From positions 1 through 64,000 of the forward strand of contig NZ_MSIE01000030.1 in the NCBI RefSeq assembly GCF_001921205.1: a stretch of 64,000 nt of DNA, in the 5' to 3' direction. Shown one piece after another: positions 1 to 64,000 of the stretch. Position numbers and translations under genes: made by a program. How positions within the stretch are numbered: position 1 is the first letter of the stretch; the number at the start of each line of letters is the position of its first letter. Under the pieces are notes generated by a model. The model saw nothing but the letters and a program-made list of their open reading frames with translations, was not told the DNA's origin and did not search any database. Source of the stretch: Actinophytocola xanthii (GTDB lineage Bacteria > Actinomycetota > Actinomycetes > Mycobacteriales > Pseudonocardiaceae).

Positions 1-43
1 CCCCTGGACACCCCGGCGACCAGCTGCCGATACCACCCCCACC

Positions 44-60
44 CAGGGCAGGAAGCCCTG
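44..60. terminator. possible terminator hairpin
   Basis: CAGGGC (44-49) and GCCCTG (55-60) form a 6-bp perfect stem with a 5-nt loop just before the first gene. It may end a gene lying to the left of the window. There is no T tract and the stem is short, so this is weak. Confidence 0.25.
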
Positions 61-87
61 CCGTCCACCTCCGCCTAGGCTGGCGGC

Positions 88-882
88 GTGCCCGAGGGAG
101 ACACCGTCTACGCGACCGCGCAGAGGCTGGCCAGCGCGCTCGGCGGCGCCGTCCTACGGCGCGCGGAGCTGCGCCATCCCCGGCTCGCGACCGCCGACCT
201 CACCGGTCGGGTGTTCGAGGGGGCGCGCCCGGTCGGCAAGCACCTGTTCCTGCGGTTCGGTGGGGACATCAGCCTGCACTGCCACCTCGGCATGGACGGC
301 TCCTGGCGCATCCACACCCGCCGCCCGCCGATCTCGCACCGCACGCGAGCCGTCCTCGCCACGTCGGACAAGTACGCCCTCGGCAACCTGCTCCTGGAGA
401 TGGCCCTGGTGCGGACCCCCGAGGAGCACCGGCTCGTCGACCACCTCGGGCCGGACCTCCTCGACCCCGACTGGTCCGACGAGCACCACGCGCGGGCCGT
501 GCGCGGGCTGACCGCCGACCCCGAGCGCGAGCTGGGGGACGCGCTGCTCGACCAGCGGCTCATGGCCGGAGTGGGCAACGTGTTCAAGGTCGAGATGTGC
601 TTCCTGCTCGGGGTGTCGCCGTGGGTTCCGGTGTCGGCCGTGGACCCGGACAGGACAGTCGACCTCGCGCGGCGGTTGCTGCTTCGCAACGCCCTGCGGC
701 CGGTCCGCAACACGACCGGTGACCCGCGGCGGGGCCGGGAGACCTGGGTCTACGGCCGGCAGCGCGAGGGCTGCCTGCGCTGCGGGGGCCGCGTGCGCAA
801 GGCCGACCAGGGGCCGCGGGCGCGGGAACGCATCACCTACTACTGCCCGCACTGCCAGCCGGGACCGGCGCCCCAGGGCTAG
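88..882 (+). CDS. Fpg/Nei-family DNA glycosylase/AP lyase (Nei2-like)
   Basis: Base-excision repair enzyme that removes oxidised bases and nicks the abasic strand. The protein (264 aa, GTG start) opens with M-P-E-G-D-T, the Fpg/Nei signature in which Pro2 is the Schiff-base nucleophile and Glu3 the general acid. A four-cysteine zinc finger sits at the C-terminus (Cys229, Cys232, Cys253, Cys256), as in the family; the length is normal. The PEGDT start rather than PELPE favours the endonuclease VIII (Nei) side over MutM, so actinobacterial Nei2 is the best match; the exact lesion preference cannot be read from sequence. The TAG stop lies inside the CTAG that begins a repeat element immediately downstream. 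Confidence 0.93.
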   Translation: MPEGDTVYATAQRLASALGGAVLRRAELRHPRLATADLTGRVFEGARPVGKHLFLRFGGDISLHCHLGMDGSWRIHTRRPPISHRTRAVLATSDKYALGNLLLEMALVRTPEEHRLVDHLGPDLLDPDWSDEHHARAVRGLTADPERELGDALLDQRLMAGVGNVFKVEMCFLLGVSPWVPVSAVDPDRTVDLARRLLLRNALRPVRNTTGDPRRGRETWVYGRQREGCLRCGGRVRKADQGPRARERITYYCPHCQPGPAPQG

Positions 883-1046
883 GGCACGTCCGCACAGCCC
901 TCGATCGCGGTCTTCGCGCCCAGCTCGCCGCTGGCGGCGTTGTCGGACAGGCCGAGTACGACCCGGTACGAGGCCTGCCCTCCGCCTTGCCAGCGACGAC
1001 CTGGATCACGAAGCCCATCGACCGGGACTGTGCGGACGCGCCCCAG
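879..1046 (-). mobile_element. MITE-like element, copy A
   Basis: About 160 bp bounded by imperfect terminal inverted repeats (15 bp, 14 matching: 883-897 GGCACGTCCGCACAG and the complement of 1028-1042). It is flanked by CTAG on the left (879-882) and CCAG on the right (1043-1046), which looks like a 4-bp CTAG target duplication with one decayed base. The reverse complement matches copy B at 18034-18201 with five mismatches. There is no room for a transposase, so it must be moved in trans. The left CTAG overlaps the stop codon of the DNA glycosylase gene, meaning the insertion landed exactly at the gene end. A 4-bp CTAG/YTAR target is known for IS5-type elements; the parent family is inference. 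Confidence 0.8.
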
Positions 1047-1049
1047 ACC

Positions 1050-1688
1050 TCACCCGCCGGTGTCCGCGCCCGCGGCCGGCTGGTCGCGCCGCGCAGCGCG
1101 CCGCGCCACGTACCGGCGGATCTTGGCGTGGGTTCCGCAGTCGTTCATCGCGCACCACCGCCGGCTGGAGTTCCTGGAGTGGTCGAGGAACACCCAGGGA
1201 CATCCGGCGCACCGCTTGACCCGTGCCAGGTCCGCGGCGGTGAGCAGCTCGACGGCCGCGTGCGCGACCGGCCAGAGCACCGACTCCGGCCGCCGCGGCC
1301 GGGGCCAGCCCAGCGTGTACCCCGAGCCCTCCGGTACGAGCTCTGCGTTGGCCACCGCCTCGGCGGCGAACCCGCGCAGCGCGGCCCAGTGCCGGGGCTC
1401 GGGCGGGGCACCGTCGGTCACTGCGGCGAACAGGGCGCCGAGCGCCGAACGCAGCGTGTGCGCGCGGGCCAGCGCGTCCGCCGGGTCGGGGAGCGCCGCC
1501 AGCCGCTCGGCGTCGGTGGCCGAGACCGTGTGCACCCGGACCGACCACTCCAGCAGGCCGGGGTAGGTCGCGACGTGGTCGAAGCGGGCCGGTCCCTCCG
1601 GGTCGTCCACCGTGTTGGCGAAGTCGAGCGCGAGGTGACCGCCCACGATCGGCAGCTCACGGACGCCTGCGGGTCGGGATGTTTCCAC
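1050..1688 (-). CDS. CGNR zinc-finger (ABATE-domain) transcriptional regulator
   Basis: About 212 aa. The N-terminal two thirds carry the ABATE fold typical of predicted stress-linked regulators (G-G-H-L-A-L-D-F-A-N-T-V near the start). The C-terminal ~45 residues hold the CGNR-type zinc finger: Cys-x2-Cys, then Cys-x4-Cys with a C-G-T-H variant of the CGNR motif followed by a basic helix. DNA binding is expected from the family. It is divergent from an MFS efflux gene with under 50 bp between starts and a 12-bp inverted repeat spanning both starts, so it probably controls that pump and itself. GTG at 1688 is chosen; a TTG three bases upstream is possible. Confidence 0.85.
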   Translation of the reverse strand: METSRPAGVRELPIVGGHLALDFANTVDDPEGPARFDHVATYPGLLEWSVRVHTVSATDAERLAALPDPADALARAHTLRSALGALFAAVTDGAPPEPRHWAALRGFAAEAVANAELVPEGSGYTLGWPRPRRPESVLWPVAHAAVELLTAADLARVKRCAGCPWVFLDHSRNSSRRWCAMNDCGTHAKIRRYVARRAARRDQPAAGADTGG

Positions 1689-1757
1689 CAACCACGACTT
1701 TACCAGTAACCGGCGGCTGTGCTTGGGTTACCTCCATGGACCGTTTTGGTGGAAACA
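1680..1757. promoter_or_regulatory. divergent promoter region with 12-bp inverted repeat
   Basis: TGTTTCCACCAA (1680-1691) and its exact complement TTGGTGGAAACA (1746-1757) lie symmetrically over the first codons of the two divergent genes. Being centred on the shared 44-bp intergenic gap, they could be half-sites for the CGNR regulator. Function is inferred from position and symmetry only. Confidence 0.4.
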
Positions 1758-3208
1758 CTCGCGGTGCCGGCCTGGCGGTGATCTGCGTCGCGCAGTTCGT
1801 CGTGGTGCTCGACGTGACGATCGTGACCACCGCCCTGCCAGCGGTCGGCTCCTCGCTCGACCTCGACCAGGCGGGGATGTCCTGGGTGGTCACCGGTTAC
1901 ACGCTCGTGCTGGGCGCGCTGCTCGTCCCCGCCGGCCGGGTCGCCGACCTGCTCGGCGCGCGGCGGGCGTTCTGCCTCGGCCTCGCCGTGTTCGGCGCCT
2001 CGTCGGGGGCGTGCGCGGCGGCCTGGTCGCCGGCGGTGCTGGTCGCGGCCCGCGCGGTCCAGGGGTTGGGGGCGGCACTGCTGGCTCCCGCGGCGCTCGC
2101 GCTGCTCAGCGCGTCGACCGAGCCCGGTCCCGCGCGACGCCGTGCGGTCGGCTGGTGGACAGCCGCGGCCGCGGGCGGTGGCGCGAGCGGCTGGGTGCTC
2201 GGCGGCGTGCTCACCGAGTATCTCGGCTGGCGGGCGGTGTTCTGGGTGAACGTGCCGATCGCCGTGGCCGTGTTGGCCGTCACCACCCGCGTCCTGCCCG
2301 TCGGCGAGCGCCGGCCCGGGGTGCGGCTGGACTGGCGCGGCGCACTCCTGGTCACCGCCGCGCTCGGCCTGCTGGTGCACGGCCTGACCGAGAGCGGCGA
2401 GCACGGCGTCACCAGCCCGACCGCCTGGGTCCCGCTGCTGCTCGCGGCGGGTGCGGCGGCGGCGGTCGGGTGGCACCTGCGCCAGGTGCCCGAGCCGGTC
2501 CTCCCGCCGTGGCTGGCCGGTGTGGCCCCGTTCCGCGGCGCCGCGCTCGCCGGGCTGCTGCTCACCGCGAGCACCACCCCGGCCATGTACCTGTCCGCGC
2601 TCTACGTCCAGCAGGTGCTGCGGTTTCCGCCGCTGGCCGCGTCGCTGCTGTTCCCGGCGTTCAACCTCGCGGTGATCGCCGGTTCGTTCGCCGGTCCCGC
2701 GGCGCTGCGGCGGTTCGGCGCCCAGTTCTCGCTCGCGGCCGGCTTCACCGCGGTCGCCGTCGGGGCCGCGGCGCTGGTGACCGTGCCGGGGGTCGGCTCG
2801 CCGGTGGCCGTGCTGCTCGGCGCGTTCGCGGTCACCGGTGCCGGCCTCGGCGTGGCCTCGGTGGCCGCGACCAACACCGGTACGGAGTCGGTGGCTGCCG
2901 AGCACCAGGGGGTGGCCGCCGGGGTGCTGAACTCCGCGGCCCAGGTCGGCACGGCGCTGGGCCTGGCCGTCGTCGCCCCGCTGGTGACCGCGACCGACCC
3001 CGGCACCTTCCGGACCGGGTTCCTCTGTGCCGCGGCCGTCGCCCTGGCCGGTCTGGGCGTCAGGAGCCGCCGGTCCGCGCGACCGCGTGGGACAGCTCGA
3101 CCAGGCGGTCGACGTCGGCGTCCAGGCTGTCCTCCTGGGGAAGCGCGATCGGGATCGCCTGCGGCGGCACCGTCTTCCCCTCCGCGTGGGCGCGCAGCGC
3201 ACCGGTGA
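1736..3208 (+). CDS. MFS drug-efflux transporter, DHA2 (EmrB/QacA) type
   Basis: 490-aa integral membrane protein predicted to export drugs or metabolites by proton antiport. It has the 14-helix layout of the DHA2 family: first helix ending in V-L-D-V-T-I-V (motif D1), motif A-like A-G-R-V-A-D-L-L-G-A-R-R after helix 2, and a motif C-like glycine-rich helix 5. ATG 1736 is preferred because it begins just before helix 1. The last ~50 residues are Arg/Gly/Pro-rich, overlap the convergent gene by 149 bp and read like antisense of that gene, so the native stop may have been lost. Divergent from the CGNR regulator, its likely controller. Confidence 0.9.
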   Translation: MDRFGGNTRGAGLAVICVAQFVVVLDVTIVTTALPAVGSSLDLDQAGMSWVVTGYTLVLGALLVPAGRVADLLGARRAFCLGLAVFGASSGACAAAWSPAVLVAARAVQGLGAALLAPAALALLSASTEPGPARRRAVGWWTAAAAGGGASGWVLGGVLTEYLGWRAVFWVNVPIAVAVLAVTTRVLPVGERRPGVRLDWRGALLVTAALGLLVHGLTESGEHGVTSPTAWVPLLLAAGAAAAVGWHLRQVPEPVLPPWLAGVAPFRGAALAGLLLTASTTPAMYLSALYVQQVLRFPPLAASLLFPAFNLAVIAGSFAGPAALRRFGAQFSLAAGFTAVAVGAAALVTVPGVGSPVAVLLGAFAVTGAGLGVASVAATNTGTESVAAEHQGVAAGVLNSAAQVGTALGLAVVAPLVTATDPGTFRTGFLCAAAVALAGLGVRSRRSARPRGTARPGGRRRRPGCPPGEARSGSPAAAPSSPPRGRAAHR

Positions 3209-4217
3209 GCTGGGTCGCCAGGCGCTCCGGGACCGCCAGGTCGGCCGGCTCGACGCCCATGCTCGCGAGGTAGGGGCTGATCCGGACCAACCCGTCCCGG
3301 CACTCGATGACCCGGCGGTAGTAGCGGCGGTGCACCCCGCGCAGGCTCAGCGCGTCCCGCCAGGGGCTCGCTGGCACCCGGTTCAGCGCGTCCTGCGGGA
3401 ACCGCTCGTTCAGCATGGTCCACAGAGGACGAAGTTGCCGGTAGGCGCGGCGGTGCCGTGCCCAGACGCGCAGCGCGGCGAGGCGGGTCACCAGGGTCGG
3501 GTACAGCATGCCCGCGAGGAACAGCACGATCCCGAGCAGTAGGAGGAAGATGCTGGTCGCCACGACCGGCGGCGGCGCGGGGGTGCCGGCCCAGCGGCTC
3601 ACGTTGGACACCACGAACGTCGCTCCGGCCAGCGAGATCGACGCCAGACCGACCGCGGCCACCCGCAGCCCCCGGCGCAGCCGCGGCTCGGCGCCGCGGG
3701 CGTAGCGGCGGGTCCACAGGCCGGCCGCGGCGAAGGCGTAGAGCAGGTAGCTGTTGGCCGCCACGTAGAAGGCGGCGATGCTGTGCACGCCGACCGGTCC
3801 CTCGCCCGGGGTCGAGGTCACGGTCGCCGCCGCGACCCGGAGGTCGTCGGGGATGGCGGCGTTGGCGATCGTCATCACGGTCAGCGCGAGGACCAGGCCG
3901 ATGGCCTCCCGCACCGCCCGGGTGCGGGCCAGGTCCGCCTCGAGCGCGGAGAACTGGAAGAAGCAGACCAGGCTGAACGCCGCGAGCAGCAGGAACGCGT
4001 GCTGGAGGTAGCGCGCGGTCATCGGGTCCACGCCGAGGAAGACCGCGCCTGCGCTGGCCGCGATGCCGAACGGGTAGGCGATCGACCAGCCGGCGAGCAA
4101 TCCGGCGACGGCCCAGCGGCGCACGTCGCCGGGGGAGCGGGCGACCAGGTACAGCATCCAGACCAGCGCGCCGAAGGAGGCGATCCCGTGGACGATGTCG
4201 AAGGCGGTGTAGGTCAC
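3060..4217 (-). CDS. MAB_1171c-like multi-pass membrane protein
   Basis: 385 aa. The first ~230 residues contain about seven hydrophobic segments; the last ~140 are soluble and charged (W-T-M-L-N-E-R-F-P near the start of that part). The pattern matches the actinobacterial MAB_1171c putative transporter family, whose biochemical role is unknown. GTG 4217 overlaps the stop of the upstream metallopeptidase gene in a GTGA junction, so the two are translationally coupled. With the XRE gene further upstream it forms a three-gene unit in which a protease probably releases a repressor and the membrane protein could be sensor or output. Function is inference. Confidence 0.8.
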   Translation of the reverse strand: MTYTAFDIVHGIASFGALVWMLYLVARSPGDVRRWAVAGLLAGWSIAYPFGIAASAGAVFLGVDPMTARYLQHAFLLLAAFSLVCFFQFSALEADLARTRAVREAIGLVLALTVMTIANAAIPDDLRVAAATVTSTPGEGPVGVHSIAAFYVAANSYLLYAFAAAGLWTRRYARGAEPRLRRGLRVAAVGLASISLAGATFVVSNVSRWAGTPAPPPVVATSIFLLLLGIVLFLAGMLYPTLVTRLAALRVWARHRRAYRQLRPLWTMLNERFPQDALNRVPASPWRDALSLRGVHRRYYRRVIECRDGLVRISPYLASMGVEPADLAVPERLATQLTGALRAHAEGKTVPPQAIPIALPQEDSLDADVDRLVELSHAVARTGGS

Positions 4218-4768
4218 AGCCACCCCAACCTGTCCGTCAACGCGGTCCCCATCCGTTGGGCCGCGGCGTCGGAGGAGGACGCCGGCGGACCGACCGAGTC
4301 GAGCACCGACGCCCACTCGAGGATGATCGTGGCCACGGTCTCCGCTTCCCGTTCGTGGTCGGAGTCGTAGGAGGTCCGGCGCAGCGCACGGCGGACCGCG
4401 TCGGGGGCCAGGTCGGGGTACTGCCCGCGCAGGGAGTCCGGTTCCACGCCGGGGTAGAGCTGGCCGAGCAGGCCGTCGTCGTCCTCGTCGCTGCGGTGGC
4501 CGGCCAGGATGTGCCCGAGCTCGTGCAGGATGATGTGGCCCTGGTGGGCCTTGCTCGTCTCCTGCTGGTACAGGATGTAGTCGGCCGACTGGGTGGAGAT
4601 CCAGGCGCCGAACGGTCCCGGTACCGGGATCGGGTGGGCGAGGGGCCGGATCGGCTTCCCCCGTTGCTGCCCGACCCGCCGACACAGCTCGTGCACGTCC
4701 AGCGGTGGGCGGATGTCCAGCTCGTTGAGCAGCTTCCGGCATCGTCGACGCAGCTCGCGTTCGCGCAC
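4214..4768 (-). CDS. ImmA/IrrE-family metallo-endopeptidase
   Basis: 184 aa zinc protease-type protein. The motif H-E-L-G-H (His82-His86) followed by I-L-A-G-H-R is the ImmA/IrrE zinc site. Family members cleave or derepress partner XRE repressors (ImmR in ICEBs1, DdrO in Deinococcus). The start is GTG 4768, placed 7 nt after a strong GGGGAGG; an ATG at 4795 lies upstream but has no comparable site. It sits between an XRE repressor-like gene and a membrane protein gene that it overlaps by 4 bp. No integrase or conjugation gene is nearby, so this looks like a stand-alone stress switch rather than part of a mobile element. Confidence 0.88.
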   Translation of the reverse strand: MRERELRRRCRKLLNELDIRPPLDVHELCRRVGQQRGKPIRPLAHPIPVPGPFGAWISTQSADYILYQQETSKAHQGHIILHELGHILAGHRSDEDDDGLLGQLYPGVEPDSLRGQYPDLAPDAVRRALRRTSYDSDHEREAETVATIILEWASVLDSVGPPASSSDAAAQRMGTALTDRLGWL

Positions 4769-4865
4769 CTCTACACCTCCCCGACTCACCCGCATCTGTG
4801 GGTCAGCAGTTTTCCAGAGGGCCGGCGGTTGCCGTCAGGACCTCACGAAGGTGAGTCTTCTCGTT

Positions 4866-5327
4866 TCACCCCTCTGGCGCAGTGCCGCGCTCGGCCTGCT
4901 CCAACCGGTGCACGACGTCGAGCAGGTCCATCACCTGGCGGCGGCCCGCCGGCGACAGCTCCCCGGCGCGCAGCGCCATCAGCTGGGCGTCGCTGCTGCC
5001 CATGATCTCGTTGAGTCGCTCCTGTTCGGCCCGGAGCTCCTCGAGCTGCTGGTCGACGCGGTCGGTCACCTCGTCGTCGAAGAAGTAGGAGACCGGGACG
5101 CCGAAGAACGCGGCGAGGGCCTGCAGGTGCTTGAAGGTGGGGTTGTCCTTCTTGCCCTTGCGGAGCTGCCAGATGTAGCTCTGCGAGATGGTCACGCCGC
5201 TGGCGACGATGGCCGCGGCGACCTGTTCGTTGCTGTACTCCTGACCGCTCCGCGGGGTCGTGCTGGCGAACAAGTGGTTCAGCTTGTCGGCCAGGCTCCG
5301 CCCTCGCCGGGGCGCCTGCTCAACCAT
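4866..5327 (-). CDS. XRE-family HTH transcriptional regulator
   Basis: 153 aa. A Cro/C1-type helix-turn-helix occupies about residues 15-75 (I-S-Q-S-Y-I-W-Q-L-R-K-G is the recognition helix region), followed by an acidic and Glu-rich helical tail that could dimerise. ATG 5327 follows GGGGAGG at 6 nt; a longer form to 5387 lacks such a site. It is the first gene of an operon with the ImmA/IrrE peptidase (gap 97 bp) and a MAB_1171c-type membrane protein, and is the obvious substrate candidate for the peptidase. Its probable target is the promoter region shared with the divergent GGDEF gene. Confidence 0.88.
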   Translation of the reverse strand: MVEQAPRRGRSLADKLNHLFASTTPRSGQEYSNEQVAAAIVASGVTISQSYIWQLRKGKKDNPTFKHLQALAAFFGVPVSYFFDDEVTDRVDQQLEELRAEQERLNEIMGSSDAQLMALRAGELSPAGRRQVMDLLDVVHRLEQAERGTAPEG

Positions 5328-5396
5328 CGGTGGCCTCCCCACCGCGCTGCTTTCTACCCAGGGGCAGGACAGAACGCTCGCGGTCATTTTCTTCAG

Positions 5397-5426
5397 TTGA
5401 AACTGGACCGTCGGTCAGTCTACGCT
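5397..5426 (+). promoter_or_regulatory. candidate promoter for the GGDEF gene
   Basis: TTGAAA (5397-5402) and TACGCT (5421-5426) at 18-bp spacing look like a housekeeping-type promoter in the divergent region between the XRE and GGDEF genes, giving an approximately 70-nt leader. Confidence 0.4.
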
Positions 5427-5505
5427 TTCGCACAGGGCATCCACTCACGTGAAAGGTACTCTCATCCTTCCGGCGTACAAGGGTAAATCTCGGGGAGGCC
5501 CCGCG

Positions 5506-6546
5506 ATGCGGCCCGCCACAGCGGACCAGACCACCGAGGCTCCGTGTTGCACTGCCTGCGGCCAGGTCCTTGGTTTCCGCACGACAGACCGGCTGACCGG
5601 TCTCCTGGACCGCTGGGCATGGGACGAGGCGGCCGTGGAGATCCTCGAGCAGGTCGGTGACCGCCCCGCGGTCCTGCTGATGCTCGACCTCGACGGGTTC
5701 CGCGAGGTCAACAACGTCCACGGGCATCTGGCCGGGGACGTTGTGCTGCGGGCGGTCGCCTCGGTGGTGCGGGGTGCGGTGCGTCAGATGGACGTCGTGG
5801 GCCGGTACGGCGGGTACGGCGGCGACGAGTTCCTCGTGCTGCTGCCGGCCACCGACCGCGAGCAGGGGGAGCGGGTCGCGAGCCGGATGCTGGCCCAGAT
5901 CCGCGCGGTCGCCGTCGCCGTTCCCTCGGCCCGGGGCGGCACCGCCACGATCAGGGGCCTCACCGCCTCCGTCGGCCTGGCCGCCCGCGACCACGGCCCG
6001 GACCACGACCTGACCGCCCTGTTCCAGGCGGCGGACGGGGCGCTGCGCCGGGCCAAGCAGACCGGGCGCGACCGGCTCGCCAGCGCCGCGGTCGGCAGCG
6101 GCACGAGTCCGTTCGGCGTTCGCGCGCTGCCCTCGATCCTGCCCAACGGCGGGGGCGGGGGGCGGTTCCTGGCCGAGCTGTCCGCGGAGTGGGGCCAGGA
6201 GTCGCCGCGCCGGCTGGTGCCGCGGGAGGACCCGCCGGACTACGCGACGGTGCTCGCCGCGCAGCTGCGTTCGCTGCTGCGGATGCTGCCCGGCGAGGAC
6301 GAGCTGGACGTGCTCGCGGCGCTGTCCTGCGGCCCCATGCCCTACCGGGACATGGCCGTGACCGGCGGCTCGCTGGACGCCGTGCTGGACCGGCTCGAGC
6401 GGGCCGGACTGGTCGCCTGCGACCGCGACGGGGACGTCGTGGTCTGCTGCTCGCTCACGCTGGCCGCGCGTGAGCTGCTCGACAGGCTCCTTCCCGCCAT
6501 GGAGTGGGCGGGAAGGATCAGCTCCACAGGGGCGGCAGGGGCGTGA
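5506..6546 (+). CDS. GGDEF-domain protein (putative diguanylate cyclase) with C-terminal winged-helix-like region
   Basis: 346 aa. ATG 5506 follows GGGGAGG by 7 nt. After an N-terminal C-C-T-A-C stretch, a GGDEF domain spans about residues 30-190 with the substrate motif D-L-D-G-F-R-E-V-N-N and an intact G-G-D-E-F, so c-di-GMP synthesis is plausible. An RxxD inhibitory site (R-Q-M-D) precedes it. The loop reads R-Y-G-G-Y-G-G-D-E-F: a 9-bp tandem duplication (5806-5814 and 5815-5823) adds three residues directly before the signature, which is unusual and may change activity. Residues ~250-340 (S-L-L-R-M-L-P through L-L-P-A-M-E) look like a small winged helix. Divergent from the XRE/ImmA operon. 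Confidence 0.87.
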   Translation: MRPATADQTTEAPCCTACGQVLGFRTTDRLTGLLDRWAWDEAAVEILEQVGDRPAVLLMLDLDGFREVNNVHGHLAGDVVLRAVASVVRGAVRQMDVVGRYGGYGGDEFLVLLPATDREQGERVASRMLAQIRAVAVAVPSARGGTATIRGLTASVGLAARDHGPDHDLTALFQAADGALRRAKQTGRDRLASAAVGSGTSPFGVRALPSILPNGGGGGRFLAELSAEWGQESPRRLVPREDPPDYATVLAAQLRSLLRMLPGEDELDVLAALSCGPMPYRDMAVTGGSLDAVLDRLERAGLVACDRDGDVVVCCSLTLAARELLDRLLPAMEWAGRISSTGAAGA

Positions 6547-6589
6547 GTGCGTGGCGGTGGGCGGGGGCAGTCCACCGCCACGCGCTCAC
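6543..6589 (+). terminator. strong hairpin terminator after the GGDEF gene
   Basis: Bases 6543-6560 and 6572-6589 pair over 18 positions (one G-T wobble) around an 11-nt loop. The TGA stop (6544-6546) lies inside the left arm. There is no T run, as is common in high-GC actinomycetes. Confidence 0.7.
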
Positions 6590-6755
6590 GTAGGCCGCAC
6601 CCGGCGCCGCGGGCTCTTCCGCCGGACATTTCCCGACTTGTACGCTGACGGGCGCAACAGGTTCGGAAATCTTGCGGAAGTTTCGGGCAGGGCAGCCTCG
6701 AACGACAGCGGAATCCGGCGCCGCCCGCCTGGCTGACACCCATCGAGGAGATGCC

Positions 6756-8027
6756 ATGCCGCACGGGCGAGAACGCACCCGGTTCCTCGCGCTCCTGGTC
6801 ACCGCGCTGCTCCTGCTCTGCGCCGGGATCGCGACCGGTGACCGCGGGAGCCCGCCCGCGCGGGGGAGTTGGGTGGGCAGTTGGGCGAGCGTGCCCACCG
6901 CCGCGCCGGTGACGGCCACCCCGGTGCTGGACGACCAGACGATCCGCCAGGTGGTCCACCTGAGCCTGCCCGGCGACCGGGTGCGCCTGCGGCTGACCAA
7001 CGAGTTCGGGACCGAACCGCTGCGGTTGGGCGAGGTTCACCTCGCCCGGCGGGCGGGCACCTCGGGCACCGACATCGTGCCGGCCACCGACCGCCGGGTC
7101 ACCTTCTCCGGCGAGCCGGCGGTGACGATCCCGGCCGGTGCGCCGATGCTCAGCGACCCGGTACCGCTCGCCGTGCCAGCCCGGGCGGACCTCGTGGTGA
7201 GCATCCACCTGCCCGAGCACACCCCGGTGACCACCCTGCACAGCTTCGCCCTGCAGGAGAACGCGGTCGCCGACGGCAACGTCACCGACGACGAGTCGGT
7301 CGCACCGGTCCGCACCGTGACCCAGTGGTACTTCCTGTCCGGGGTCGCCGTGCACACGAGCGCCCGGGGCGCCGCCGCGGTGGTCGCGTTCGGCGACTCG
7401 ATCACCAACGGCTTCTCCAGCGAGCAGAACGCCAACAACCGCTGGCCCGACCTGCTCGCCGAGCGCGTGCGCGGTCTCGGCACGCTCAACCTGGGGGTGG
7501 CCGGCAACCGGCTGCTGCACGACCCCAACCCGCCGCCGGGCAGCGAGGCGGAGAACTTCGCGGTGTTCTTCGGCCAGAGCGCGCTGCGCCGGTTCGACCG
7601 GGACGTACTCTCCCAGCCGGGAGCCCGGCACCTGGTCGTGCTGCTCGGTGTGAACGACCTGGGCCACCCCGGGAGCGTCGCACCCATCTCGGAGACCGTG
7701 AGCGCGCGGGAGATCATCGCGGCCCACCGGCAGATCATCGCCCGCGCGCACGAGGCGGGGCTGCGGGTCTACGGGGGCACGATCCTGCCGTTCGAGGGCA
7801 CGCCCGGGTTCTCCAGCGAGGAGAACCTGGCCAAGTGGGCCGAGGTCAACGACTGGATCCGCACCGGAGGCGAGTACGACGCGGTGATCGACTTCGCCGC
7901 GGCGGTGGCCGACCCGGCCGATCCCGAGCGCCTCGCCCCGGCCTACGACAGCGGCGACCACCTGCACCCCAACGACGCCGGTATGGCCAGGATGGCGGCC
8001 ACCGTCCCCGGCCGCCTGTTCCGCTGA
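6756..8027 (+). CDS. secreted SGNH/GDSL-family hydrolase
   Basis: 423 aa esterase/lipase-type hydrolase. ATG 6756 follows GAGGAG at 5 nt and begins a signal peptide (R-E-R-T-R then a ~20-residue hydrophobic stretch). A beta-rich N-terminal domain (about 35-200, starting G-S-W-V-G-S-W-A) precedes the SGNH core: block I G-D-S with Ser215, block III G-V-N-D, and block V D401-H-L-H404. This is the XynE-like subgroup that commonly deacetylates or de-esterifies plant polysaccharides, though substrate is not deducible. A paralogue with the same architecture lies at 32490-33797. Confidence 0.9.
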   Translation: MPHGRERTRFLALLVTALLLLCAGIATGDRGSPPARGSWVGSWASVPTAAPVTATPVLDDQTIRQVVHLSLPGDRVRLRLTNEFGTEPLRLGEVHLARRAGTSGTDIVPATDRRVTFSGEPAVTIPAGAPMLSDPVPLAVPARADLVVSIHLPEHTPVTTLHSFALQENAVADGNVTDDESVAPVRTVTQWYFLSGVAVHTSARGAAAVVAFGDSITNGFSSEQNANNRWPDLLAERVRGLGTLNLGVAGNRLLHDPNPPPGSEAENFAVFFGQSALRRFDRDVLSQPGARHLVVLLGVNDLGHPGSVAPISETVSAREIIAAHRQIIARAHEAGLRVYGGTILPFEGTPGFSSEENLAKWAEVNDWIRTGGEYDAVIDFAAAVADPADPERLAPAYDSGDHLHPNDAGMARMAATVPGRLFR

Positions 8028-8062
8028 CCGTCCATAAAGGAGTATCCGAGCGGAGTCGGCGC

Positions 8063-8548
8063 ATCAGCGCGGCCGAACCCGCGGACCTGCCGGTGCTGGT
8101 GGCCGAGCTGGGCCAGGGGGCGTTCTTCGCCGACCGCCTGGCACGTCAGGCCGACGGCCGAGGAATGCTGCTCGTCGCGTGGCATCGGCGGCGTCCGGTC
8201 GGCGACGTGTACCTGTGGTGGGAGCGGGCCGAGGAGCCGGAGCTCCAGATCTTCCTGCCGGGCACGCCGTTGCTGACCCACCTCGAGGTCCATGTCGACC
8301 ACCGGGCCCGCGGCACGGGTACCGCGCTCGTGGCCGCCGCGGAACGCGAGCTCGGTCGCCGGGGCCACCGGGCCGTGGCGCTGGCCGTCGAGCTCGGCAA
8401 CATCCGGGCGGGCCGGCTCTACCAGCGGCTCGGCTACCGGGACTGGCCGCACCCGCCGATCCGCTGCTACTCACTGACCGACGGACGCGGCCGGCGCGAG
8501 GCCGAGATCTGCCGCATTCTCGTGAAGGCCCTGGCCGGTAGGCCGTGA
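8063..8548 (+). CDS. GNAT-family N-acetyltransferase
   Basis: About 160 aa. The acetyl-CoA loop R-G-T-G-T-A and the following helix, then L-G-N-I-R-A-G-R-L-Y-Q-R-L-G-Y, are the classic GNAT motifs A and B. Substrate unknown. The start is problematic: AAAGGAG at 8036-8042 is a good ribosome site, but no ATG, GTG or TTG follows in frame until GTG 8093, which would remove the first beta strand. I place the start at ATC 8063 as a marker of the likely beginning; a CTG at 8024 overlapping the upstream stop is the other option. The 3' end overlaps the convergent glycosyltransferase-like gene by 78 bp. Confidence 0.75.
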   Translation: MSAAEPADLPVLVAELGQGAFFADRLARQADGRGMLLVAWHRRRPVGDVYLWWERAEEPELQIFLPGTPLLTHLEVHVDHRARGTGTALVAAAERELGRRGHRAVALAVELGNIRAGRLYQRLGYRDWPHPPIRCYSLTDGRGRREAEICRILVKALAGRP

Positions 8549-9694
8549 GTGCCAGGCCTCGTGGGCGATCCCCAGGTAGGACAGCAGCTTCTCCAGGCCC
8601 CGGACCTCGGGTCCCTTGCGTGCCCGGAGCTCGTCCAGGTGCTGGCGCCACCGCACGCGGTCGGACCGCCAGGCGGCCAGGTACCGCACACACTGGTCGG
8701 CGCGGATCGACTCGCACTGCGCCCTGGCCGCCCGGAGCGCGGTCAGCATCCGCCTGCGCCGGTCCCCGTCGCGGACCGTCGAGTCGACCATCGCCAGCAC
8801 GTCGTTGATGAACCGGAACCGGGTCACCAGGAACCCGCGCCAGAACCGGTGGGTCGCGTCCCTCGTGGTGCGCCCGTCGTCGAGCAACGCGAACAGGCCC
8901 TCGGCGAGGAGGTCGCCGAGCTCCTCCTTCGCCGCCCGCTGACGGGTCGCGAACGGGTCGTACGGCGCCTGGCGCACCTCCCCGGCGACGGCGGACCTGC
9001 GCAGGCCCTCGTCGTCCAGCAGGAAGAACCAGTCCTCGTTGTAGATATTGGGGAAGAACGAGGTCATCGACCGCGCGCCGACCGCGAGCGCGCCCCCGCC
9101 GATGAACGTCTTCTGGGGGCCGCCCGCCTCGCGGTAGGCATGGCAGACCACGGAGTTGTCCGGATAGCCGACCACGTTGAGCCCGACCGCGGCATGCGTG
9201 TCGGTCAGCCCCGCCGCGACGCGCAGGTCCTGGGCGCGGAGAACCGTGATGTCGTCGTCGAGGAACACGACCCGCCGCCACCCCATCAGGTGGGACAGCA
9301 GCAGCCCCAGGTTGCGTTTGAGGCTGGTGTCGGTGCGCCGTTCGAACCGGGTGTTCTCCATGAGGAAGCAGGTCTCGAACCGCGGCACGAGCTCGCGCAG
9401 CGGTCCGCGGACGTCGATCGCCACCACCGAGGCCACCCCGTCGGCGAGCGCGACGACCTCGCGCGCGGAGGAGGACTTGCTGCACAGCGCCACCAGCGTG
9501 CAGCCGAGCCGGGAGGCCAGCCCGATCGCGTGGCGCATCGCCGGTGCGGGCCGGGCCGTGGGCACGATGATCGCGTCCACGTCGCGCGCGACGCCGGCCC
9601 CCGCCCGCACGGTGCTGATCAGCGTGCGGTGCGACTCGTGGTGGTACCTGGAGCGCGTCTCGAGGTCATCGACCGCGCTCGTGCTCTCGATCAT
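8471..9694 (-). CDS. glycosyltransferase-like protein (GT-A type DDD motif)
   Basis: 407 aa cytosolic protein. Residues 40-60 (A-I-I-V-P-T-A-R-P) resemble the nucleotide-sugar entry strand of GT-A folds, and F-L-D-D-D-I (Asp146-148) resembles the metal-binding DxD. The middle part (S-F-F-P-N-I-Y-N-E-D-W-F-F-L) contains an ED/W element typical of inverting GT2-like enzymes. The donor and acceptor cannot be assigned. The gene begins inside the 3' end of the XRE-type gene (29-bp overlap), so they form an operon; the divergent partner is a cyclase-like gene. The C-terminal ~25 residues run into the convergent GNAT gene. Confidence 0.65.
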   Translation of the reverse strand: MIESTSAVDDLETRSRYHHESHRTLISTVRAGAGVARDVDAIIVPTARPAPAMRHAIGLASRLGCTLVALCSKSSSAREVVALADGVASVVAIDVRGPLRELVPRFETCFLMENTRFERRTDTSLKRNLGLLLSHLMGWRRVVFLDDDITVLRAQDLRVAAGLTDTHAAVGLNVVGYPDNSVVCHAYREAGGPQKTFIGGGALAVGARSMTSFFPNIYNEDWFFLLDDEGLRRSAVAGEVRQAPYDPFATRQRAAKEELGDLLAEGLFALLDDGRTTRDATHRFWRGFLVTRFRFINDVLAMVDSTVRDGDRRRRMLTALRAARAQCESIRADQCVRYLAAWRSDRVRWRQHLDELRARKGPEVRGLEKLLSYLGIAHEAWHSRPTGQGLHENAADLGLAPAASVGQ

Positions 9695-10769
9695 CTGGTG
9701 GCCACTCGTGTAGGCGGATCTCCGGAATGGTCCAGTCCGGAGTGATGACTTGGTGGTTCACGACGGGAACCCGGCAGAGCACGCTGAAGGTCCGCCGCTC
9801 GCCGAACCTGGTCCGCAGGTACTCGTCGTTGCGGTCGCGGAACTTCGCGTCGGTCAGCGCGCGGACGGCGCCGTAGGTGCCGCGCTGGTACATGCCGTTG
9901 CAGATGGTGACCGTGCGCTTGGCGTTGAACGGGTTGGGAGCACGGTAGAAATGTCCTACGTCCTCGTCGAGAACCTCACGACCCTCGACGGTGCTCAGGA
10001 CCGGTGCGAACCGGTGCGGTCCGTCTCCGTCGTCGACCTCGAAGCCCGCCGGCTCGGCGTCGGTCGGCCGCGGCTGCTGACGCACCGGCAGGTCCTCGCG
10101 GCGCAGCAGCTCGCCGGTGATGCGGTTCCAGTCCACCCCGCCGAGCAGGACGAGGTGGGTGGTGAGGTCGTCTGCCTTGATCTCGGCCGGGGTGCGGAAC
10201 CGGACCTCGTTGCGCGGGTTCGCCGCACGCACGTGGCCGAACAGCTCCAGCAGCGCGTCCAGGTCGGCGAGGCGGTAGAGGGCGACGTAGTCCGGCGCCT
10301 CGGGATCGGTGTAGGGCATCCGGTCCAGGTAGGCGCGTGGCAGCTCCGAGCAGACGATCGTGACGTCCTGCCCGGGCTGAAACCGCCAGATGCCGCCACC
10401 CAGCGGCGACTCGGCGGTTGTCGGCACGTCCTCGTCCGGCTTGTTCAGCGCGGCCGTGCTGAACTTCAGCAGCTCCTCCAGCAACTCCTCTGCGCGGGCA
10501 TGTTCCTGCTCGTCGAGCTCGTCGGGCACCCGGTACGGGGTGCTGGCGAGCGAGCGCTCGGTGGCGAAGAACCTGGCGTAGGCCGCGAGCCGCGCGCGGG
10601 GCGGGACGGTGGGCTTCTTCGTGTTCTCCCAGGACGAGATCAGCGGGACGCTCGCCCGGAGCGCCTCGGCGAGCTGGGCCTGGGTGATCCGGCGGTGGGG
10701 CCAGGTGTGTACCCGCAGCGAGCGGAGTCGCCGCGCGAGCTGGACGGCCGGGTCCTCAGCCGAGTTCAC
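9666..10769 (-). CDS. XRE HTH protein with large conserved C-terminal ligand-like domain
   Basis: 367 aa, GTG start. An XRE helix-turn-helix covers about residues 10-65 (T-Q-A-Q-L-A-E-A-L then I-S-S-W-E-N). The remaining ~250 residues form an alpha/beta domain of unknown function (V-T-I-V-C-S-E-L-P; H-L-V-L-L-G-G-V-D-W-N; I-C-N-G-M-Y-Q-R-G-T-Y-G-A-V-R) that I recall in many actinobacterial XRE-annotated proteins; the G-G/N-G-M loops suggest a Rossmann-like nucleotide or sugar pocket, which is inference. It heads an operon with a glycosyltransferase-like gene and is divergent from a class III cyclase-like gene; paired TTCAG-N9-CTGAA sites in between are its likely operators. Confidence 0.75.
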   Translation of the reverse strand: MNSAEDPAVQLARRLRSLRVHTWPHRRITQAQLAEALRASVPLISSWENTKKPTVPPRARLAAYARFFATERSLASTPYRVPDELDEQEHARAEELLEELLKFSTAALNKPDEDVPTTAESPLGGGIWRFQPGQDVTIVCSELPRAYLDRMPYTDPEAPDYVALYRLADLDALLELFGHVRAANPRNEVRFRTPAEIKADDLTTHLVLLGGVDWNRITGELLRREDLPVRQQPRPTDAEPAGFEVDDGDGPHRFAPVLSTVEGREVLDEDVGHFYRAPNPFNAKRTVTICNGMYQRGTYGAVRALTDAKFRDRNDEYLRTRFGERRTFSVLCRVPVVNHQVITPDWTIPEIRLHEWPPDDREHERGR

Positions 10770-10792
10770 GGGAGCACATCTTCCAGGAAAAC

Positions 10793-10811
10793 TTCAGTGA
10801 ACGCATCTGAA
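10793..10811. promoter_or_regulatory. palindromic operator candidate 1 (TTCAG-N9-CTGAA)
   Basis: TTCAG (10793-10797) and CTGAA (10807-10811) are an exact inverted repeat with 9-bp spacing, 24 bp upstream of the XRE-type gene start. The surrounding sequence is repeated almost exactly at 10901-10919. Confidence 0.55.
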
Positions 10812-10900
10812 TTCTTCTGTTGCTTGACCACGGCGCGTCTCCCGCTCTATTGATTCCGGGCTCTTGCCGCTCTACTCTGAACTCAAGAAAAGTTCACAAC

Positions 10901-10919
10901 TTCAGCGAACATGGCTGAA
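10901..10919. promoter_or_regulatory. palindromic operator candidate 2 (TTCAG-N9-CTGAA)
   Basis: TTCAG (10901-10905) and CTGAA (10915-10919), with the same 9-bp spacing as site 1 and shared bases in the spacer (GAAC). A further CTGAA half-site follows one helical turn later at 10925-10929, suggesting cooperative binding on the cyclase side. Confidence 0.55.
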
Positions 10920-10961
10920 TGTAGCTGAATATCCGCCTCGGATCAAGGTTGGGAGCAGCAG

Positions 10962-11051
10962 ATGAAGATCGTGGCGCCGCACCGACACCGACGAGACCTG
11001 TTCCGACGCGGGACCGCGGCCCTCCGGGCCTACTCGGTCCTCCGCACATGA
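10962..11051 (+). CDS. possible 29-aa leader peptide
   Basis: ATG 10962 to TGA 11051 encodes a short, strongly basic peptide (begins M-K-I-V-A-P-H-R-H-R) preceded by GGGAGC at 7 nt. It ends 18 bp before the cyclase-like gene. It could be a leader peptide or simply chance; there is no homology I recognise. Confidence 0.3.
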   Translation: MKIVAPHRHRRDLFRRGTAALRAYSVLRT

Positions 11052-11069
11052 GCGCCCGGCGAGTCGGTC

Positions 11070-11705
11070 ATGACCACCTGGCCCATCCTGCCGCGGCACC
11101 GGATCATCGTGGCAGTGGACATCGAGGGATCCACGAATAGGACCAACATCGCGCGGGCACGGCTCCGCAACGACATGTACGACGCGTTCGAGGACGCGCT
11201 CCGGGTCACGGGCGTGCCGGACTACCTCCGCGATCCGTTCGTCGACCGCGGCGACGGAGCGCTCGCCCTGCTCCACTTCTCCGACCAGGTGCCGATCACC
11301 CGGCTGCTCGACACCTTCACCCCCCGGTTGAACGACCTGTTGTCCTGGCACGCCAGGGCCCACCCCGACCGCGCCTTCCGGCTGCGCGCGGCCCTCCACA
11401 CCGGGACGGTCCACTTCGACGGCCGGGGTGTCTACGGCGAGGACGTCGACATCGCCGTGCGGCTGCTGGACGACGCCGAGCTCAAGAGCCGGCTGCAGCG
11501 GGCCGACGGGCCGCTCGTGCTGGTGGTCTCCGACCTCGTGTACCGCTCGGTCGTGCGGCACGGCTACGAGCGGATCGACGCCCGGACCTTCGAGCAGCTG
11601 GTCCGGGTGGAGGTCGCCCGCCAGGACTACCTGGGCTGGGTCCAGGTGCCGGCCGAGGCACAGCCCGTGGCCGGCACGCTGTCCCGGATCGACCGGGTGT
11701 CCTGA
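11070..11705 (+). CDS. class III nucleotidyl cyclase-like protein
   Basis: 211 aa, a single cyclase homology domain with no sensor or membrane part. The two metal-binding aspartates are present and correctly spaced (Asp17 in V-D-I-E-G-S-T, Asp62 in R-G-D-G-A-L), as is the G-x-V-x-F-D/G-x-G-V-Y-G segment. The transition-state pair normally read as N-x3-R is D127-I-A-V-R131, so the Asn is replaced by Asp while the Arg is kept. It could make an unusual cyclic nucleotide or only bind nucleotides. It is divergent from an XRE-type protein with a possible ligand domain, separated by paired palindromes, so a private signal-receptor circuit is an attractive inference. Confidence 0.7.
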   Translation: MTTWPILPRHRIIVAVDIEGSTNRTNIARARLRNDMYDAFEDALRVTGVPDYLRDPFVDRGDGALALLHFSDQVPITRLLDTFTPRLNDLLSWHARAHPDRAFRLRAALHTGTVHFDGRGVYGEDVDIAVRLLDDAELKSRLQRADGPLVLVVSDLVYRSVVRHGYERIDARTFEQLVRVEVARQDYLGWVQVPAEAQPVAGTLSRIDRVS

Positions 11706-11735
11706 CGGGCGCCGCTGTTCGCTGTCGGTCCTGCC

Positions 11736-12971
11736 TCAGTTCGTGCCCGTCCAGCCCTGGGGGACGTGGCCGAGCCGCACCCGCTGCGGGTGGTCGCCCA
11801 CCGGCACCGAGGCGATCTTGTTGCCGGTGGCGAAGTCGATCGAGGTGACCCGGTCGGAGCCGCTCTCGGACACCACACAGGCACGCCCGTCGCCGCTGAC
11901 CGTCGCCCAGTACGGCTTGATGGCGGTCACCAGCGGGCCCTCCCGGAGCGTGGCGCGGTCGACGACCGTGGCGTAGTCGTCCATCGTGCCCGCGACGCAG
12001 AGCTTGTCCCCGGACGGGCTCATCGACAGGCCGTGGTGGCGGGAGTCGTTGATCCACTTCGTCCGGTCCTCGGTCGTCGCCGGGTTCTTCGGGAGTGTCT
12101 TGTCCCGGGTGATCCGGTCGGTGGCGACGTCGTACTCGAGGAAGCCGTTGTAGAACGACACCTGGAAGTACAGCTTCGACTCGTCCGGCGAGAACGCCAC
12201 CGGGCGCACCGCGTCGGACAGGTCCGAGCGGCCGAACGCGTCCAGCCGCTGGCGCATGTCGATCACCCGTACCTGGCGGAACGTGGTGGCGTCGGCGACG
12301 GTGATGCGCCGGTCGCCCTTGGTCCAGTCCAGTGCGGGGTCGTCGAGGGCGGTGTTCACCTCACCGATCGAGGAGTTCCACAGGTACCGCCCGCCGCCGA
12401 CGAAGGTGTTCTCGTGCGGCTTGTCGCCGGTCGCGAACGAGCCCAGCTCGCGGCCGGTGACGATGTCGAGCACGTGCACGGTGTTCGACGTCGACGCGGA
12501 CACCGCCACCCGCCTGCCGTCGGGGGAGACGGCCATGTGGTCGGCGCGGAAGCCGGACACCGGGAAGCGCCAGTTCACCCCGCCGTCGGCGAGGTCGATC
12601 GAGACCACGTCGGCGAAGCTGGGCCGGGACACCACCAGGGCGCTCCCGTCCGGGGTCGTGTACATGTCGTCGACGAACTGGTCGTGACCCTCGCCGACGG
12701 TCTCCCGGATGCCCAGGAAGTAGGCGAGGCGGATCGGGTTGAGGTAGATCTCGAGCAGCCGCTGGTCCTTGTCGGGGATGACGTTCAGCCGGCCGATGCG
12801 GCGCAGGTCGGGTGTCGAGGCGAGCACGTCGGCAGTGCCCTCCCAGTTGTTGCCGACGATCAGTACCTCCCGCAGCGCGGCGGGTTCCGCGGCCGAGGTG
12901 GGGCCGGCCAGTGTGACGACCGAGGCCGCGGCGACGACCGCGGCCACGAGGTTTCGGGGATGCCACTTCAT
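11736..12971 (-). CDS. secreted YVTN/YncE-type beta-propeller protein
   Basis: 411 aa. ATG 12971 (GGAG 9 nt upstream) begins a signal peptide (K-W-H-P-R-N then a hydrophobic run) with probable cleavage at T-S-A-A-E. The mature part is a chain of about seven propeller blades with recurring S-P-D-G-R/S-P-D-E-S and D-x-A-T-G turns (H-M-A-V-S-P-D-G; V-A-F-S-P-D-E; L-S-M-S-P-S-G-D). Such proteins act outside the cell as binding or scaffold modules; no catalytic residues can be named. It is divergent from the PucR-type regulator gene. Confidence 0.85.
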   Translation of the reverse strand: MKWHPRNLVAAVVAAASVVTLAGPTSAAEPAALREVLIVGNNWEGTADVLASTPDLRRIGRLNVIPDKDQRLLEIYLNPIRLAYFLGIRETVGEGHDQFVDDMYTTPDGSALVVSRPSFADVVSIDLADGGVNWRFPVSGFRADHMAVSPDGRRVAVSASTSNTVHVLDIVTGRELGSFATGDKPHENTFVGGGRYLWNSSIGEVNTALDDPALDWTKGDRRITVADATTFRQVRVIDMRQRLDAFGRSDLSDAVRPVAFSPDESKLYFQVSFYNGFLEYDVATDRITRDKTLPKNPATTEDRTKWINDSRHHGLSMSPSGDKLCVAGTMDDYATVVDRATLREGPLVTAIKPYWATVSGDGRACVVSESGSDRVTSIDFATGNKIASVPVGDHPQRVRLGHVPQGWTGTN

Positions 12972-13002
12972 CGTGTCGATCTCCAATCACGGCGCTGGTT
13001 GT

Positions 13003-13014
13003 TACCGTGCGGTA
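13003..13014. promoter_or_regulatory. small palindrome in divergent promoter region
   Basis: TACCG-TG-CGGTA upstream of the beta-propeller gene, within the 200-bp gap to the PucR-type gene. It could be an operator for that regulator; only symmetry and position support it. Confidence 0.3.
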
Positions 13015-13170
13015 GCTCACAGCAAACCAGTGCTCCGCGGGACCGCGGTAGGAACCGGTCGCCAACGCCAGTCCGGCCGCTTGTGCATGGTGCACAACGG
13101 TTTCCGGTCAGCGGCACGGGTGGCGCGAGCGGGCCGGCCGAGCGGTTCCCTAGGGTCGGCAAGGGAAGGC

Positions 13171-14373
13171 GTGCACACGTCCTGGCAACGGCTGGCGGAG
13201 GCGGTGGTGATGACCGGCGGACCGGGAACGCTCGGCGAGGTGCTCGCGACCATGACGGCCGACCCGTCCGTGGTCGAGGAGGTGGTCGCGGCGGCGCGTG
13301 CGGCCTCCCCGGACATCGCCCGGCTGCCGGAGGCGGAGAACCGGCGCCACATCGCGGTGATGGTCGCCGCCGGCCTCGCTCTGGTCGGGCGGCCGGAGGA
13401 GCCGGGCGACCGCGTCTTCGCGGCGGCCGAGGCACTGGGCGCGGACCGGGCCGCGCAGGGCGTGCCGATCGAGGCGCTGCTGCGCGGGGTCCACGCCGGA
13501 CGCATTCGGGCCGTGGACATCGCCCTCGCCCGGGGGCGGACGGCGGGCGTGGCGCCGGCGGAGATGCTGGACGCCTTCGTCGCGTTCTCCCGCTTCGCCG
13601 GCGCGCTGGAACGGCACGTGATCAGCGGGCACCACCGGGCGGTCCTCGAGCTCTCGCGCACCGCGCGCGACGCCCACACCCAGGTACTGCGCCGCGTGCT
13701 CAACGGCGAGGTCGGCGAGCTGGGCGAGGAGGACCTCGGCCGGGCCGGGCTGCGTGCCGGCGAGCGGTACCACTGCGTGCTCTCCGACGTCTCCGACCCC
13801 GTGCGCGCGCGCTCGCTCGAGCAGCGGCTCGCCGGCTGTGGCGGGATCTTCGGCCTGGTCGAGGGGCGGCTCGCCGGCCTGGCGCCCCGCCCACCGGCGG
13901 CCGACACCCCGCTGGACGGCGAGCTGCTGGTCACCGCCCCGGCCACTCGCCTGCCCGGGATCCGCTCGCGCTACGAGCTGTGCCTGACCGCCGTGGGGGA
14001 GGCCGCACGGCGCGGACTGCGCGGAGTCCACGCGCTGACCGAGCTGGCCGGGGAGACCGCCCTCGCCGCGCAGCCGGTGCTCGCCGGGCTGCTCGTCGAC
14101 GCCTACCTCGGTGCGCTCGACCGCGGCGACGAGTTCCACCGCGAGCTGGTGCGCACCGCCCGCACCTACCTCGACCACGGTCAGCGGGTCGACCAGACCG
14201 CGGCCGCCCTGCACGTGCACCCCAACACGGTCCGGTACCGGTTGGGTCGGCTGACCCACCTGACCGGCCTACCGCTCGAGCCCGGCGAGGGCGCCACCGT
14301 CCTGCGCACCCTGTGCTGGTGGTGGGCCCTGCACACCTGGGCCGACGGGAGCTCGGCGACACCGGGCACGTAG
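13171..14373 (+). CDS. PucR/CdaR-family transcriptional regulator
   Basis: 400 aa, GTG start after A-G-G-G-A-A-G-G. The C-terminal ~60 residues contain the PucR HTH (H-G-Q-R-V-D-Q-T-A-A-A-L-H-V-H-P-N-T-V-R-Y-R-L), one of the most recognisable actinobacterial HTH signatures. The N-terminal half is the alpha-helical RsbR/GGDEF-like sensor region seen in this family (L-L-R-G-V-H-A-G-R). The downstream aldo/keto reductase starts 9 bp after its stop and is probably cotranscribed. The regulated pathway is not evident; family members respond to small metabolites. Confidence 0.88.
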   Translation: MHTSWQRLAEAVVMTGGPGTLGEVLATMTADPSVVEEVVAAARAASPDIARLPEAENRRHIAVMVAAGLALVGRPEEPGDRVFAAAEALGADRAAQGVPIEALLRGVHAGRIRAVDIALARGRTAGVAPAEMLDAFVAFSRFAGALERHVISGHHRAVLELSRTARDAHTQVLRRVLNGEVGELGEEDLGRAGLRAGERYHCVLSDVSDPVRARSLEQRLAGCGGIFGLVEGRLAGLAPRPPAADTPLDGELLVTAPATRLPGIRSRYELCLTAVGEAARRGLRGVHALTELAGETALAAQPVLAGLLVDAYLGALDRGDEFHRELVRTARTYLDHGQRVDQTAAALHVHPNTVRYRLGRLTHLTGLPLEPGEGATVLRTLCWWWALHTWADGSSATPGT

Positions 14374-14382
14374 GGTCCGACC

Positions 14383-15366
14383 GTGGAACATCGTGTGCTC
14401 GGCCGCACCGGCCGTGAGGTCTCCGTCGTCGGGCTCGGCTGCTGGCAGCTGGGGGCCGACTGGGGCAGGGTCGACGAGGCGGACGCCTTGGCCGTGCTGC
14501 ATGCCGCGGTCGACTCCGGGGTCACCTTCCTCGACACCGCCGACGTCTACGGGGACGGGCGCAGCGAGCGGCTGATCGGCCGCTTCCTCGCCGAGCGCCC
14601 GGACGCCGGGGTGGTCGTGGCGACCAAGTGCGGTCGGCGCGCCGACCCGCACGTGCCGGAGGCCTTCACCCGGGAGAACCTGCGCGCCTGGACCGACCGC
14701 AGCCGGGCCAACCTCGGCGTCGACCGGCTCGACCTGGTCCAGCTGCACTGCCCGCCCACGCCGGTGTTCTCGACCGACGAGGTGTTCGACGCGCTCGACG
14801 AGCTGGTCGACGAGGGTGCCCTGGCCGCCTACGGCGTGTCGGTGGAGACCTGTGCCGAGGCGCTGACCGCGATCGCCCGGCCCGGCGTCGCGAGCGTGCA
14901 GATCATCCTCAACGTGTTCCGCCGCAAGCCGCTGGAGCGGGTGCTGCCGGCGGCCCAGCAGGCCGGCGTCGGCATCATCGCGCGGGTTCCGCTGGCCAGC
15001 GGGCTGCTGTCCGGGCGCTACGACGAGAACACCACGTTCGGCGCCGACGACCACCGCACCTACAACCGGCACGGGGAGGCGTTCGACGTCGGCGAGACCT
15101 TCTCCGGGGTTCCGTTCGAGGTCGGTGTCTCCGCGGCCCGCGAGGTGACCGGCCTCGCCGGCGAGGCCGGGACCGCCGCCCTGGCCCTGCGCTGGGTGCT
15201 CGACCAGCCCGGCGTGAGCGTGGTCATCCCCGGCGCCCGCGACGCCGGGCAGGCCAGGGCCAACGCGGCAGCCGCCGACCTGGCTCCGCTGTCGGCCCAG
15301 ACCCAGGCCGCGTTGCGCCGCCTCTACGACGAGCGGATCCGGGAACACGTCCACGACCGGTGGTGA
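14383..15366 (+). CDS. aldo/keto reductase
   Basis: 327 aa NADPH-dependent oxidoreductase with the (beta/alpha)8 AKR fold. The catalytic set is visible: Asp and Tyr in F-L-D-T-A-D-V-Y-G-D-G, Lys in A-T-K-C-G, and His in V-Q-L-H-C. The C-terminal cofactor part carries V-V-I-P-G-A-R-D. GTG 14383 follows the PucR-type regulator by 9 bp, so they share a transcript. The substrate is unknown. A TGAACGGTTCA palindrome begins at its stop codon. Confidence 0.92.
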   Translation: MEHRVLGRTGREVSVVGLGCWQLGADWGRVDEADALAVLHAAVDSGVTFLDTADVYGDGRSERLIGRFLAERPDAGVVVATKCGRRADPHVPEAFTRENLRAWTDRSRANLGVDRLDLVQLHCPPTPVFSTDEVFDALDELVDEGALAAYGVSVETCAEALTAIARPGVASVQIILNVFRRKPLERVLPAAQQAGVGIIARVPLASGLLSGRYDENTTFGADDHRTYNRHGEAFDVGETFSGVPFEVGVSAAREVTGLAGEAGTAALALRWVLDQPGVSVVIPGARDAGQARANAAAADLAPLSAQTQAALRRLYDERIREHVHDRW

Positions 15367-15374
15367 ACGGTTCA
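15364..15374. promoter_or_regulatory. TGAACGGTTCA palindrome
   Basis: Perfect 11-bp palindrome with a central base, starting at the reductase stop and upstream of the alpha-galactosidase. The same motif with the complementary centre (TGAACCGTTCA) occurs at 41881-41891 upstream of the intact pectate lyase, so both carbohydrate genes may share a regulator. Confidence 0.4.
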
Positions 15375-15428
15375 GCGCGGCGGTGGTTACGCACTGAAAA
15401 AGATAAGTAGCGCACAGCAATTGACGCT

Positions 15429-15438
15429 GAACCGGTTC
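15429..15438. promoter_or_regulatory. GAACCGGTTC palindrome
   Basis: Perfect 10-bp palindrome 63 bp upstream of the alpha-galactosidase start; a candidate operator related to the TGAAC-N-GTTCA motif nearby. Confidence 0.35.
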
Positions 15439-15500
15439 GGTGTTTGAGTCGGTGACGTCGCCCCGTCGCGTCATCGTCGCCGCCGGTGGAGGTGCGCTCG

Positions 15501-18011
15501 ATGCGTTGTCCCACACGCCTTTCCCTTGCCGTGGGAGCCGCCCTGACCCTCCTTGGCGGTGTCCTGGCGGCGGCCCCGCCGGCCGTGTCCGCTCCCGTCG
15601 CTGCGGGAGCGTCCGCCGAGACGCTCGCGCCGACCCCGCCGATGGGGTTCAACAACTGGAACGCGTTCGGCTGCGACGTCAGCGAGGCGCTGATCAGGGA
15701 GACCGCGGACGTGCTGGTCTCCTCCGGGCTCGCCGAGCTGGGCTATGAGTACGTCAACATCGACGACTGTTGGTCGATGCGCGAGCGGGGCCCGGACGGG
15801 CGGCTGGTGCCCGACCCGGTCAAGTTTCCCAACGGGATCGCCGGACTCGCCGACTACGTCCACGGCAAGGGCCTCAAGCTCGGCATCTACGGCGACGCCG
15901 GCACCAGGACCTGCGCCGGCTACCCCGGCAGCCTCGGCAAGGAGGACATCGACGCGCAGACCTGGGCGGACTGGGGTGTCGACTACCTGAAGTACGACAA
16001 CTGCCACAACCAGTCCGACGGTTCGCAGGCGGACTTCGTCCGCCGCTACACGGCCATGCGCGAGGCCCTGGACCGCACCGGTCGCCCGATCGTCTACGCG
16101 ATCTGCGAGTGGGGTCAGTCCCGGCCATGGGAGTGGGCGCACGACGTGGGCGACCTGTGGCGGACCACCGGCGACATCAGCGACAACTGGCCGAGCCTGC
16201 GCTCGATCATCGCCCAGAACGCACCGCTGCATCCCTATGCCGGGCCGGGGAACTGGAACGACCCGGACATGCTGGAGATCGGCAACGGGGGGATGACCGC
16301 CACCGAGTACCGGACCCACCTGAGCATGTGGGCGATGATGGCCGCGCCGCTGCTCATCGGAACCGACCTGCGCACGGCGAGTCCCGATACCCTGGCGATC
16401 CTGGGCAACCGGGAGGTCGTCGCGATCGACCAGGACCGGCTCGGCGTTCAGGCCGCCGTGCTCGAGGACCGGGACGGGCTCATGGTCCTGGACAAGCCGC
16501 TGGCCGACGGGGACCGGGCGATAGCGCTGTACAACTCGACCGACGCGCTGGCCACCGTGGACGTCGAGGCCTCGGCGACGGGCCTGCCCGCGGCGGGCGC
16601 CTACCAGCTGCGGGACGTGTGGACCGGACAGGTTCGGCAGGCCGGGACGACGATCTCGGCCGCGGTGCCGGCGCACGGCACCGTCGTGTACCGGGTGCGC
16701 GCCCTCGACGACCCCGGGTCGACCGCGCCGCTGGTGACCGCGGGTGCGGCGCTGGGCACGCTGGTCCCCGGCGCCGAGGGCGGCACGCTCACCACGACCG
16801 CGACCAACCGCGGCGCCGGCCCGATCCACCACGTCGAGGTCTCCGTGCGGGCGCCCCAGGGCTGGTCGGTGGTAACCACCTCGCCCGCCGACCAGTCCGA
16901 GCTGGCGCCGGACGCGTCGCTGTCGACGACCTGGACGGTCACCGCGCCCGAGGGCACGGCGGCCGGGGCCCACCCGATCACCGTCACCGCCGACTACATG
17001 TGGGGACCGCACCACACCCCGGGCTCGACCACGAGTGAGCTGGTGACCACGGTGGTCACGGCGCCGCCGGACGGCCGGCGCCACCTCGGCACCCTCGAGC
17101 CGGTCCGCGCCGCGGGCGCGCGGGGTCCGGTGGAGGTCGACCTGAGCGTCGGCGGCGCGGCGGAGGGGGATGGCTCGCTGATCACCATCGGCGGCCGCGT
17201 CCACACCCGAGGGCTCGGTACCGCGGCCCCCAGCGAGATCGTCTACTACCTCGGCGGGCGGTGCTCCTCGCTCACCACCGACGTCGGCCTCGACGACGCG
17301 GCCACGGCCGCGGTGCCGGCCGCGTTCACGGTGCTCGCCGACGACGAGGTGGTGGCCTCGGCCGAGAACGTGCTCGCCGGACAGGCCCCGCGGACGTTGG
17401 TGGCCGACCTCACCGGGGCGACCTGGCTGCGCCTGGTGGCCACCGGTAGTGGCCCGGCGCCGGACGGCACCGTCGTCAACGACAGCGCCGACTGGGCAGC
17501 GCCGGTCCTGACCTGTGGCGACGTTTCCCCGGACGACCCCGTACTGCCCGTCGAGCGGACCCTGGTCTCGTTCGAGTCGGGCACCGAGGACTGGACGATC
17601 GCCAACCCCGGGGACGGGGGCACGATGGCCAGGTCCAGCGCCTTCCACACCGACGGCGAGTACGGGCTGCAGGTGGACACGCCGCTGTCGGGCAACTGGT
17701 TCGGCCGGGTGCTGCCCGAGCCGCTGGACCTGTCGGGCTTCTCCGCCCTGCGGTTCGACGTCCGGGGCGGCGCGACCAGCGGCACCACCGGGGAGATCGC
17801 CGTGCAGGTGGGACCCGACCTGAGCTGGTGCCAGGGCGGGCGTTGGGCGTGGACCGGCGCCGGGGCCAGCCGCACCGTCTCGGCGGCGTTCGCCGAGATC
17901 GAGTGCCCGGCCGGGGTGCAGCTCGACCTCACCCAGATCCGTGCCCTGTGGGTGTTCCTCAACGGCGGCGACCGCGTCCACATCGACAACGTCCGCGCCG
18001 CCGAGGAGTGA
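15501..18011 (+). CDS. secreted multidomain alpha-galactosidase (GH27)
   Basis: 836 aa exoenzyme releasing alpha-galactose from galacto-oligosaccharides or galactomannan side chains. ATG 15501 follows GGAGG at 8 nt and starts a signal peptide ending near A-V-S-A. The GH27 barrel (about 45-320) has the nucleophile Asp166 in Y-L-K-Y-D-N-C and the acid/base Asp225 in W-R-T-T-G-D-I. A beta-sandwich follows, then a NEW3-type module (about 430-510), an NPCBM-like module (about 520-670) and a C-terminal jelly-roll carbohydrate-binding module (about 690-836, ending V-H-I-D-N-V-R). Two palindromes lie upstream, one shared with the pectate lyase gene. Confidence 0.93.
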   Translation: MRCPTRLSLAVGAALTLLGGVLAAAPPAVSAPVAAGASAETLAPTPPMGFNNWNAFGCDVSEALIRETADVLVSSGLAELGYEYVNIDDCWSMRERGPDGRLVPDPVKFPNGIAGLADYVHGKGLKLGIYGDAGTRTCAGYPGSLGKEDIDAQTWADWGVDYLKYDNCHNQSDGSQADFVRRYTAMREALDRTGRPIVYAICEWGQSRPWEWAHDVGDLWRTTGDISDNWPSLRSIIAQNAPLHPYAGPGNWNDPDMLEIGNGGMTATEYRTHLSMWAMMAAPLLIGTDLRTASPDTLAILGNREVVAIDQDRLGVQAAVLEDRDGLMVLDKPLADGDRAIALYNSTDALATVDVEASATGLPAAGAYQLRDVWTGQVRQAGTTISAAVPAHGTVVYRVRALDDPGSTAPLVTAGAALGTLVPGAEGGTLTTTATNRGAGPIHHVEVSVRAPQGWSVVTTSPADQSELAPDASLSTTWTVTAPEGTAAGAHPITVTADYMWGPHHTPGSTTSELVTTVVTAPPDGRRHLGTLEPVRAAGARGPVEVDLSVGGAAEGDGSLITIGGRVHTRGLGTAAPSEIVYYLGGRCSSLTTDVGLDDAATAAVPAAFTVLADDEVVASAENVLAGQAPRTLVADLTGATWLRLVATGSGPAPDGTVVNDSADWAAPVLTCGDVSPDDPVLPVERTLVSFESGTEDWTIANPGDGGTMARSSAFHTDGEYGLQVDTPLSGNWFGRVLPEPLDLSGFSALRFDVRGGATSGTTGEIAVQVGPDLSWCQGGRWAWTGAGASRTVSAAFAEIECPAGVQLDLTQIRALWVFLNGGDRVHIDNVRAAEE

Positions 18012-18033
18012 ACGCCCGAGGCTCACCGACCGG

Positions 18034-18201
18034 CTAGGGCGCGTCCGCACAGTCCCGGTCGATGGGCTTCGTGATCCAGGTCGTCGCTGGCAAGGCGGAG
18101 GGCAGGCCTCGTACCGGGTCGTACTTGGCCTGTCCGACAACGCCGCCAGCGGCGGGCTGGGCGCGAAGACCGCGACCGCGGGCTGTGGGGACGTGCCCTA
18201 G
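18034..18201 (+). mobile_element. MITE-like element, copy B
   Basis: About 160 bp between perfect CTAG repeats (18034-18037 and 18198-18201), with ends GGCGCGTCCGCACAG and its imperfect complement. Inverted and about 97% identical to copy A at 879-1046 (five substitutions, no indels). It separates the alpha-galactosidase from the GAF-ANTAR gene. High identity suggests recent transposition or gene conversion. Confidence 0.82.
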
Positions 18202-18301
18202 GACCGTTGGGCTAATGTTGTGGGCTACAAGGTTCCGCGTGTTGAGCAGCCAGCGTCGACGGGTCCCGATATCCCTGTTTCTCGGCGCATGGGAGTGCGG
18301 C

Positions 18302-19018
18302 TTGAGCGAAGCGACCGGACAGCTTGCCGGGCAGTTCGTGGCCTTGACCAGATCCTTGTTGGACTCGGGCTCAGTGGGGGACGTGTTGGAACGGGTGGTG
18401 TACGCCACCCGTGAGATAGTTCCCGGTGCGGATCTGGTGAGCGTCACGCTGCGCAGCGAGGACGGTGCCTTCCACACCCCGGTGGAGACCGACCAGGTGG
18501 CGAGCGACCTCGACCAACTGCAGTACCGCTTCGGCGAGGGCGCGTGCGTGGAGGCGGCGCGCCCGGCGGGGCCCGCCATGGCGGCCAGCGACGACCTCGG
18601 CGAGGACCCCCGGTGGCCGCGGTTCGGTCCGGCCGCCGCGGCGCTCGGCTTCCGTTCGCTGGTGTCCACGGCGTTGCTCCCGGAGGCGACGAGCCCACAG
18701 CTCTCCGGCGCGCTCAACGTCTACTCGCGACGCCCCCGGGGGATCCCGCAGCAGGACCGGGACGTGCTGCTGCTCCTGGCCACCCACGCGTCCCTCGCGG
18801 TGGCCACCACCCAGGCCGTGACCAAGGGGGAGCTGCGCGAGGCGCAGCTGCGGGAGGCGCTCGACAGCCGCGACGCCATCGGGCAGGCCAAGGGCATCCT
18901 GATGGCCCGGCGCGGGGTCAGCCCGGAGGAGGCGTTCGACCTGCTGCGCCGGACCTCCCAGGAGCTGAACGTCAAGCTGCGCGAGGTCGCGGAGTCGGTG
19001 ACCGCCAGCCTCGACTGA
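18302..19018 (+). CDS. GAF and ANTAR domain RNA-binding antiterminator
   Basis: 238 aa. A GAF sensor domain (about 20-160) precedes a C-terminal ANTAR domain (about 170-232: A-I-G-Q-A-K-G-I-L-M-A-R-R-G then a three-helix bundle with A-F-D-L-L-R-R-T-S-Q). ANTAR proteins bind dual hairpins in nascent RNA and prevent termination; the GAF part would sense a ligand or redox state. TTG 18302 is chosen because GGGAG lies 6 nt upstream; an in-frame ATG at 18215 would add a basic, non-conserved stretch. A TAATGT box at 18213-18218, just beyond the MITE copy, could be its -10 element. Confidence 0.87.
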   Translation: MSEATGQLAGQFVALTRSLLDSGSVGDVLERVVYATREIVPGADLVSVTLRSEDGAFHTPVETDQVASDLDQLQYRFGEGACVEAARPAGPAMAASDDLGEDPRWPRFGPAAAALGFRSLVSTALLPEATSPQLSGALNVYSRRPRGIPQQDRDVLLLLATHASLAVATTQAVTKGELREAQLREALDSRDAIGQAKGILMARRGVSPEEAFDLLRRTSQELNVKLREVAESVTASLD

Positions 19019-19039
19019 GCGGCTCGGTAAGGTGCGCCG

Positions 19040-20059
19040 GTGCGCGCGCTCGCCTTGTTCCCGGCCGCCGTGGTCGCCTTCCTGCTGCTCGCCACCGTGC
19101 TGCGGATGGCCGACGTGCTGGTGGGCTCGCCGGACGCGACGAGGACGGGCACCGCGACGGTGACCTCGTGCGCCGAGTACGGGCCGGTCGGCCGGTGGGG
19201 CCTTGGTGTCTCGTTCGGCTGTAGCGCGGAGGTGCGCTGGACCGGCGGCGGGACCGAACGCGTGGTGTTCCCGCCCGGACAGCTCGCCCCGGACGAGCGG
19301 GACGTCCCGGTGTTCGAGTCCGGCCGGGAACCGGGGCGCAACGACAGCGCCCGCTGGTTCCTCGCCGGGCACGTCGCGGCCGTGGCAATGGCCCTGCTGA
19401 CCCTGTGGTTCACCCTCGGGGCGCTCGGCTCGCTCGTGCGGGTACGTCCCGCCCGGCGGGGCGAACGCCCGGACCCCTGGCCGGTGACCGGGGCGGAGGT
19501 CGCCGCCACCCCGGTGACCCGGCGGGTGCGGCGGCTGCGGCTGTTCGCCTGGGCCGGTCTGGGCGCCGGGCTGCTCGAGGTCCTCGCGTCGGTCCCGCTG
19601 TTCGACGCGCCGCGGCGGCTCAGCGCGTTCGTCTCGCCGTGGCCCGAGCTCGAGCGGGCGTGGCTGGTCGCCCCGCCCGCTGGCCTGGTCACCGGGGTGG
19701 GGGCCGGGTTCGCCGTGCTGGCCGGGCTGGTCGCGTCGGCCGTGCACCGCGATGCCGCACGGGTCCTGCGCCACGGACAGCCCTACCTGGAGGCCAGGCG
19801 GCCGAGGACGGGCGGCACGAGCTGGGTTCCGGCCGCCGTGGTGGCGGCGCTGGCCGGCTGGGCCGTGGTGAGCGCGGTCCGGGCCCTCCCGGCCGACGCC
19901 CCGGCATACGTGGTGCTGGCCGGCGCCCGGGACGCACTGTTCCTGGTGGCGCTGCTGGTGATCATGCTTCGAACACGGCAGTCCGCGCAGGGGATGGTCG
20001 ACCAGCTGATGGCCGAGCGGGGAACCGCCCGTCCGGTTCCTCCGTCTAACGGGACATGA
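19040..20059 (+). CDS. DUF6346-type membrane protein of a type VII cassette
   Basis: 339 aa. Hydrophobic segments near residues 3-25, 110-135, 170-190, 215-240, 260-285 and 290-310 suggest about six membrane spans; an extracytoplasmic beta-rich loop with two cysteines follows the first. It resembles the DUF6346 proteins found in Pseudonocardiaceae next to small secreted ESX-like genes. Its stop overlaps the next start (ATGA, 20056-20059), so it is coupled to the YbaB-like gene. It may be a membrane partner for secretion of the two downstream substrates; function unproven. Confidence 0.75.
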   Translation: MRALALFPAAVVAFLLLATVLRMADVLVGSPDATRTGTATVTSCAEYGPVGRWGLGVSFGCSAEVRWTGGGTERVVFPPGQLAPDERDVPVFESGREPGRNDSARWFLAGHVAAVAMALLTLWFTLGALGSLVRVRPARRGERPDPWPVTGAEVAATPVTRRVRRLRLFAWAGLGAGLLEVLASVPLFDAPRRLSAFVSPWPELERAWLVAPPAGLVTGVGAGFAVLAGLVASAVHRDAARVLRHGQPYLEARRPRTGGTSWVPAAVVAALAGWAVVSAVRALPADAPAYVVLAGARDALFLVALLVIMLRTRQSAQGMVDQLMAERGTARPVPPSNGT

Positions 20060-20580
20060 ACGGGGACCTGGGGCCCGGCGAGCGCCGTTTGGCCGACTAC
20101 ATGCGCCGGGTGGGGGAGATCCAGCAACGGGCCGAGGAGACCCAGACGCGGCTCAAGCAGCTGCGGGCCCAGGTGTCCAGCCCGGATCGGTCGGTCTCGG
20201 TGGAGATGGCGCCGGGTGGCCGGCTGGAGCGGCTGAGCCTGACCCCCCAGGCCATGCAGTACGGCCCCAACCAGCTCGCCGAGCTGATCACCGAGACGAT
20301 CCGCACGGCGCAGACCGCGGTCGCCGAGCAGATGCAGGAGACCCTGCACCCACTGATCGGCGATTCCTCGGCGATGGACTTCCTCCGCGACCAGATCACC
20401 GTCGCCGCCCGGGAGGAGCCCGAGGATCCGGCCGCGGATCCGGCCGCGGAGGCGCCGCCGGGGCCGGAGTCCCCCCTGCGCCACGAGCCGCCGCCCGCGG
20501 GTCCGCCGACGCCGCGGCCGCGGCGGGCCGACACCGACGACGATCCGGACGAGCCGTTCGACTCCGTGTGGAGGGGATGA
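20056..20580 (+). CDS. YbaB/EbfC-like protein of a type VII cassette
   Basis: 174 aa. The N-terminal ~100 residues match the YbaB/EbfC fold (amphipathic helix, V-S-V-E-M-A-P-G-G-R-L strand pair, then a long helix). The last ~70 residues are Pro/Glu/Arg-rich and disordered. YbaB-fold members placed before WXG100/EspC genes are common in actinomycetes, where a chaperone-like or regulatory role is suspected. It overlaps the upstream gene by 4 bp and is 1 bp from the next. Confidence 0.8.
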   Translation: MNGDLGPGERRLADYMRRVGEIQQRAEETQTRLKQLRAQVSSPDRSVSVEMAPGGRLERLSLTPQAMQYGPNQLAELITETIRTAQTAVAEQMQETLHPLIGDSSAMDFLRDQITVAAREEPEDPAADPAAEAPPGPESPLRHEPPPAGPPTPRPRRADTDDDPDEPFDSVWRG

Positions 20581-20581
20581 G

Positions 20582-20890
20582 ATGAGCTTCGAGATGGTGC
20601 CCGCCGACGTCATCGCGCACGCCGGCGCGGTGGAAGGGCTGGCCGGTGAGCTCACCAAGGCCGGTGAGCGGGGTGCGGGGGTCGACCTGGGGATCGAGAC
20701 CTACGGCGTCATCGGCCAGGCGTTCAGCGGGCACGCCCGCACGTCGATCGCCAACATGGGCGACCTGATCGCCGAGCTGGCGTCGGCACTGCCGGACATC
20801 GCCGACGCGCTGCGTGACTGCGCGGACTCGACCCGGGAGACCGACGAGCACCACGCGACCCTGTTCGACCAGGCGCTGAAGGGGGAGTAG
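20582..20890 (+). CDS. EspC-like type VII secretion target
   Basis: 102 aa all-helical protein with the ESX-1 secretion-associated (EspC/DUF2580) pattern: M-V-P-A-D-V near the N-terminus, two helices separated by a turn at about residues 40-50, and a C-terminal Y/F-type acidic tail (H-A-T-L-F-D-Q-A). Predicted to be exported as a heterodimer with a WXG100 partner, here probably the gene that begins in its last base (GTG 20890). Confidence 0.82.
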   Translation: MSFEMVPADVIAHAGAVEGLAGELTKAGERGAGVDLGIETYGVIGQAFSGHARTSIANMGDLIAELASALPDIADALRDCADSTRETDEHHATLFDQALKGE

Positions 20891-21933
20891 TGGGACTCGA
20901 GGTCACCGCCGACAACGCGACCGACGGCGCGCGGATCGTCGACACGGTCTGGAAGTGCGCGCAGGACTTCAACAACCCCAGCGACTGGGCGTTCGACGGT
21001 GTCGCGCTCGGGCTGGACGTGCTCGGCTTCGTCTCCAACCCGCTTGGCACGCTGGTCGGGGCCGGCATCGGCTGGCTGATCGAGCACGTCTCGTTTCTCA
21101 AGGAACCGCTCGACGACCTCGCCGGCGACCCGGGCGCGATCAACGTCGTGGCCGCGACCTGGGGTGAGGTGGCCAAGGCCTGCGGCAAGGTCGGCAACGA
21201 CTACGCCCAGATGGCCACCAGCCAGACCGCGACCTGGAAGGGCGAGTCCGGCGACGCCTACCGCCAGGCCGCGGCCCAGGTCGCCGAGCAGATCAAGGCG
21301 CTGGAGGGGGCCGCGGAGGCGGTGTCGACCGGCATCCGGGGCTCCGGCATCCTGGTCGCCTCGGTTCGCGGGATCATCCGGGACATCGTCGCCGACGTCG
21401 TGGCCGAGTTCATCATCGCCGCGGTCACCGCGCTGGCCACGAGCTGGGCCAGCTTCGGTGCCTCGGTCGCCGCCTTCACCGGCTGGGCGGTGGCCAGGGG
21501 GGCCGCGACCGCCCTCAAGATCGCCGGCAAGATCCGCAAGCTGCTGATGAAGCTCTCGCTGGCCATCCGCAAGTTCGACAACCTGAAGGGGGCCTCGGAC
21601 GCACTGGCCAAGGCGTCGCTCGCAATCGGCAAGAAGGCCAGCAAGGCCGGCCAGGCGATCGGCGCCAACCGGCCCGCGCTGAACCAGATCGAGAACGGGA
21701 TCGCCAGCGCCAACAACGCGATCCGCGGCCGCCTCACCTTCGGCAACAGCAACCTGGAGAACCTCGCCCAACAGGCCGACAACATCATGGCCCCGCGTGG
21801 CCGCGACGGGTTCGCCGACACGGTCAAGCCGGCCTCGCTCGGTCGCACCGGCGCCGCCGAGGCCTTCAAGGAAGGCGCCAACTGGGACGAGAGCTACGAG
21901 CAGGCCCAGCAGGAGGTCGCCGAGCAGAAGTAG
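20890..21933 (+). CDS. WXG100-domain type VII effector-like protein
   Basis: 347 aa, GTG start overlapping the preceding stop by one base. A WXG100-type helical hairpin lies at about residues 70-160 (T-W-K-G-E-S-G-D-A-Y at the turn), preceded by a Gly-rich hydrophobic segment (40-60) and followed by two hydrophobic helices (about 155-215) and a Lys/Ala-rich C-terminus. The extended body makes it a candidate secreted effector rather than a bare WXG100 partner, but no enzymatic domain is recognisable and no immunity gene follows. Confidence 0.75.
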   Translation: MGLEVTADNATDGARIVDTVWKCAQDFNNPSDWAFDGVALGLDVLGFVSNPLGTLVGAGIGWLIEHVSFLKEPLDDLAGDPGAINVVAATWGEVAKACGKVGNDYAQMATSQTATWKGESGDAYRQAAAQVAEQIKALEGAAEAVSTGIRGSGILVASVRGIIRDIVADVVAEFIIAAVTALATSWASFGASVAAFTGWAVARGAATALKIAGKIRKLLMKLSLAIRKFDNLKGASDALAKASLAIGKKASKAGQAIGANRPALNQIENGIASANNAIRGRLTFGNSNLENLAQQADNIMAPRGRDGFADTVKPASLGRTGAAEAFKEGANWDESYEQAQQEVAEQK

Positions 21934-21948
21934 CGGCGGCCCGACCGG

Positions 21949-22188
21949 TCAGCCGCAGGGGGACTCGGTGAAGTGGAGGTGCTGGGAGCGACCGCCGGAG
22001 CTCTCGGTGTTGCCCTCGCAGTCGATCGACAGGAAGCCGACGAAGGTCGTGTGCGCGGGGTCGGCGTACCACTGGTAGAGGCAGTTGTACCCGGAGCGGC
22101 ACTTCGGGATGGCCTGCACCGAGGTGGCGGGCAGGATCGCGGTGAAGCCGAGTACCGCGGCGCCGACGAGGGCGATTCTGCGGACCAT
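21949..22188 (-). CDS. small secreted DUF6289-type protein
   Basis: 79 aa. ATG 22188 starts a signal peptide (M-V-R-R-I-A-L-V-G, cleavage near V-Q-A). The mature ~48 residues contain Y-N-C-L-Y-Q-W-Y-A-D and four cysteines able to form two disulphides, the DUF6289 pattern of tiny actinobacterial exoproteins. Function unknown. It converges on the type VII cassette and is divergent from the DUF2231 gene. Confidence 0.75.
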   Translation of the reverse strand: MVRRIALVGAAVLGFTAILPATSVQAIPKCRSGYNCLYQWYADPAHTTFVGFLSIDCEGNTESSGGRSQHLHFTESPCG

Positions 22189-22348
22189 GGAGCGCACCCC
22201 TTCCACTGGTTACCCTGAGTACATCGATCGTGACATCGGCGCGGGTCCGGTCGGCACCACCGATTGGCCGGACCGCCTGCGGCCGGGATGACCAGCGCCC
22301 GGTTGGATCGCGCAGGTTCGACCGGGCGAGGACGGGTACACGCGGGGC

Positions 22349-22888
22349 ATGAACCTGCGGAAGATCCTGCGTGCCGCCGAGTCGGTCAAGGCCGTCGACG
22401 GCCCGGCCGGCGCCCTGGCCGGCACCGTCCGGCGGGTCCTGCGCGACAGCAAGCTGGACGGGCTGCTGCGCGGGTCCTGGCTTGGCCACCCGGTGCACCC
22501 GCTGCTGGTGACGCTGCCGATCGGCGCGTGGCTGAGCGCCGCCGCCTTCGACGCCGTCGGTCGCCGGGAGCCCGCGCGGCAGCTCGTCGCCCTCGGTCTC
22601 GCCGCGGTGCCGCCCACCGCCGTGGCGGGGCTCGCGGACTTCGGCGAGCTGACCGCGGACCAGCGGCGCGTCGGCCTGCTGCACCTGGCCGCGAACACGG
22701 CCGCGAGCGGGCTGTTCGCCGGTTCCTACGTGTGCCGGCGTCAGGGCCACCACACCGCCGGTGCGGTGTGGAGCACGCTCGGGCTGCTCGTCCTCAGCGC
22801 GGGCGGTGCTCTCGGCGGACACCTGTCCTACGCCCAGGGCGCCGGCGTGCACCGGTGGGAAGCGCCGACCAGCACCGACCAGGCGTAG
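22349..22888 (+). CDS. DUF2231 membrane protein
   Basis: 179 aa with four hydrophobic helices. The G-H-P-V-H-P-L-L-V-T-L-P-I-G motif at the start of the first helix and G-G-H-L-S-Y-x-Q-G-x-G-V at the end are the DUF2231 signature; conserved histidines could bind haem or metal. The catalase-like gene starts 5 bp after its stop, so they form an operon often seen in actinobacteria. Confidence 0.88.
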   Translation: MNLRKILRAAESVKAVDGPAGALAGTVRRVLRDSKLDGLLRGSWLGHPVHPLLVTLPIGAWLSAAAFDAVGRREPARQLVALGLAAVPPTAVAGLADFGELTADQRRVGLLHLAANTAASGLFAGSYVCRRQGHHTAGAVWSTLGLLVLSAGGALGGHLSYAQGAGVHRWEAPTSTDQA

Positions 22889-22892
22889 CGGC

Positions 22893-23621
22893 GTGGTCGC
22901 TGCCACACCGCGACGCGGGATCGACCGTGTCGTCGCCCGTCTGGCCGAGGTCGGCGCCCGGCTTCGCCGCGACCGCCTCCTCCACCCGGACGGTGCGGTG
23001 TTCGAAGCGACGTTCACCGTGCTCGCTGGCCCGCCCACCGGCGCGCCGCTGCTCGACCGGCCCGGGCCGCGCCGCGCGCTGGTGCGCCTGTCCAAGGCGA
23101 CCTCGACCCCACGGGCCTGGCCCGACGTTCTCGGGCTCGCCGTTCGGGTGTTCGACGACGAGGGGCAGTTGGACCTCGCCCTGTCCACGACCGGGCAGGC
23201 GGTGGTCCTGCGTCACCTGCTCGTGCCGCGGCGGAACTTCGCCACGGCCACCTTCGGCTCGCTGCTGCCCTACCGGGTCGGCGACAGCACGTGTGTCCTC
23301 GCGGCCGTCGGTCGCGGTCCCCACCCCGGCCTGCCGGCCCGGATGGCGACCCTCCCAGGCGCGGTGGCGGCCCGGCCGCTGACCATGGAGGTGCTCCTCG
23401 CCCCGGTCACCGGGCCGTGGCGGCAGGTCGCCCTGCTCGAGCTCGGCGAGCCGAGCCGGGAGGACCCGCGGTTCGATGTGGTCGGCAACACCGTTCGCGG
23501 GATCGCCCCGGCGGGCTGGCTCAACCGGCTGCGCGACCCGATCTACCGCGGTTCCCGCCGCGGAGCACCGCACCCGGCGAACGGGGGAGCCCCGGGGAGT
23601 ATCACCGACGCGCGCGGGTAG
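22893..23621 (+). CDS. catalase-fold-like protein (often labelled phosphodiesterase)
   Basis: 242 aa, GTG start 5 bp after the DUF2231 gene. The order R-A-L-V-R-L-S-K-A then W-P-D-V-L-G-L-A-V-R-V-F and L-D-L-A-L-S-T-T-G resembles the core strands of catalases (V-R-F-S, G-F-A-V-K-F, N-N-T-P), but the catalase active-site His/Asn and haem Tyr are not evident. Homologues are frequently annotated as phosphodiesterase without support that I know of. A haem- or lipid-binding role with the membrane DUF2231 partner is inference. Confidence 0.6.
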   Translation: MVAATPRRGIDRVVARLAEVGARLRRDRLLHPDGAVFEATFTVLAGPPTGAPLLDRPGPRRALVRLSKATSTPRAWPDVLGLAVRVFDDEGQLDLALSTTGQAVVLRHLLVPRRNFATATFGSLLPYRVGDSTCVLAAVGRGPHPGLPARMATLPGAVAARPLTMEVLLAPVTGPWRQVALLELGEPSREDPRFDVVGNTVRGIAPAGWLNRLRDPIYRGSRRGAPHPANGGAPGSITDARG

Positions 23622-23629
23622 CCACCGGA

Positions 23630-24418
23630 ATGGCTGCCGAGCTCTCGTTCATCGGAACCGCGACCACCCTGCTGCGGCTGGGCCGGTTCACCGTGCTCAC
23701 CGACCCCAACTTCATGCACCAGGGTCAGTGGTCCTACTTCGGGCAGGGGCTGTTCTCCCGCCGCCGCACGGAGCCGGCGATGAGACCGGCCGACCTTCCC
23801 CCGCTCACCGCGGTCGTGCTCTCGCACCTGCACGGAGACCACTTCGACCGGGTCGCGCGGCGGGAGCTGGACCGCGACGTGCCGATCGTGACCACCCAGC
23901 ACGCCGCGCGGGCGCTGTCCCGTGGCGGCTTCCGGGAGTCCCTCGGACTGAGCACGTGGGCGACCGAGACCTTCAGCGACGGCGAGGAGAGCCTTCGGGT
24001 GACGGCCGTGCCGGCGCGGCACACGGCGGGCCCGCTCAACACGCTCCTGCCCGAGGTGATGGGCAGCGTCCTGGAGTACCGCGCCGCGCCCGACGCCACG
24101 CTGCTGCGGATCTACGTCAGCGGGGACACGATCATGCACGCCGACCTCACCCTGGTCCGCGAGCGGTTCCCGGTTCTGGACCTCGCCGTGGTGCACCTCG
24201 GGGGGACCCGGGTGCTGGGCATGCTGCTGTCGATGGACGAGAAGCAGGGCGTGGACCTCATCGAGCTGCTCGGCCCGTCCACCGCGGTGCCCGTGCACTA
24301 CGACGACTACGGCCTGTTCCACTCGCCGATCTCCAACTTCCTCGTCGAGGTCGACCGCCGCAGGCCGGCGGCGCGGGTGCGGCTCCTGCACCGCGGCGAG
24401 ACACTCAAGATCGAATAA
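23630..24418 (+). CDS. MBL-fold metallo-hydrolase
   Basis: 262 aa. The metallo-beta-lactamase motif H-L-H-G-D-H is intact, followed by a downstream metal His (A-R-H-T-A-G), Asp in S-G-D-T and a C-terminal V-P-V-H-Y. The N-terminal F-I-G-T-A-T-T-L-L is typical of the UlaG/RomA-like branch. Substrate unknown. It starts 8 bp after the preceding stop, so may belong to the same transcript. Confidence 0.88.
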   Translation: MAAELSFIGTATTLLRLGRFTVLTDPNFMHQGQWSYFGQGLFSRRRTEPAMRPADLPPLTAVVLSHLHGDHFDRVARRELDRDVPIVTTQHAARALSRGGFRESLGLSTWATETFSDGEESLRVTAVPARHTAGPLNTLLPEVMGSVLEYRAAPDATLLRIYVSGDTIMHADLTLVRERFPVLDLAVVHLGGTRVLGMLLSMDEKQGVDLIELLGPSTAVPVHYDDYGLFHSPISNFLVEVDRRRPAARVRLLHRGETLKIE

Positions 24419-24430
24419 GAACACGTTCTT
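24417..24430. promoter_or_regulatory. AAGAAC-AC-GTTCTT palindrome
   Basis: A perfect 6+6 inverted repeat with a 2-bp centre between the metallo-hydrolase and NTF2-like genes. The AAC-N2-GTT core is like sites of TetR-type lipid/steroid regulators such as KstR. No such regulator lies in the window. Confidence 0.4.
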
Positions 24431-24463
24431 GTGCTCGACCCCGGACCGGCGGAAGCTGGGACG

Positions 24464-24958
24464 ATGGACCTCGTCGCCCTGGAAGAGATCAAGCGCCTCA
24501 AGTACCGCTACCTCCGCTGCGTCGACACCAAGAACTGGGTCGAGCTGGCCGACGTGCTGGCCACCGACGCCACCGCCGCCTACGGCACGGCCGCGTACGG
24601 CGAGCCGCTCGTGTTCACCGGGCGGGACGCCATTCTGGACTTCCTGCGGGACAAGCTCGGCCCCGACATGATCACTGTGCACAGCGCGGGCCAGCCGGAG
24701 ATCGACATTGCCGGCGACGAGGCGAGCGGCCGGTGGCGCTTCGAGGACACGGTGATCGCGACCGCGCACCGCGTCGTGATCGCCGGCGCCGCGTTCTACG
24801 AGGACCGCTACCGCCGTGGCGAGGACGGCCGCTGGCGCATCAGCCACACCGGCTACCAACGCACCTACGAGGCGATGCTCTCGCTGGAGGACCTGCCCAG
24901 CTTCCGTCTCACCGCGAACCGCTGGGCGAGTGCCCCGGCAGCCGCCGCGGAAGGCTGA
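24464..24958 (+). CDS. NTF2-like (SnoaL-type) protein
   Basis: 164 aa. The N-terminal helix (A-L-E-E-I-K-R-L-K-Y-R-Y) followed by W-V-E-L-A-D-V-L-A-T-D-A and a curved sheet ending in W-R-I-S-H-T-G-Y-Q-R-T is the NTF2/SnoaL-4 cone fold, used by small isomerases, dehydratases and hydroxylases. Catalytic residues are not obvious. It is preceded by a KstR-like palindrome and converges with a cytochrome P450 gene, which would suit a lipid or polyketide role; this is inference. Confidence 0.82.
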   Translation: MDLVALEEIKRLKYRYLRCVDTKNWVELADVLATDATAAYGTAAYGEPLVFTGRDAILDFLRDKLGPDMITVHSAGQPEIDIAGDEASGRWRFEDTVIATAHRVVIAGAAFYEDRYRRGEDGRWRISHTGYQRTYEAMLSLEDLPSFRLTANRWASAPAAAAEG

Positions 24959-24987
24959 CCTTTCGCCGCGGCGGGCCGCCGACGTCC

Positions 24988-26316
24988 TCAGGCGAGGGCG
25001 GTGACCGTGGCGTGCGGGCCTGAGCGGGGGCGCATGTCGGCCAGGCCGACGGGTCTGGCGTCGACCGCGTCGAGGGTGAGCGTGGTGCGGCGGAGGAGCT
25101 GCTCGACGATCACGGTCAGCTCGGCGACCGCGAACCCCGCGCCGAGGCAGCGGTGCGGCCCGCCGCCGAAGGGGAGGTACTCGTGGCGGCCCGGCTTGCG
25201 GTACGCGGGCCCTTCCGGGTCCCAGCGGTGCGGGTCGAAGCGGTGCGGGTCGGGCCAGAGCTCGGCTGTCCGGTGGGTGACGTACGGGCTGATCAGCACG
25301 CGGTTGCCGGGCGGGATGCGCAGGCCCTGGTAGGTGAACGGCTTGACCACGACCCTGGGCAGCAGCGCCACCGGCGGGTGCATGCGCAGCGACTCGGAGA
25401 CCACGCCGTCGAGGTAGCGCCAGCCGGAGCCGGGCACGCTGTCGGCGGACCGGCGCCAGACCTCCCGGTCGGCGAGCAGTGCGTTGGCGACCCAGCTCAT
25501 CGCGGCGCTGCTGGTGACGTAGCTCGCCGCGGTCACGCTGATCACCTGGTCGATGATCTCGGTCTCGGTGAGGTCGGACCTGGCCAGCAGGAGGCTGAGC
25601 ACGTCACCGGCCTCCTCGGGGCAGCCGCGGCGGTGGGCGACCTCGGCGACCACCCGTTCCGCCACCTCCCGCCGCGCCGACACCGCGCGCCGCCAGGACG
25701 GCATCCCGAGGCGTTGCAGGCTCTGCACCGGCTGGGGACGGTCCACGACGACCAGCGCGCGGTCGATCAGGGCGCCGAGCCACGCCTCGTCGGCGGTGAG
25801 CCGGGGGCCGAACAGGGTGGCGATCGTGCCGCGCCGCACCATCTTGCGGATCTCGACCGACATGTCGAGGCGTTGGCCCGGGCGCCACTCGTCGATGACC
25901 GAGTCCGCGGCCGCGCGCATCTGGTCGGTGTACCCGGTCACCTCGCCGTGGGCGAACTTGGGCACGAGGACCTGGCGGCGCCGCCGGTGCTGTTCGCCGT
26001 CGCTGAGCAGCAGCGCCGTGCCGCCGTTGACGACCATCAGCGCCTCGAACGACTTCCCCCAGCTGAACAGCTCGGAGTTGGACAGCACGAAGTCGTTGGC
26101 CTGCGGGCCGAGCAGGAACACGTACCGCATCCGGCCGGCGCCCAGCGTGGAGACCGTCCCGAACCGCTGCGGCAGGTTCAACAGTGCCTGGTGCGGGGTG
26201 CGCGTCAGCTCGACCAGCGTCCGCAGCTGTCCGCCGGGCTTACCCTTTCGGCTGCTCACCAGGCGATGCAACGGCAGCCCCGCGGCGGCGGGCAATCTCG
26301 CCCGATTGAGATCCAC
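24988..26316 (-). CDS. cytochrome P450
   Basis: About 442 aa monooxygenase. The haem loop F-G-G-G-P-H-R-C-L-G has Cys390; the K-helix E-S-L-R and the later P-H-R-F-D-P-H-R-W are intact. In the I-helix the usual A-G-x-x-T is A-S-Y-V-T. There is no membrane anchor, so it needs separate ferredoxin partners, none of which is nearby. GTG 26316 is chosen as it precedes the conserved N-terminus (L-P-A-A-A-G-L-P); ATG 26367 is also possible. Divergent from a DUF1360 gene. Confidence 0.92.
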   Translation of the reverse strand: MDLNRARLPAAAGLPLHRLVSSRKGKPGGQLRTLVELTRTPHQALLNLPQRFGTVSTLGAGRMRYVFLLGPQANDFVLSNSELFSWGKSFEALMVVNGGTALLLSDGEQHRRRRQVLVPKFAHGEVTGYTDQMRAAADSVIDEWRPGQRLDMSVEIRKMVRRGTIATLFGPRLTADEAWLGALIDRALVVVDRPQPVQSLQRLGMPSWRRAVSARREVAERVVAEVAHRRGCPEEAGDVLSLLLARSDLTETEIIDQVISVTAASYVTSSAAMSWVANALLADREVWRRSADSVPGSGWRYLDGVVSESLRMHPPVALLPRVVVKPFTYQGLRIPPGNRVLISPYVTHRTAELWPDPHRFDPHRWDPEGPAYRKPGRHEYLPFGGGPHRCLGAGFAVAELTVIVEQLLRRTTLTLDAVDARPVGLADMRPRSGPHATVTALA

Positions 26317-26396
26317 ATTGCGGCCCGAGGCGGGCTCGAGTCCGCACCACCTTGGTGACGCACGCATAGTCGGCCCGCGCGCGGGTAGACGGTGCC

Positions 26397-26882
26397 ATGA
26401 CGAAGCGGACATCTCGCCCGGCGTTGGTCAAACACTCGGCGGTGCTCGGCACCTACTCGGCGGTGCTGGGCCTGCTGACCGCGGTCGGGCGGGCGAAGGG
26501 GGTGCGGCTGCCGGAGCGGTTCAGCGTGCAGGACACCGTCCTGCTCGGCACGGCGACGCACAAGGCGAGCCGGTTGCTGAGCAAGCAGGAGGTGACCAGC
26601 CCGCTCCGGGCGCCGTTCACCTCGCGCGAGGAGGCGACGGGGGCGTCGGAGGTCAACGAGTCGGCGCGGGGCGAGGGAGTTCGCCACACGATCGGCGAAC
26701 TGCTCACCTGCCCGTTCTGCCTCGGCGTCTGGGTGGCGAGCGGGTTCACCGCCGGCATGGTCGTGGCCCCGCGGGTCACCCGCCTGGTGACCACCGCGCT
26801 CACCGCTGTCGCGACCTCCGACCTGCTCCAGTTCGTCTACGACGGCGCGAAGCACCGCGCGCACCAGGCCGCGGAGGAGTGA
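26397..26882 (+). CDS. DUF1360 membrane protein
   Basis: 161 aa. Contains the DUF1360 signature E-L-L-T-C-P-F-C-L-G-V-W around residues 100-112 with flanking hydrophobic helices. Members are small membrane proteins of unknown function, some near sporulation or cell-envelope genes. It ends at a strong bidirectional hairpin. Confidence 0.85.
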   Translation: MTKRTSRPALVKHSAVLGTYSAVLGLLTAVGRAKGVRLPERFSVQDTVLLGTATHKASRLLSKQEVTSPLRAPFTSREEATGASEVNESARGEGVRHTIGELLTCPFCLGVWVASGFTAGMVVAPRVTRLVTTALTAVATSDLLQFVYDGAKHRAHQAAEE

Positions 26883-26885
26883 GCA

Positions 26886-26942
26886 CCACCCGCCGACACG
26901 CCACGGCCGCGGTCGACGACTGCCGACCGCGGCCGCGGGTGG
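26886..26942. terminator. bidirectional nested hairpin terminator
   Basis: Inner arms GGCCGCGGTC (26905-26914) and GACCGCGGCC (26925-26934) and outer arms CCACCCGC (26886-26893) and GCGGGTGG (26935-26942) pair perfectly between the convergent DUF1360 and repeat-protein genes. Confidence 0.65.
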
Positions 26943-26949
26943 AGGGGGT

Positions 26950-28992
26950 TCAGAAGCAGGTGCAGTCCCCGGCGCCGGGGTCGCTGCCGTAGCCGCCGGC
27001 GTCCGTCGAGCCGCCGTAGCCGGCGCCGGTGCCGTTGTCTGGGGTGCCGCTGTCGGTCGAGCCGCTGTCGGTCGAGCCGCTGTAGCCGGCGCCGCCTTCG
27101 GGACCGTCGCCGACGTCGGTGCTCGCGGGGTCGGTGTCGTTCTGATTGGGCGTGGAGTCCGCGGCACCGCTCAGGCCGTCGCCGTCGGCGTCGGCGTCGG
27201 CGGAGTGGGCGCCGCCGGTCCCGTTGTCCGTGGACTGCCCGCCGGTGGTGCCGCTGTCGGCGTTACCGCCGAGCCCCGAGTCGGTGCCGCCGCTGTCGGT
27301 GGAGCCGCTGTTGTCGGTGGAGCCCGAGTCGGCCGAGCCGCCGGTGTCGGTGGAGCCGCTGTTGTCGGTGGAGCCCGAGTCGGCCGAGCCGCCGGTGTCG
27401 GTGGAGGCGCCGGTGTCGGTGGAGGCGCCGGTGTCGGTGGAGGCGCCGGTGTTGGTGTTGCCGTTGTTGGTGTTGCCTGAGTCGGTGCTGCCACCGGCGT
27501 TGGTGGAGGCACCGCTGTTGGTGGAGGCACCGCTGTTGCCGGAGCCGCTGTTGGTGGAGCCGCTGTTGCCGGAGCCGTCGGTGTCGGTGCCCAGCGAGTA
27601 GCCGCCGCCGGTCGAGCCGTTGTCGCCGGCGCCGCCTTCGGGTGCGGCTGCGCTGTAGTCGGCACCGCTCTCCGGGCCGTCACCCAGGTCGCTGCTGGCG
27701 GGGTCGGTGTCGTTCTGGTTCCAGGTGGGGTCCTGCTGGTCGGGGCGGCCGTCCTGGTCGAAGTCGGCGGCGGGGTCGTCGCTCGCCGGCGGGCTGGCGG
27801 GGGGCGGGTTCTGCACCCGGTCACTGCCGTAGCCCTCGCCGCCCTCGGGGCCGTCGCCCACGTCGTCGCTGGCGGGGTCGGTGTCGTTCTGGTTCCAGGT
27901 GGGCTCCTCCGCGTCGGGGCGGCCGTCGTGGTCGCGGTCGGGCAGTGCCGCACGGCGGGCGGCCTCGGCCGCGGCCGCGGCGTCGTCGGCCCGCTGCTGC
28001 GCCTCCCGCCGCACGGCCTCCGGGCGGTTCTGCGCCATCCAGCTCTCCGTGCGCTGCCGTTGCGCGTCGCGCTCCCTGGCGTAGCCCTCCCTGGCGGCGT
28101 CGACCTCCTCCTGCGTCGGCGGCGGCAGGGGTGCCGGCAGGAACTCCCTGTCCACGCTCACCCCCGCACCCCAGTCGAACCAGGACTCGTTCGGCTTCGG
28201 CGACGTGGGGGCCGGGCCCTTCACCTCGGGCTGGCCGGCCTCCTCGGTCGGATCGGCCGGCTGCGTGGTCTCCACGCTCCCACCACCGGGCAGCGGCGTG
28301 CCGGTGGTGACGCCGTCGGGCAGGTCGAGGTGCCACGAGCCGTCCGCGCGTCGCTCGACGGTCACCTCCATCTCGTAGCTGCGCCCGTCCGGCGTGGTCA
28401 CCGTGCCCTTGGCCCGGTAGCTCCCGCTCACCGAGAGATCGGGGGAGATGTTGAGGGTGAACTTGGAGGAGAGCTCTCCGTGCCGACCCAGCCGGGCATT
28501 CGCGTTCGCCTCGGCGTTGAGCCCGTCGGGCTTCGGCGTGATCCCGGTGAACTGCGGCGCCCCGGGCCTGCCGACGCGCACGCCGCCGCTGGTCACCCAG
28601 CTGCCCTTGTTCGCGTCGTAGCCCAGCGTCCCGGTCACCGACGCCCCCGGCCGCACCGGCACCGCACCGGAGACGCCGACACCGCGGGTCGGCGGGGCGG
28701 CCTCCCAGAACTGGTGTCCCCGCTGCTTCATCTCGGTGACGATCTCCTGCGTGCGCAGCGAGTCCTTGCCGCTGACCCGTCCCAGCTCGGCGCCGAGCTC
28801 GGCGTCGGTCATCGAGCGAACGTCGGTGGCCGGCGCCGGTCGCGACTCGGCGGGGACCTCCGCGGTCGGCACCGGGTCCGCCGCCGCCACCCCGGTGGCG
28901 AAGCCCATGCCGACCGTGGTCAGCGCGGCACCGAGCAGCACCTTCCTGGTCAACCCGAGCGGGTGCCCGGTCCGTTCTTCCGGATTTCCCAT
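26950..28992 (-). CDS. large secreted repeat protein with Ca-binding-like and Ser/Thr/Gly repeats
   Basis: 680 aa. ATG 28992 (GGGAGAG 7 nt upstream) begins a signal peptide ending near V-A-A-A-D. Residues ~60-240 form a beta-rich conserved domain; ~290-350 are coiled and charged. Three copies of D-x-D-x-D-G-x-x-D followed by P-x-x-N-Q-N-D-T-D-P-A-S resemble thrombospondin type 3/dockerin calcium loops. Between copies two and three lies a long low-complexity stretch rich in S-T-D-T-G-x, including two 17-aa and three 6-aa tandem repeats, likely a stalk. The protein ends in G-D-C-T-C-F. There is no LPxTG signal, so how it is held at the surface is unclear. Probably an adhesin or structural exoprotein. 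Confidence 0.75.
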   Translation of the reverse strand: MGNPEERTGHPLGLTRKVLLGAALTTVGMGFATGVAAADPVPTAEVPAESRPAPATDVRSMTDAELGAELGRVSGKDSLRTQEIVTEMKQRGHQFWEAAPPTRGVGVSGAVPVRPGASVTGTLGYDANKGSWVTSGGVRVGRPGAPQFTGITPKPDGLNAEANANARLGRHGELSSKFTLNISPDLSVSGSYRAKGTVTTPDGRSYEMEVTVERRADGSWHLDLPDGVTTGTPLPGGGSVETTQPADPTEEAGQPEVKGPAPTSPKPNESWFDWGAGVSVDREFLPAPLPPPTQEEVDAAREGYARERDAQRQRTESWMAQNRPEAVRREAQQRADDAAAAAEAARRAALPDRDHDGRPDAEEPTWNQNDTDPASDDVGDGPEGGEGYGSDRVQNPPPASPPASDDPAADFDQDGRPDQQDPTWNQNDTDPASSDLGDGPESGADYSAAAPEGGAGDNGSTGGGYSLGTDTDGSGNSGSTNSGSGNSGASTNSGASTNAGGSTDSGNTNNGNTNTGASTDTGASTDTGASTDTGGSADSGSTDNSGSTDTGGSADSGSTDNSGSTDSGGTDSGLGGNADSGTTGGQSTDNGTGGAHSADADADGDGLSGAADSTPNQNDTDPASTDVGDGPEGGAGYSGSTDSGSTDSGTPDNGTGAGYGGSTDAGGYGSDPGAGDCTCF
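27290..27480 (-). repeat. in-frame tandem repeats of the surface protein
   Basis: A 51-bp unit (17 codons) occurs twice (starting 27305 and 27356), followed by three 18-bp units (six codons). All are multiples of three, so copy number can change without breaking the frame. Confidence 0.75.
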
Positions 28993-29178
28993 CACATCTC
29001 TCCCGTCCCCGTGCGGCGAGCCTCGGCTGGCAGGTCATGAGTAGCCGAAGATTTCTCGCATCAACCGCCTCCGGGCGGCGCATTCTCGCTCCGCCGAACG
29101 TCTCCCCCCGAACGTCGGGGTTGTACCGCCGTCGAGCGGGAACACTGCCGCGAGCAGTCACGACAAGAGGGGATCAAC

Positions 29179-30078
29179 ATGGCCGACGACCAGTACACGC
29201 AGCGCGACCCACGGGACCAGTACCCGCGCCCGGACGAGCAGCGTGGACAGGAGCAGGGGCATCCGGGAACCGGGAGCGCGATGACGCCCGAGCCCGACTA
29301 CGGCGAGAAGACCTACCGCGGCAGCGACCGCCTCGCCGACCGCAAGGCGATCATCACCGGCGGCGACTCCGGCATCGGCCGGGCGGTCGCCCTCGCGTTC
29401 GCCCGCGAGGGCGCGGACGTGCTGCTGTCCTACCTCGAGGAGGAGCAGGAGGACGCCGAGCGCACCGCGCAGCTGGTCCGGGACGCGGGCCGCACCGCCG
29501 TGCTGGTTCCCGGCGACCTGCGCGACGAGCAGCACTGTGGACACATCGTCGAGCGGGCGGTGGCGGAGTTCGGCCGGATCGACGTCCTGGTGAACAACGC
29601 CGCTTACCAGATGTCGCAGGACGAGGGGCTGCTCGGCATCAGCACCGAGCAGTTGGACCGCGTCTTCAAGACCAACATCTACGCCATGTTCTGGCTGTGC
29701 AAGGCGGCCGTCCCGCACATGCGCCCGGGCTCGAGCATCATCACCACCTCCTCGATCCAGGCGTTCCAGCCCTCGCCCGAGCTGATGGACTACGCCTCGA
29801 CCAAGGCCGCCATCGTGAACTTCAGCAAGGCCCTGTCGGCGGACCTGGTGGGCAAGGGCATACGGGTGAACTCGGTCGCCCCGGGTCCAGTGTGGACGCC
29901 GCTGATCCCGGCGACGATGCCCAAGGAGAAGGTCGAGTCGTTCGGTGGCCAGGTGCCGCTCGGGCGGGCCGCGCAGCCGGCCGAGCTCGCTCCGCCCTAC
30001 GTGTTCTTCGCCTCGCAGGAGTCGAGCTACATCACCGGCGAGGTGCTCGGCGTGACCGGCGGCCAGCTGCTGACCTGA
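29179..30078 (+). CDS. SDR-family oxidoreductase (YghA/stress-type)
   Basis: 299 aa NAD(P)-dependent dehydrogenase. The cofactor motif G-G-D-S-G-I-G-R-A and the catalytic Tyr205-x3-Lys209 (Y-A-S-T-K) with N-N-A-A are intact. The ~45-residue polar N-terminal extension (D-D-Q-Y-T-Q-R-D-P) is typical of the stress-induced YghA/YdaD subgroup. ATG 29179 follows a GAGGGGATC site. Substrate unknown; a VOC gene follows 11 bp later. Confidence 0.92.
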   Translation: MADDQYTQRDPRDQYPRPDEQRGQEQGHPGTGSAMTPEPDYGEKTYRGSDRLADRKAIITGGDSGIGRAVALAFAREGADVLLSYLEEEQEDAERTAQLVRDAGRTAVLVPGDLRDEQHCGHIVERAVAEFGRIDVLVNNAAYQMSQDEGLLGISTEQLDRVFKTNIYAMFWLCKAAVPHMRPGSSIITTSSIQAFQPSPELMDYASTKAAIVNFSKALSADLVGKGIRVNSVAPGPVWTPLIPATMPKEKVESFGGQVPLGRAAQPAELAPPYVFFASQESSYITGEVLGVTGGQLLT

Positions 30079-30089
30079 CGGGAGGGCAT

Positions 30090-30470
30090 GTGAACGGGAC
30101 ACCGAGGTTAACCCTCACCGGCCCGGTGCTCGACGCCCCGAACGCCGCTGAGCTGGCCGACTTCTACCGGCGGCTGCTGGGCTGGGAGGCCGAGGAGGAC
30201 GAGCCGGACTGGGTGACGCTGCGCTCGCCGGAGGGCGCCGCGCGGCTGTCGTTCCAGACCGAACCGGACTACGTGCGCCCGGTCTGGCCCACCGAGGACG
30301 GTGCCCAGCGGATGATGGCGCACCTGGACATCGAGGTGGACGACCTCGACGCCGCGCGCGAGCACGCGGTCCGCACGGGCGCCGTGGTCGCCGATTTCCA
30401 GCCGCAGGACCACGTTCGGGTCTGCCTCGACCCGGCCGGTCATCCCTTCTGCTTATGGCTGCGCGGGTGA
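30090..30470 (+). CDS. VOC-superfamily (glyoxalase-like) protein
   Basis: 126 aa, GTG start after GGAGGG. One full VOC unit with the two beta-alpha-beta3 halves (A-D-F-Y-R-R-L-L-G-W, then H-L-D-I-E-V-D-D-L-D-A-A-R and D-P-A-G-H-P-F-C-L). Members bind metals and act as dioxygenases, resistance proteins or isomerases; this one cannot be assigned. Lies between the SDR gene (11 bp) and a GT9 gene it overlaps by 16 bp. Confidence 0.85.
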   Translation: MNGTPRLTLTGPVLDAPNAAELADFYRRLLGWEAEEDEPDWVTLRSPEGAARLSFQTEPDYVRPVWPTEDGAQRMMAHLDIEVDDLDAAREHAVRTGAVVADFQPQDHVRVCLDPAGHPFCLWLRG

Positions 30471-31576
30471 CGGCGCACCAACGGGGGATCGGCCCGATCG
30501 AGCCCGCCTGGTCCCCGGTGCGCCGGCTCGCGGTGCTGCGCGGGGGAGGGCTGGGCGACCTGCTGTTCGTCATGCCCGCCCTCGAGGCGCTCCGGGCGCG
30601 GTACGCGGAAGCCGAGATCGTGCTGCTCGGTGCGCCGGGCAACAGCCGGCTGCTGGCGGACCGGCCCGGGCCGGTGGACCGGGTCGTTCCGCTGCCGCCG
30701 GCGAAGGGGGTGCACGAGCCGCGCGGTCCCCGGGACGAGGGCGTCGAGGAGGCGGCCCGCCGTGAGTTCGTCGGTCGCGTCGGCGAGCCGCCCGACCTCG
30801 GGGTGCAGCTGCACGGGGGCGGCCGCTGGTCCAACCCGTTCCTGCTCGCACTCGGACCGAAGTGGACGGTGGGGGCGCGGACCGAGGACTCGGCGCTGCT
30901 CTCCCGGTGGCTGCCCTACCGGTACTACCAGAACGAGGTGATGCGGGCGCTCGAGATCGTCGGGCTCGCCGGCGCGCCGCCGGTGACCGTCGTACCGCGG
31001 ATCGCGGTCACCGAGCGGGACCTGGCCGCCGCCGAGCCGGCACTGGCCGGGCTGCCGCGACCGCTGGTCGCCCTGCACCCGGGGGCGACCGACCCGCGAC
31101 GGCGCTGGCCGGCCGAGCGGTTCGCCGAGGTCGCCGCGACGTTCGCCGGCCGGGGTGCCGGCGTCGTCGTGCTCGGCACCCCCGACGAACAGCAGGTCGT
31201 GGCCGAGGTGACCAGCCTGGCCCTGGCGCGTGCGCCCGAGGGCTCGGTACGCCCGCTGACCGACCTGAGCCTGCCCGGGCTCTGTGGGGTGTTGGCCCGG
31301 GCGGGCGTGCTGCTCGCCAACGACAGCGGTCCCCGCCACCTCGCCGAGGCGGTCGGCACGCCGACTGTCGGCGTCTTCTGGATGGGCAACGCGATCAACG
31401 CCGGCTCGCTCGGGCGGTACCACCACCGAGTGCTGATGTCCTGGACCGCGGCCTGCCCGGTCTGCGGCGTGGACTGCGTGCACGAGGAGGTCCCGCGCTG
31501 CCCCCACGACGTCTCCTTCGTCGCGGACGTGACGGTCGAGCAGGCCGCGCGCGAGGTGGGCGACCTGCTGCCCTGA
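30455..31576 (+). CDS. glycosyltransferase family 9 (heptosyltransferase-like)
   Basis: 373 aa GT-B enzyme. N-terminal G-G-L-G-D-L-L-F and the C-terminal donor site L-H-P-G-A-x-D-P-R-R-R-W-P with N-D-S-G-P-R-H-L-A-E-A are diagnostic of GT9. Actinomycetes lack LPS, so it probably modifies another glycan or secondary metabolite. A C-terminal Cys/His cluster (C-P-V-C-G-V-D-C) is unusual and could bind zinc. Overlaps the VOC gene by 16 bp and converges with the BON-methyltransferase gene. Confidence 0.87.
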   Translation: MAARVTAHQRGIGPIEPAWSPVRRLAVLRGGGLGDLLFVMPALEALRARYAEAEIVLLGAPGNSRLLADRPGPVDRVVPLPPAKGVHEPRGPRDEGVEEAARREFVGRVGEPPDLGVQLHGGGRWSNPFLLALGPKWTVGARTEDSALLSRWLPYRYYQNEVMRALEIVGLAGAPPVTVVPRIAVTERDLAAAEPALAGLPRPLVALHPGATDPRRRWPAERFAEVAATFAGRGAGVVVLGTPDEQQVVAEVTSLALARAPEGSVRPLTDLSLPGLCGVLARAGVLLANDSGPRHLAEAVGTPTVGVFWMGNAINAGSLGRYHHRVLMSWTAACPVCGVDCVHEEVPRCPHDVSFVADVTVEQAAREVGDLLP

Positions 31577-31605
31577 GCCTCCTCTGAGCCTCCTCTGAGC
31601 CTCAG
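31573..31605. repeat. three 11-bp repeats at a convergent gene junction
   Basis: CTGAGCCTCCT twice and CTGAGCCTCAG once. The first contains the GT9 stop codon and the last the stop of the opposite gene. Confidence 0.6.
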
Positions 31606-32363
31606 TCGAAGAAGCGGCCCAGCTCCTCCTGGCTCGGCCCGGCCGAGCCGGGAGGTAGCGGGGTCAGGTCCGCGAACACGCTCGCCCCGTCGCAGCCCGC
31701 GTGCCTGGCAGTCCACTTGAGATCGCTGTCGGGGCGGGCGCAGATGCCCTTGAACGTCTGCACGTCGAGCAGCCGGACGTGGGTCGGGTCGGCGACCGCG
31801 TTGACGTAGCGCCACCACGGCGAGAGCACGTGCAGCACGCCACCGGGGCGCAGCACGCGGTGGCACTCGTCGACCAGCGGCAGGAAGTCGACCAGGTGCT
31901 CGAGCACGTGCACGGCGAACACGCGGTCGACCGAGCCGTCCCGCAGCGGGATGCCCTGGCCCAGGTCGGCCAGCACGTTCACCGCGCCGGTGCGGCGCCG
32001 GTCGAACCCCACGTTGCCGGGGTACTGCTTGCTGCCCCCGCAGCCGATGTCTACGGCGACCGGGGCGCGCCCGTCGACCTCGATGCGGTCCCACACGGCG
32101 AGCACCCCGGCGAACTGCCCGACGAACTCCCGGACCAGGTCCACCTGCTCGGGTCCGGTCACGGCACCGGTGAGGTGCGCGACGCCGCCGCGGAACTCGG
32201 CCCGCACGTCGAGGTCGCGGGTGCGGTCGTCGTGGGCGAGCGCGTCGCGCACGACGCGGCTCAGGTGTGCGTCGATGCGCTCGTGGCGCTCGGGCGAGAT
32301 CGGTTGGGCGGGTGAGAGCATCCGAGGTCCGTCCTGTTCGGGGGCGTGCCGTGTCGCCTGCAT
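31602..32363 (-). CDS. BON domain-class I methyltransferase fusion
   Basis: 253 aa. Residues ~25-80 match a BON-like alpha/beta module (V-R-D-A-L-A-H-D, then V-A-H-L-T-G-A-V), normally a phospholipid or envelope-binding unit of extracytoplasmic proteins. It is followed by a class I SAM methyltransferase (V-D-I-G-C-G-G-S-K, then H-V-L-E-H and L-R-P-G-G). Without a signal peptide the protein is cytosolic, so the BON part probably recruits it to a partner or membrane. Substrate unknown. ATG 32321 is an alternative start. Confidence 0.72.
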   Translation of the reverse strand: MQATRHAPEQDGPRMLSPAQPISPERHERIDAHLSRVVRDALAHDDRTRDLDVRAEFRGGVAHLTGAVTGPEQVDLVREFVGQFAGVLAVWDRIEVDGRAPVAVDIGCGGSKQYPGNVGFDRRRTGAVNVLADLGQGIPLRDGSVDRVFAVHVLEHLVDFLPLVDECHRVLRPGGVLHVLSPWWRYVNAVADPTHVRLLDVQTFKGICARPDSDLKWTARHAGCDGASVFADLTPLPPGSAGPSQEELGRFFD

Positions 32364-32429
32364 GGTTTCCGGTGAAGGCGATCTCGAAACCAGGCCGGGG
32401 TGGCTCCCGGAATTGTCGGAATTCCTCTA

Positions 32430-32440
32430 CGGTAGTACCG
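32430..32440. promoter_or_regulatory. CGGTAGTACCG palindrome
   Basis: Perfect odd palindrome in an AT-richer segment 50 bp upstream of the second SGNH hydrolase; candidate operator. Confidence 0.3.
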
Positions 32441-32489
32441 ACAATAGATCGTAATTTTCGGAACAAGTACCGGTCGAAAGGACACGGAC

Positions 32490-33797
32490 ATGCGTGGTCG
32501 ACCGTTCCTCACCCTCCTCGCCGCGGTCGTCCTCACGGCCGGGGTGGCCCTGGCCGCGCAGGCGGTCCCGGGCCCGACCTCCCCCGCCCCGCCCGCCGCC
32601 GGCTCCCACGGCCGCGGGCACTGGGTGCACACCTGGACCTCGATGCCCCAGCTGACCGAGCCGGGCAACATGCCCCCGCCGCCGTTCACCCAGGACGGCC
32701 TGGTCATGGCCGACGCCACGCTCCGCCAGACCGTGCGCGTCTCGGTGGGCGGCGAGCGCCTGCGGCTGCGGCTGTCCAACGCCTTCGGCGGCAGCGCCCT
32801 GCCGGTCACCGCGGTCTCGGTCGCGCTGCCCGCCGGCGGGCAGGCGGGTGTCAGCGGGATCCAGGCCGGCACCGCCCGGCCGGTGACGTTCAGCGGGCGC
32901 GCGTCGACCGTCGTCCCGGTCGGTGCCCAGGTGGTGTCCGACCCGCTGGCCTTCTCCGTGCCGGCGCGGACCAACCTCACGGTCACGCTCTACCTGGCAC
33001 GGGGACAGGCCTCGAACGAGATCACCTCCCACCCCGGCTCGCGGACGACCTCCCACCTGCTGGCCGGCAACCACGTCACCGCCGAGGACCTGCCCGGGGC
33101 GACCCCGACCGACCACTGGTACTTCCTCAGCGGAGTCGAGGTCTGGGACCGGCGACCGGCCAGGAAGGCCGTGGTCATGCTGGGCGACTCGCTGACCGAC
33201 GGCCGCGGCTCGACGACCAACGGCAACGACCGGTGGCCCGACCAGCTGGTCGACCGGTTGCAGGCCGACCGTCGCACCGCCCACGTCGCCGTGCTGAACC
33301 AGGCCGCCGGCGGCAACCGGGTGCTCAACGACGGCCTCGGTCCGAACGCGCTCGCCCGGCTCGACCGCGACGTGTTCGCCCAGACCGGGGTCCGCTGGCT
33401 GCTCGTGTTCGAGGGCGTGAACGACCTCGGCACCGCCGAGCCGACCGAGGCAGCGCAGCGGCAGGTGGCGGCCGACCTGATCGCGGCGTACGAGCAGATC
33501 GTCGTGCGGGCCCACGCCCAGGACATCCCGGTCTTCGGCGCCACCCTGCTCCCGTTCGGCGGCCACACCGGCTACGACGACCCGGCCGGGCACCGCGCGG
33601 CGGCCAGGGAGACCGTGAACCGGTGGATCCGCACCAGCGGCAGGTTCGACGCGGTGATCGACTTCGACGCGGCGACCAGGGACCCGGCCGACCCCGGACG
33701 GCTCCTCCCGGCCCTCGATGTGGGCGACCACCTGCACCTCAACCCGAAGGGGTACCAGGTGCTGGCCGACACGGTCCCGGCGCGGCTGTTCCGCTGA
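32490..33797 (+). CDS. secreted SGNH/GDSL-family hydrolase (paralogue)
   Basis: 435 aa, same architecture as 6756-8027: signal peptide (M-R-G-R-P-F-L-T then hydrophobic), beta-rich N-terminal domain starting W-V-H-T-W-T-S, SGNH core with block I G-D-S (Ser234), G-V-N-D and D413-H-L-H416. The paralogues share the W-Y-F-L-S-G-V and V-P-A-R-T/A landmarks but are clearly diverged, suggesting separate substrates. Likely an esterase for acetylated or feruloylated polysaccharide; it lies 1.5 kb before the pectin transporter operon. Confidence 0.9.
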   Translation: MRGRPFLTLLAAVVLTAGVALAAQAVPGPTSPAPPAAGSHGRGHWVHTWTSMPQLTEPGNMPPPPFTQDGLVMADATLRQTVRVSVGGERLRLRLSNAFGGSALPVTAVSVALPAGGQAGVSGIQAGTARPVTFSGRASTVVPVGAQVVSDPLAFSVPARTNLTVTLYLARGQASNEITSHPGSRTTSHLLAGNHVTAEDLPGATPTDHWYFLSGVEVWDRRPARKAVVMLGDSLTDGRGSTTNGNDRWPDQLVDRLQADRRTAHVAVLNQAAGGNRVLNDGLGPNALARLDRDVFAQTGVRWLLVFEGVNDLGTAEPTEAAQRQVAADLIAAYEQIVVRAHAQDIPVFGATLLPFGGHTGYDDPAGHRAAARETVNRWIRTSGRFDAVIDFDAATRDPADPGRLLPALDVGDHLHLNPKGYQVLADTVPARLFR

Positions 33798-33866
33798 GCA
33801 CGGGGCCCGCCGGCAGCGGCTGCGCCGTTCGTCACGTTTGCGCCGGTCAGCCTCGGGTATTGCGTC

Positions 33867-35159
33867 TTGGTGGCGGACTTAGCGGCGGTTGTGTACGCGG
33901 CTGCCGGCACGGCGACGCTCGGGGCCGCGCTGCTGCCGCGGCTCCTCGGGCGGGCGCCGGTGTCGATGCCGATGGTGTTCCTCGGGGTGGGTGCCCTGGC
34001 ATTCACGGTGATCGACCCCCTGCCCACGCCGGACCCCGTGCACAACGCCTCGTTCGTGCTGCACCTGACCGAGCTGTGCGTGATCATCTCGTTGATGGGC
34101 GCGGGGCTCGCGCTGAACCGCCCGGTGGGATGGCGGCGCTGGGGGACGACGTGGCGGCTGCTCGGGATCACCATGCCGCTCACCATCGTCGTCGTGGCGC
34201 TGTTGGGGTGGTGGCTGCTCGGGCTCGGACTCGCCGCGGCGGTCCTGCTCGCGGCCGCGCTCGCGCCGACCGACCCGGTGCTGGCGACCGAGGTGCAGGT
34301 GGCCGAGCCGGCCGAGCAACCCGAGTCCGACGAGGACGAGGTGCGGTTCGCGCTCACCTCCGAGGCCGGGCTCAACGACGGGCTCGCCTTCCCGTTCACC
34401 TACGCGGCCGTCGCGATGAGCCTGGTCGGCGTCGCCCCGGCGGGCTGGTTGCCGCACTGGCTCGCGGTGGACGTGGTCTGGCGCCTCGGTGCGGGTGTCC
34501 TGATTGGACTGCTGATCGGCTGGGGGCTGCGCAAGCTGTTCTTCGCCGCGCCCTCGGAGCGGTTCCGGCTGGCCGAGCACGCCGAGGGTTTCGTCGCGCT
34601 GGCGGCGACGTTCCTCGCCTACGGTGCGGCCGAGGCCGCCGAGGGTTACGGCTTCGTCGCGGTGTTCGTCTGCGCGTGCACGATCCGGGCCGGTGAGCGG
34701 GCCCACGGCTACCACCGGGTGCTGCACCAGTACGTCGAGCAGATCGAGCGGATGCTGACCGTGCTGGTGATCTTCCTGCTCGGCGGGGCCGCGGCCACCG
34801 GCCTGTTCGCCGGGACCAGTTGGCGCGACATCCTGGTGGCGGCGCTGATCCTGGTGGTCGTGCGTCCGGTCGCGAGCCTGCTGGGACTGGTCGGCGGCGG
34901 GGTCGGCCCCCGCGAGCGCACCGCGATCTCGGTGTTCGGCGTCCGCGGTGTCGGCTCGGTGTTCTACGTCGCCTACGGGGTCGGCGCCGGCGACTTCGCC
35001 GACGAGCAGACGATCTGGCGGATCGTCGGACTGGTGATAGTCGGCTCGGTCGTGCTGCACGGGATCACGGCCACCCCCGTCATGCGGCTGCTCGACCGGA
35101 AGCGGGAGGACCTGGCCGAGGAGAAGGACGCGGACCGCCCGGCCGACGTCACGCTCTGA
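33867..35159 (+). CDS. Na+/H+ antiporter, CPA1 family
   Basis: 430 aa with about 12 hydrophobic helices. The CPA1 ion-binding motif is present (L-A-P-T-D-P-V-L-A, then E-A-G-L-N-D-G-L-A-F), as is G-V-R-G-V-G-S-V-F-Y in the last third. Contributes to pH and sodium homeostasis. The start is TTG 33867 or GTG 33870. No clear operon partner; the pectin transporter promoter follows its stop. Confidence 0.9.
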   Translation: MVADLAAVVYAAAGTATLGAALLPRLLGRAPVSMPMVFLGVGALAFTVIDPLPTPDPVHNASFVLHLTELCVIISLMGAGLALNRPVGWRRWGTTWRLLGITMPLTIVVVALLGWWLLGLGLAAAVLLAAALAPTDPVLATEVQVAEPAEQPESDEDEVRFALTSEAGLNDGLAFPFTYAAVAMSLVGVAPAGWLPHWLAVDVVWRLGAGVLIGLLIGWGLRKLFFAAPSERFRLAEHAEGFVALAATFLAYGAAEAAEGYGFVAVFVCACTIRAGERAHGYHRVLHQYVEQIERMLTVLVIFLLGGAAATGLFAGTSWRDILVAALILVVVRPVASLLGLVGGGVGPRERTAISVFGVRGVGSVFYVAYGVGAGDFADEQTIWRIVGLVIVGSVVLHGITATPVMRLLDRKREDLAEEKDADRPADVTL

Positions 35160-35202
35160 GCCGTTCGCGACCGTCCTCCCGACGCGGGCGGGGGACGGGA
35201 TA

Positions 35203-35246
35203 GTCCACGCGCCGTCCGCAATTGTCCACGGATTCCTGCCTAACGT
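35203..35246 (+). promoter_or_regulatory. shared activator/promoter module, transporter copy
   Basis: GTCCAC at 35203-35208 and again at 35224-35229 (21 bp apart, two helical turns), then TAACGT at 35241-35246, 17 bp after the second repeat starts. The same arrangement, with GTCCAC, GTGCAC and TACCGT at identical spacing, precedes the intact pectate lyase (41912-41955). Tandem direct repeats abutting a promoter are typical of AraC-family activators, and such a regulator is encoded at 43151-46441. Confidence 0.65.
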
Positions 35247-35302
35247 GTCCCTCGGTGCGACAAGTGTCCCCAGGTCAGCGCCGACAGAAGGGGCGATGGG
35301 TC

Positions 35303-36220
35303 ATGGCGGTCGGCGAGGTGGGGACGCGACCCCGTGAGCGTGTTCGCGGCCGGGGGTCGCGGACGCCGTACCTGCTCATCGCACCCGCGGTGCTCGCGAT
35401 GCTGGCGTTCCTGGTCTACCCGATGGCCAGCGTCGTCTACTACAGCCTGCAGCACTACAACATCAGCAAGCCGTGGGAGAACGGGTTCGCCGGGCTGGAC
35501 AACTTCACCCGGATGCTCACGGCGGACCCGCTGTTCTGGCAGAGCCTCGGGTTCACCGCGCGGTGGGTCCTCGTCGAGGTCTCGCTGCAGCTGGTGCTCG
35601 GCCTCGCGCTGGCCCTGATCGTCAACGAGACCTTCGTCGGCCGCGCCGCCGCGCGGGCGATGGTGTTCTCCCCATGGGCGGTCTCCGGCGTGCTGACGAC
35701 CGGGATCTGGGTGCTGCTCTACAACCCGACCACCGGTCTGTCCCGCTACCTGGCCGACCTCGGGCTGATGGACTACGGCGCGGCGCCGCTGGCCAACCCG
35801 GACACCGTCTTCGCCGCGGCCGTGCTGGCCGAGCTGTGGCGCGGGGTGCCGTTCTTCGCGATCCTGCTGCTCGCCGACCTGCAGTCGATCCCCAGGGACC
35901 TCTACGAAGCGGCCTCGGTCGACGGTGCGAGCCGGGTCCGGCGCTTCTACCACGTGACGCTGCCGCACCTGAAGGACGCGATCATCCTGTCCACGCTGCT
36001 GCGCGCGGTCTGGGAGTTCAACAACGTCGACCTCCTCTACACCCTCACCGGCGGTGGGCCCGCCCACCAGACCACGACGTTGCCGCTCTACGTGGCCTCC
36101 ACCGCGGTGCAGTCCCAGGAGTTCGGCTACGGGTCCGCGCTCACCACCGCCGGCTTCCTGATCCTGACCTTCTTCTCCGTCGCCTACCTTCGGCTGAGCA
36201 AGTTCGGAGCCCGAACATGA
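35303..36220 (+). CDS. sugar ABC transporter permease (MalF-type)
   Basis: 305 aa, six hydrophobic helices. The EAA loop (Y-E-A-A-S-V-D-G-A-S then L-P-H-L-K-D-A-I) that contacts the ATPase is intact, and the sequence fits CUT1 oligosaccharide importers. ATG 35303 lies about 55 nt after the predicted -10 box. It overlaps the next permease by ATGA. The operon has no ATPase gene, so a shared MsiK-type ATPase encoded elsewhere is expected. Neighbouring pectate lyases suggest oligogalacturonides as cargo. Confidence 0.92.
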   Translation: MAVGEVGTRPRERVRGRGSRTPYLLIAPAVLAMLAFLVYPMASVVYYSLQHYNISKPWENGFAGLDNFTRMLTADPLFWQSLGFTARWVLVEVSLQLVLGLALALIVNETFVGRAAARAMVFSPWAVSGVLTTGIWVLLYNPTTGLSRYLADLGLMDYGAAPLANPDTVFAAAVLAELWRGVPFFAILLLADLQSIPRDLYEAASVDGASRVRRFYHVTLPHLKDAIILSTLLRAVWEFNNVDLLYTLTGGGPAHQTTTLPLYVASTAVQSQEFGYGSALTTAGFLILTFFSVAYLRLSKFGART

Positions 36221-37113
36221 GCACGGACCTGAGCACGCTGCCCCCGGCCGATCCGGCGGCGCGGCCGGCGCCCGACCAGCCGGCACCGGCCCGGCCCAAC
36301 CGGGCGTTACGGGTGGCCAGATGGCAGATCTACCTGCCGCTGGGGCTCTACCTGCTGTTCACGCTGGTCCCCTTCTACTGGATGCTGGTCTTCGCCGTCC
36401 GGCCGCGCGGCTCGACCTCGTTGCTGCCGTGGCCGGTCTCGCTGGAGAACTTCGAGACGGTGTGGAACGGCCTCGGGTTCGGAGTCTTCTTCGCCAACAG
36501 CCTCAAGGTCGGCGTCGCCGCGCTGGTGAGCACCACCATGATCGCGTTGGCCGGCGGCTACGCGCTCGCCCGCTACCGGTTCCGGGGGCGGACGGCGTTC
36601 ATGGTCGCGATGCTCTGCACGCAGTTCATCCCGGGCGCGATGATGCTGATCCCGCTGTTCGAGGTGTTCCGCAGCCTCGACCTGGTGAACAGCCTGTGGA
36701 GCCTGGTGATCGCGGAGACGGTGTTCCAGCTCCCGCTCTCGCTGATCCTGCTCTCCGGCTTCATCCGCAACGTTCCGGTGGAGCTGGAGGAGGCCGCCTG
36801 GGTGGACGGTTGCTCGCGGCTGCGGGGGTTCCTGGTCGTCGTCCTGCCGATGCTGCGCCCGGCGCTGGTGGCGGTCGGCTCGTTCGCGTTCATCCACAGC
36901 TGGAACAACTTCCTGTTCGCGCTGATGTTCGTGAGCGAGCAGGAGAAGTACACGATCCCCGTCGGCCTCGCCTTCACCCTCGGCGAGTTCAGCGTCGACT
37001 TCGGTGCGCTGGCGGCCGGAGGGGTGGTGGCCGCGGTGCCGGTCGTCCTGGTGTTCGCGATCGTCCAGCGCTACCTCGTCCAGGGCCTGTCAGCAGGGGC
37101 GGTGAAGGGATGA
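36217..37113 (+). CDS. sugar ABC transporter permease (MalG-type)
   Basis: 298 aa, six helices, with the EAA loop E-E-A-A-W-V-D-G-C-S followed by L-P-M-L-R-P-A-L. A Pro/Ala-rich cytosolic N-terminus of ~35 residues precedes helix 1. Coupled to both neighbours by ATGA overlaps (36217-36220 and 37110-37113), so stoichiometric translation with the MalF-type partner is expected. Confidence 0.92.
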   Translation: MSTDLSTLPPADPAARPAPDQPAPARPNRALRVARWQIYLPLGLYLLFTLVPFYWMLVFAVRPRGSTSLLPWPVSLENFETVWNGLGFGVFFANSLKVGVAALVSTTMIALAGGYALARYRFRGRTAFMVAMLCTQFIPGAMMLIPLFEVFRSLDLVNSLWSLVIAETVFQLPLSLILLSGFIRNVPVELEEAAWVDGCSRLRGFLVVVLPMLRPALVAVGSFAFIHSWNNFLFALMFVSEQEKYTIPVGLAFTLGEFSVDFGALAAGGVVAAVPVVLVFAIVQRYLVQGLSAGAVKG

Positions 37114-39092
37114 GCGGGGGCGCGGATCCTGTTCGGGTGGTGCTCGCGGGAGCCCGGGGCCACGGTCGGTGGCACCTGGACAACCTGCGCAGGCTCACCG
37201 TGGCGGGCCTGGTCGAGCTGGTCGGGGTGTGCGACGTGGCGCCGGTGGACGACGCCGAGCTCGTCGGGTTGGGCGAGCCCGACCAGTCCGCCGACCTTCC
37301 CCGGCTGATCGAGCGCACCGGTGCGGAGATCACCGTGCTCGTGACGCCCATCCACACCCACCGGGAGCTGGCGCTGGCCGCGTTGCACGCCGGCTCGCAC
37401 CTGCTGTTGGAGAAGCCGCCCGCAGCCACCCTGGCCGACTTCGAGCTGATCGCGACCGCCGTCCGGGACACCGGCCTGGCCTGCCAGGTCGGCTTCCAGA
37501 CCCTCGGCTCGGACGCGATCCCCTTCCTGCGCAAGCAGATCGCCGGCGGGCAGCTGGGCAGGGTGGCCGGGATCGGCGTGGCCGGCGCGTGGGAGCGGCC
37601 GGCCGCCTACTTCGAGCGGGCGCCCTGGGCCGGACGGCGGCGGCTGGACGGAGTCGCCGTCACCGACGGCGCCCTGACCAACCCGTTCGCGCACGCGGTC
37701 GCCACCGCGCTCGCGGTGGCCGAGGCGGAGCAGCTCGGCGCAGTGGCCGAGGTTGACGTGGAGCTCTACCGGGCCAACGCGATCGAGTCCGACGACACCT
37801 CCTGCCTGCGGCTGCGCCTGGCCAACGGGCTCGTCGTCACGGTCGCCGTCACGCTCTGCGCGCCCAGGCGCACCGAGCCCTACCTGGTGGTGCACGGCGA
37901 GGCGGGTCGGGCCGAGCTGGTGTACACGCGGGACGAGGTGACGGTCACGCCGAACGGCGCGAGCGCCTCGGTCAGCTCGCACGGCCGGACCGACCTGCTG
38001 GAGAACCTCGTCGACCACGTCCGCGCCGACGCCCAGCTGCTGGCGCCGCTGGCGCGTACCGGCGCCTTCATGCAGGTCCTCGAAGCGGTGCGGCTGGCGC
38101 CGGACCCGCGGCCGATCCCGGTGGGGCACCAGGAGCTGCGCCGCGACGCGCGGCGCCGGGTGGTGGGTCGGGTGCTCCCCGGGATCGAGGAGCTGACCGC
38201 GCGCAGCGCCCGGGCGCTCGCGCTCTACTCCGAGCTCGACGTCCCGTGGGCGCCGGCCGAGCAGGTCCTGCGGGCCGGCGACCGGGACGTGGCCAGCTAC
38301 CGCTGGCGGGTGGACCTCCCCGAGACCGTCTCGCCCCGGCCCTACCTGCACCCGGTGCGGACGCTGGCCGGGGCGCAGGTGAGCGAGCTGGCACCGCCCG
38401 ACCACGTGCACCATCTCGGGGTCGGCGTCGCGATAGCCGACGTGTGCGGCAACAACTTCTGGGGCGGCCGGACCTACGTCGCCGGGCAGGGCCCCACCTG
38501 GCGCCGCGACCACGGCACCCAACGCCACCTGCGGTTCGCCCGACGGGAGGCCGACGGCCTGGTCGAGCACCTGGAGTGGCTCGACCCCGACGGGCTCCCG
38601 GTCCTGGCCGAGGAGCGCTCGATCAGGTCCTGCGTCCTGGACGGCACCGGGTGGGTCCTGGACGTGGCCTTCACCCTCACCCACCTCGGCGAGGGCCCAC
38701 TCGCCATCCGCAGCTCGGCGACGAAGGGGCGGCCAGGCGCGGGGTACGGCGGGTTCTTCTGGCGCGCTCCCGGTTCGGCGACCCGTCGAACCGTGTTCAC
38801 CCAGCACGGAGAGGGCGAGGAGCAGGTCAACGAGCGCCGTGCGCCCTGGGTGGCGATGTGCGGCACGAACCCGGACGGGCAGGACTGGACCCTGGTACTC
38901 GCCCAGCACGGCTCCGCCGACCCCTGGTTCGTCCGGGTGCGCGAGTACCCCGGGATCGGCCCGGCTCTCGCCTGGGAGCAGCCCCTCGTCGTCACCGGTG
39001 CCCTGACCAGGCGCGTGATAACGGTCATCGTCGACGGTCGGCTCGACCGTGCGGCGTCGGCGGCCCTGATCGACAGAACGACAGAAAGGTAG
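37110..39092 (+). CDS. Gfo/Idh/MocA oxidoreductase-DUF6807 (PmoA-like) fusion
   Basis: 660 aa two-domain enzyme. Residues ~8-330 form a Gfo/Idh/MocA dehydrogenase: N-terminal Rossmann V-V-L-A-G-A-R-G-H-G and the conserved E-K-P-P (usual E-K-P) with the catalytic Lys. Residues ~385-655 match the DUF6807/PmoA domain (D-H-V-H-H-L-G-V, W-G-G-R-T-Y, G-Y-G-G-F-F-W), a beta-sandwich found beside sugar catabolic genes. The fusion lies inside the transporter operon, so it probably oxidises or processes the imported sugar acid. It overlaps the permease by 4 bp; the binding protein follows 6 bp later. Confidence 0.85.
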   Translation: MSGGADPVRVVLAGARGHGRWHLDNLRRLTVAGLVELVGVCDVAPVDDAELVGLGEPDQSADLPRLIERTGAEITVLVTPIHTHRELALAALHAGSHLLLEKPPAATLADFELIATAVRDTGLACQVGFQTLGSDAIPFLRKQIAGGQLGRVAGIGVAGAWERPAAYFERAPWAGRRRLDGVAVTDGALTNPFAHAVATALAVAEAEQLGAVAEVDVELYRANAIESDDTSCLRLRLANGLVVTVAVTLCAPRRTEPYLVVHGEAGRAELVYTRDEVTVTPNGASASVSSHGRTDLLENLVDHVRADAQLLAPLARTGAFMQVLEAVRLAPDPRPIPVGHQELRRDARRRVVGRVLPGIEELTARSARALALYSELDVPWAPAEQVLRAGDRDVASYRWRVDLPETVSPRPYLHPVRTLAGAQVSELAPPDHVHHLGVGVAIADVCGNNFWGGRTYVAGQGPTWRRDHGTQRHLRFARREADGLVEHLEWLDPDGLPVLAEERSIRSCVLDGTGWVLDVAFTLTHLGEGPLAIRSSATKGRPGAGYGGFFWRAPGSATRRTVFTQHGEGEEQVNERRAPWVAMCGTNPDGQDWTLVLAQHGSADPWFVRVREYPGIGPALAWEQPLVVTGALTRRVITVIVDGRLDRAASAALIDRTTER

Positions 39093-39098
39093 ACGGCC

Positions 39099-40397
39099 AT
39101 GGCCTCACGACGATGGTTGACGGCCGGTGCGCTCGTGGTGACATCGTGCCTGGCGCTGGCCGGGTGCGGAGGTGACTCGGGCTCCGACGGCACCACGACG
39201 ATCACGTTCTGGGACGACAACGGCGGCCCCGCCCGCACCCCGGTGTGGGAGCACATCATCGACGAGTTCGAGCGGGACAACCCCGACATCAAGGTGAAGT
39301 ACGTCGGCATCCCCATCGCCCAGGCCCAGCAGAAGTACGACACCGCCATCGCCGGGGACGGGTTGCCGGACGTGGGCGGGGTCAGCACCGCCATGCTCGC
39401 GAACCTGGTCGCCCGGCAGGCCCTGGAGCCGATGGACGAGCGCATCGCGAACAGCTCCCTGGACGGGAAGCTCAGCGAGCAGGTCGTCGAGTCGGTGCGG
39501 GCGACGGTGCCCGACGAGAAGCTCTACTTCGTCCCGATGTCGACGAACATGGGCGTGTTCTGGTACCGCGCCGACTGGTTCGCCGAGGCGGACATCTCCC
39601 CGCCGGCCAGCTGGGACGAGTTCTACGCCGCCGTCGAGAAGCTGACCGACACCGGGAACAACCGCTACGGCTACACGATCCGCGGCGGCGCCGGCTCGAT
39701 CTCGCAGCTGCTCGAGGTGCTCTACGGCCAGTCCGGCATCGACGAGATGTTCGACTCCTCCGGCCGGTCGACGGTCAACGACCCCCGCAACGTCGCGGCG
39801 CTGGAGAAGATCGCCGGCCTGTACCGGAAGTACACGCCCGAGGCCGACGTCACCAACGACTACGTGAAGATGGTCGCCCAGTTCGACGGCGGCAACATCG
39901 GCATCATGCAGCACAACCTGGGCTCCTACACCGACCACGTGAAGACGCTCGGGGAGGACAAGGTCGGTGCGATGTTCGTGCCGCCGGCCGAGAACGGCTC
40001 CCGCACGGTCACCTCCCACCCGGTCTCCGGGCTCGGCGTGTTCGCCTCCGGCGAGCAGAAGGACGCGGCGTTCAGGTTCGCCGAGTTCGCCGCCGGCAAG
40101 GAGATGAACGGCCACTGGGCGGCGGAGACCGGCGTCCTGCCGGCCAACACCGAGGCAGCCGACCTGGAGGGCCTCGCGCACATCACCGAGGCGACGAGCG
40201 TGCTCAACGACCCCGAGACCAGGCTGGTCCAGCTGCCGTACTACCTGCCCGAGTTCAACGCGATCACCAAGACCGACGCCGAGCCGCTGTTCCAGAAGGT
40301 CCTGCTCGGCGAGATGTCCGCGAAGGAGTTCCTGGACCAGATGGCCGACAAGCTCACCGACGCGCAGGCGGGCTACGAGCAGCGCAACGGCGGCTGA
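39099..40397 (+). CDS. sugar ABC transporter substrate-binding lipoprotein
   Basis: 432 aa. Lipobox L-A-L-A-G-C with lipidated Cys23. The mature part is a bacterial cluster-D binding protein: I-T-F-W-D-D-N-G-G near the start, W-Y-R-A-D-W-F, W-D-E-F-Y-A-A and the later G-G-N-I-G-I-M. It delivers ligand to the two upstream permeases. Being last in the operon, after the enzyme gene, is unusual, since binding proteins normally come first. Confidence 0.93.
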   Translation: MASRRWLTAGALVVTSCLALAGCGGDSGSDGTTTITFWDDNGGPARTPVWEHIIDEFERDNPDIKVKYVGIPIAQAQQKYDTAIAGDGLPDVGGVSTAMLANLVARQALEPMDERIANSSLDGKLSEQVVESVRATVPDEKLYFVPMSTNMGVFWYRADWFAEADISPPASWDEFYAAVEKLTDTGNNRYGYTIRGGAGSISQLLEVLYGQSGIDEMFDSSGRSTVNDPRNVAALEKIAGLYRKYTPEADVTNDYVKMVAQFDGGNIGIMQHNLGSYTDHVKTLGEDKVGAMFVPPAENGSRTVTSHPVSGLGVFASGEQKDAAFRFAEFAAGKEMNGHWAAETGVLPANTEAADLEGLAHITEATSVLNDPETRLVQLPYYLPEFNAITKTDAEPLFQKVLLGEMSAKEFLDQMADKLTDAQAGYEQRNGG

Positions 40398-40562
40398 CCC
40401 CCTGACCGAGCACCAGGAGGTCACGCGATGAGACACCTTCTGTCAACCTACGCAACCGTCACCTCAGGGGAACGTGACGCAATCCAGCCACAGGTACGTG
40501 CCGGAACCGCACCGTCCCAGCCCAAGGTGACCAACAGGGAGAAAGTCCGGGGACGCGGACCA

Positions 40563-41878
40563 GTGAGACGACTGTTAGGCGTGGCGGCGCTGGCCGCTGT
40601 CGCCGCGGTGACCGCCACACTGCCGGCCGCGGCGCTGCCGGTGGCGAGCGCCGCCGCTGGACACGGAGCTCCGCTCGGGCGCCAGGTGCTCGGACCGGAC
40701 GACGGGTGGGCGGCCGAGGGCGCCGGCACCACCGGGGGGTCGGCGGCACCGCCGGGCAACGTGCACGTGGTCGACACCCGCGCGGAGTTGGTGGCCGCCC
40801 TGGCGGCGCCGGCGCCCCGGATCGTCCACGTCCGCGGGCTGGTCGACGGGAACACCGACGACGCGGGCCGACGGCTCGACTGCGCGGACTACGCCGCCGA
40901 CGGGTACAGCCTGCCGGCCTACCTTGCCGCCTACGACCCCGCCGTGTGGGGCCGGGACACCGAGCCGGCCGGTCCGCTCGAGGACGCGAGGGCGGCCTCC
41001 GCGGCGAACCAGGCCGCCCGGATCACCGTCCGGGTCGGATCGGACACCACGATCGTCGGCCTCGGCCGCCGACCGTCCTCAAAGGACTTAACCTGCGGGT
41101 GTCGAACGCTGACAACGTCATCATCCGCAACCTCACCTTCGTCGACGCGGCGGACTGCTTCCCGGCCTGGGACCCGACCGACGGGACCAACGGCGAGTGG
41201 AACTCGGCCTACGACAACCTGTCGGTGACCGGGTCGACCCACGTCTGGGTCGACCACAACACGTTCACCGACGGCGACAACCCGGACTCCGGGCAGCCGG
41301 CCTACTTCGGCCGGCCGTACCAGGTGCACGACGGCGAGCTCGACATCACCGCCGGCTCCAGCCTGCTGACCGTCTCATGGAACCGGTTCACCGACCACGA
41401 CAAGACGATGCTCATCGGGTCGACCAACAACCCGGCGACCGACCGCGGCCGGCTCGACGTGACCGTGCACCACAACCTGTACGAGGGCACCCAGCAGCGG
41501 CTGCCGCGGGTCCGGTTCGGACGTGTCCACGTCTACAACAACCACTACCGGCTTCCCGCCGGGCTCAGCTACGCGCTCGGCGTCGGTGTGGAGTCCCGGA
41601 TCGTGGCCGACCGCAACGTGTTCGAGGCCGAGCCGGGTGTGGAGCCGGGGGAGCTGCTCTACGACTGGGGCGGGACCGCGGTCACCGCGCGGGGCAACCT
41701 GTGGCGGGAGGGACGCCGGCTGGTGCCGGTCGACCTCGTCGCCGCCTACAACGCCACCCACGACCCCGACCTGGGCACGGACGTGGGCTGGGAGCCCAGC
41801 CTGCACGGTCGTATCGACCCGGCGCACCGGGTGCCCTGGGTGGTGGACCGGCACGCGGGAGCGGGCCGTGTGGGCTGA
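40563..41878 (+). pseudogene. secreted pectate lyase family 1, disrupted by a frameshift
   Basis: The 5' part (GTG 40563, signal peptide R-R-L-L-G-V-A-A-L) reads in one frame to T-T-I-V-G-L-G-R near 41070; the rest (V-L-K-G-L-N-L-R-V-S, W-V-D-H-N-T-F, R-L-P-R-V-R-F-G, H-V-Y-N-N-H-Y) continues in another. One base appears to be missing around 41078-41088. All catalytic and calcium-site motifs of polysaccharide lyase family 1 are preserved downstream, so the break is recent or a sequencing error. An ATG at 40428 opens a longer first frame, but its N-terminus does not look like a signal peptide. Follows the transporter operon by 165 bp. Confidence 0.8.
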
Positions 41879-41880
41879 GG

Positions 41881-41891
41881 TGAACCGTTCA
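41881..41891. promoter_or_regulatory. TGAACCGTTCA palindrome
   Basis: Perfect odd palindrome just after the disrupted lyase and 21 bp before the AraC-type repeat module; same motif as 15364-15374 upstream of the alpha-galactosidase. Confidence 0.4.
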
Positions 41892-41911
41892 GTCGTCGCG
41901 TAGGCGGAAGA

Positions 41912-41955
41912 GTCCACGCGGTGTTCGCGATTGTGCACACACGACTACCTACCGT
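41912..41955 (+). promoter_or_regulatory. shared activator/promoter module, pectate lyase copy
   Basis: GTCCAC (41912-41917), GTGCAC (41933-41938) and TACCGT (41950-41955), with 21-bp and 17-bp spacings identical to 35203-35246. The flanking AGTCCACGCG and ATTGT blocks are also shared. Predicted start of transcription near 41962. Confidence 0.65.
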
Positions 41956-42061
41956 GAAACGTGGGTGATGGCGGCAGGCCGGCCAATGTGAACTCCTGTC
42001 AGGACTCGGGTCGACCGTCGCTCGCCGGATCAACGAGGATCCCACGAATTGGAGGCGCATC

Positions 42062-43006
42062 ATGCGTAGCTCGATCGCGAAACGAGGACTGGCCGGGGCC
42101 ATGGCGGTCGCCGCCGCGGCCGCGCTGACCGTCTGGTCGGCGCCGCAGGCGGCGGCCGTCGGCACACCGACCGGCTTCGGCGCCGGCACGACCGGTGGCG
42201 GCAACGCCTCACCGGTGACCGTGTCGTCGTCCTCGGCGCTGATCAGCGCGATGCAGGCGAGCGGCGCCGCGGTCATCCGGGTCAACGGCATGATCTCGAT
42301 CAGCGGCATGCAGGACATCGCGTCCAACAAGACGCTGATCGGCGTGGGCTCCGGCTCCGGCATCACCGGCGGCGGCGTGGACGTCGACGGCGTCAGCAAC
42401 GTCATCATCCAGAACCTGAACTTCCGCGACTGGGCCGACGACGCCGTCAACGTCCAGGACGGCTCAACCAGGATCTGGATCGACCACAACAACTTCTCCA
42501 ACGGCTACGACGGCGCCGTCGACATCAAGCGCGGGTCGGACTACATCACCGTGTCGTGGAACAGGTTCTTCAACCACGACAAGGCGATGCTGCTCGGCCA
42601 CAGCGACGGCAACGCGAGCCAGGACCGCGGGCACCTGCGGGTCAGCTACCACCACAACTGGTTCGACGGCACCAACCAGCGCCATCCCCGGGTGCGCTTC
42701 GGCAATCCGGTACACGTGTACAACAACTACTACGACGCCGTCGGCGACTACGGTGTGGCGTCCACTGTAGAGGCTGGTGTCCTGGTGGAGGGCAACTACT
42801 TCGAGAACACCGACTCTCCCTGTGAGCTCGGTCAGGGCAGCTCGCCCGCCGGGTCGCTGGTTGCCCGCAACAACCACTTCGTCAACTCGGGCACCTGCGC
42901 CACGGGCGGCAGCGTGAACGGCATCCCGTACTCCTACTCGCTCGACGCGGCCAGCAGCGTCAAGTCGATCGTCGAAGGTGGCGCGGGCGTGGGCAAGGTC
43001 GCCTGA
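42062..43006 (+). CDS. secreted pectate lyase, PL1 family
   Basis: 314 aa exoenzyme cleaving polygalacturonate by beta-elimination. GGAGG 7 nt before ATG; signal peptide to about A-Q/A-A-A-V-G. The right-handed beta-helix shows I-W-I-D-H-N-N-F and the Asp-rich calcium site (D-G-A-V-D-I, N-H-D-K), then the catalytic Arg cluster R207-H-P-R210-V-R212 and V-Y-N-N-Y-Y. Complete and of normal size. Preceded by the module shared with the transporter operon and followed by a clear terminator, so it is a monocistronic member of the pectin regulon. Confidence 0.95.
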   Translation: MRSSIAKRGLAGAMAVAAAAALTVWSAPQAAAVGTPTGFGAGTTGGGNASPVTVSSSSALISAMQASGAAVIRVNGMISISGMQDIASNKTLIGVGSGSGITGGGVDVDGVSNVIIQNLNFRDWADDAVNVQDGSTRIWIDHNNFSNGYDGAVDIKRGSDYITVSWNRFFNHDKAMLLGHSDGNASQDRGHLRVSYHHNWFDGTNQRHPRVRFGNPVHVYNNYYDAVGDYGVASTVEAGVLVEGNYFENTDSPCELGQGSSPAGSLVARNNHFVNSGTCATGGSVNGIPYSYSLDAASSVKSIVEGGAGVGKVA

Positions 43007-43025
43007 CCTGCCCACACTCGACCGG

Positions 43026-43052
43026 CTCCCGCCACACCCGCCGTGGCGGGAG
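43026..43052 (+). terminator. hairpin terminator after pectate lyase
   Basis: CTCCCGCCA (43026-43034) and TGGCGGGAG (43044-43052) pair perfectly (9 bp) around a 9-nt loop, 20 bp after the stop codon. Confidence 0.65.
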
Positions 43053-43063
43053 TCGCTCCACTC

Positions 43064-43092
43064 TTGCCTTGCGCGGCGGGTAAAGGTTATGT
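43064..43092 (+). promoter_or_regulatory. promoter of the hybrid regulator
   Basis: TTGCCT (43064-43069) and TTATGT (43087-43092) with a 17-bp spacer, an unusually good housekeeping-type match, placing the start about 50 nt before the ATG. A single GGTCCAC occurs in the leader. Confidence 0.5.
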
Positions 43093-43150
43093 TGCAGAGA
43101 GTGTCGCCGGTCCACTGCGCGGTTCATCACTGTCGATGAGCGAGGCGATA

Positions 43151-46100
43151 ATGACGGCATCCCGGCTGACGATCGGTCTGGTCACGGCCAACATCCACCT
43201 CGGTGTGGGGGCGACCCTCTGGTCCGGCGCGCTCGACGCGGCACGGCGCCACGACGTCAACCTGATCTGCTTTCCCGGCGGCGAGGTCGGGGCGACCGAC
43301 CGGCCGCGCAACCGCGTGTACGACCTGGCCGGCCCGGACCTGCTGGACGGGTTGATCTGCTGGGCGTCCACGCTCGGGCTCCCGGTCGCACACGCCCGGG
43401 CCGAACGGCTCGGCCGGCAGTTCGGCCGGCTCCCGATGGTCAGCCTGAACGGGGCGATGGGCGAGGACCGCCCGCTCACCCTGGACAGCTACCGCGGGAT
43501 GTGCACGGCGATCAGCCACCTCATCGAGGTGCACGGCCGTCGCAGGCTCGCCTTCATCCGCGGCACGGTCGCCAACCCGGTCATCGTCGAGCGCTACCGG
43601 GCCTACACCGACACCCTGGCCCGCAACCGCATCCCGCTGGACCGCACGCTGGTGTCCGCACCGGTCGACTTCCACCTGGAGGCCGGCGCCTCGGCGATGC
43701 GGGTGCTGCTGGACACCCGGGCGCTGCGCCCCGGACGCGACTTCGACGCCGTGGTGGCCTGTAGCGACTTCCTCGCCGCGGACGCGTTACGCCTGCTCTC
43801 CGAGCGCGGTGTGCGCGTCCCGGAGGACGTCGCGGTCGTCGGGGTCAACGACTCGCCCGAGGCGACGCTGGTCGACCCACCGCTGACCTCGGTGTCCATG
43901 CCGTTCGCCGAGCTCGGTGAGCGGGCGGTGGAGACGCTGGTCGCCCGCCTGCGGGGCTCGGCGGCGGCCCGGGTTCCCTCGCCCGCCTCGACGCTGGTCG
44001 TCCGGCGGTCCTGTGGCTGTCCGGGCACGCTGACGACCGACCTCGAGGAGGACGTGCCCGACCCGGGGGCCGACCACCCCGCGGAGCTCCGTGCGGAGGT
44101 GGAGCGGCTCATCGAGGGCGACGGCCAGGTGCCCGCGGCCGGGCGCCGCGCCCTGGCGGCGGGGTTCCTCGCCTCGCTCCGTGCCGAGCGAGGGCCGGCA
44201 CAAGCGTTCCTGGCCGAGGTCGAGCGGCTGCTCGGCGCGTCGGCGGCGAGCAGCCGCGAGGCGGAGGCGTGGGACGGGGTGCTGACCGCCCTGCACCTGT
44301 CCGCCATGCGCCATCTCACCGGGCAGTCGCGGGTGCGGGCCGAGCGCCTGCTCGCGCGGGCCAGGCTGGTCGTTGCGGACGTGGGCCGCCGGCTGTTGGA
44401 GTACGAGCGCTGGCAGGCCGAGCAGACCTCGAGACGGCTGCGTGAGCTCGGGAACACGCTGTCCGCGGCGGTGGACCTCTCGGCCCTGACCGAGGTGCTG
44501 GACCGGCAGCTGCCGGCATTGGGTGTCCCGCGCTGCCAGCTGTTCCTCGACCCGGCCCGACCGCTGGGAGCCTCGAGCGTGCTGCCGACCGACCGCCGGT
44601 ACAGCATGGTCGCCGAGCCGCTCTACGTCCGCGCCGAGCTGCTCGGCTTCGGCCTGTTCGAGGTGGGGCCGCGGTCCGGTGCTCTCTACCGCGCGCTGGC
44701 CGACCAGATCGGGGCCAGCATCAAGGAGATCCGGCTGTTCGACGACGTGCGCGCCACCCGCGACCTCGCCGAGCAGGCGGACCGGGTGAAGTCGACGCTG
44801 CTCAGCAGCGTCAACGACGAGCTGCGGGCGCCCGTACAGGACATCCGGCGGCGCGTGGACGACGCGTTGCGGCTGGTCGAGCACCTCACCGGGGCACCGC
44901 CGCGGCTGGTCGAGGAGCTCAAGGAGATCCAGGTGAGCGTCGAGCAGCAGCTGGGCGTGCTCAGCGACCTGCTCGACCTGTCCAAGGCCGAGATCGACAC
45001 GCTCGACCTCGCTCCCGAGCTGGTGGACCCCGCGGCGTTGCTGGAGGAGGTGGCCCGCCAGCCGCTGCCGGGGCGGCTGCCGCTGATCCTGGCCGACCGC
45101 CGCCGGCTGCGGCAGGCCCTGGTGAGCCTCTACGGGTGCGCCGAGCGGCTGGCCGGAGGCGCCGGGGCGGTGGCCGTGGAGGCGGACGTGCTGGCCCCGA
45201 ACCTGCGGATCCGCTTCTGCCGGCGCGGTACCGGTCCCGGCCGGGCCGGGGGTGGCGACGCGCCGGACTCCGCGCTCGCCCTGCCGATCACCAGACGGCT
45301 GATCACCCTGCACAACGGCTCCTTGCGGTTCGACTCCGCACCGGACGGGGTCACCGTCGACGTGACGCTCCCGCTGCCCTGCCCCCAGGGGCGGCCGGTG
45401 GTCCCCGACTCGGCGGACTGCGTGCTCCTCGTCGGGGGGGACGGTCCCCCCGCCGGCCTCGGCGCGCTGGGCGAGCGTCCGGTGCGGCAGCTGCACGTGG
45501 GGGACGACCTGTCGGCCGTGCTCGCCGACACCCGGCCGGCGGCCGTGGTCTGGGACGTCCCGGGCGCCGCACCGGAGGACTGGCCGGTCGTGCGGTACCT
45601 GCACGACCACCCGCTGCTGCGCCGGGTGCCGTTCGTGGTCTTCGGCGCGCCGGCCGGCCGGGACCTCGACGAGCTGGTCACCGCGCGGCGACCGGCCGAG
45701 CTGACCGGCCCGGTCGTGATCGCCGACGTCGACCCGGACACCCAGGCCACCTACCACCGCCTCGTCGCGCAGGTCCGCCCCGGTCACCACGTCGTGGTGG
45801 CCTCGGACGGGGCGACGGCGCTCGCCGCGCTCGACGAGGACGTCCCGAGCCTGGTCATCGTGTCCCAGACGCTGCCGGACATGGACGGGTTCGACGTGCT
45901 CGACCGGCTGCACGGCGACGCGCGGCTGCCCAACGTGCCCGTTCTGATCCTCAGTGGACGGACGATCACGGTCGAGGACATCCAGCGTGCCGAGCCCTAC
46001 GGCCGCTCGGTGCTGCTCGGCAAGGGAATCCTGAGCGAGGGGGAGACGGCCGCGCTGCTCGCCCGGCTCTCCCGGTCGCGCAACCCGGGGCCGCAGCGGA

Positions 46101-46441
46101 GCAGCGTGCTGGTCAAGCACGCGGTGGCGTTCCTGCACCAGCACTACCACCACCAGATCACCCGCAGGCAGGTCGCGCAGGCGGCCGGGATGAGCGAGGA
46201 CTATCTGAGCCGGACCTTCCACCGGGAGCTGTGCATCTCGCCCTGGGAGTACCTCAACCGGCTGCGCATCCAGCGGGCCAAGGAACGCCTGCGGGAGAGC
46301 GACGACAGCATCCAGGTCGTGGCGCGGCGGGTGGGCTTCCACGACCGGGCCTACTTCAGCCGGATGTTCCGCAAGCTCACCGGGATGCCCCCGCAGTCCT
46401 ACCGCGAGTCCTGGGCGCCCAACCACCGGCCCGGGGGGTGA
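43151..46441 (+). CDS. hybrid LacI-like sensor/kinase-like/receiver/AraC transcriptional regulator
   Basis: 1096 aa. ATG 43151 follows GAGG at 5 nt. Residues ~1-290 are a LacI-type periplasmic-binding fold without a LacI HTH, ending in the S-C-G-C motif seen in this family. A helical and GAF-like region (~400-540) leads to a kinase-like dimerisation helix, where the phospho-His is Asp556 (N-D-E-L-R instead of S-H-E-L-R). An ATPase-like domain follows, then a receiver (~850-965) with Ser905 in place of the phospho-Asp. The C-terminal ~110 residues are an AraC HTH pair (V-A-R-R-V-G-F-H-D-R-A-Y-F-S-R-M-F). It likely acts allosterically on sugar binding to activate the pectin operons. Confidence 0.87.
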   Translation: MTASRLTIGLVTANIHLGVGATLWSGALDAARRHDVNLICFPGGEVGATDRPRNRVYDLAGPDLLDGLICWASTLGLPVAHARAERLGRQFGRLPMVSLNGAMGEDRPLTLDSYRGMCTAISHLIEVHGRRRLAFIRGTVANPVIVERYRAYTDTLARNRIPLDRTLVSAPVDFHLEAGASAMRVLLDTRALRPGRDFDAVVACSDFLAADALRLLSERGVRVPEDVAVVGVNDSPEATLVDPPLTSVSMPFAELGERAVETLVARLRGSAAARVPSPASTLVVRRSCGCPGTLTTDLEEDVPDPGADHPAELRAEVERLIEGDGQVPAAGRRALAAGFLASLRAERGPAQAFLAEVERLLGASAASSREAEAWDGVLTALHLSAMRHLTGQSRVRAERLLARARLVVADVGRRLLEYERWQAEQTSRRLRELGNTLSAAVDLSALTEVLDRQLPALGVPRCQLFLDPARPLGASSVLPTDRRYSMVAEPLYVRAELLGFGLFEVGPRSGALYRALADQIGASIKEIRLFDDVRATRDLAEQADRVKSTLLSSVNDELRAPVQDIRRRVDDALRLVEHLTGAPPRLVEELKEIQVSVEQQLGVLSDLLDLSKAEIDTLDLAPELVDPAALLEEVARQPLPGRLPLILADRRRLRQALVSLYGCAERLAGGAGAVAVEADVLAPNLRIRFCRRGTGPGRAGGGDAPDSALALPITRRLITLHNGSLRFDSAPDGVTVDVTLPLPCPQGRPVVPDSADCVLLVGGDGPPAGLGALGERPVRQLHVGDDLSAVLADTRPAAVVWDVPGAAPEDWPVVRYLHDHPLLRRVPFVVFGAPAGRDLDELVTARRPAELTGPVVIADVDPDTQATYHRLVAQVRPGHHVVVASDGATALAALDEDVPSLVIVSQTLPDMDGFDVLDRLHGDARLPNVPVLILSGRTITVEDIQRAEPYGRSVLLGKGILSEGETAALLARLSRSRNPGPQRSSVLVKHAVAFLHQHYHHQITRRQVAQAAGMSEDYLSRTFHRELCISPWEYLNRLRIQRAKERLRESDDSIQVVARRVGFHDRAYFSRMFRKLTGMPPQSYRESWAPNHRPGG

Positions 46442-46453
46442 CCCCGGGGCCGC

Positions 46454-47863
46454 TCAGGCCGCCGCCCGGGTGGCGGCTCGGAGGGCGTCGGGGACGGCGT
46501 CGCGGACGGCCGCGACCGCCTCGGCGACGTGCTGTTCGCGGGTGCGGTGGTTGAGCACGCACATCCGCAGGGTGGTCCGCCCGCCGATCCGGGTGCTGGT
46601 GATCCGCGCGCGGCCGGAGCCGTTCACGGCTGCCAGCAGCCGGCGGTTGGCGTCCTCGCCGCCCGCCACGCGGAAGGTGTGCACGGTGAGGTCCGGCCTG
46701 GTGGTCTCGACGCCGGGGATGGCGCTCAGCCCCTCGTGCAGCGCCTCGGAGAGGTCCAGCTTCTCGTCCAGCGCGGCCCGGAACGCGGCCACGCCGTGCA
46801 GGTGCAGCGGCAGCCAGACCCGCAGGCCGCGGTACTCGCGGCTCAGCTCGACGCCGAGGTCGGCGTAGTTGGGCAGCGACTCGTCGAGCTCGAGGTCCTG
46901 CAGGTACTCCGCGTCCGCGGCGTGGGAGTCGCGCAGCGCCAGCGGGTCGCGGACCAGCAGCACTCCGGTCGTGTAGGGCAGGAACAGCGACTTGTGCAGG
47001 TCGAGCACGATGGAGTCGGCGGCCTCGATCCCGGTCAGCCGCCGACGTCCGCGCTCGGTGAGCTGGAAGCCGCCGCCGTAGGCCGCGTCGACGTGGAACC
47101 ACAGACCCCACCGGCGGGCGGTCGCGGCCAGCTCGGCCAGCGGGTCGACGGTGCCGGTGTTGGTGGTGCCCGCGGTGCCCACGAGCAGGAACGGCCGCCG
47201 GCCGGCCGCGTGGTCGGCGGCGACCAGCTCCGCGACGGCCCGCGCGTCCATCCGCAGCTGCCGGTCCACCGGCACGGTGCGGACCAGCTCGGTGGGGAAC
47301 CCGGCCAGCCGTGCGGCCTTGGCCACGCTGTGGTGGGTGTGCTCGGTGACGTAGAGGGTCCCGAGCCGGCCCGGGCCGCCGAGCACCCGGTGGCGGGCCG
47401 CGACGACCGCGGACAGGGTGCCGGTCGAGGACCCGGTCGTGGTGAGCCCGGTGGCCTCGGTCGGCAGGCCGAACTCCGCGGCCAGCCAGCGGATCACGCC
47501 GTGCTCCATGGCCACCAGGTCCTCGGCCATCGCCCCGCTCCCGGTGTACCGGTTGGTCACCCTGGCCAGCAGCTCGGCGACGGCGGCCGAGACCAGACCG
47601 CCGCCGGGGAAGTAGGCGAAGCACCGCGGGGAGGTCGTGTCGTCGGCCCTGGCCACCGCCGAGCGGACGACGCCCAGCAGGTGGTCGAGCTCGCCCGGCG
47701 TCTCGGCCGGCGGGTCGGCGAGCCCGGTCGGCCGGGGCATCCCGGCGTGCATCCAGGCCCGCCCGCCGGCCTGCTCGCCGGCCAGGAAGTCGGCGACGAA
47801 CTCCTCGGCGGCGGCCATCATCGAGCCGACCTGGCCAGGGGTCGGCTCGAGCGGATAGTGCAT
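46454..47863 (-). CDS. group II PLP-dependent decarboxylase
   Basis: 469 aa. Fold type I amino-acid decarboxylase of the aromatic-L-amino-acid/glutamate decarboxylase group: T-S-P-R-C-F-A-Y-F-P, T-G-S-S-T-G-T-L, substrate-side H-V-D-A-A-Y-G and the PLP lysine Lys291 in D-L-H-K-S. Substrate unknown. ATG 47863 shares a base with the stop of the upstream FAD-type gene, so the pair is coupled and probably works in one pathway, conceivably decarboxylating an amino acid before or after oxidation. Confidence 0.87.
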   Translation of the reverse strand: MHYPLEPTPGQVGSMMAAAEEFVADFLAGEQAGGRAWMHAGMPRPTGLADPPAETPGELDHLLGVVRSAVARADDTTSPRCFAYFPGGGLVSAAVAELLARVTNRYTGSGAMAEDLVAMEHGVIRWLAAEFGLPTEATGLTTTGSSTGTLSAVVAARHRVLGGPGRLGTLYVTEHTHHSVAKAARLAGFPTELVRTVPVDRQLRMDARAVAELVAADHAAGRRPFLLVGTAGTTNTGTVDPLAELAATARRWGLWFHVDAAYGGGFQLTERGRRRLTGIEAADSIVLDLHKSLFLPYTTGVLLVRDPLALRDSHAADAEYLQDLELDESLPNYADLGVELSREYRGLRVWLPLHLHGVAAFRAALDEKLDLSEALHEGLSAIPGVETTRPDLTVHTFRVAGGEDANRRLLAAVNGSGRARITSTRIGGRTTLRMCVLNHRTREQHVAEAVAAVRDAVPDALRAATRAAA

Positions 47864-49782
47864 CAGCTCGCCCTGCGCGCCGCCGGGTGCGACGTGGCCA
47901 GCGGTGGCAGCGGGTAGGCGTAGCGCCGTCCTGGGTACATCACCGGCCGCCGCCAGTCCGAGGAGTCCAGCGGGATCAGCGAGTGCCGGTGCCGGTGGGT
48001 CGCGTCGATCGCCGCGGCCCGCGTCCGGGGGTCCTTGCCGCTGGCCGCCGAGATGCGCTCGATCCGGTCGGCGCCGAAGTTGATCGGTGCGGCCTGGCTG
48101 AACTCCTGGGCGCTGAACCGCAGCCAGTCCTCGGTGTCGGCCTTGATGCCGTCGGCGAGCTCGCGGATGGCCCGCGCCGGGCTCGCGCCCGCGTCCCGCG
48201 CGGTCCAGTAGCGGCGCAGCCGGGACCCGTGGCCGATCGCGCCGGTCATCGCCCCACCGCTGGTCATGAAGTGGCCGTTGCCGAACGAGTCGCCGCCGAC
48301 CACCCCGTTGGGGGTGACCAGCGCGTCGTCGCCGACCCGCTCCACCACGCTGAACAGCTTGGGGCCGTAGGTCATCATCACGCCCTGGAGCTCCTCCTTC
48401 GGGATCTCCAGGATGTGCCCGGCCTGCTCGAGGTAGAACTCACGCAGCAGGTGGTGGTAGCCCGCGACGAACTCGGCCGACTCGCGGTCGGTGCCGCTGG
48501 GCACGATCCCGGCGAGGACCGGGTCGAACGTCTTGAAGTCCGGTACCTGGACCAGCACCCAGCCCACCGCGGGGTCGCCCTCGTGGCCCACCGCGATCTG
48601 GCGGACCCAGTACTCGGTGCCCTCGTTGTCGAACGCCGAGGCGATCCGGCGCCGCAGCCGCCCGTCGACGAGCACGTCGAGCAGCCCGGCGAGGTAGTCG
48701 GCCTGCGCGACGACCGGACCCCGGCCGTCCTCGTGGTCGACGAGCACGTCGTGCTGGGTGAACCCGAGCCGGGCCGCGTCGCTGCTGTCGAAACCCTGGG
48801 CGACCATGAACACCTCGGGCACGCCGAGGTCGATGACCCCGGTGCCCGGCGCCCGCACCCGGCGGAACCCTCCGCCGTAGTCCAGCTCGCGGATCCGCTC
48901 GATCGCCACGCTGGTGCGTCCGTCGGACGCGGTGCCGAAGCCCGGGCTCTCGCCCGACCGGCGCCGGCGTAACCCGCGCGGGCGGGGCGCGGACACCACG
49001 CGGTGGCTGCTGAACACGCGCACCCTGGGCTGGTCGGTGCCGCCCGCCAGGTCCATCTCCTCGATGGCCTCGAGGTAGCGGCGGAGCAGGATCAGCACGT
49101 CCGCGGCGCGTGCCTGGAGCGTGGACGGGCCGTCCAGCACGTCGTACATGCCGGTGTTCAGCTGGGCCGGGTCGACCGTCGTCGGCGGGACAGGCGCGTC
49201 GAGCTCGGTGACGACCCGGTTCGGCCTGCCGTCCTTCCACCGGTCGTCGATGAACTCGGTGTGGTGGATGGTGCCCGCGATGCGGGTCTCCAACCCCATC
49301 GACCCGAGGAACCCGGTGACCACGTCGTCGGCGGCGACCGGTCCGGCCGGCCAGTCCGGCCGGTACAGGCTCTCCGCCAACCGGAACACCTGGCCGTCTC
49401 CGCGCTTGGGCACGCCCTCCTCGCCGTAGCGCTCGAGCATCAGCTCGTCGATCACGCCGAGGTGGTGGTAGAACTCCTCACGGATGTTCCAGTGCACGCC
49501 AAGGGACGGGCAGCTCCTGATGTCCACGCCGACGGCGCGGCGGCCCATCGCCACCGTCCAGAGCATCGCCATCATGTTGGTGCCGCCCAGACCGAGCGCC
49601 AGGAAGTCGGGATCCCTGGCGCCGGTCACGTCGTCCTGGTTCGCGTGCGGGTTCGCGCACACCTCGTCCAGCTCACCGTGTGCCGGCCTGCGGGCGGCTC
49701 GGTCGCGCGCCGACCACGCCAGCCGCCGCGCGCGGGCGGCGAGCTCGCGCCCCCACCGACGTCCTCCGTCGTTCTGGCTCAT
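47863..49782 (-). CDS. FAD/NAD-binding oxidoreductase-like protein
   Basis: 639 aa. A Rossmann motif G-L-G-G-T-N (residues ~64-69), followed by V-G-V-D-I-R about 20 residues on, suggests FAD or NAD binding near the N-terminus. A second glycine-rich stretch, V-V-G-G-D-S-F-G-N-G-H-F, near residue 540 resembles the FAD-closing motif of amine-oxidase/GMC-type flavoproteins. No family can be named with confidence. ATG 49782 follows a basic leader that does not look coding. Coupled to the PLP decarboxylase downstream; divergent from the DUF402 gene. Confidence 0.6.
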   Translation of the reverse strand: MSQNDGGRRWGRELAARARRLAWSARDRAARRPAHGELDEVCANPHANQDDVTGARDPDFLALGLGGTNMMAMLWTVAMGRRAVGVDIRSCPSLGVHWNIREEFYHHLGVIDELMLERYGEEGVPKRGDGQVFRLAESLYRPDWPAGPVAADDVVTGFLGSMGLETRIAGTIHHTEFIDDRWKDGRPNRVVTELDAPVPPTTVDPAQLNTGMYDVLDGPSTLQARAADVLILLRRYLEAIEEMDLAGGTDQPRVRVFSSHRVVSAPRPRGLRRRRSGESPGFGTASDGRTSVAIERIRELDYGGGFRRVRAPGTGVIDLGVPEVFMVAQGFDSSDAARLGFTQHDVLVDHEDGRGPVVAQADYLAGLLDVLVDGRLRRRIASAFDNEGTEYWVRQIAVGHEGDPAVGWVLVQVPDFKTFDPVLAGIVPSGTDRESAEFVAGYHHLLREFYLEQAGHILEIPKEELQGVMMTYGPKLFSVVERVGDDALVTPNGVVGGDSFGNGHFMTSGGAMTGAIGHGSRLRRYWTARDAGASPARAIRELADGIKADTEDWLRFSAQEFSQAAPINFGADRIERISAASGKDPRTRAAAIDATHRHRHSLIPLDSSDWRRPVMYPGRRYAYPLPPLATSHPAARRAS

Positions 49783-49939
49783 GGCCCCAGTCTCCGTCGC
49801 GGGCAGCCTCGCCCGCGTCTTCCTGCGTGCGGACCCGGCCCGTGCGGGACAGGGCACTCTCGGACATGTCCCGCCCCGGACGCGGGCGGAGACTGGCCTG
49901 GGGGACAGGTCGAGCCGGAGAAAACCGGAGTTGGTAGCG

Positions 49940-50458
49940 ATGATCTACATGGCCGGACAGACGATCGTTCTGCGCGAGCGCGGCGCGGACGGCACGAGCG
50001 ACCGCGCCTGCACGGTGGTGTGCGACGAGGAACGCGGTCTGCTGCTGCGCGTCCTCGGCGCCCCCGGCCGGGCCGACACCGACCGCCTGGTACTCCTCCC
50101 GCCGGGGGCCACCCACGCCGTGTGGTGGCGGTTCACCCGCCGCGCCTTCACCGGATGGCACGTCGCGCTGTACGAGTCGGCCACGCCGTGGGGCGCCCGC
50201 GGGGTCGCCGGGATCACCGTGGTGGACCGCGGTACCGGCGGCATCGACGTCACGCCCGACCTGCGCTGGTTCCGGACCGGCGCCGCGACGGGTGGCGACC
50301 CGGACACCGAGCCGCTGCTGTCGGCGATCGAGAGCGGCCACTTCCCGTTCGACGGAACGTGGTGCGACCGCTCGGCGCTGGCCTCCTGGCGCCGCCCCCG
50401 CCCGGCGGCCATCACCGCCCTGCTCTACCGCCACCGCACCCGCCCACCGGCCGCCTGA
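49940..50458 (+). CDS. DUF402-domain protein
   Basis: 172 aa; ATG 49940 follows GGAG at 9 nt. The core (F-T-G-W-H-V-A-L-Y, D-V-T-P-D-L-R-W-F, then an acidic helix and G-H-F-P-F-D) matches DUF402, the fold of the FAU-1 RNA-binding/ribonuclease and the nucleoside tri-/diphosphatase Ntdp. Either activity is possible. Ends before an array of 12-bp repeats and a very stable hairpin. Confidence 0.65.
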   Translation: MIYMAGQTIVLRERGADGTSDRACTVVCDEERGLLLRVLGAPGRADTDRLVLLPPGATHAVWWRFTRRAFTGWHVALYESATPWGARGVAGITVVDRGTGGIDVTPDLRWFRTGAATGGDPDTEPLLSAIESGHFPFDGTWCDRSALASWRRPRPAAITALLYRHRTRPPAA

Positions 50459-50462
50459 CGGC

Positions 50463-50510
50463 GACAACCGGCGCGACAGCCGGCGAGACAACCGGCGCGA
50501 CAACCGGGGC
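50463..50510 (+). repeat. four 12-bp tandem repeats
   Basis: Units GACAACCGGCGC, GACAGCCGGCGA, GACAACCGGCGC and GACAACCGGGGC, directly after the DUF402 stop and abutting the terminator hairpin. Confidence 0.8.
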
Positions 50511-50538
50511 GGTGGTGGGCCTTGGCCCACCACCGCCC
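50507..50538. terminator. bidirectional terminator, 15-bp perfect stem
   Basis: GGGCGGTGGTGGGCC (50507-50521) and its exact complement (50524-50538) separated by TT, between the convergent DUF402 and ovoA genes. Confidence 0.75.
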
Positions 50539-50566
50539 TGCTTCGGCGACCATCAAACGCTATCTC

Positions 50567-52954
50567 CTAACACTTCCGCCATACCGTGACGTCGGCGTCG
50601 AAGAACTCGTAGTGGCGGCGGTGGTCGCGCATGACGCCGGCCTCGTTCGACTCGGCTACCAGGTCGAAGGACTCGGTGAGCAGTCGGCGCAGTGCCTGCT
50701 CGCTGCTCTGGTCGGCGCCGCCGATCCACCGTTGCCGGTCGGTGAAGGCCGGCTGCCAGCTCCACGGGCTGCCGACGACCAGCAGGCCGCCCGGTCGCAA
50801 CAACGCCGTCGAGTCGATGAACTGGCGCAGGCACCCGAGCGGGTCGTCGAGCCGGTCGAGCAGGTTGGCGAGCACGACCGCGGTGAACGAGCCGAGTTCG
50901 GGGGACAGCGCGGCGGCGTCCCCGGTGCGGAACTCGACACCGCCGCCGGCGACCGGGCGCGGGGCCCTGGCGAACAGCAGGGTGCTGCGCTCCGCCTGCT
51001 CCGGCCGCTCGTAGGGCACGGTCTTCCCGGCGGCGAGCGCGTTGGCCGTGTCGACGAACTGGGTGCTCCGGTCGATCCCGACGACCTCGGCGGGTACCCG
51101 GGAGGCGATCTCGAACGCCACCCCGCCGACCGAGCTGCCGACGTCCAGCACCCGGTGCAGCGGCGTACCGGCCCGTGCGGCGGCCCGCACCAGGAGCTCG
51201 GCCACCCGGGCTGGGTAGCCGTGCGCGGCGGCAAGCGGGTGGTCGGGCCGGCCGAACGTGTCCTGCTCGTCGCCGAAGTGCATCAGCAGGTACCGGTCGA
51301 GCACCTCGTGCCGTTCGTACCGGTCCTCCTCCCGGTCCGGCGCCGCGGCCTGCGCCGGCGGTGCCGCACTCGCCGCCGGTTCGGCGGCGCTGACCAGCCG
51401 AATGCCGGCCTGCTGCAGGAAGTGCGGGCGGAAGTGGTAGCGGGCCCAGATGCTGGCCTGGTCGCCGGTGCTCACGAAGCAGCCGCCGAGGATCATCTGG
51501 TGCTGGCCGTCGAAGCACGGCACCGAGAAGTCCTCGTAGTAGGGGTGGACGGTGAACCCCTCCAGCGGGTTGGCCACGTCCTCCGACCACGTCCAGAGAT
51601 TGCCCCCGACGTCGTGCACGCCGTGGCCGGTGGCGGGGGAGTGGTCGACCGGGCTCTCCGAACCCCACGCGAGGTTCAGGTTGACCCCCCGTGCGCGCAG
51701 GTCGTCGCCGGCCGCCCGCAGCACGCGGTCGTCGTCGGCGGTCGGCTTCGCCGGCAGGTCACGCAGCCGGTTGAACTCGAACTCGGTGGGCAGCCGGTAG
51801 GTCCGATCGTCCTTCTGGGACCGCCAGGCGCAGAACGCCTTCGCCTCGTGGTAGTTCACGCAGACCGGCCAGTCCCACGGCATGTCGATCTCGTCGAAGG
51901 TGGTGCGCAGTCGAAAGGTGTGCAGCCCGGTCGGACCGGCCTGCACCCACCAGCGCGGCCACTTCGCGTTGCGGAACCGGCGCCAGCGCTCGCCCTCCTC
52001 CGACCACAGCTCAGGTCGGCGGTAGCCGCCGTCCACGACGAACTCGTGGAACTCCCCGTTGCTGACCAGGAAGCGAGCTGTGTCGAACTCGGACACCTCC
52101 TGCTCTCGGGTGCCGTACTCGTTGTCCCAACCGAACGACGGGAAGTCCCACGGCTTTCCCAGCCGGGCGGTGCCGGCGGGGATGGTGACCAGGTCGTTGT
52201 CCGGATAGGACTCGGTGGACGGCCGTCCGCTCTCGGTGACCCGGCCGATCGGCGTCGGCAGCGGCCATTCCTCGGGCTGGCGCACCAACCGCCGCGGCAG
52301 CTCCCGGATCAGGACCGAGCTGGTCTCGAGGTGGACGCGGTCGTGCTCGAACGCGAGGAACAGCGCCCAGGCCTGGTCGTCCATGGTCACCGGGCGACCG
52401 AGGTCCGGGGCGAACGGCGTCGACTCGATCACCTGGAGCATGGTCCGGTAGACCGTCGCCCGGTACTCCCGCACGGCGGCGACGGAGGGCCAGCGCATCT
52501 CGTTCTTGGACATGTCGTCCCAGGACATCTCGTCGACGCCGGTCTCCAGGACGTCCTCGAGATAGGCGTCGACCGGCGCTTCGAGCAGGCCGCTGACCCG
52601 GAGCTTGTTGACGTAGAGCGCCGCCGGGTGGCCGTAGTAGAAGATCATCGGGTGGCGCAGCCCGTGGTCCGGTGGCCGGTAGAACGCCTCGGACGTCTGC
52701 AGGCCCGCGAACAGGGTCTCCTGCAGCGTCCAGGAGTTGTTGAAGTAGTCGACGACCTCGTCGCGACCGCACACCGACAGGTCCGGCATGGGCAGCGAGG
52801 TCAGCCGCCCGTCCGGACCGACACCCGGGCACGTTCCGCGGTCGGGTCGTTGGCCGGTGAACCACCAGCCCGGGTCGCGCCTGCCGGTCAGCCGTTCGTC
52901 GGCGTGCTCGGTGGCGTTCGTTTCCCACATTGCCGGTTCTGCCGTAGCCGTCAT
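50567..52954 (-). CDS. ovoA: 5-histidylcysteine sulfoxide synthase with methyltransferase domain (ovothiol biosynthesis, OvoA)
   Basis: 795 aa iron enzyme that joins histidine and cysteine with O2 in ovothiol synthesis. The N-terminal DinB-type domain has the iron site H204-x3-H208-x-E210 (E-H-D-R-V-H-L-E). The middle FGE-sulfatase-type domain shows G-G-N-L-W-T-W-S-E-D-V and G-G-C-F-V-S. The C-terminal domain is a SAM methyltransferase (V-L-D-V-G-S-S-V-G-G), the fusion typical of OvoA rather than ergothioneine EgtB. ATG 52954 follows GAGGGCCAGG. No recognisable OvoB sulfoxide lyase is adjacent. A PLP-decarboxylase/FAD pair lies just beyond a DUF402 gene. Confidence 0.9.
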   Translation of the reverse strand: MTATAEPAMWETNATEHADERLTGRRDPGWWFTGQRPDRGTCPGVGPDGRLTSLPMPDLSVCGRDEVVDYFNNSWTLQETLFAGLQTSEAFYRPPDHGLRHPMIFYYGHPAALYVNKLRVSGLLEAPVDAYLEDVLETGVDEMSWDDMSKNEMRWPSVAAVREYRATVYRTMLQVIESTPFAPDLGRPVTMDDQAWALFLAFEHDRVHLETSSVLIRELPRRLVRQPEEWPLPTPIGRVTESGRPSTESYPDNDLVTIPAGTARLGKPWDFPSFGWDNEYGTREQEVSEFDTARFLVSNGEFHEFVVDGGYRRPELWSEEGERWRRFRNAKWPRWWVQAGPTGLHTFRLRTTFDEIDMPWDWPVCVNYHEAKAFCAWRSQKDDRTYRLPTEFEFNRLRDLPAKPTADDDRVLRAAGDDLRARGVNLNLAWGSESPVDHSPATGHGVHDVGGNLWTWSEDVANPLEGFTVHPYYEDFSVPCFDGQHQMILGGCFVSTGDQASIWARYHFRPHFLQQAGIRLVSAAEPAASAAPPAQAAAPDREEDRYERHEVLDRYLLMHFGDEQDTFGRPDHPLAAAHGYPARVAELLVRAAARAGTPLHRVLDVGSSVGGVAFEIASRVPAEVVGIDRSTQFVDTANALAAGKTVPYERPEQAERSTLLFARAPRPVAGGGVEFRTGDAAALSPELGSFTAVVLANLLDRLDDPLGCLRQFIDSTALLRPGGLLVVGSPWSWQPAFTDRQRWIGGADQSSEQALRRLLTESFDLVAESNEAGVMRDHRRHYEFFDADVTVWRKC

Positions 52955-53098
52955 GTCCTGGCCCTCGTGTCTCTCGCCGGAGTGCCCGCGGGCTCCCGGC
53001 GTCGGAATCTCTGGCGTCGGAATCTGTCGACAGCGTGACATCCGGTCTGAAACTCGTTCATCTCCCGCGTTGCGGTCGACGGGCTCCGCACAACGAGA

Positions 53099-53134
53099 GG
53101 CGGCCGCGAGGAGACGTGGGTCCTCGCGGCCGCC
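53099..53134 (-). terminator. terminator of the adhesin gene, 14-bp perfect stem
   Basis: GGCGGCCGCGAGGA (53099-53112) pairs exactly with 53121-53134 around an 8-nt loop, 23 bp past the adhesin stop. Confidence 0.75.
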
Positions 53135-53156
53135 AGATCATCCGACGGGGTCGGTG

Positions 53157-56100
53157 CTACCTCGTTCGGGTCACCCGCGTCCGGCGGGAGGCGGCGAGCA
53201 GCGTGGCGCCGCTCGTGATGAACAGCAGGGCCCAGCCGAGGATCGCGGCCGGCGTTCCCACGCCGGTGTAGGCGAGGCCGCCGTCCCCGTCTCCGTCCCC
53301 GCCGGCGGTGCTAGCGCCGCCGCCACCGGCAGTGCTCGGGCCGCCGCCGCTGGCCCCGTCCTCCTCGTCGACCGGGATGCTGACCGAGGACGGCGGCGAC
53401 TCGACCGGTTCGCCACCCTCGCCGGGGGTCCCCGTCGCGGTCGCCACGTTGTAGACCCGACCCGACTCGACGTCGGCCTCGGTCACCACGTAGACGGGCG
53501 CCGTGCAGATCATCGACGCACCTGGCTCCAGCGTGCTCTGCGGGCAGGTGATGTCGCTGATCTTCGGGTCGTTGACGATGATGTCGATCAGCTCCACGTC
53601 GCCGGTGTTGGTCACCGCGAACGTGTAGGTGACCTCCTCGCCGGCGTCGGCCAGCCCGTCACCGTCCTGGTCGGCCAGGTCGGCGCGCTTGATGAGCTCG
53701 AGGCTCGGCTGGTCGCCGCCCGCGCCGCCACCGCCGCCGCCGGAGCCCTCGTCCACGGGCACGTCGACGGTCACCGGCGGGGTGACGATCGGCGGGCCGG
53801 TACCCGGCGGCTGGCCGGAGCCGGTCGCCACGTTCCGCACCACGCCCGCGTCGATGTCGGCGTCGGTCACCGTGTACGGCGGGGCCGTGCAGGTCACCGA
53901 GTCGCCGGGGGCCAGCGGGCCGGCCGGGCAGGTCACGTCGCCGGCCTTGGGGTCGTTGACCTGGACGTTGGTCAGCGGCACGTTGCCGGTGTTGGTGAGG
54001 ACGAACGAGTAGTCGATCGTCTCCCCGACGTCGGCGAGCGCGTCACCGTCGGTGTCGTTGAGATCCGCGTCCTTGGTGATCGTCAGACCCGGGTCCGCGA
54101 CCGGCACCTCGGCACTGTCCGGCGGGGTCTCCACCGGGGGTCCCTGCGGGGGTGTGCCCCTGGCGACGGCGGTGTTGCGGACGACGCCGGCGTCGATGTC
54201 GGCCTGGGTCACGGTGTACAGCTCCGAGCTGCAGGTCACCGCGGAACTCGGGGCGAGGATCGTCAACGGACAGGTAACCGGACCGACCTTCGGGTCGGTG
54301 ACCTCGATGTTGGTCAGCGTCACGTTGCCGGTGTTGACGATCACGAACGAGTAGTCGATCGTCTCGCCCAGGTCGGCCAGGTCGTTGTCGTTGAGGTCGT
54401 TCAGCGTGGCGACCTTGTCCAGCGTCAGCGCCGGCGCGGCCGGCGCGGTCGGCGTGGTGGTGGAGTCGGGCGGCGACACGACCGGAGCCCCACCGGGGTC
54501 GGTGTTGGCGTGTGCCACCGCCGTGTTGGTGATCTCGCCGGCGAGGATGTCCGCCTCGGTCACCCGGCGCGGCTGCGCGGCCTCACACGTCGTCGGCTGC
54601 AGCGGCTCGAGCTCGGTCTCCGGGCAGTTCACGACGCCGGCGGTCGGGTCCTCGACCCGCACGTCGACCAGTCGAACGTTGCCGTTGTTGACCACGACGA
54701 ACGTCCACCTGATGAACTCGCCGAGGTCGGCGAGCCCGTTGCCGTTGTCGTCGTCGAGGTCGGCGATCTTGTCCAGCGCGAGGCCCGGGGTGGCCGAGAT
54801 CGTCGGCGTGTTCGTCGCCGAGGGGTGCGAGACGACCTCCGCCCCGCCCGGGGCGGCCGCCTGCGCGAATGCCGAGTTGACGACCTGACCTTCGGCCACG
54901 TCGTCGGCGTCGGTGATGTGCGGGGCGTCGGACGTGCAGCGAACCGGGGTTCCCGGAACGATCGAGGCCTGCTGGCAGGTCACCCCGGTCAGCGAGGGAT
55001 CCACGACCCGCAGGCCGGTCAGCGTCACGTTGCCGAAGTTGTTGACCGTGAACGAGTAGTTGATTGCCTCGCCGATGTCGGCGACGCCGTTGCCGTTGGC
55101 GTCGACCAGGGCCGCCCGCTTGACCAGCCCGAGCCGATGGATGGGCTGGAAGACGGGGATGTTCGTCACCGACTCCGGCGACTGCACGGCCTGGCCGTTC
55201 GGCGCGGTCGCGGTCGCTCTCGTCGTCGTCACGACCTGGCCCGCCTCCACGTCCTCGGCCGTGATCACGTGGTTCGGGACGGTGCAGGTCGTCCCCTGGC
55301 GGACCGGCAGCACGGTGGCGGCACAGGTGATCACCTCGCCGTTGTGCCTGACCTCCAGGTTGGTCAATGTCACGTTGCCCGTGTTGGTCACGGTGACCGT
55401 GTAGCGGACCGTCTCGCCCAGGGTGCCGTAGTCGTCGTGGTTGGTGTCCTGCAGCAGGGCAAGGGCGACCAGGCCGAGCGAGGGCGCGGGCGTCGCGGTC
55501 GTGGTGATCGCGGTGCCGCTGTTGTTCGCCGTGTTCGGGTCGGTGTCACCCGGTCCCACGCTCGCCGTGGCCGTGTTGATCAGGGGGAACGTGAAGTTCG
55601 CCGGCGTCGTGCCGGTGATCTGGATCGTCGCCTGCTGACCGGAGGCCAGTGGACCGCCGGTACACGTGACGGCGTTGCCCACGACCGAACAGCCCGGCGT
55701 GGTGCTCACCACCCCGGTCACGACGGCGGGAACGTTGTCGACGAGGGTGAACGACCCCGCGGTCTCCGGTCCGTTGTTGGTGACCGTGATCTGCCAGGTG
55801 ATCGCCGACGCGGGGGCGGCGGCCTCCGGGCCGGACTTCGTGACGGCCAGGTCCGCGCTCGCGGCCAGCCTGTTCTCGGTGGCGGCCGGTGCCTCGGCCG
55901 GCTCCTTCGAGTCCGGGGTGGACGGTTGCGCCGACTCCTCGGTCTCGGCCGGCTCGGCGTCCGTGTCCGGCTCGGTGCCGGACTCGCCCGTCACCGTCTC
56001 GCTCTCACCGGGAGCCGGTTCCTCGGCGGGTTCCTCAGCCGGTTCACCGGCCGGTTCGGACTGCGGTTCCTCGGCGGGCTCGGACGGGGTTTCCACCGGC

Positions 56101-56348
56101 GTTTCCGAAGTATTTTCGGAATTCTCCGGTTGCTCCGCCTCGACGGCCGGAGCCTCGGGCGAGGAGCTCGCGACCGGCACTGCCGCCGGGTCCGCGACGG
56201 GGACGTCGTCGACCGCGGCGGCCGGTATTCCCACCGCGAGGAACACGAGGGCGGTCAGTAAAATGCTGGCTGCGGCTCGCGCCGCGGCCCTTCGGTGCGG
56301 GTACCGGTTGAATACAGTGGCTTCCGGCGAGTTTCTAGGATTTCTCAT
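53157..56348 (-). CDS. sortase-anchored DUF11-repeat surface protein
   Basis: 1063 aa. ATG 56348 follows GAGGTG at 8 nt. A signal peptide with a twin-Arg-like basic start is followed by a ~130-residue Pro/Glu-rich stalk, then seven DUF11/conserved-repeat beta-sandwich modules. Six of them carry a calcium-type loop such as D-x-N-G-N-G-x-A-D-x-G-E and two conserved cysteines. A Gly/Ser-rich linker precedes the C-terminal signal L-A-Y-T-G (1025-1029), a hydrophobic helix and a basic tail, i.e. a class E (LAxTG) sortase substrate fixed to peptidoglycan. Probably an adhesin or sheath protein of aerial or substrate hyphae. No sortase gene is in the window. Confidence 0.85.
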   Translation of the reverse strand: MRNPRNSPEATVFNRYPHRRAAARAAASILLTALVFLAVGIPAAAVDDVPVADPAAVPVASSSPEAPAVEAEQPENSENTSETPVETPSEPAEEPQSEPAGEPAEEPAEEPAPGESETVTGESGTEPDTDAEPAETEESAQPSTPDSKEPAEAPAATENRLAASADLAVTKSGPEAAAPASAITWQITVTNNGPETAGSFTLVDNVPAVVTGVVSTTPGCSVVGNAVTCTGGPLASGQQATIQITGTTPANFTFPLINTATASVGPGDTDPNTANNSGTAITTTATPAPSLGLVALALLQDTNHDDYGTLGETVRYTVTVTNTGNVTLTNLEVRHNGEVITCAATVLPVRQGTTCTVPNHVITAEDVEAGQVVTTTRATATAPNGQAVQSPESVTNIPVFQPIHRLGLVKRAALVDANGNGVADIGEAINYSFTVNNFGNVTLTGLRVVDPSLTGVTCQQASIVPGTPVRCTSDAPHITDADDVAEGQVVNSAFAQAAAPGGAEVVSHPSATNTPTISATPGLALDKIADLDDDNGNGLADLGEFIRWTFVVVNNGNVRLVDVRVEDPTAGVVNCPETELEPLQPTTCEAAQPRRVTEADILAGEITNTAVAHANTDPGGAPVVSPPDSTTTPTAPAAPALTLDKVATLNDLNDNDLADLGETIDYSFVIVNTGNVTLTNIEVTDPKVGPVTCPLTILAPSSAVTCSSELYTVTQADIDAGVVRNTAVARGTPPQGPPVETPPDSAEVPVADPGLTITKDADLNDTDGDALADVGETIDYSFVLTNTGNVPLTNVQVNDPKAGDVTCPAGPLAPGDSVTCTAPPYTVTDADIDAGVVRNVATGSGQPPGTGPPIVTPPVTVDVPVDEGSGGGGGGAGGDQPSLELIKRADLADQDGDGLADAGEEVTYTFAVTNTGDVELIDIIVNDPKISDITCPQSTLEPGASMICTAPVYVVTEADVESGRVYNVATATGTPGEGGEPVESPPSSVSIPVDEEDGASGGGPSTAGGGGASTAGGDGDGDGGLAYTGVGTPAAILGWALLFITSGATLLAASRRTRVTRTR

Positions 56349-56530
56349 CGGTTGTTCACCTCAACACGTCTCTCCCCGACCTGTCGCATTTGAGGACAAC
56401 TTTGGACCCTAGAGGGAAGAGGGTCGGGAAAAGCGCTTGCCGGTCAGTTCCTACCCGGAAGTGTGGTGCTGATCCGTTCGGGGGGGCAATTCGGTGACCC
56501 AGGAGATCCGGGCGTCGCCTCTCCGTGCGG

Positions 56531-56929
56531 TCAGGAGATCCCTTGTGGACCGGAGGCGGTCGGCGTGTCCGCAGTGGACAGCAGAGCGAGGTGATTGGGG
56601 TGCTGCTCGACGAGGGACTCCGGGGCGGACAGCCGCCAGGCCTCGTAGACCAGCTCGGTAAGCTCGTCGACCCCGATCCGGGGCAGGTGGACGACGACCC
56701 AGCCGAACCCGCCCGCGGTGAACTGGACCTCGAAGACGTCCGGCCGCTCGGAGACGAGCGCGAGCTGCTCGGACAGGGTCTGCTTCAGGCCGGTCGTGCT
56801 CGTGCGCGGCCAGTGGTAGCCGAACCGCCGGCCGAGGACGCTGAAGGACGTGTAGTCCCGCCCCCGGGTGCGCTCCACCTCGGCGAGTGCGTCCACGATC
56901 CGGAGGAACCGCGCATCGGCCACAGCCAC
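56531..56929 (-). CDS. MmcQ/YjbR-family protein
   Basis: 132 aa, GTG start. The two-stranded core and C-terminal helix (F-G-W-V-V-V-H-L-P-R-I-G-V-D-E-L-T-E-L-V) fit the YjbR/MmcQ fold, reported as double-wing DNA-binding-like, with function unknown. R-F-G-Y-H-W near the N-terminus is less typical. Monocistronic. Confidence 0.75.
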   Translation of the reverse strand: MAVADARFLRIVDALAEVERTRGRDYTSFSVLGRRFGYHWPRTSTTGLKQTLSEQLALVSERPDVFEVQFTAGGFGWVVVHLPRIGVDELTELVYEAWRLSAPESLVEQHPNHLALLSTADTPTASGPQGIS

Positions 56930-56975
56930 TCGATCATTCTCGCCGACGACGGGGGTCGCCGGGAAAGGGGGTGGC

Positions 56976-57290
56976 TCAGGGGCGCCAGTCCTCGCGCCAG
57001 TCCGGGTGGGCGTCGTAGACCGAGGCGACCAGCCCGAGCACGTCCTCGTCCTGCCCTTCGCGCGCCTCCCGCCGGATGAGCTCGGCCTTCTCGGGGAACG
57101 GCACCGGCACCCGCTCGTCGGGGGTCTGTACCGGGTCCGCGGCGACCAGCAGCCCGGCGCCGTCGTCGGTCCGCATCACCCGGATCCGCCCCCGCCGCTC
57201 GGCCTCGTCGATGAACGGCAGCTCGCCGGCGGTGAAGCGGCGCTCGTCGTCGTCGAGCCGCTCGAGGACGAAGGCGCTGAGTTCGGTCAT
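56976..57290 (-). CDS. DUF6221-type protein
   Basis: 104 aa small cytosolic protein beginning M-T-E-L-S-A-F-V-L-E-R-L-D-D-D-E, the usual start of DUF6221 proteins, and ending with V-Y-D-A-H-P-D-W-R-E-x-W. No function is known. Its ATG overlaps the stop of the erythromycin-esterase-like gene (ATGA, 57287-57290), so the two are coupled. Confidence 0.8.
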   Translation of the reverse strand: MTELSAFVLERLDDDERRFTAGELPFIDEAERRGRIRVMRTDDGAGLLVAADPVQTPDERVPVPFPEKAELIRREAREGQDEDVLGLVASVYDAHPDWREDWRP

Positions 57291-58582
57291 GGCACTAGGT
57301 GTGCCCGACCCACGGCCGGGCGAAACGGCTCGCGGCCGGCGTGCAGCGGGTTCAGCGCCCCGGACTCGTCGAACCAGAGGAAGGCGTCGTAGCGGTCGCC
57401 GAGGACGGTGGGCACGTAGTTGCTCCACGGCTCGCGGTCGGGGTGATAGACGACGCCGATCGCCCGGTGGTCCAGCCGGTCGGCGAGCAGGTCCGGCCGG
57501 TCCCCGCGGGGGAAGGTGAGCAGCGCCTGGGCCGGGGCGGCGTCGTGCAGCACGTCCTCGACCGACCCCCGCCGGCCGGGCGGCACCGGCAGCTCCCGCA
57601 CCGGCGCGCCCCAGGCGCCGGCGGCGAGGACCGTGCCGCGGTGGCTCCCGAAGCCGACGAGCGCGACCTGGTCGGCGCCCCATCGCTGGCGGGCCAGCTG
57701 TCCGATGTTGATCTCTCCTGCGTCGGCCATCGTGGTCGCCCTGGCGTCTCCGACGTGGGTGTTGTGGGCCCAGACCACTGCCCGGGCGCCCGGCCCGTAG
57801 TGGGTCAGCAGCCGGTCGAGGGTGTCGTCCATGTGCCGGTCGCGCACGTTCCAGGACTGCCGCCCGCCGGCGACCATCGCGCGGTAGTAACGCTCCGCAC
57901 CGGCCACGATCTCGGCGTTCTGCCAGGCGCCGAAGCGCGCTGGCCCGGCGGCCTGGTCGGCCACCGCCCGTTCCCGCAGCCGGACCAGCAGGTCGACGAC
58001 CTCGTTCTCGCAGCTGGCGTCGGTGAGCCGGTTGGCCCGGGCGTAGCCGTGCGCGTCCCCGCCGAACGGCTCGAAGCAGCGGTAGGCGGCCAGGGCGGCC
58101 GGCACCTGGGCGGGGTCGTGCTCACGCAGGTAGCCCAGGATCTCGCGCAGCGACTCCCACAGGGAGTACACGTCCAGCCCGTGGAAGCCGACGCGGTGCG
58201 CGGGCTCCCGGCCGGCGTTGGCCGCCCGCAGCAACCGGCAGAAGTCGCTGACCTCCTCGTTGGCCCACATCCAGGTGGGCCACCGGCGGAAGGCCGCGAG
58301 CGCGGTCCGCGGGTCCTCGTCCCCGCCGGGCAGGGCGCGGACGCTGCGGTCGACCCGGTCGCAGTCCGGCCAGTCCCCCTCGACCGCGACGAAGGAGAAC
58401 CCGAGCTCGGCGACGAGGCGCTGGGTCAGCAGGGCGCGCCAGCGGTAGAACTCGTGGGTGCCGTGGGTGGCCTCGCCGAGCATCACGACCCGCGCGTGGC
58501 CGACCCGGTCCAGCAGCGCGTCGAGGTCCTCCGCCCCGGCCAGGGGCCGGGTCAGGGCGAGGACGTCGTCGCGGTAGCCCAT
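57287..58582 (-). CDS. erythromycin esterase-family protein
   Basis: 431 aa. The N-terminal L-G-E-A-T-H-G-T-H-E-F-Y motif contains the Glu and catalytic His of the Ere/Cog2312 family; A-V-E-G-D-W-P-D and V-V-W-A-H-N-T-H-V-G-D-A further on complete the active-site set. Members hydrolyse macrolide lactones (EreA/B), but most actinomycete copies act on unknown esters, so macrolide resistance should not be assumed. A 12-bp perfect palindrome GGTACGCGTACC lies immediately upstream of the start. Confidence 0.87.
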   Translation of the reverse strand: MGYRDDVLALTRPLAGAEDLDALLDRVGHARVVMLGEATHGTHEFYRWRALLTQRLVAELGFSFVAVEGDWPDCDRVDRSVRALPGGDEDPRTALAAFRRWPTWMWANEEVSDFCRLLRAANAGREPAHRVGFHGLDVYSLWESLREILGYLREHDPAQVPAALAAYRCFEPFGGDAHGYARANRLTDASCENEVVDLLVRLRERAVADQAAGPARFGAWQNAEIVAGAERYYRAMVAGGRQSWNVRDRHMDDTLDRLLTHYGPGARAVVWAHNTHVGDARATTMADAGEINIGQLARQRWGADQVALVGFGSHRGTVLAAGAWGAPVRELPVPPGRRGSVEDVLHDAAPAQALLTFPRGDRPDLLADRLDHRAIGVVYHPDREPWSNYVPTVLGDRYDAFLWFDESGALNPLHAGREPFRPAVGRAHLVP

Positions 58583-58584
58583 GC

Positions 58585-58596
58585 GGTACGCGTACC
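58585..58596. promoter_or_regulatory. GGTACGCGTACC palindrome
   Basis: Perfect 12-bp palindrome 2 bp upstream of the erythromycin-esterase-like start. Binding here would block initiation; candidate operator. Confidence 0.35.
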
Positions 58597-58600
58597 CGCA

Positions 58601-58633
58601 CCGCCCGGCGCGACACCTCGCCGCGCCGGGCGG
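58601..58633 (-). terminator. terminator of the alpha/beta hydrolase gene
   Basis: CCGCCCGGCGCG (58601-58612) and CGCGCCGGGCGG (58622-58633) form a perfect 12-bp stem with a 9-nt loop, 8 bp past the hydrolase stop. Confidence 0.7.
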
Positions 58634-58641
58634 GCCGGGGC

Positions 58642-59598
<957 letters not shown>

Positions 59599-59736
59599 TC
59601 ACGCGGGGCGGAGTTGGGGAGCCGACCCTGGCGCGGCAGCACGAGATCCTCGGCACCTGCCATCCGTCCATTGTGGGCGCGATTCGCGGTCTCGCGGTCG
59701 CCCTGCGCCGGGGGGGTGTACGAGGAAGCCGCTCGA

Positions 59737-60099
59737 TCACCGGCCCGAGCGGAACTTGTCGAGGATGCGACGGTCCCGTTTGGTCGGTCGACCCGCGCCG
59801 CGGTCTCGGAAGGCGACCGGAACGGCTGCCTCGGGTGGCGGCGCCGGGGTGCGGTCGAGGTAGCAGGTGGCCGCGTCGGAGGCGCCTACTCGCTTCTGGA
59901 TCACGCGGACCACCTCGACGACCCGGGTCGTTCCGTTGACCCGGGCGCGTACCTCGTCCCCGGGGGACACGGTCGTCGCGGGTTTGGCGGGGTGGTCGTT
60001 GACGCGCACGTGTCCCGCTCGGCAGGCCGCGGCGGCGTCCGGCCTCGTCTTGGTCAGTCGGACCGCCCACAGCCAGCGGTCCACCCGGGTGGACTCCAT
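59737..60099 (-). CDS. S4-domain RNA-binding protein (Hsp15-like)
   Basis: 120 aa. S4 domain at about residues 4-65 (R-V-D-R-W-L-W-A-V-R-L-T-K-T-R, then G-H-V-R-V-N-D and P-G-D-E-V-R), followed by a basic tail ending K-R-D-R-R-I-L-D-K-F. This is the Hsp15/YrfH layout, which binds stalled 50S subunits and tRNA-nascent chains during heat stress. An upstream in-frame ATG would extend it, but M-E-S-T-R is the better start. Confidence 0.87.
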   Translation of the reverse strand: MESTRVDRWLWAVRLTKTRPDAAAACRAGHVRVNDHPAKPATTVSPGDEVRARVNGTTRVVEVVRVIQKRVGASDAATCYLDRTPAPPPEAAVPVAFRDRGAGRPTKRDRRILDKFRSGR

Positions 60100-60221
60100 A
60101 GGAACATCATGACAGCGAGCGGTGACCTTCAGACCCAGTCGCATGTCTTTCGTCCCTGTCGGGGATCTCCGCGGGCCAGCAGGGTTGGTGGTGGAGACGG
60201 ACGAGAGGCGAGGGAGTGGTC

Positions 60222-61124
60222 ATGATGGGCGAGCGGCACCCGGTGGTTGTCGGCGTCGACGGGTCGGTGGCGGCGTTGGGCGCCGTCTCGTGGGCGGCCG
60301 AGGAGGCACGGCGACGCGGAGCACCGCTGCGCCTGGTGTATGCCTTCGAGCTTCCGTTCCGGTACCCGCCCGGCGTGGTCGAGCAGGACAGCCTGCGTGA
60401 CGCGCTGCGCCGCGAGAAGGACGGCTACCTCGAGGCGGCCAGGGCCCAGGCCCTGCAGACCGCGCCCGACCTCGGGATCGAGGCCGTCACGGTGGACGGG
60501 ACGGCGGTCGAGGTGCTGGTCCGGGAGTCCGAGACGGCCGCGGTGGTGGTCGTCGCCACCCGTGGTCACGGCGGGTTCACCGGGCTGCTGCTCGGCTCGA
60601 CCTCGGTTGGGCTCGCCGGGCGGGCGCACTGCCCGGTCGTCGTCGTGCGCGGCGCCTCGGACGGGGGACCGGTCGTGGTCGGCGTCGACGGGACACCGGT
60701 GGGCGAGGCCGCGATCGCGTTCGCCTTCGAGCAGGCCGCCGCGCTGGGCACCGACCTGGTCGCCGTGCACAGCTGGACCGACCCGGCCCTGGCCAACGCC
60801 CTCGCGGCCGGCTACCTGGCCGTCGACTTCGGGCTGCTCGAGGAGCAGGCCACGGTCGTGCTGGCCGAGCGGCTGGCCGGCTGGCAGGAGAAGTACCCAC
60901 AGGTGCGGGTCACCCGCCAGCTCGTCCGCGATCACCCGACCCGCGCGCTGCTGCACTACGCCGACCGGGCTCGGCTCGTCGTCGTGGGCAGCCGGGGCAG
61001 GGGCGGCTTCGCCGGCCTGGTGCTCGGCTCGACCAGCCAGCACCTCATGCACCACGCGGCCTGCCCGGTCGCCGTGGTCCGCACAGAGGCGCCGCACGGA
61101 GGCGCCGGAGTAGCGCCCGGGTGA
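60222..61124 (+). CDS. tandem universal stress protein (UspA)
   Basis: 300 aa with two Usp domains (about 5-145 and 150-290). Each has V-V-V-G-V-D-G at its start and the ATP-binding G-x2-G-x9-G-S/T near its end (T-R-G-H-G-G-F-T-G-L-L-L-G-S-T-S; S-R-G-R-G-G-F-A-G). Typical of actinobacterial dormancy/hypoxia proteins. GGGAG precedes ATG 60222; ATG 60225 is also possible. Confidence 0.93.
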   Translation: MMGERHPVVVGVDGSVAALGAVSWAAEEARRRGAPLRLVYAFELPFRYPPGVVEQDSLRDALRREKDGYLEAARAQALQTAPDLGIEAVTVDGTAVEVLVRESETAAVVVVATRGHGGFTGLLLGSTSVGLAGRAHCPVVVVRGASDGGPVVVGVDGTPVGEAAIAFAFEQAAALGTDLVAVHSWTDPALANALAAGYLAVDFGLLEEQATVVLAERLAGWQEKYPQVRVTRQLVRDHPTRALLHYADRARLVVVGSRGRGGFAGLVLGSTSQHLMHHAACPVAVVRTEAPHGGAGVAPG

Positions 61125-61133
61125 GCTGCCTGG

Positions 61134-61328
61134 CTAGTCGGCGCCGTGCTCGATGATCAGCGCCAGTGGCTCGAGCGCGGCGCGGTGCTCGCGGGCGTGG
61201 TGGCGGCAGAACACGAGCTCGCCGCCGGTGTTCAGTAGGGCCAGGACCTTCGCCTCGGCACTGCAGCGGTCGCAGCGTTCGCTGGTGTCGGACCGGAGGT
61301 CGTTCGGGGTGGCGAAGGCGGTGGTCAT
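61134..61328 (-). CDS. small DUF7455-type zinc-finger protein
   Basis: 64 aa; AAGGAG precedes ATG 61328. C-D-R-C-S-A-E-A and F-C-R-H-H-A-R-E-H form a probable Cys/His zinc site, as in the short DUF7455 proteins common in actinomycetes. Function unknown. Converges with the Usp gene, 9 bp apart. Confidence 0.78.
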   Translation of the reverse strand: MTTAFATPNDLRSDTSERCDRCSAEAKVLALLNTGGELVFCRHHAREHRAALEPLALIIEHGAD

Positions 61329-61489
61329 GGTCTGCTCCTTGCGAGCGCGGAGGTCTCCTGCTCGGTCGCCCTCCACCTTCCCCGGCGCGGGCCAATCACC
61401 CCACCGCGGTTCATCGGCCCGCGAGCGATGCTCCAGACAGGCGATATGTCCCCGTCAGCCGCCGTCGGGCTCATGGGAGCATGCCCTGC

Positions 61490-62947
61490 GTGAACCCCGA
61501 CCTGTCCGCCGACCTGTGTGCCCGGCTGCGCGAGGCGTTCCTGACCGCCGGGTACACCGCCGACGGCGTCGTGGCGCTGCTCGGCCGGCACGCCCACGCC
61601 GCGCTCGGCCGGGGTGAGCCGGAGCCGGCCCGACGGGCGAGTCGGGAGGCCGGTCCGCTCGGCACGCTGATCCGCCTGTTCCTGCTCGGCGAGGCCGAGC
61701 CGGAGCGGGCGGTGCGTGCCGCGCTCGGCCCGCTCGACCTCGACGAGGCCGTCGCGGCCGAGATCCTCACGCCGGACCTGCGCGCCGGCCTGGACATCCG
61801 CCCCTACGAGGACAACTGGTGGGTGGTCGCCGACCTGGACTCGGACGTGCGTGGCGGTCCGGTCCGGCCGGACCACGTGCTCGGCGTCGGCCACGCCTCG
61901 GTCAGCCTCGCCCGCGCCACCGCCCGCCGTCCTGTCGACACCCTTCTCGACCTCGGCACCGGCTGCGGCGTGCAGGTGTTGCACGCCAGCTCGCACGCGC
62001 GGCGGATCACGGCGACCGACCTGTCGCCGCGGGCGCTCGCCCTGGCCCGGGGCACCGTCCACCTCAACGAGCTGGACGTGGAGCTGCTGCGGGGCGAGTG
62101 GTTCGACCCGGTGGGGGAGCGCCGGTTCGACCAGATCGTGTGCAACCCGCCCTTCGTCGTCGGCCCGGCGCGGGTGGACTACGTCTACCGGGACGCGGGG
62201 CTCGCCGGCGACGGCGCGAGCGAGCTGGTCGTGCGGCGGATGCCCGACCACCTCACCGAGGGCGGGGTCGGTCAGCTGCTCGCGTCCTGGCTGCACCGCA
62301 GGGGCGAGGACTGGGCGGACCGGGTCGACTCCTGGCTGCCGCGGGGCGTGGACGCCTGGTTCGTCCAGCGCGACGTCGCCGACCCCGCCCTCTACGTCGG
62401 GACCTGGCTGCGCGACGCCGGCATCGACCCCCGGTCGCCGGAGGGGCGCGCCCAGGCCGACGCCTGGCTGGACTGGTTCGCCGCCAACGACGTCGAGGGC
62501 GTCGGCTTCGGCTACGTGACCCTGCGGCGCACCGACGAGACCCCGACCCGCGTCGTCTGCGAGGACCTGCGCCACGCCTACGACGACCCGCTGGGACCGG
62601 AGACCGCGCGCTGGCTGGACAACGTCGCGTGGCTGCGCGGGAACGAGGGCGAGCTGGCCAGCACCCGCTTCACCGTGCCGCCGACGGTCCTGCTGGAGGA
62701 GGTCCACGAGCCGGCCGAGACCGGCTGGGCTTCCCTCGTTCGCAGGCTGCACCGTACCGACGGCCCCGGCTGGCAACACGAGGTCGACGAGCCGACCGCG
62801 CGCCTGGTCGCCGGCTGCCGGGGCGAGCTGCCCCTGGAGGACCTGCTGACCCTGCTCGAGCTCGCCTACGGTGAGCTCGACCGGTCCGCCGCGCTGCCGG
62901 TCGTCCGCGATCTCGTGCTGCACGGCATGCTGGTCCCGTCCCCGTGA
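61490..62947 (+). CDS. class I SAM methyltransferase (N5-glutamine/RsmC-like)
   Basis: 485 aa. A helical N-terminal region (~1-130) precedes a methyltransferase core with D-L-G-T-G-C-G-V (SAM motif I) and N-P-P-F (motif IV) that donates to amide or exocyclic amino groups, as in PrmC/HemK and RsmC. A ~200-residue C-terminal part has no clear domain. The substrate could be a protein Gln or a nucleobase. GTG 61490 is used; ATG 61481 is in frame but lies too close to the GGGAG. Coupled to the next gene by GTGA. Confidence 0.85.
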   Translation: MNPDLSADLCARLREAFLTAGYTADGVVALLGRHAHAALGRGEPEPARRASREAGPLGTLIRLFLLGEAEPERAVRAALGPLDLDEAVAAEILTPDLRAGLDIRPYEDNWWVVADLDSDVRGGPVRPDHVLGVGHASVSLARATARRPVDTLLDLGTGCGVQVLHASSHARRITATDLSPRALALARGTVHLNELDVELLRGEWFDPVGERRFDQIVCNPPFVVGPARVDYVYRDAGLAGDGASELVVRRMPDHLTEGGVGQLLASWLHRRGEDWADRVDSWLPRGVDAWFVQRDVADPALYVGTWLRDAGIDPRSPEGRAQADAWLDWFAANDVEGVGFGYVTLRRTDETPTRVVCEDLRHAYDDPLGPETARWLDNVAWLRGNEGELASTRFTVPPTVLLEEVHEPAETGWASLVRRLHRTDGPGWQHEVDEPTARLVAGCRGELPLEDLLTLLELAYGELDRSAALPVVRDLVLHGMLVPSP

Positions 62948-63474
62948 GCGGCGAGCTCGAGCGGGCCGAGGCGCTGCTCGTCGAGACCGGGGCGGGCGAG
63001 CTCCCGCACCCGGGTGGGACGCTGCTGGCCCACCTGCGGCGGGTGCGGGAGCTGCTGGCGGAGTGGGGCGCGCCGGCGCCGGTCCAGCTCGCCGGCCTCT
63101 GCCACGCCGCCTACGGCACCGACGGCTTCGGCGTCGCGTTGCTCGATCTCGAGGAGCGGGCGCGGCTCGTCGAGGCCATCGGCCCGGCGGCGGAGTCGCT
63201 GGTGTACCTGTACGGCAGCTGCGACCGGTCGGCGGTCTACCCGCGGCTGGACCAGTCCGAGGTGGCGTTCACCGACCGGTTCACCGGGGCCACGACCGTG
63301 CCGGCCGAGTGGCTGGTCCGCGGCTTCGTCGAGATCACCGCGGCCAACGAGCTCGACGTCGTCACGCACAACGCCGAGCTGGCGGCCGAGCACGGGCCGG
63401 CCCTGCACGAGCTGATGCGCCGCGCACGCCGCCATCTGTCCCCGGCGGCCGCCGCTCGATGGGAAGCCACCTAG
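62944..63474 (+). CDS. DUF6817-type protein
   Basis: 176 aa. H-P-G-G-T-L-L-A-H-L and G-L-C-H-A-A-Y-G-T-D-G-F arrange histidines like an HD-type metal site, and L-Y-G-S-C-D-R-S-A follows; this matches the DUF6817 family, of unknown function. GTG 62944 overlaps the methyltransferase stop (GTGA), so the pair is cotranslated. Confidence 0.75.
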   Translation: MSGELERAEALLVETGAGELPHPGGTLLAHLRRVRELLAEWGAPAPVQLAGLCHAAYGTDGFGVALLDLEERARLVEAIGPAAESLVYLYGSCDRSAVYPRLDQSEVAFTDRFTGATTVPAEWLVRGFVEITAANELDVVTHNAELAAEHGPALHELMRRARRHLSPAAAARWEAT

Positions 63475-64000
63475 CTAGAACCAGTCGGGGGGCAGGCCGG
63501 TGACGGTGGCGGTGTCGGCGGTGGCGGTGAGGTCGACGGTGACCGGGCCGAGGCCGAGGCCGGACAGGGTGATGCCGCCCCAGCTCGGCGGCAGGCGCGG
63601 GGTGGTGGACAGCGTCCGGCGCGGGACGTGCGGGTCGAGTCCCAGGAGCGCGCGGACCAGCAGCAGCGGGGCCGCGGCCGCCCACGCCTGGGGCGAACAC
63701 GACGTCGGGTAGGGCACCGGCGGGCTGAACTCCTCCCTGGCGAAGCCGCAGTACAGCTCCGGCAGCCGACCGCCGAACGCGGCGGCGGCGTCCAGGACGC
63801 CGCCGGCCAGCCGCTGGGCCAGCTCGACCGCCCCGGGCAGGTGGGCGTAGCGGAGCAGACCGGCGACGGCGATGGCGGTGTCGTGCGGCCAGACCGAGCC
63901 GTTGTGGTAGCTCATGGGGTTGTAGGCGCCCATCGACGCCGCGAGCGTGCGCAGGCCGTAGCCGGTGTCCATGTCCGGCTCGCCCAGCCGCTCGACCAGC
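63475..64000 (-). CDS. amylo-alpha-1,6-glucosidase-like protein, 3' part
   Basis: Only the C-terminal ~175 residues are in the window; the gene continues beyond 64000. Y-N-P-M-S-Y-H-N-G-S-V-W-P-H-D is the signature of the (alpha/alpha)6 barrel of glycogen-debranching-type glucosidases (GH133-like, often paired with trehalose/glycogen metabolism). P-T-S-C-S-P-Q-A-W-A-A-A follows as expected. The domain ends in a short beta region. Stop abuts the stop of the DUF6817 gene. Confidence 0.87.
   Translation of the reverse strand, partial: LVERLGEPDMDTGYGLRTLAASMGAYNPMSYHNGSVWPHDTAIAVAGLLRYAHLPGAVELAQRLAGGVLDAAAAFGGRLPELYCGFAREEFSPPVPYPTSCSPQAWAAAAPLLLVRALLGLDPHVPRRTLSTTPRLPPSWGGITLSGLGLGPVTVDLTATADTATVTGLPPDWF

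Follow-up and report, generated by a model that had tools for sequence, protein, structure and literature searches.

Conserved tandem-repeat modules point to a pectin regulon probably controlled by a neighbouring, putatively sugar-sensing regulator that lacks its phosphorelay residues

The window, a 64,000-nucleotide (64-kb) stretch of Actinophytocola xanthii DNA, carries on its forward strand genes for sugar transport, pectin degradation and regulation. ABC sugar permease 1 (35303..36220, beginning MAVGEVG, start checked; Pfam BPD_transp_1, 1.1e-12) is followed by ABC sugar permease 2 (36217..37113, ATG at 36217; BPD_transp_1, 5e-17 on 36223-37110), a Gfo/Idh/MocA oxidoreductase-DUF6807 fusion (37110..39092; DUF6807 5.3e-67, GFO_IDH_MocA 7.4e-11) and an ABC solute-binding protein (SBP; 39099..40397; SBP_bac_1, 1.6e-34). 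An in-frame GTG at 35255 is also present upstream of the start of permease 1. The adjacent pectate lyase gene of family PL1 (40428..41878; Pectate_lyase_4, 1e-40 on 40706-41875) is interrupted by a frameshift, its N-terminal portion being read in the 40428 frame and its catalytic portion in that of 40706-41878, and the next PL1 gene (42062..43006; Pectate_lyase_4, 7e-39) is intact and encodes a 314-aa protein whose N-terminus, judged by eye, is signal-peptide-like. The regulator gene at 43151..46441 encodes 1096 aa from an ATG at 43151, with a further open in-frame GTG at 43043.

Two candidate operator/promoter modules lie on the forward strand. Module A (35203..35246), upstream of the ABC transporter operon, consists of GTCCAC (35203-35208), GTCCGC (35214-35219), a second GTCCAC (35224-35229) and a -10-like TAACGT (35241-35246). 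Module B (41912..41955), upstream of the intact lyase, consists of GTCCAC (41912-41917), GTTCGC (41923-41928), GTGCAC (41933-41938) and a -10-like TACCGT (41950-41955). Both 44-bp matches to GTCCAC-N15-GTSCAC-N11-TAMCGT, the pattern given by the first-pass annotation, were reproduced, with the repeat starts 21 bp apart and 17 bp from the start of the second repeat to TAMCGT in each module. These were the two exact matches in the window, where the chance expectation was 0.00 (100 dinucleotide shuffles); allowing up to three mismatches added one match, with two mismatches, at 41805-41848 on the reverse strand, within the lyase reading frame. The 8.34-Mb genome contained two exact matches, none with one mismatch and ten with two. 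Since 87 matches were obtained at up to three mismatches versus 27 for the reversed pattern, those with two or three were counted as sites only if the inner core fitted, and we regard the loose matches as mostly noise, although they outnumber those of the reversed pattern threefold.

The longer consensus common to both modules is GTCCAC-N5-GTYCGC-RATT-GTSCAC-N7-TRCC-TAMCGT. The inner core, GTYCGCRATWGTSCAC, matched the 8.34-Mb sequence exactly at three places (its W was admitted only after the third genomic site had been seen), at none with one mismatch and at 43 with two, and the control gave 17 matches. The third exact match, within positions 45470-45513 of another contig (C133), precedes a PL1 pectate lyase; thus, for the exact core, the genome scan proposed in the first-pass annotation did not lead to random sites, and the candidate target sites include, as judged from sequence, this distant lyase gene. 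Pattern and matrix scans of the window found no convincing site before the regulator gene itself. Autoregulation was considered and rejected: upstream of the regulator, the GTCCAC at 43110 stands without a second repeat 21 bp away, and no matrix match above 9 occurs there.

A refined pattern detected 11 sites in 6 of the 297 genomes of the family, and its reversed control detected none. Five of these sites were already known when the refined pattern was written, and six were new. All eleven lie 7-106 nt upstream of pectate lyase or ABC permease genes, namely ABC permease 1 (5), a PL1 lyase (4) or a PF03211 lyase (2). Counterparts of module A precede the permease in genomes G002, G004, G005 and G213, and those of module B precede the same lyase in G002 and G005. 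Because the refined pattern overlooked three sites in G213 and G259 that the matrix detected, zeros in other genomes do not prove absence. Across 392 genomes from the genus of G530, we found 26 sites in 23 genomes versus 15 reversed-control matches at three mismatches, so that the raw counts give weak evidence and most of the argument comes from gene context: 22 of the 26 sites precede a PL1 orthologue. The other four comprise two before beta-helix-type genes, one cut by a contig end and one without a pectin gene. The two beta-helix-type proteins (L127 and L128) are possibly PL9-like, a label that is weak: L128 scored 24.7 bits against PF22842, just under the 25.2 cut-off, and L127, without a Pfam match at E up to 10, nevertheless shares 76% identity with L128 across 243 aa. 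Seven sites outside the matrix training set scored 34-47, and an eighth, with one extra base, scored 12; the maximum in one simulated 8.34-Mb sequence was 16.4, and the site at locus L099 scored below this maximum.

Similar modules occur in Chloroflexota, where all six regulator loci adjoin permease, SBP, GH88, GH28 and PfkB genes. Five of the six show N15 between the repeats and N11 before TANNNT (four strict, one loose), by a pattern written after inspection of the intergenic sequences and with two of the loci, L040 and L047, being near-duplicates. Of 612 geometries tried on five intergenic stretches, only this (15,11) spacing recurred. At L041, the regulator and pectin genes are present and the site was not found, and the GH28-like gene at 9069-10184 of L049 has no matrix match above 9 within L049. 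Since these loci were retrieved via the regulator, its presence there is not independent evidence. Seventeen sites align gap-free, with 11 invariant columns. Taken together, the site context, the synteny and the gap-free alignment extend the link between module, pectin gene and regulator, first proposed for this locus, to many genomes and two phyla. We therefore consider it likely that the modules are operators with built-in promoters and define a pectin regulon under the neighbouring regulator.

AraC/XylS-family regulators, such as AraC, XylS and RhaS, have a double HTH and bind direct repeats about two helical turns apart near promoters. If TANNNT is the -10 element, then the distal repeat would lie at about -50 to -45, GTYCGC at -39 to -34 and the proximal repeat at -29 to -24, which is an unusual repeat position for an AraC-type activator, so that repression is possible. 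The earlier proposal of tandem repeats next to a promoter is refined in that the proximal repeat would then sit inside the -35/-10 spacer. This placement is backed by the start codons, which lie exactly 7 nt past TANNNT in 3 of the 11 sites, and by the -35 box, for which no match exceeded 4/6 at spacers of 15-19 in 17 sites. The placement would also suit a regulator acting mainly as a repressor, with the spacer-repeat protomer (-29 to -24) blocking RNA polymerase until a pectin sugar binds, and the sensor fold resembles that of LacI-family regulators, many of which are repressors. However, a promoter without a -35 box would be predicted to need help, and xylanase and arabinanase genes are described as being activated by AraC-type hybrid regulators (PMC10766802, in part); we thus consider predominant repression improbable, though well worth weighing.

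The distribution of the regulator bears on whether it is the protein that acts at these sites. Site-first searches reached a full-length regulator in five of the six site-bearing family genomes, and in the genus of G530 the regulator lies behind the PL1 orthologue at 21 of the 22 sites; among the genomes there outside the pattern-writing set, site, PL1 and regulator occur together in 18 of 20. Conversely, the refined pattern found no site in the regulator-less genomes G001 and G003 of the window's own genus. In G004, a 280-contig draft, a site precedes the transporter and no full-length regulator was found, with the contig stopping just past the SBP gene. This genome would fit a module recognized by an alternative sigma factor or by some unlinked regulator, with the linked AraC-type gene a mere neighbour, but the co-occurrence elsewhere argues against this, a 21-bp direct repeat better suits a two-protomer DNA-binding protein than a sigma factor, and we deem this explanation very unlikely.

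The regulator comprises, in order, a LacI-type sugar-binding domain, a helical/GAF-like region, a degenerate HisKA-HATPase core, a receiver and an AraC-type double HTH, this last domain spanning residues 980-1096 or thereabouts. The sensor domain matched Peripla_BP_3 (3.5e-31), with CelR in complex with cellobiose (5ysz) as the top Foldseek match by E-value, and the output domain matched HTH_18 (6.8e-25) and, in two stretches, HTH_AraC (3.5e-13). HisKA and HATPase_c fell under the Pfam cut-off, and the fold order is kept in the model (mean pLDDT 75.8). No LacI HTH appeared in the list of 10 families obtained with an E limit of 10, a range in which HMMER filters drop most weak matches. A simple Kyte-Doolittle scan (19) of 16 proteins predicted no transmembrane segment, with maxima of 1.33 in the window protein and at most 1.77 among the 16. 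In a plasmid search for a full-length relative, none of the 3192 matching records covered 80% of the query in one place; a Hymenobacter match turned out to be separate genes.

In the window protein, the phosphoacceptor His of the kinase core is replaced by Asp and the phosphoacceptor Asp of the receiver by Ser. The His, the N-box Asn and the G1 Asp are lost in all ten actinobacterial proteins and kept in all six chloroflexotal ones; the second acidic receiver residue is likewise absent in 10/10 actinobacterial proteins and the receiver Asp in 9/10. With catalytic and phosphoacceptor residues gone and the domains retained, the window regulator is a predicted pseudokinase and pseudo-receiver; the AraC-type hybrid regulator originally annotated at 43151 thus stands as a hybrid-kinase scaffold with an AraC HTH, refined by the loss of both phosphoacceptors. 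A phosphorelay still alive through non-canonical residues or a separate partner kinase, as might be argued from the receiver Asp of the orthologue at L099 and from the receiver Lys and Ser retained in 5/10 and 6/10 actinobacterial proteins, is highly improbable given these losses.

From the computed sites, the genes behind them, synteny, cross-phylum conservation and residue differences, we infer how the regulator would bind the repeats, its ligand, the sign of control and the direction of evolution. The LacI-like domain, predicted to be cytoplasmic, would bind a pectin-derived sugar probably imported by the ABC transporter, with an oligogalacturonide as the presumed transported ligand. The signal would travel mechanically through the dead histidine-kinase core and the receiver without a phosphoacceptor to the AraC-type DNA-binding domain. 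A pair of protomers would occupy the GTCCAC repeats at their 21-bp spacing and make an additional contact to the CG of the intervening GTYCGC box. RNA polymerase would thereby be brought to a promoter with a -10 (TANNNT, 11 bp past the second repeat) and no -35, so that control would be positive. Since the same geometry and a phosphorelay-intact orthologue occur at chloroflexotal pectin operons, the actinobacterial line appears to have lost the phosphorelay chemistry and retained operator and pathway. We tentatively suggest, rating it just short of an even chance, that operator geometry and pathway are conserved between Chloroflexota and Actinomycetota, and that in the regulator a phosphorelay hybrid kinase gave way to a phosphorylation-independent, ligand-driven scaffold that binds within the promoter spacer and so stands in for the -35 contact.

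The hybrid two-component systems (HTCS) of Bacteroides, for example that for arabinoxylan, likewise combine a sensor, kinase core, receiver and AraC HTH in one polypeptide and target polysaccharide-degrading genes, as predicted here (PMC10766802, in part). Unlike these membrane-spanning proteins with an extracytoplasmic sensor, the window regulator has a LacI-like, predicted cytoplasmic sensor without a transmembrane segment, and it lacks the phosphoacceptor His and Asp. With the AraC/XylS family it shares the double HTH and conserved direct repeats about two helical turns apart, to which binding is predicted; unlike the activators of that family, its proximal repeat seemingly falls within the promoter spacer rather than overlapping the -35, and a kinase-derived scaffold carries its DNA-binding domain. 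The sugar-binding core is shared with LacI/GalR regulators, whereas the output domain is of the AraC HTH type. Pseudo-receivers and pseudokinases also keep the fold after losing the phosphotransfer residues (review PMC12632262, in part), ChrS being a pseudokinase example (PMC9491836, in part), and ShkA and CikA are pseudo-receivers with known ligands in a review that calls pseudo-receiver activation a mystery (PMC12632262). In contrast to these, the window regulator has lost the phosphotransfer residues of kinase and receiver alike in one polypeptide, and its intact orthologues adjoin modules of the same geometry in another phylum. A literature search of titles and abstract starts, with subscription journals outside its scope, found no description of this operator or regulator.

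The analysis provides a candidate regulator, operator code and set of targets for the way in which a group of soil actinobacteria degrades pectin, and likewise for pectin operons in uncultured Chloroflexota. With an intact and a dead orthologue at seemingly the same operator, phosphate-free signalling through a receiver and kinase core becomes testable.

The first-pass annotation placed two candidate operators of the form GTCCAC-N15-GTSCAC-N11-TAMCGT on the forward strand, module A at 35203-35246 and module B at 41912-41955, and the sequence check bore out both positions. The pattern has 2 exact matches in the window, against 0 expected, and the whole-genome scan that the annotation had proposed gave 2 exact matches in total (8.34 Mb, 204 contigs). 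Module A is followed, in order, by genes for permease 1, permease 2, a Gfo/Idh/MocA-DUF6807 fusion and a solute-binding protein, and 30 bp past the last of these lies a PL1 pectate lyase gene with a frameshift. This gene (40428-41878), divided over two frames, could be a true pseudogene or an assembly error of the draft genome. Module B precedes the intact PL1 lyase gene, which is separated by 144 bp from the regulator gene (43151-46441, forward strand, 1096 aa). Judged by eye, the signal-like N-termini of the window PL1 lyases predict their secretion. The oxidoreductase-DUF6807 fusion (37110-39092) lies within the pectin transporter operon, and in G004, G213 and G259 its homologues sit next to the corresponding permease genes. 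Elsewhere in the window, a protein at 50570-53041 combines FGE-sulfatase, DinB and methyltransferase domains, resembling ergothioneine biosynthesis enzymes.

Comparison of the two modules yielded a longer common core, GTCCAC-N5-GTYCGC-RATT-GTSCAC. Its 16-bp inner part, in which W was admitted after a third candidate site had been seen, matches exactly at 3 places in the genome; allowing one mismatch adds none, and allowing two adds 43. The third exact match lies on another contig, within C133:45470-45513, upstream of a Pectate_lyase_4 protein (2e-34), and GGAGG followed by an in-frame GTG occurs about 40 bp downstream of the site.

We ran the pattern GTCCACN8CGCRATWGTSCACN9CCTA, allowing up to 2 mismatches, over 297 family genomes, and obtained 11 matches in 6 genomes, against 0 for the reversed pattern. 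The three sites in this genome and the A. xinjiangensis and A. gossypii permease sites were already known when the pattern was written, so that six of the 11 were new. Each of the 11 is followed after 7-106 nt by a pectin-related gene, identified by Pfam (5) or tblastn (6) as ABC permease 1 (5), PL1 lyase (4) or PF03211 lyase (2). One of the two PF03211 lyases (L075 9054-10286, in G005), with the same operator upstream, carries a ricin-type lectin domain. A matrix built from the 11 sites detected three weaker ones missed by the pattern, upstream of PL1 lyases in G213 and G259 and of permease 1 in G259. The full-length regulator is present in five of the six site-bearing genomes (G000, which is the genome studied here, and G002, G005, G213 and G259); no full-length copy was detected in G004, a draft of 280 contigs, where the site-bearing contig stops just past the solute-binding protein gene. 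In G001 and G003, of the same genus, neither site nor full-length regulator was found. Among 200 family genomes, with the best 3 candidates per genome scored, at least 3 encode the regulator, and all 3 have sites.

In another genus of the same class (394 genomes, best 2 candidates per genome scored), the regulator lies directly behind a PL1 lyase gene in at least 4 genomes (G369, G419, G530 and G572), as it does in Streptomyces ficellus (L045). Each of these five lyases has a site upstream. Four of the sites score 34-41 with the matrix; the fifth, at locus L099, has one extra base ahead of the -10 and scores 12. The highest score in one simulated 8.34-Mb sequence with the window's trinucleotide statistics was 16.4, and the L099 site is therefore supported by position, not score. 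A second pattern derived from the five sites (up to 3 mismatches) gave 26 matches in 23 of 392 genomes of the G530 genus, and the reversed pattern gave 15. Twenty-two of the 26 sites are upstream of a PL1 lyase, 21 of them with the regulator behind the lyase inside the fetched locus. Two more precede mutually related, possibly PL9-like proteins (L127 and L128, 76% over 243 aa); L128 matches PF22842 at 1.4e-5, just below the family cut-off, and a Pfam search of L127 gave no match. The remaining sites lie at a contig end (1/26) and without a pectin gene (1/26). Three of the 23 genomes (G369, G419 and G530) had contributed to the pattern; in the 20 that had not, the regulator stands behind the lyase in 18.

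Six regulator orthologues (35-39% identity) were found in metagenome assemblies of Chloroflexota, all adjoining genes for two permeases, a solute-binding protein, GH88, GH28 and PfkB, with a GH4 gene also present at four loci. In five of the six regulator-permease intervals, [GA]TCCAA-type repeats occur at N15, followed after N11 by TANNNT. The strict pattern, composed after inspection of the sequences, matches at four loci, two of them (L040 and L047) near-duplicates, and nowhere else in these whole loci; L042 matches only with a looser first repeat, and no site was found at L041. In a control comparison of 34 x 18 spacings over five intergenic stretches, (15,11) alone recurred, in 4, and one other geometry appeared once. 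Seventeen sites of both phyla align without gaps, with 11 invariant columns, in TCC, CG, A, CA, TA and T. In L044, the start of the Aquidulcis regulator (10001-10225) is in a different frame from the remainder, probably a frameshift of the metagenome assembly, and the protein was used without this part. A GH28-like gene (L049 9069-10184), 33% identical to chloroflexotal GH28, lies on the same contig about 9 kb past the window end; no operator above the matrix threshold was found there.

The start codon lies exactly 7 nt past TANNNT at three sites (G002 permease, G004 permease and G259 lyase), the distance expected from such a -10 in a leaderless transcript. At the 17 sites, no hexamer at spacers of 15-19 matches TTGACA at more than 4/6 positions and, given these poor matches, a -35 element appears to be missing from these promoters. 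The proximal repeat seems to occupy about -29 to -24, within the promoter spacer, which is the least ordinary feature of the arrangement and may allow either activation or repression.

The regulator comprises Peripla_BP_3, HisKA and HATPase_c (both weak, below cut-off), receiver and AraC HTH domains, and the predicted model (mean pLDDT 75.8, pTM 0.48) has the same order of folds. The best structural match of the sensor by E-value is CelR with bound cellobiose, and no segment of the regulator appears hydrophobic enough for a membrane helix. Ten actinobacterial proteins carry Asp (7), Glu (2) or Ala (1) in place of the phosphoacceptor His, which 6/6 chloroflexotal proteins retain; the N-box Asn and G1 Asp are present in 0/10 actinobacterial versus 6/6 chloroflexotal proteins, and the receiver Asp is absent from 9/10 (L099 being the exception) and present in 6/6. 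We infer that the phosphorelay residues were lost in actinobacteria. An additional alpha/beta segment ahead of the receiver in the model (residues about 745-850) is possibly a second degenerate receiver.

Taken together, the predicted sites are most simply explained as a pectin regulon under a single dedicated regulator. In our literature searches, no listed title or abstract opening described this operator or regulator. The regulator would sense a pectin sugar in the cytoplasm, act without a phosphorelay, and couple uptake, the lyases and, via the third site, a distant lyase.
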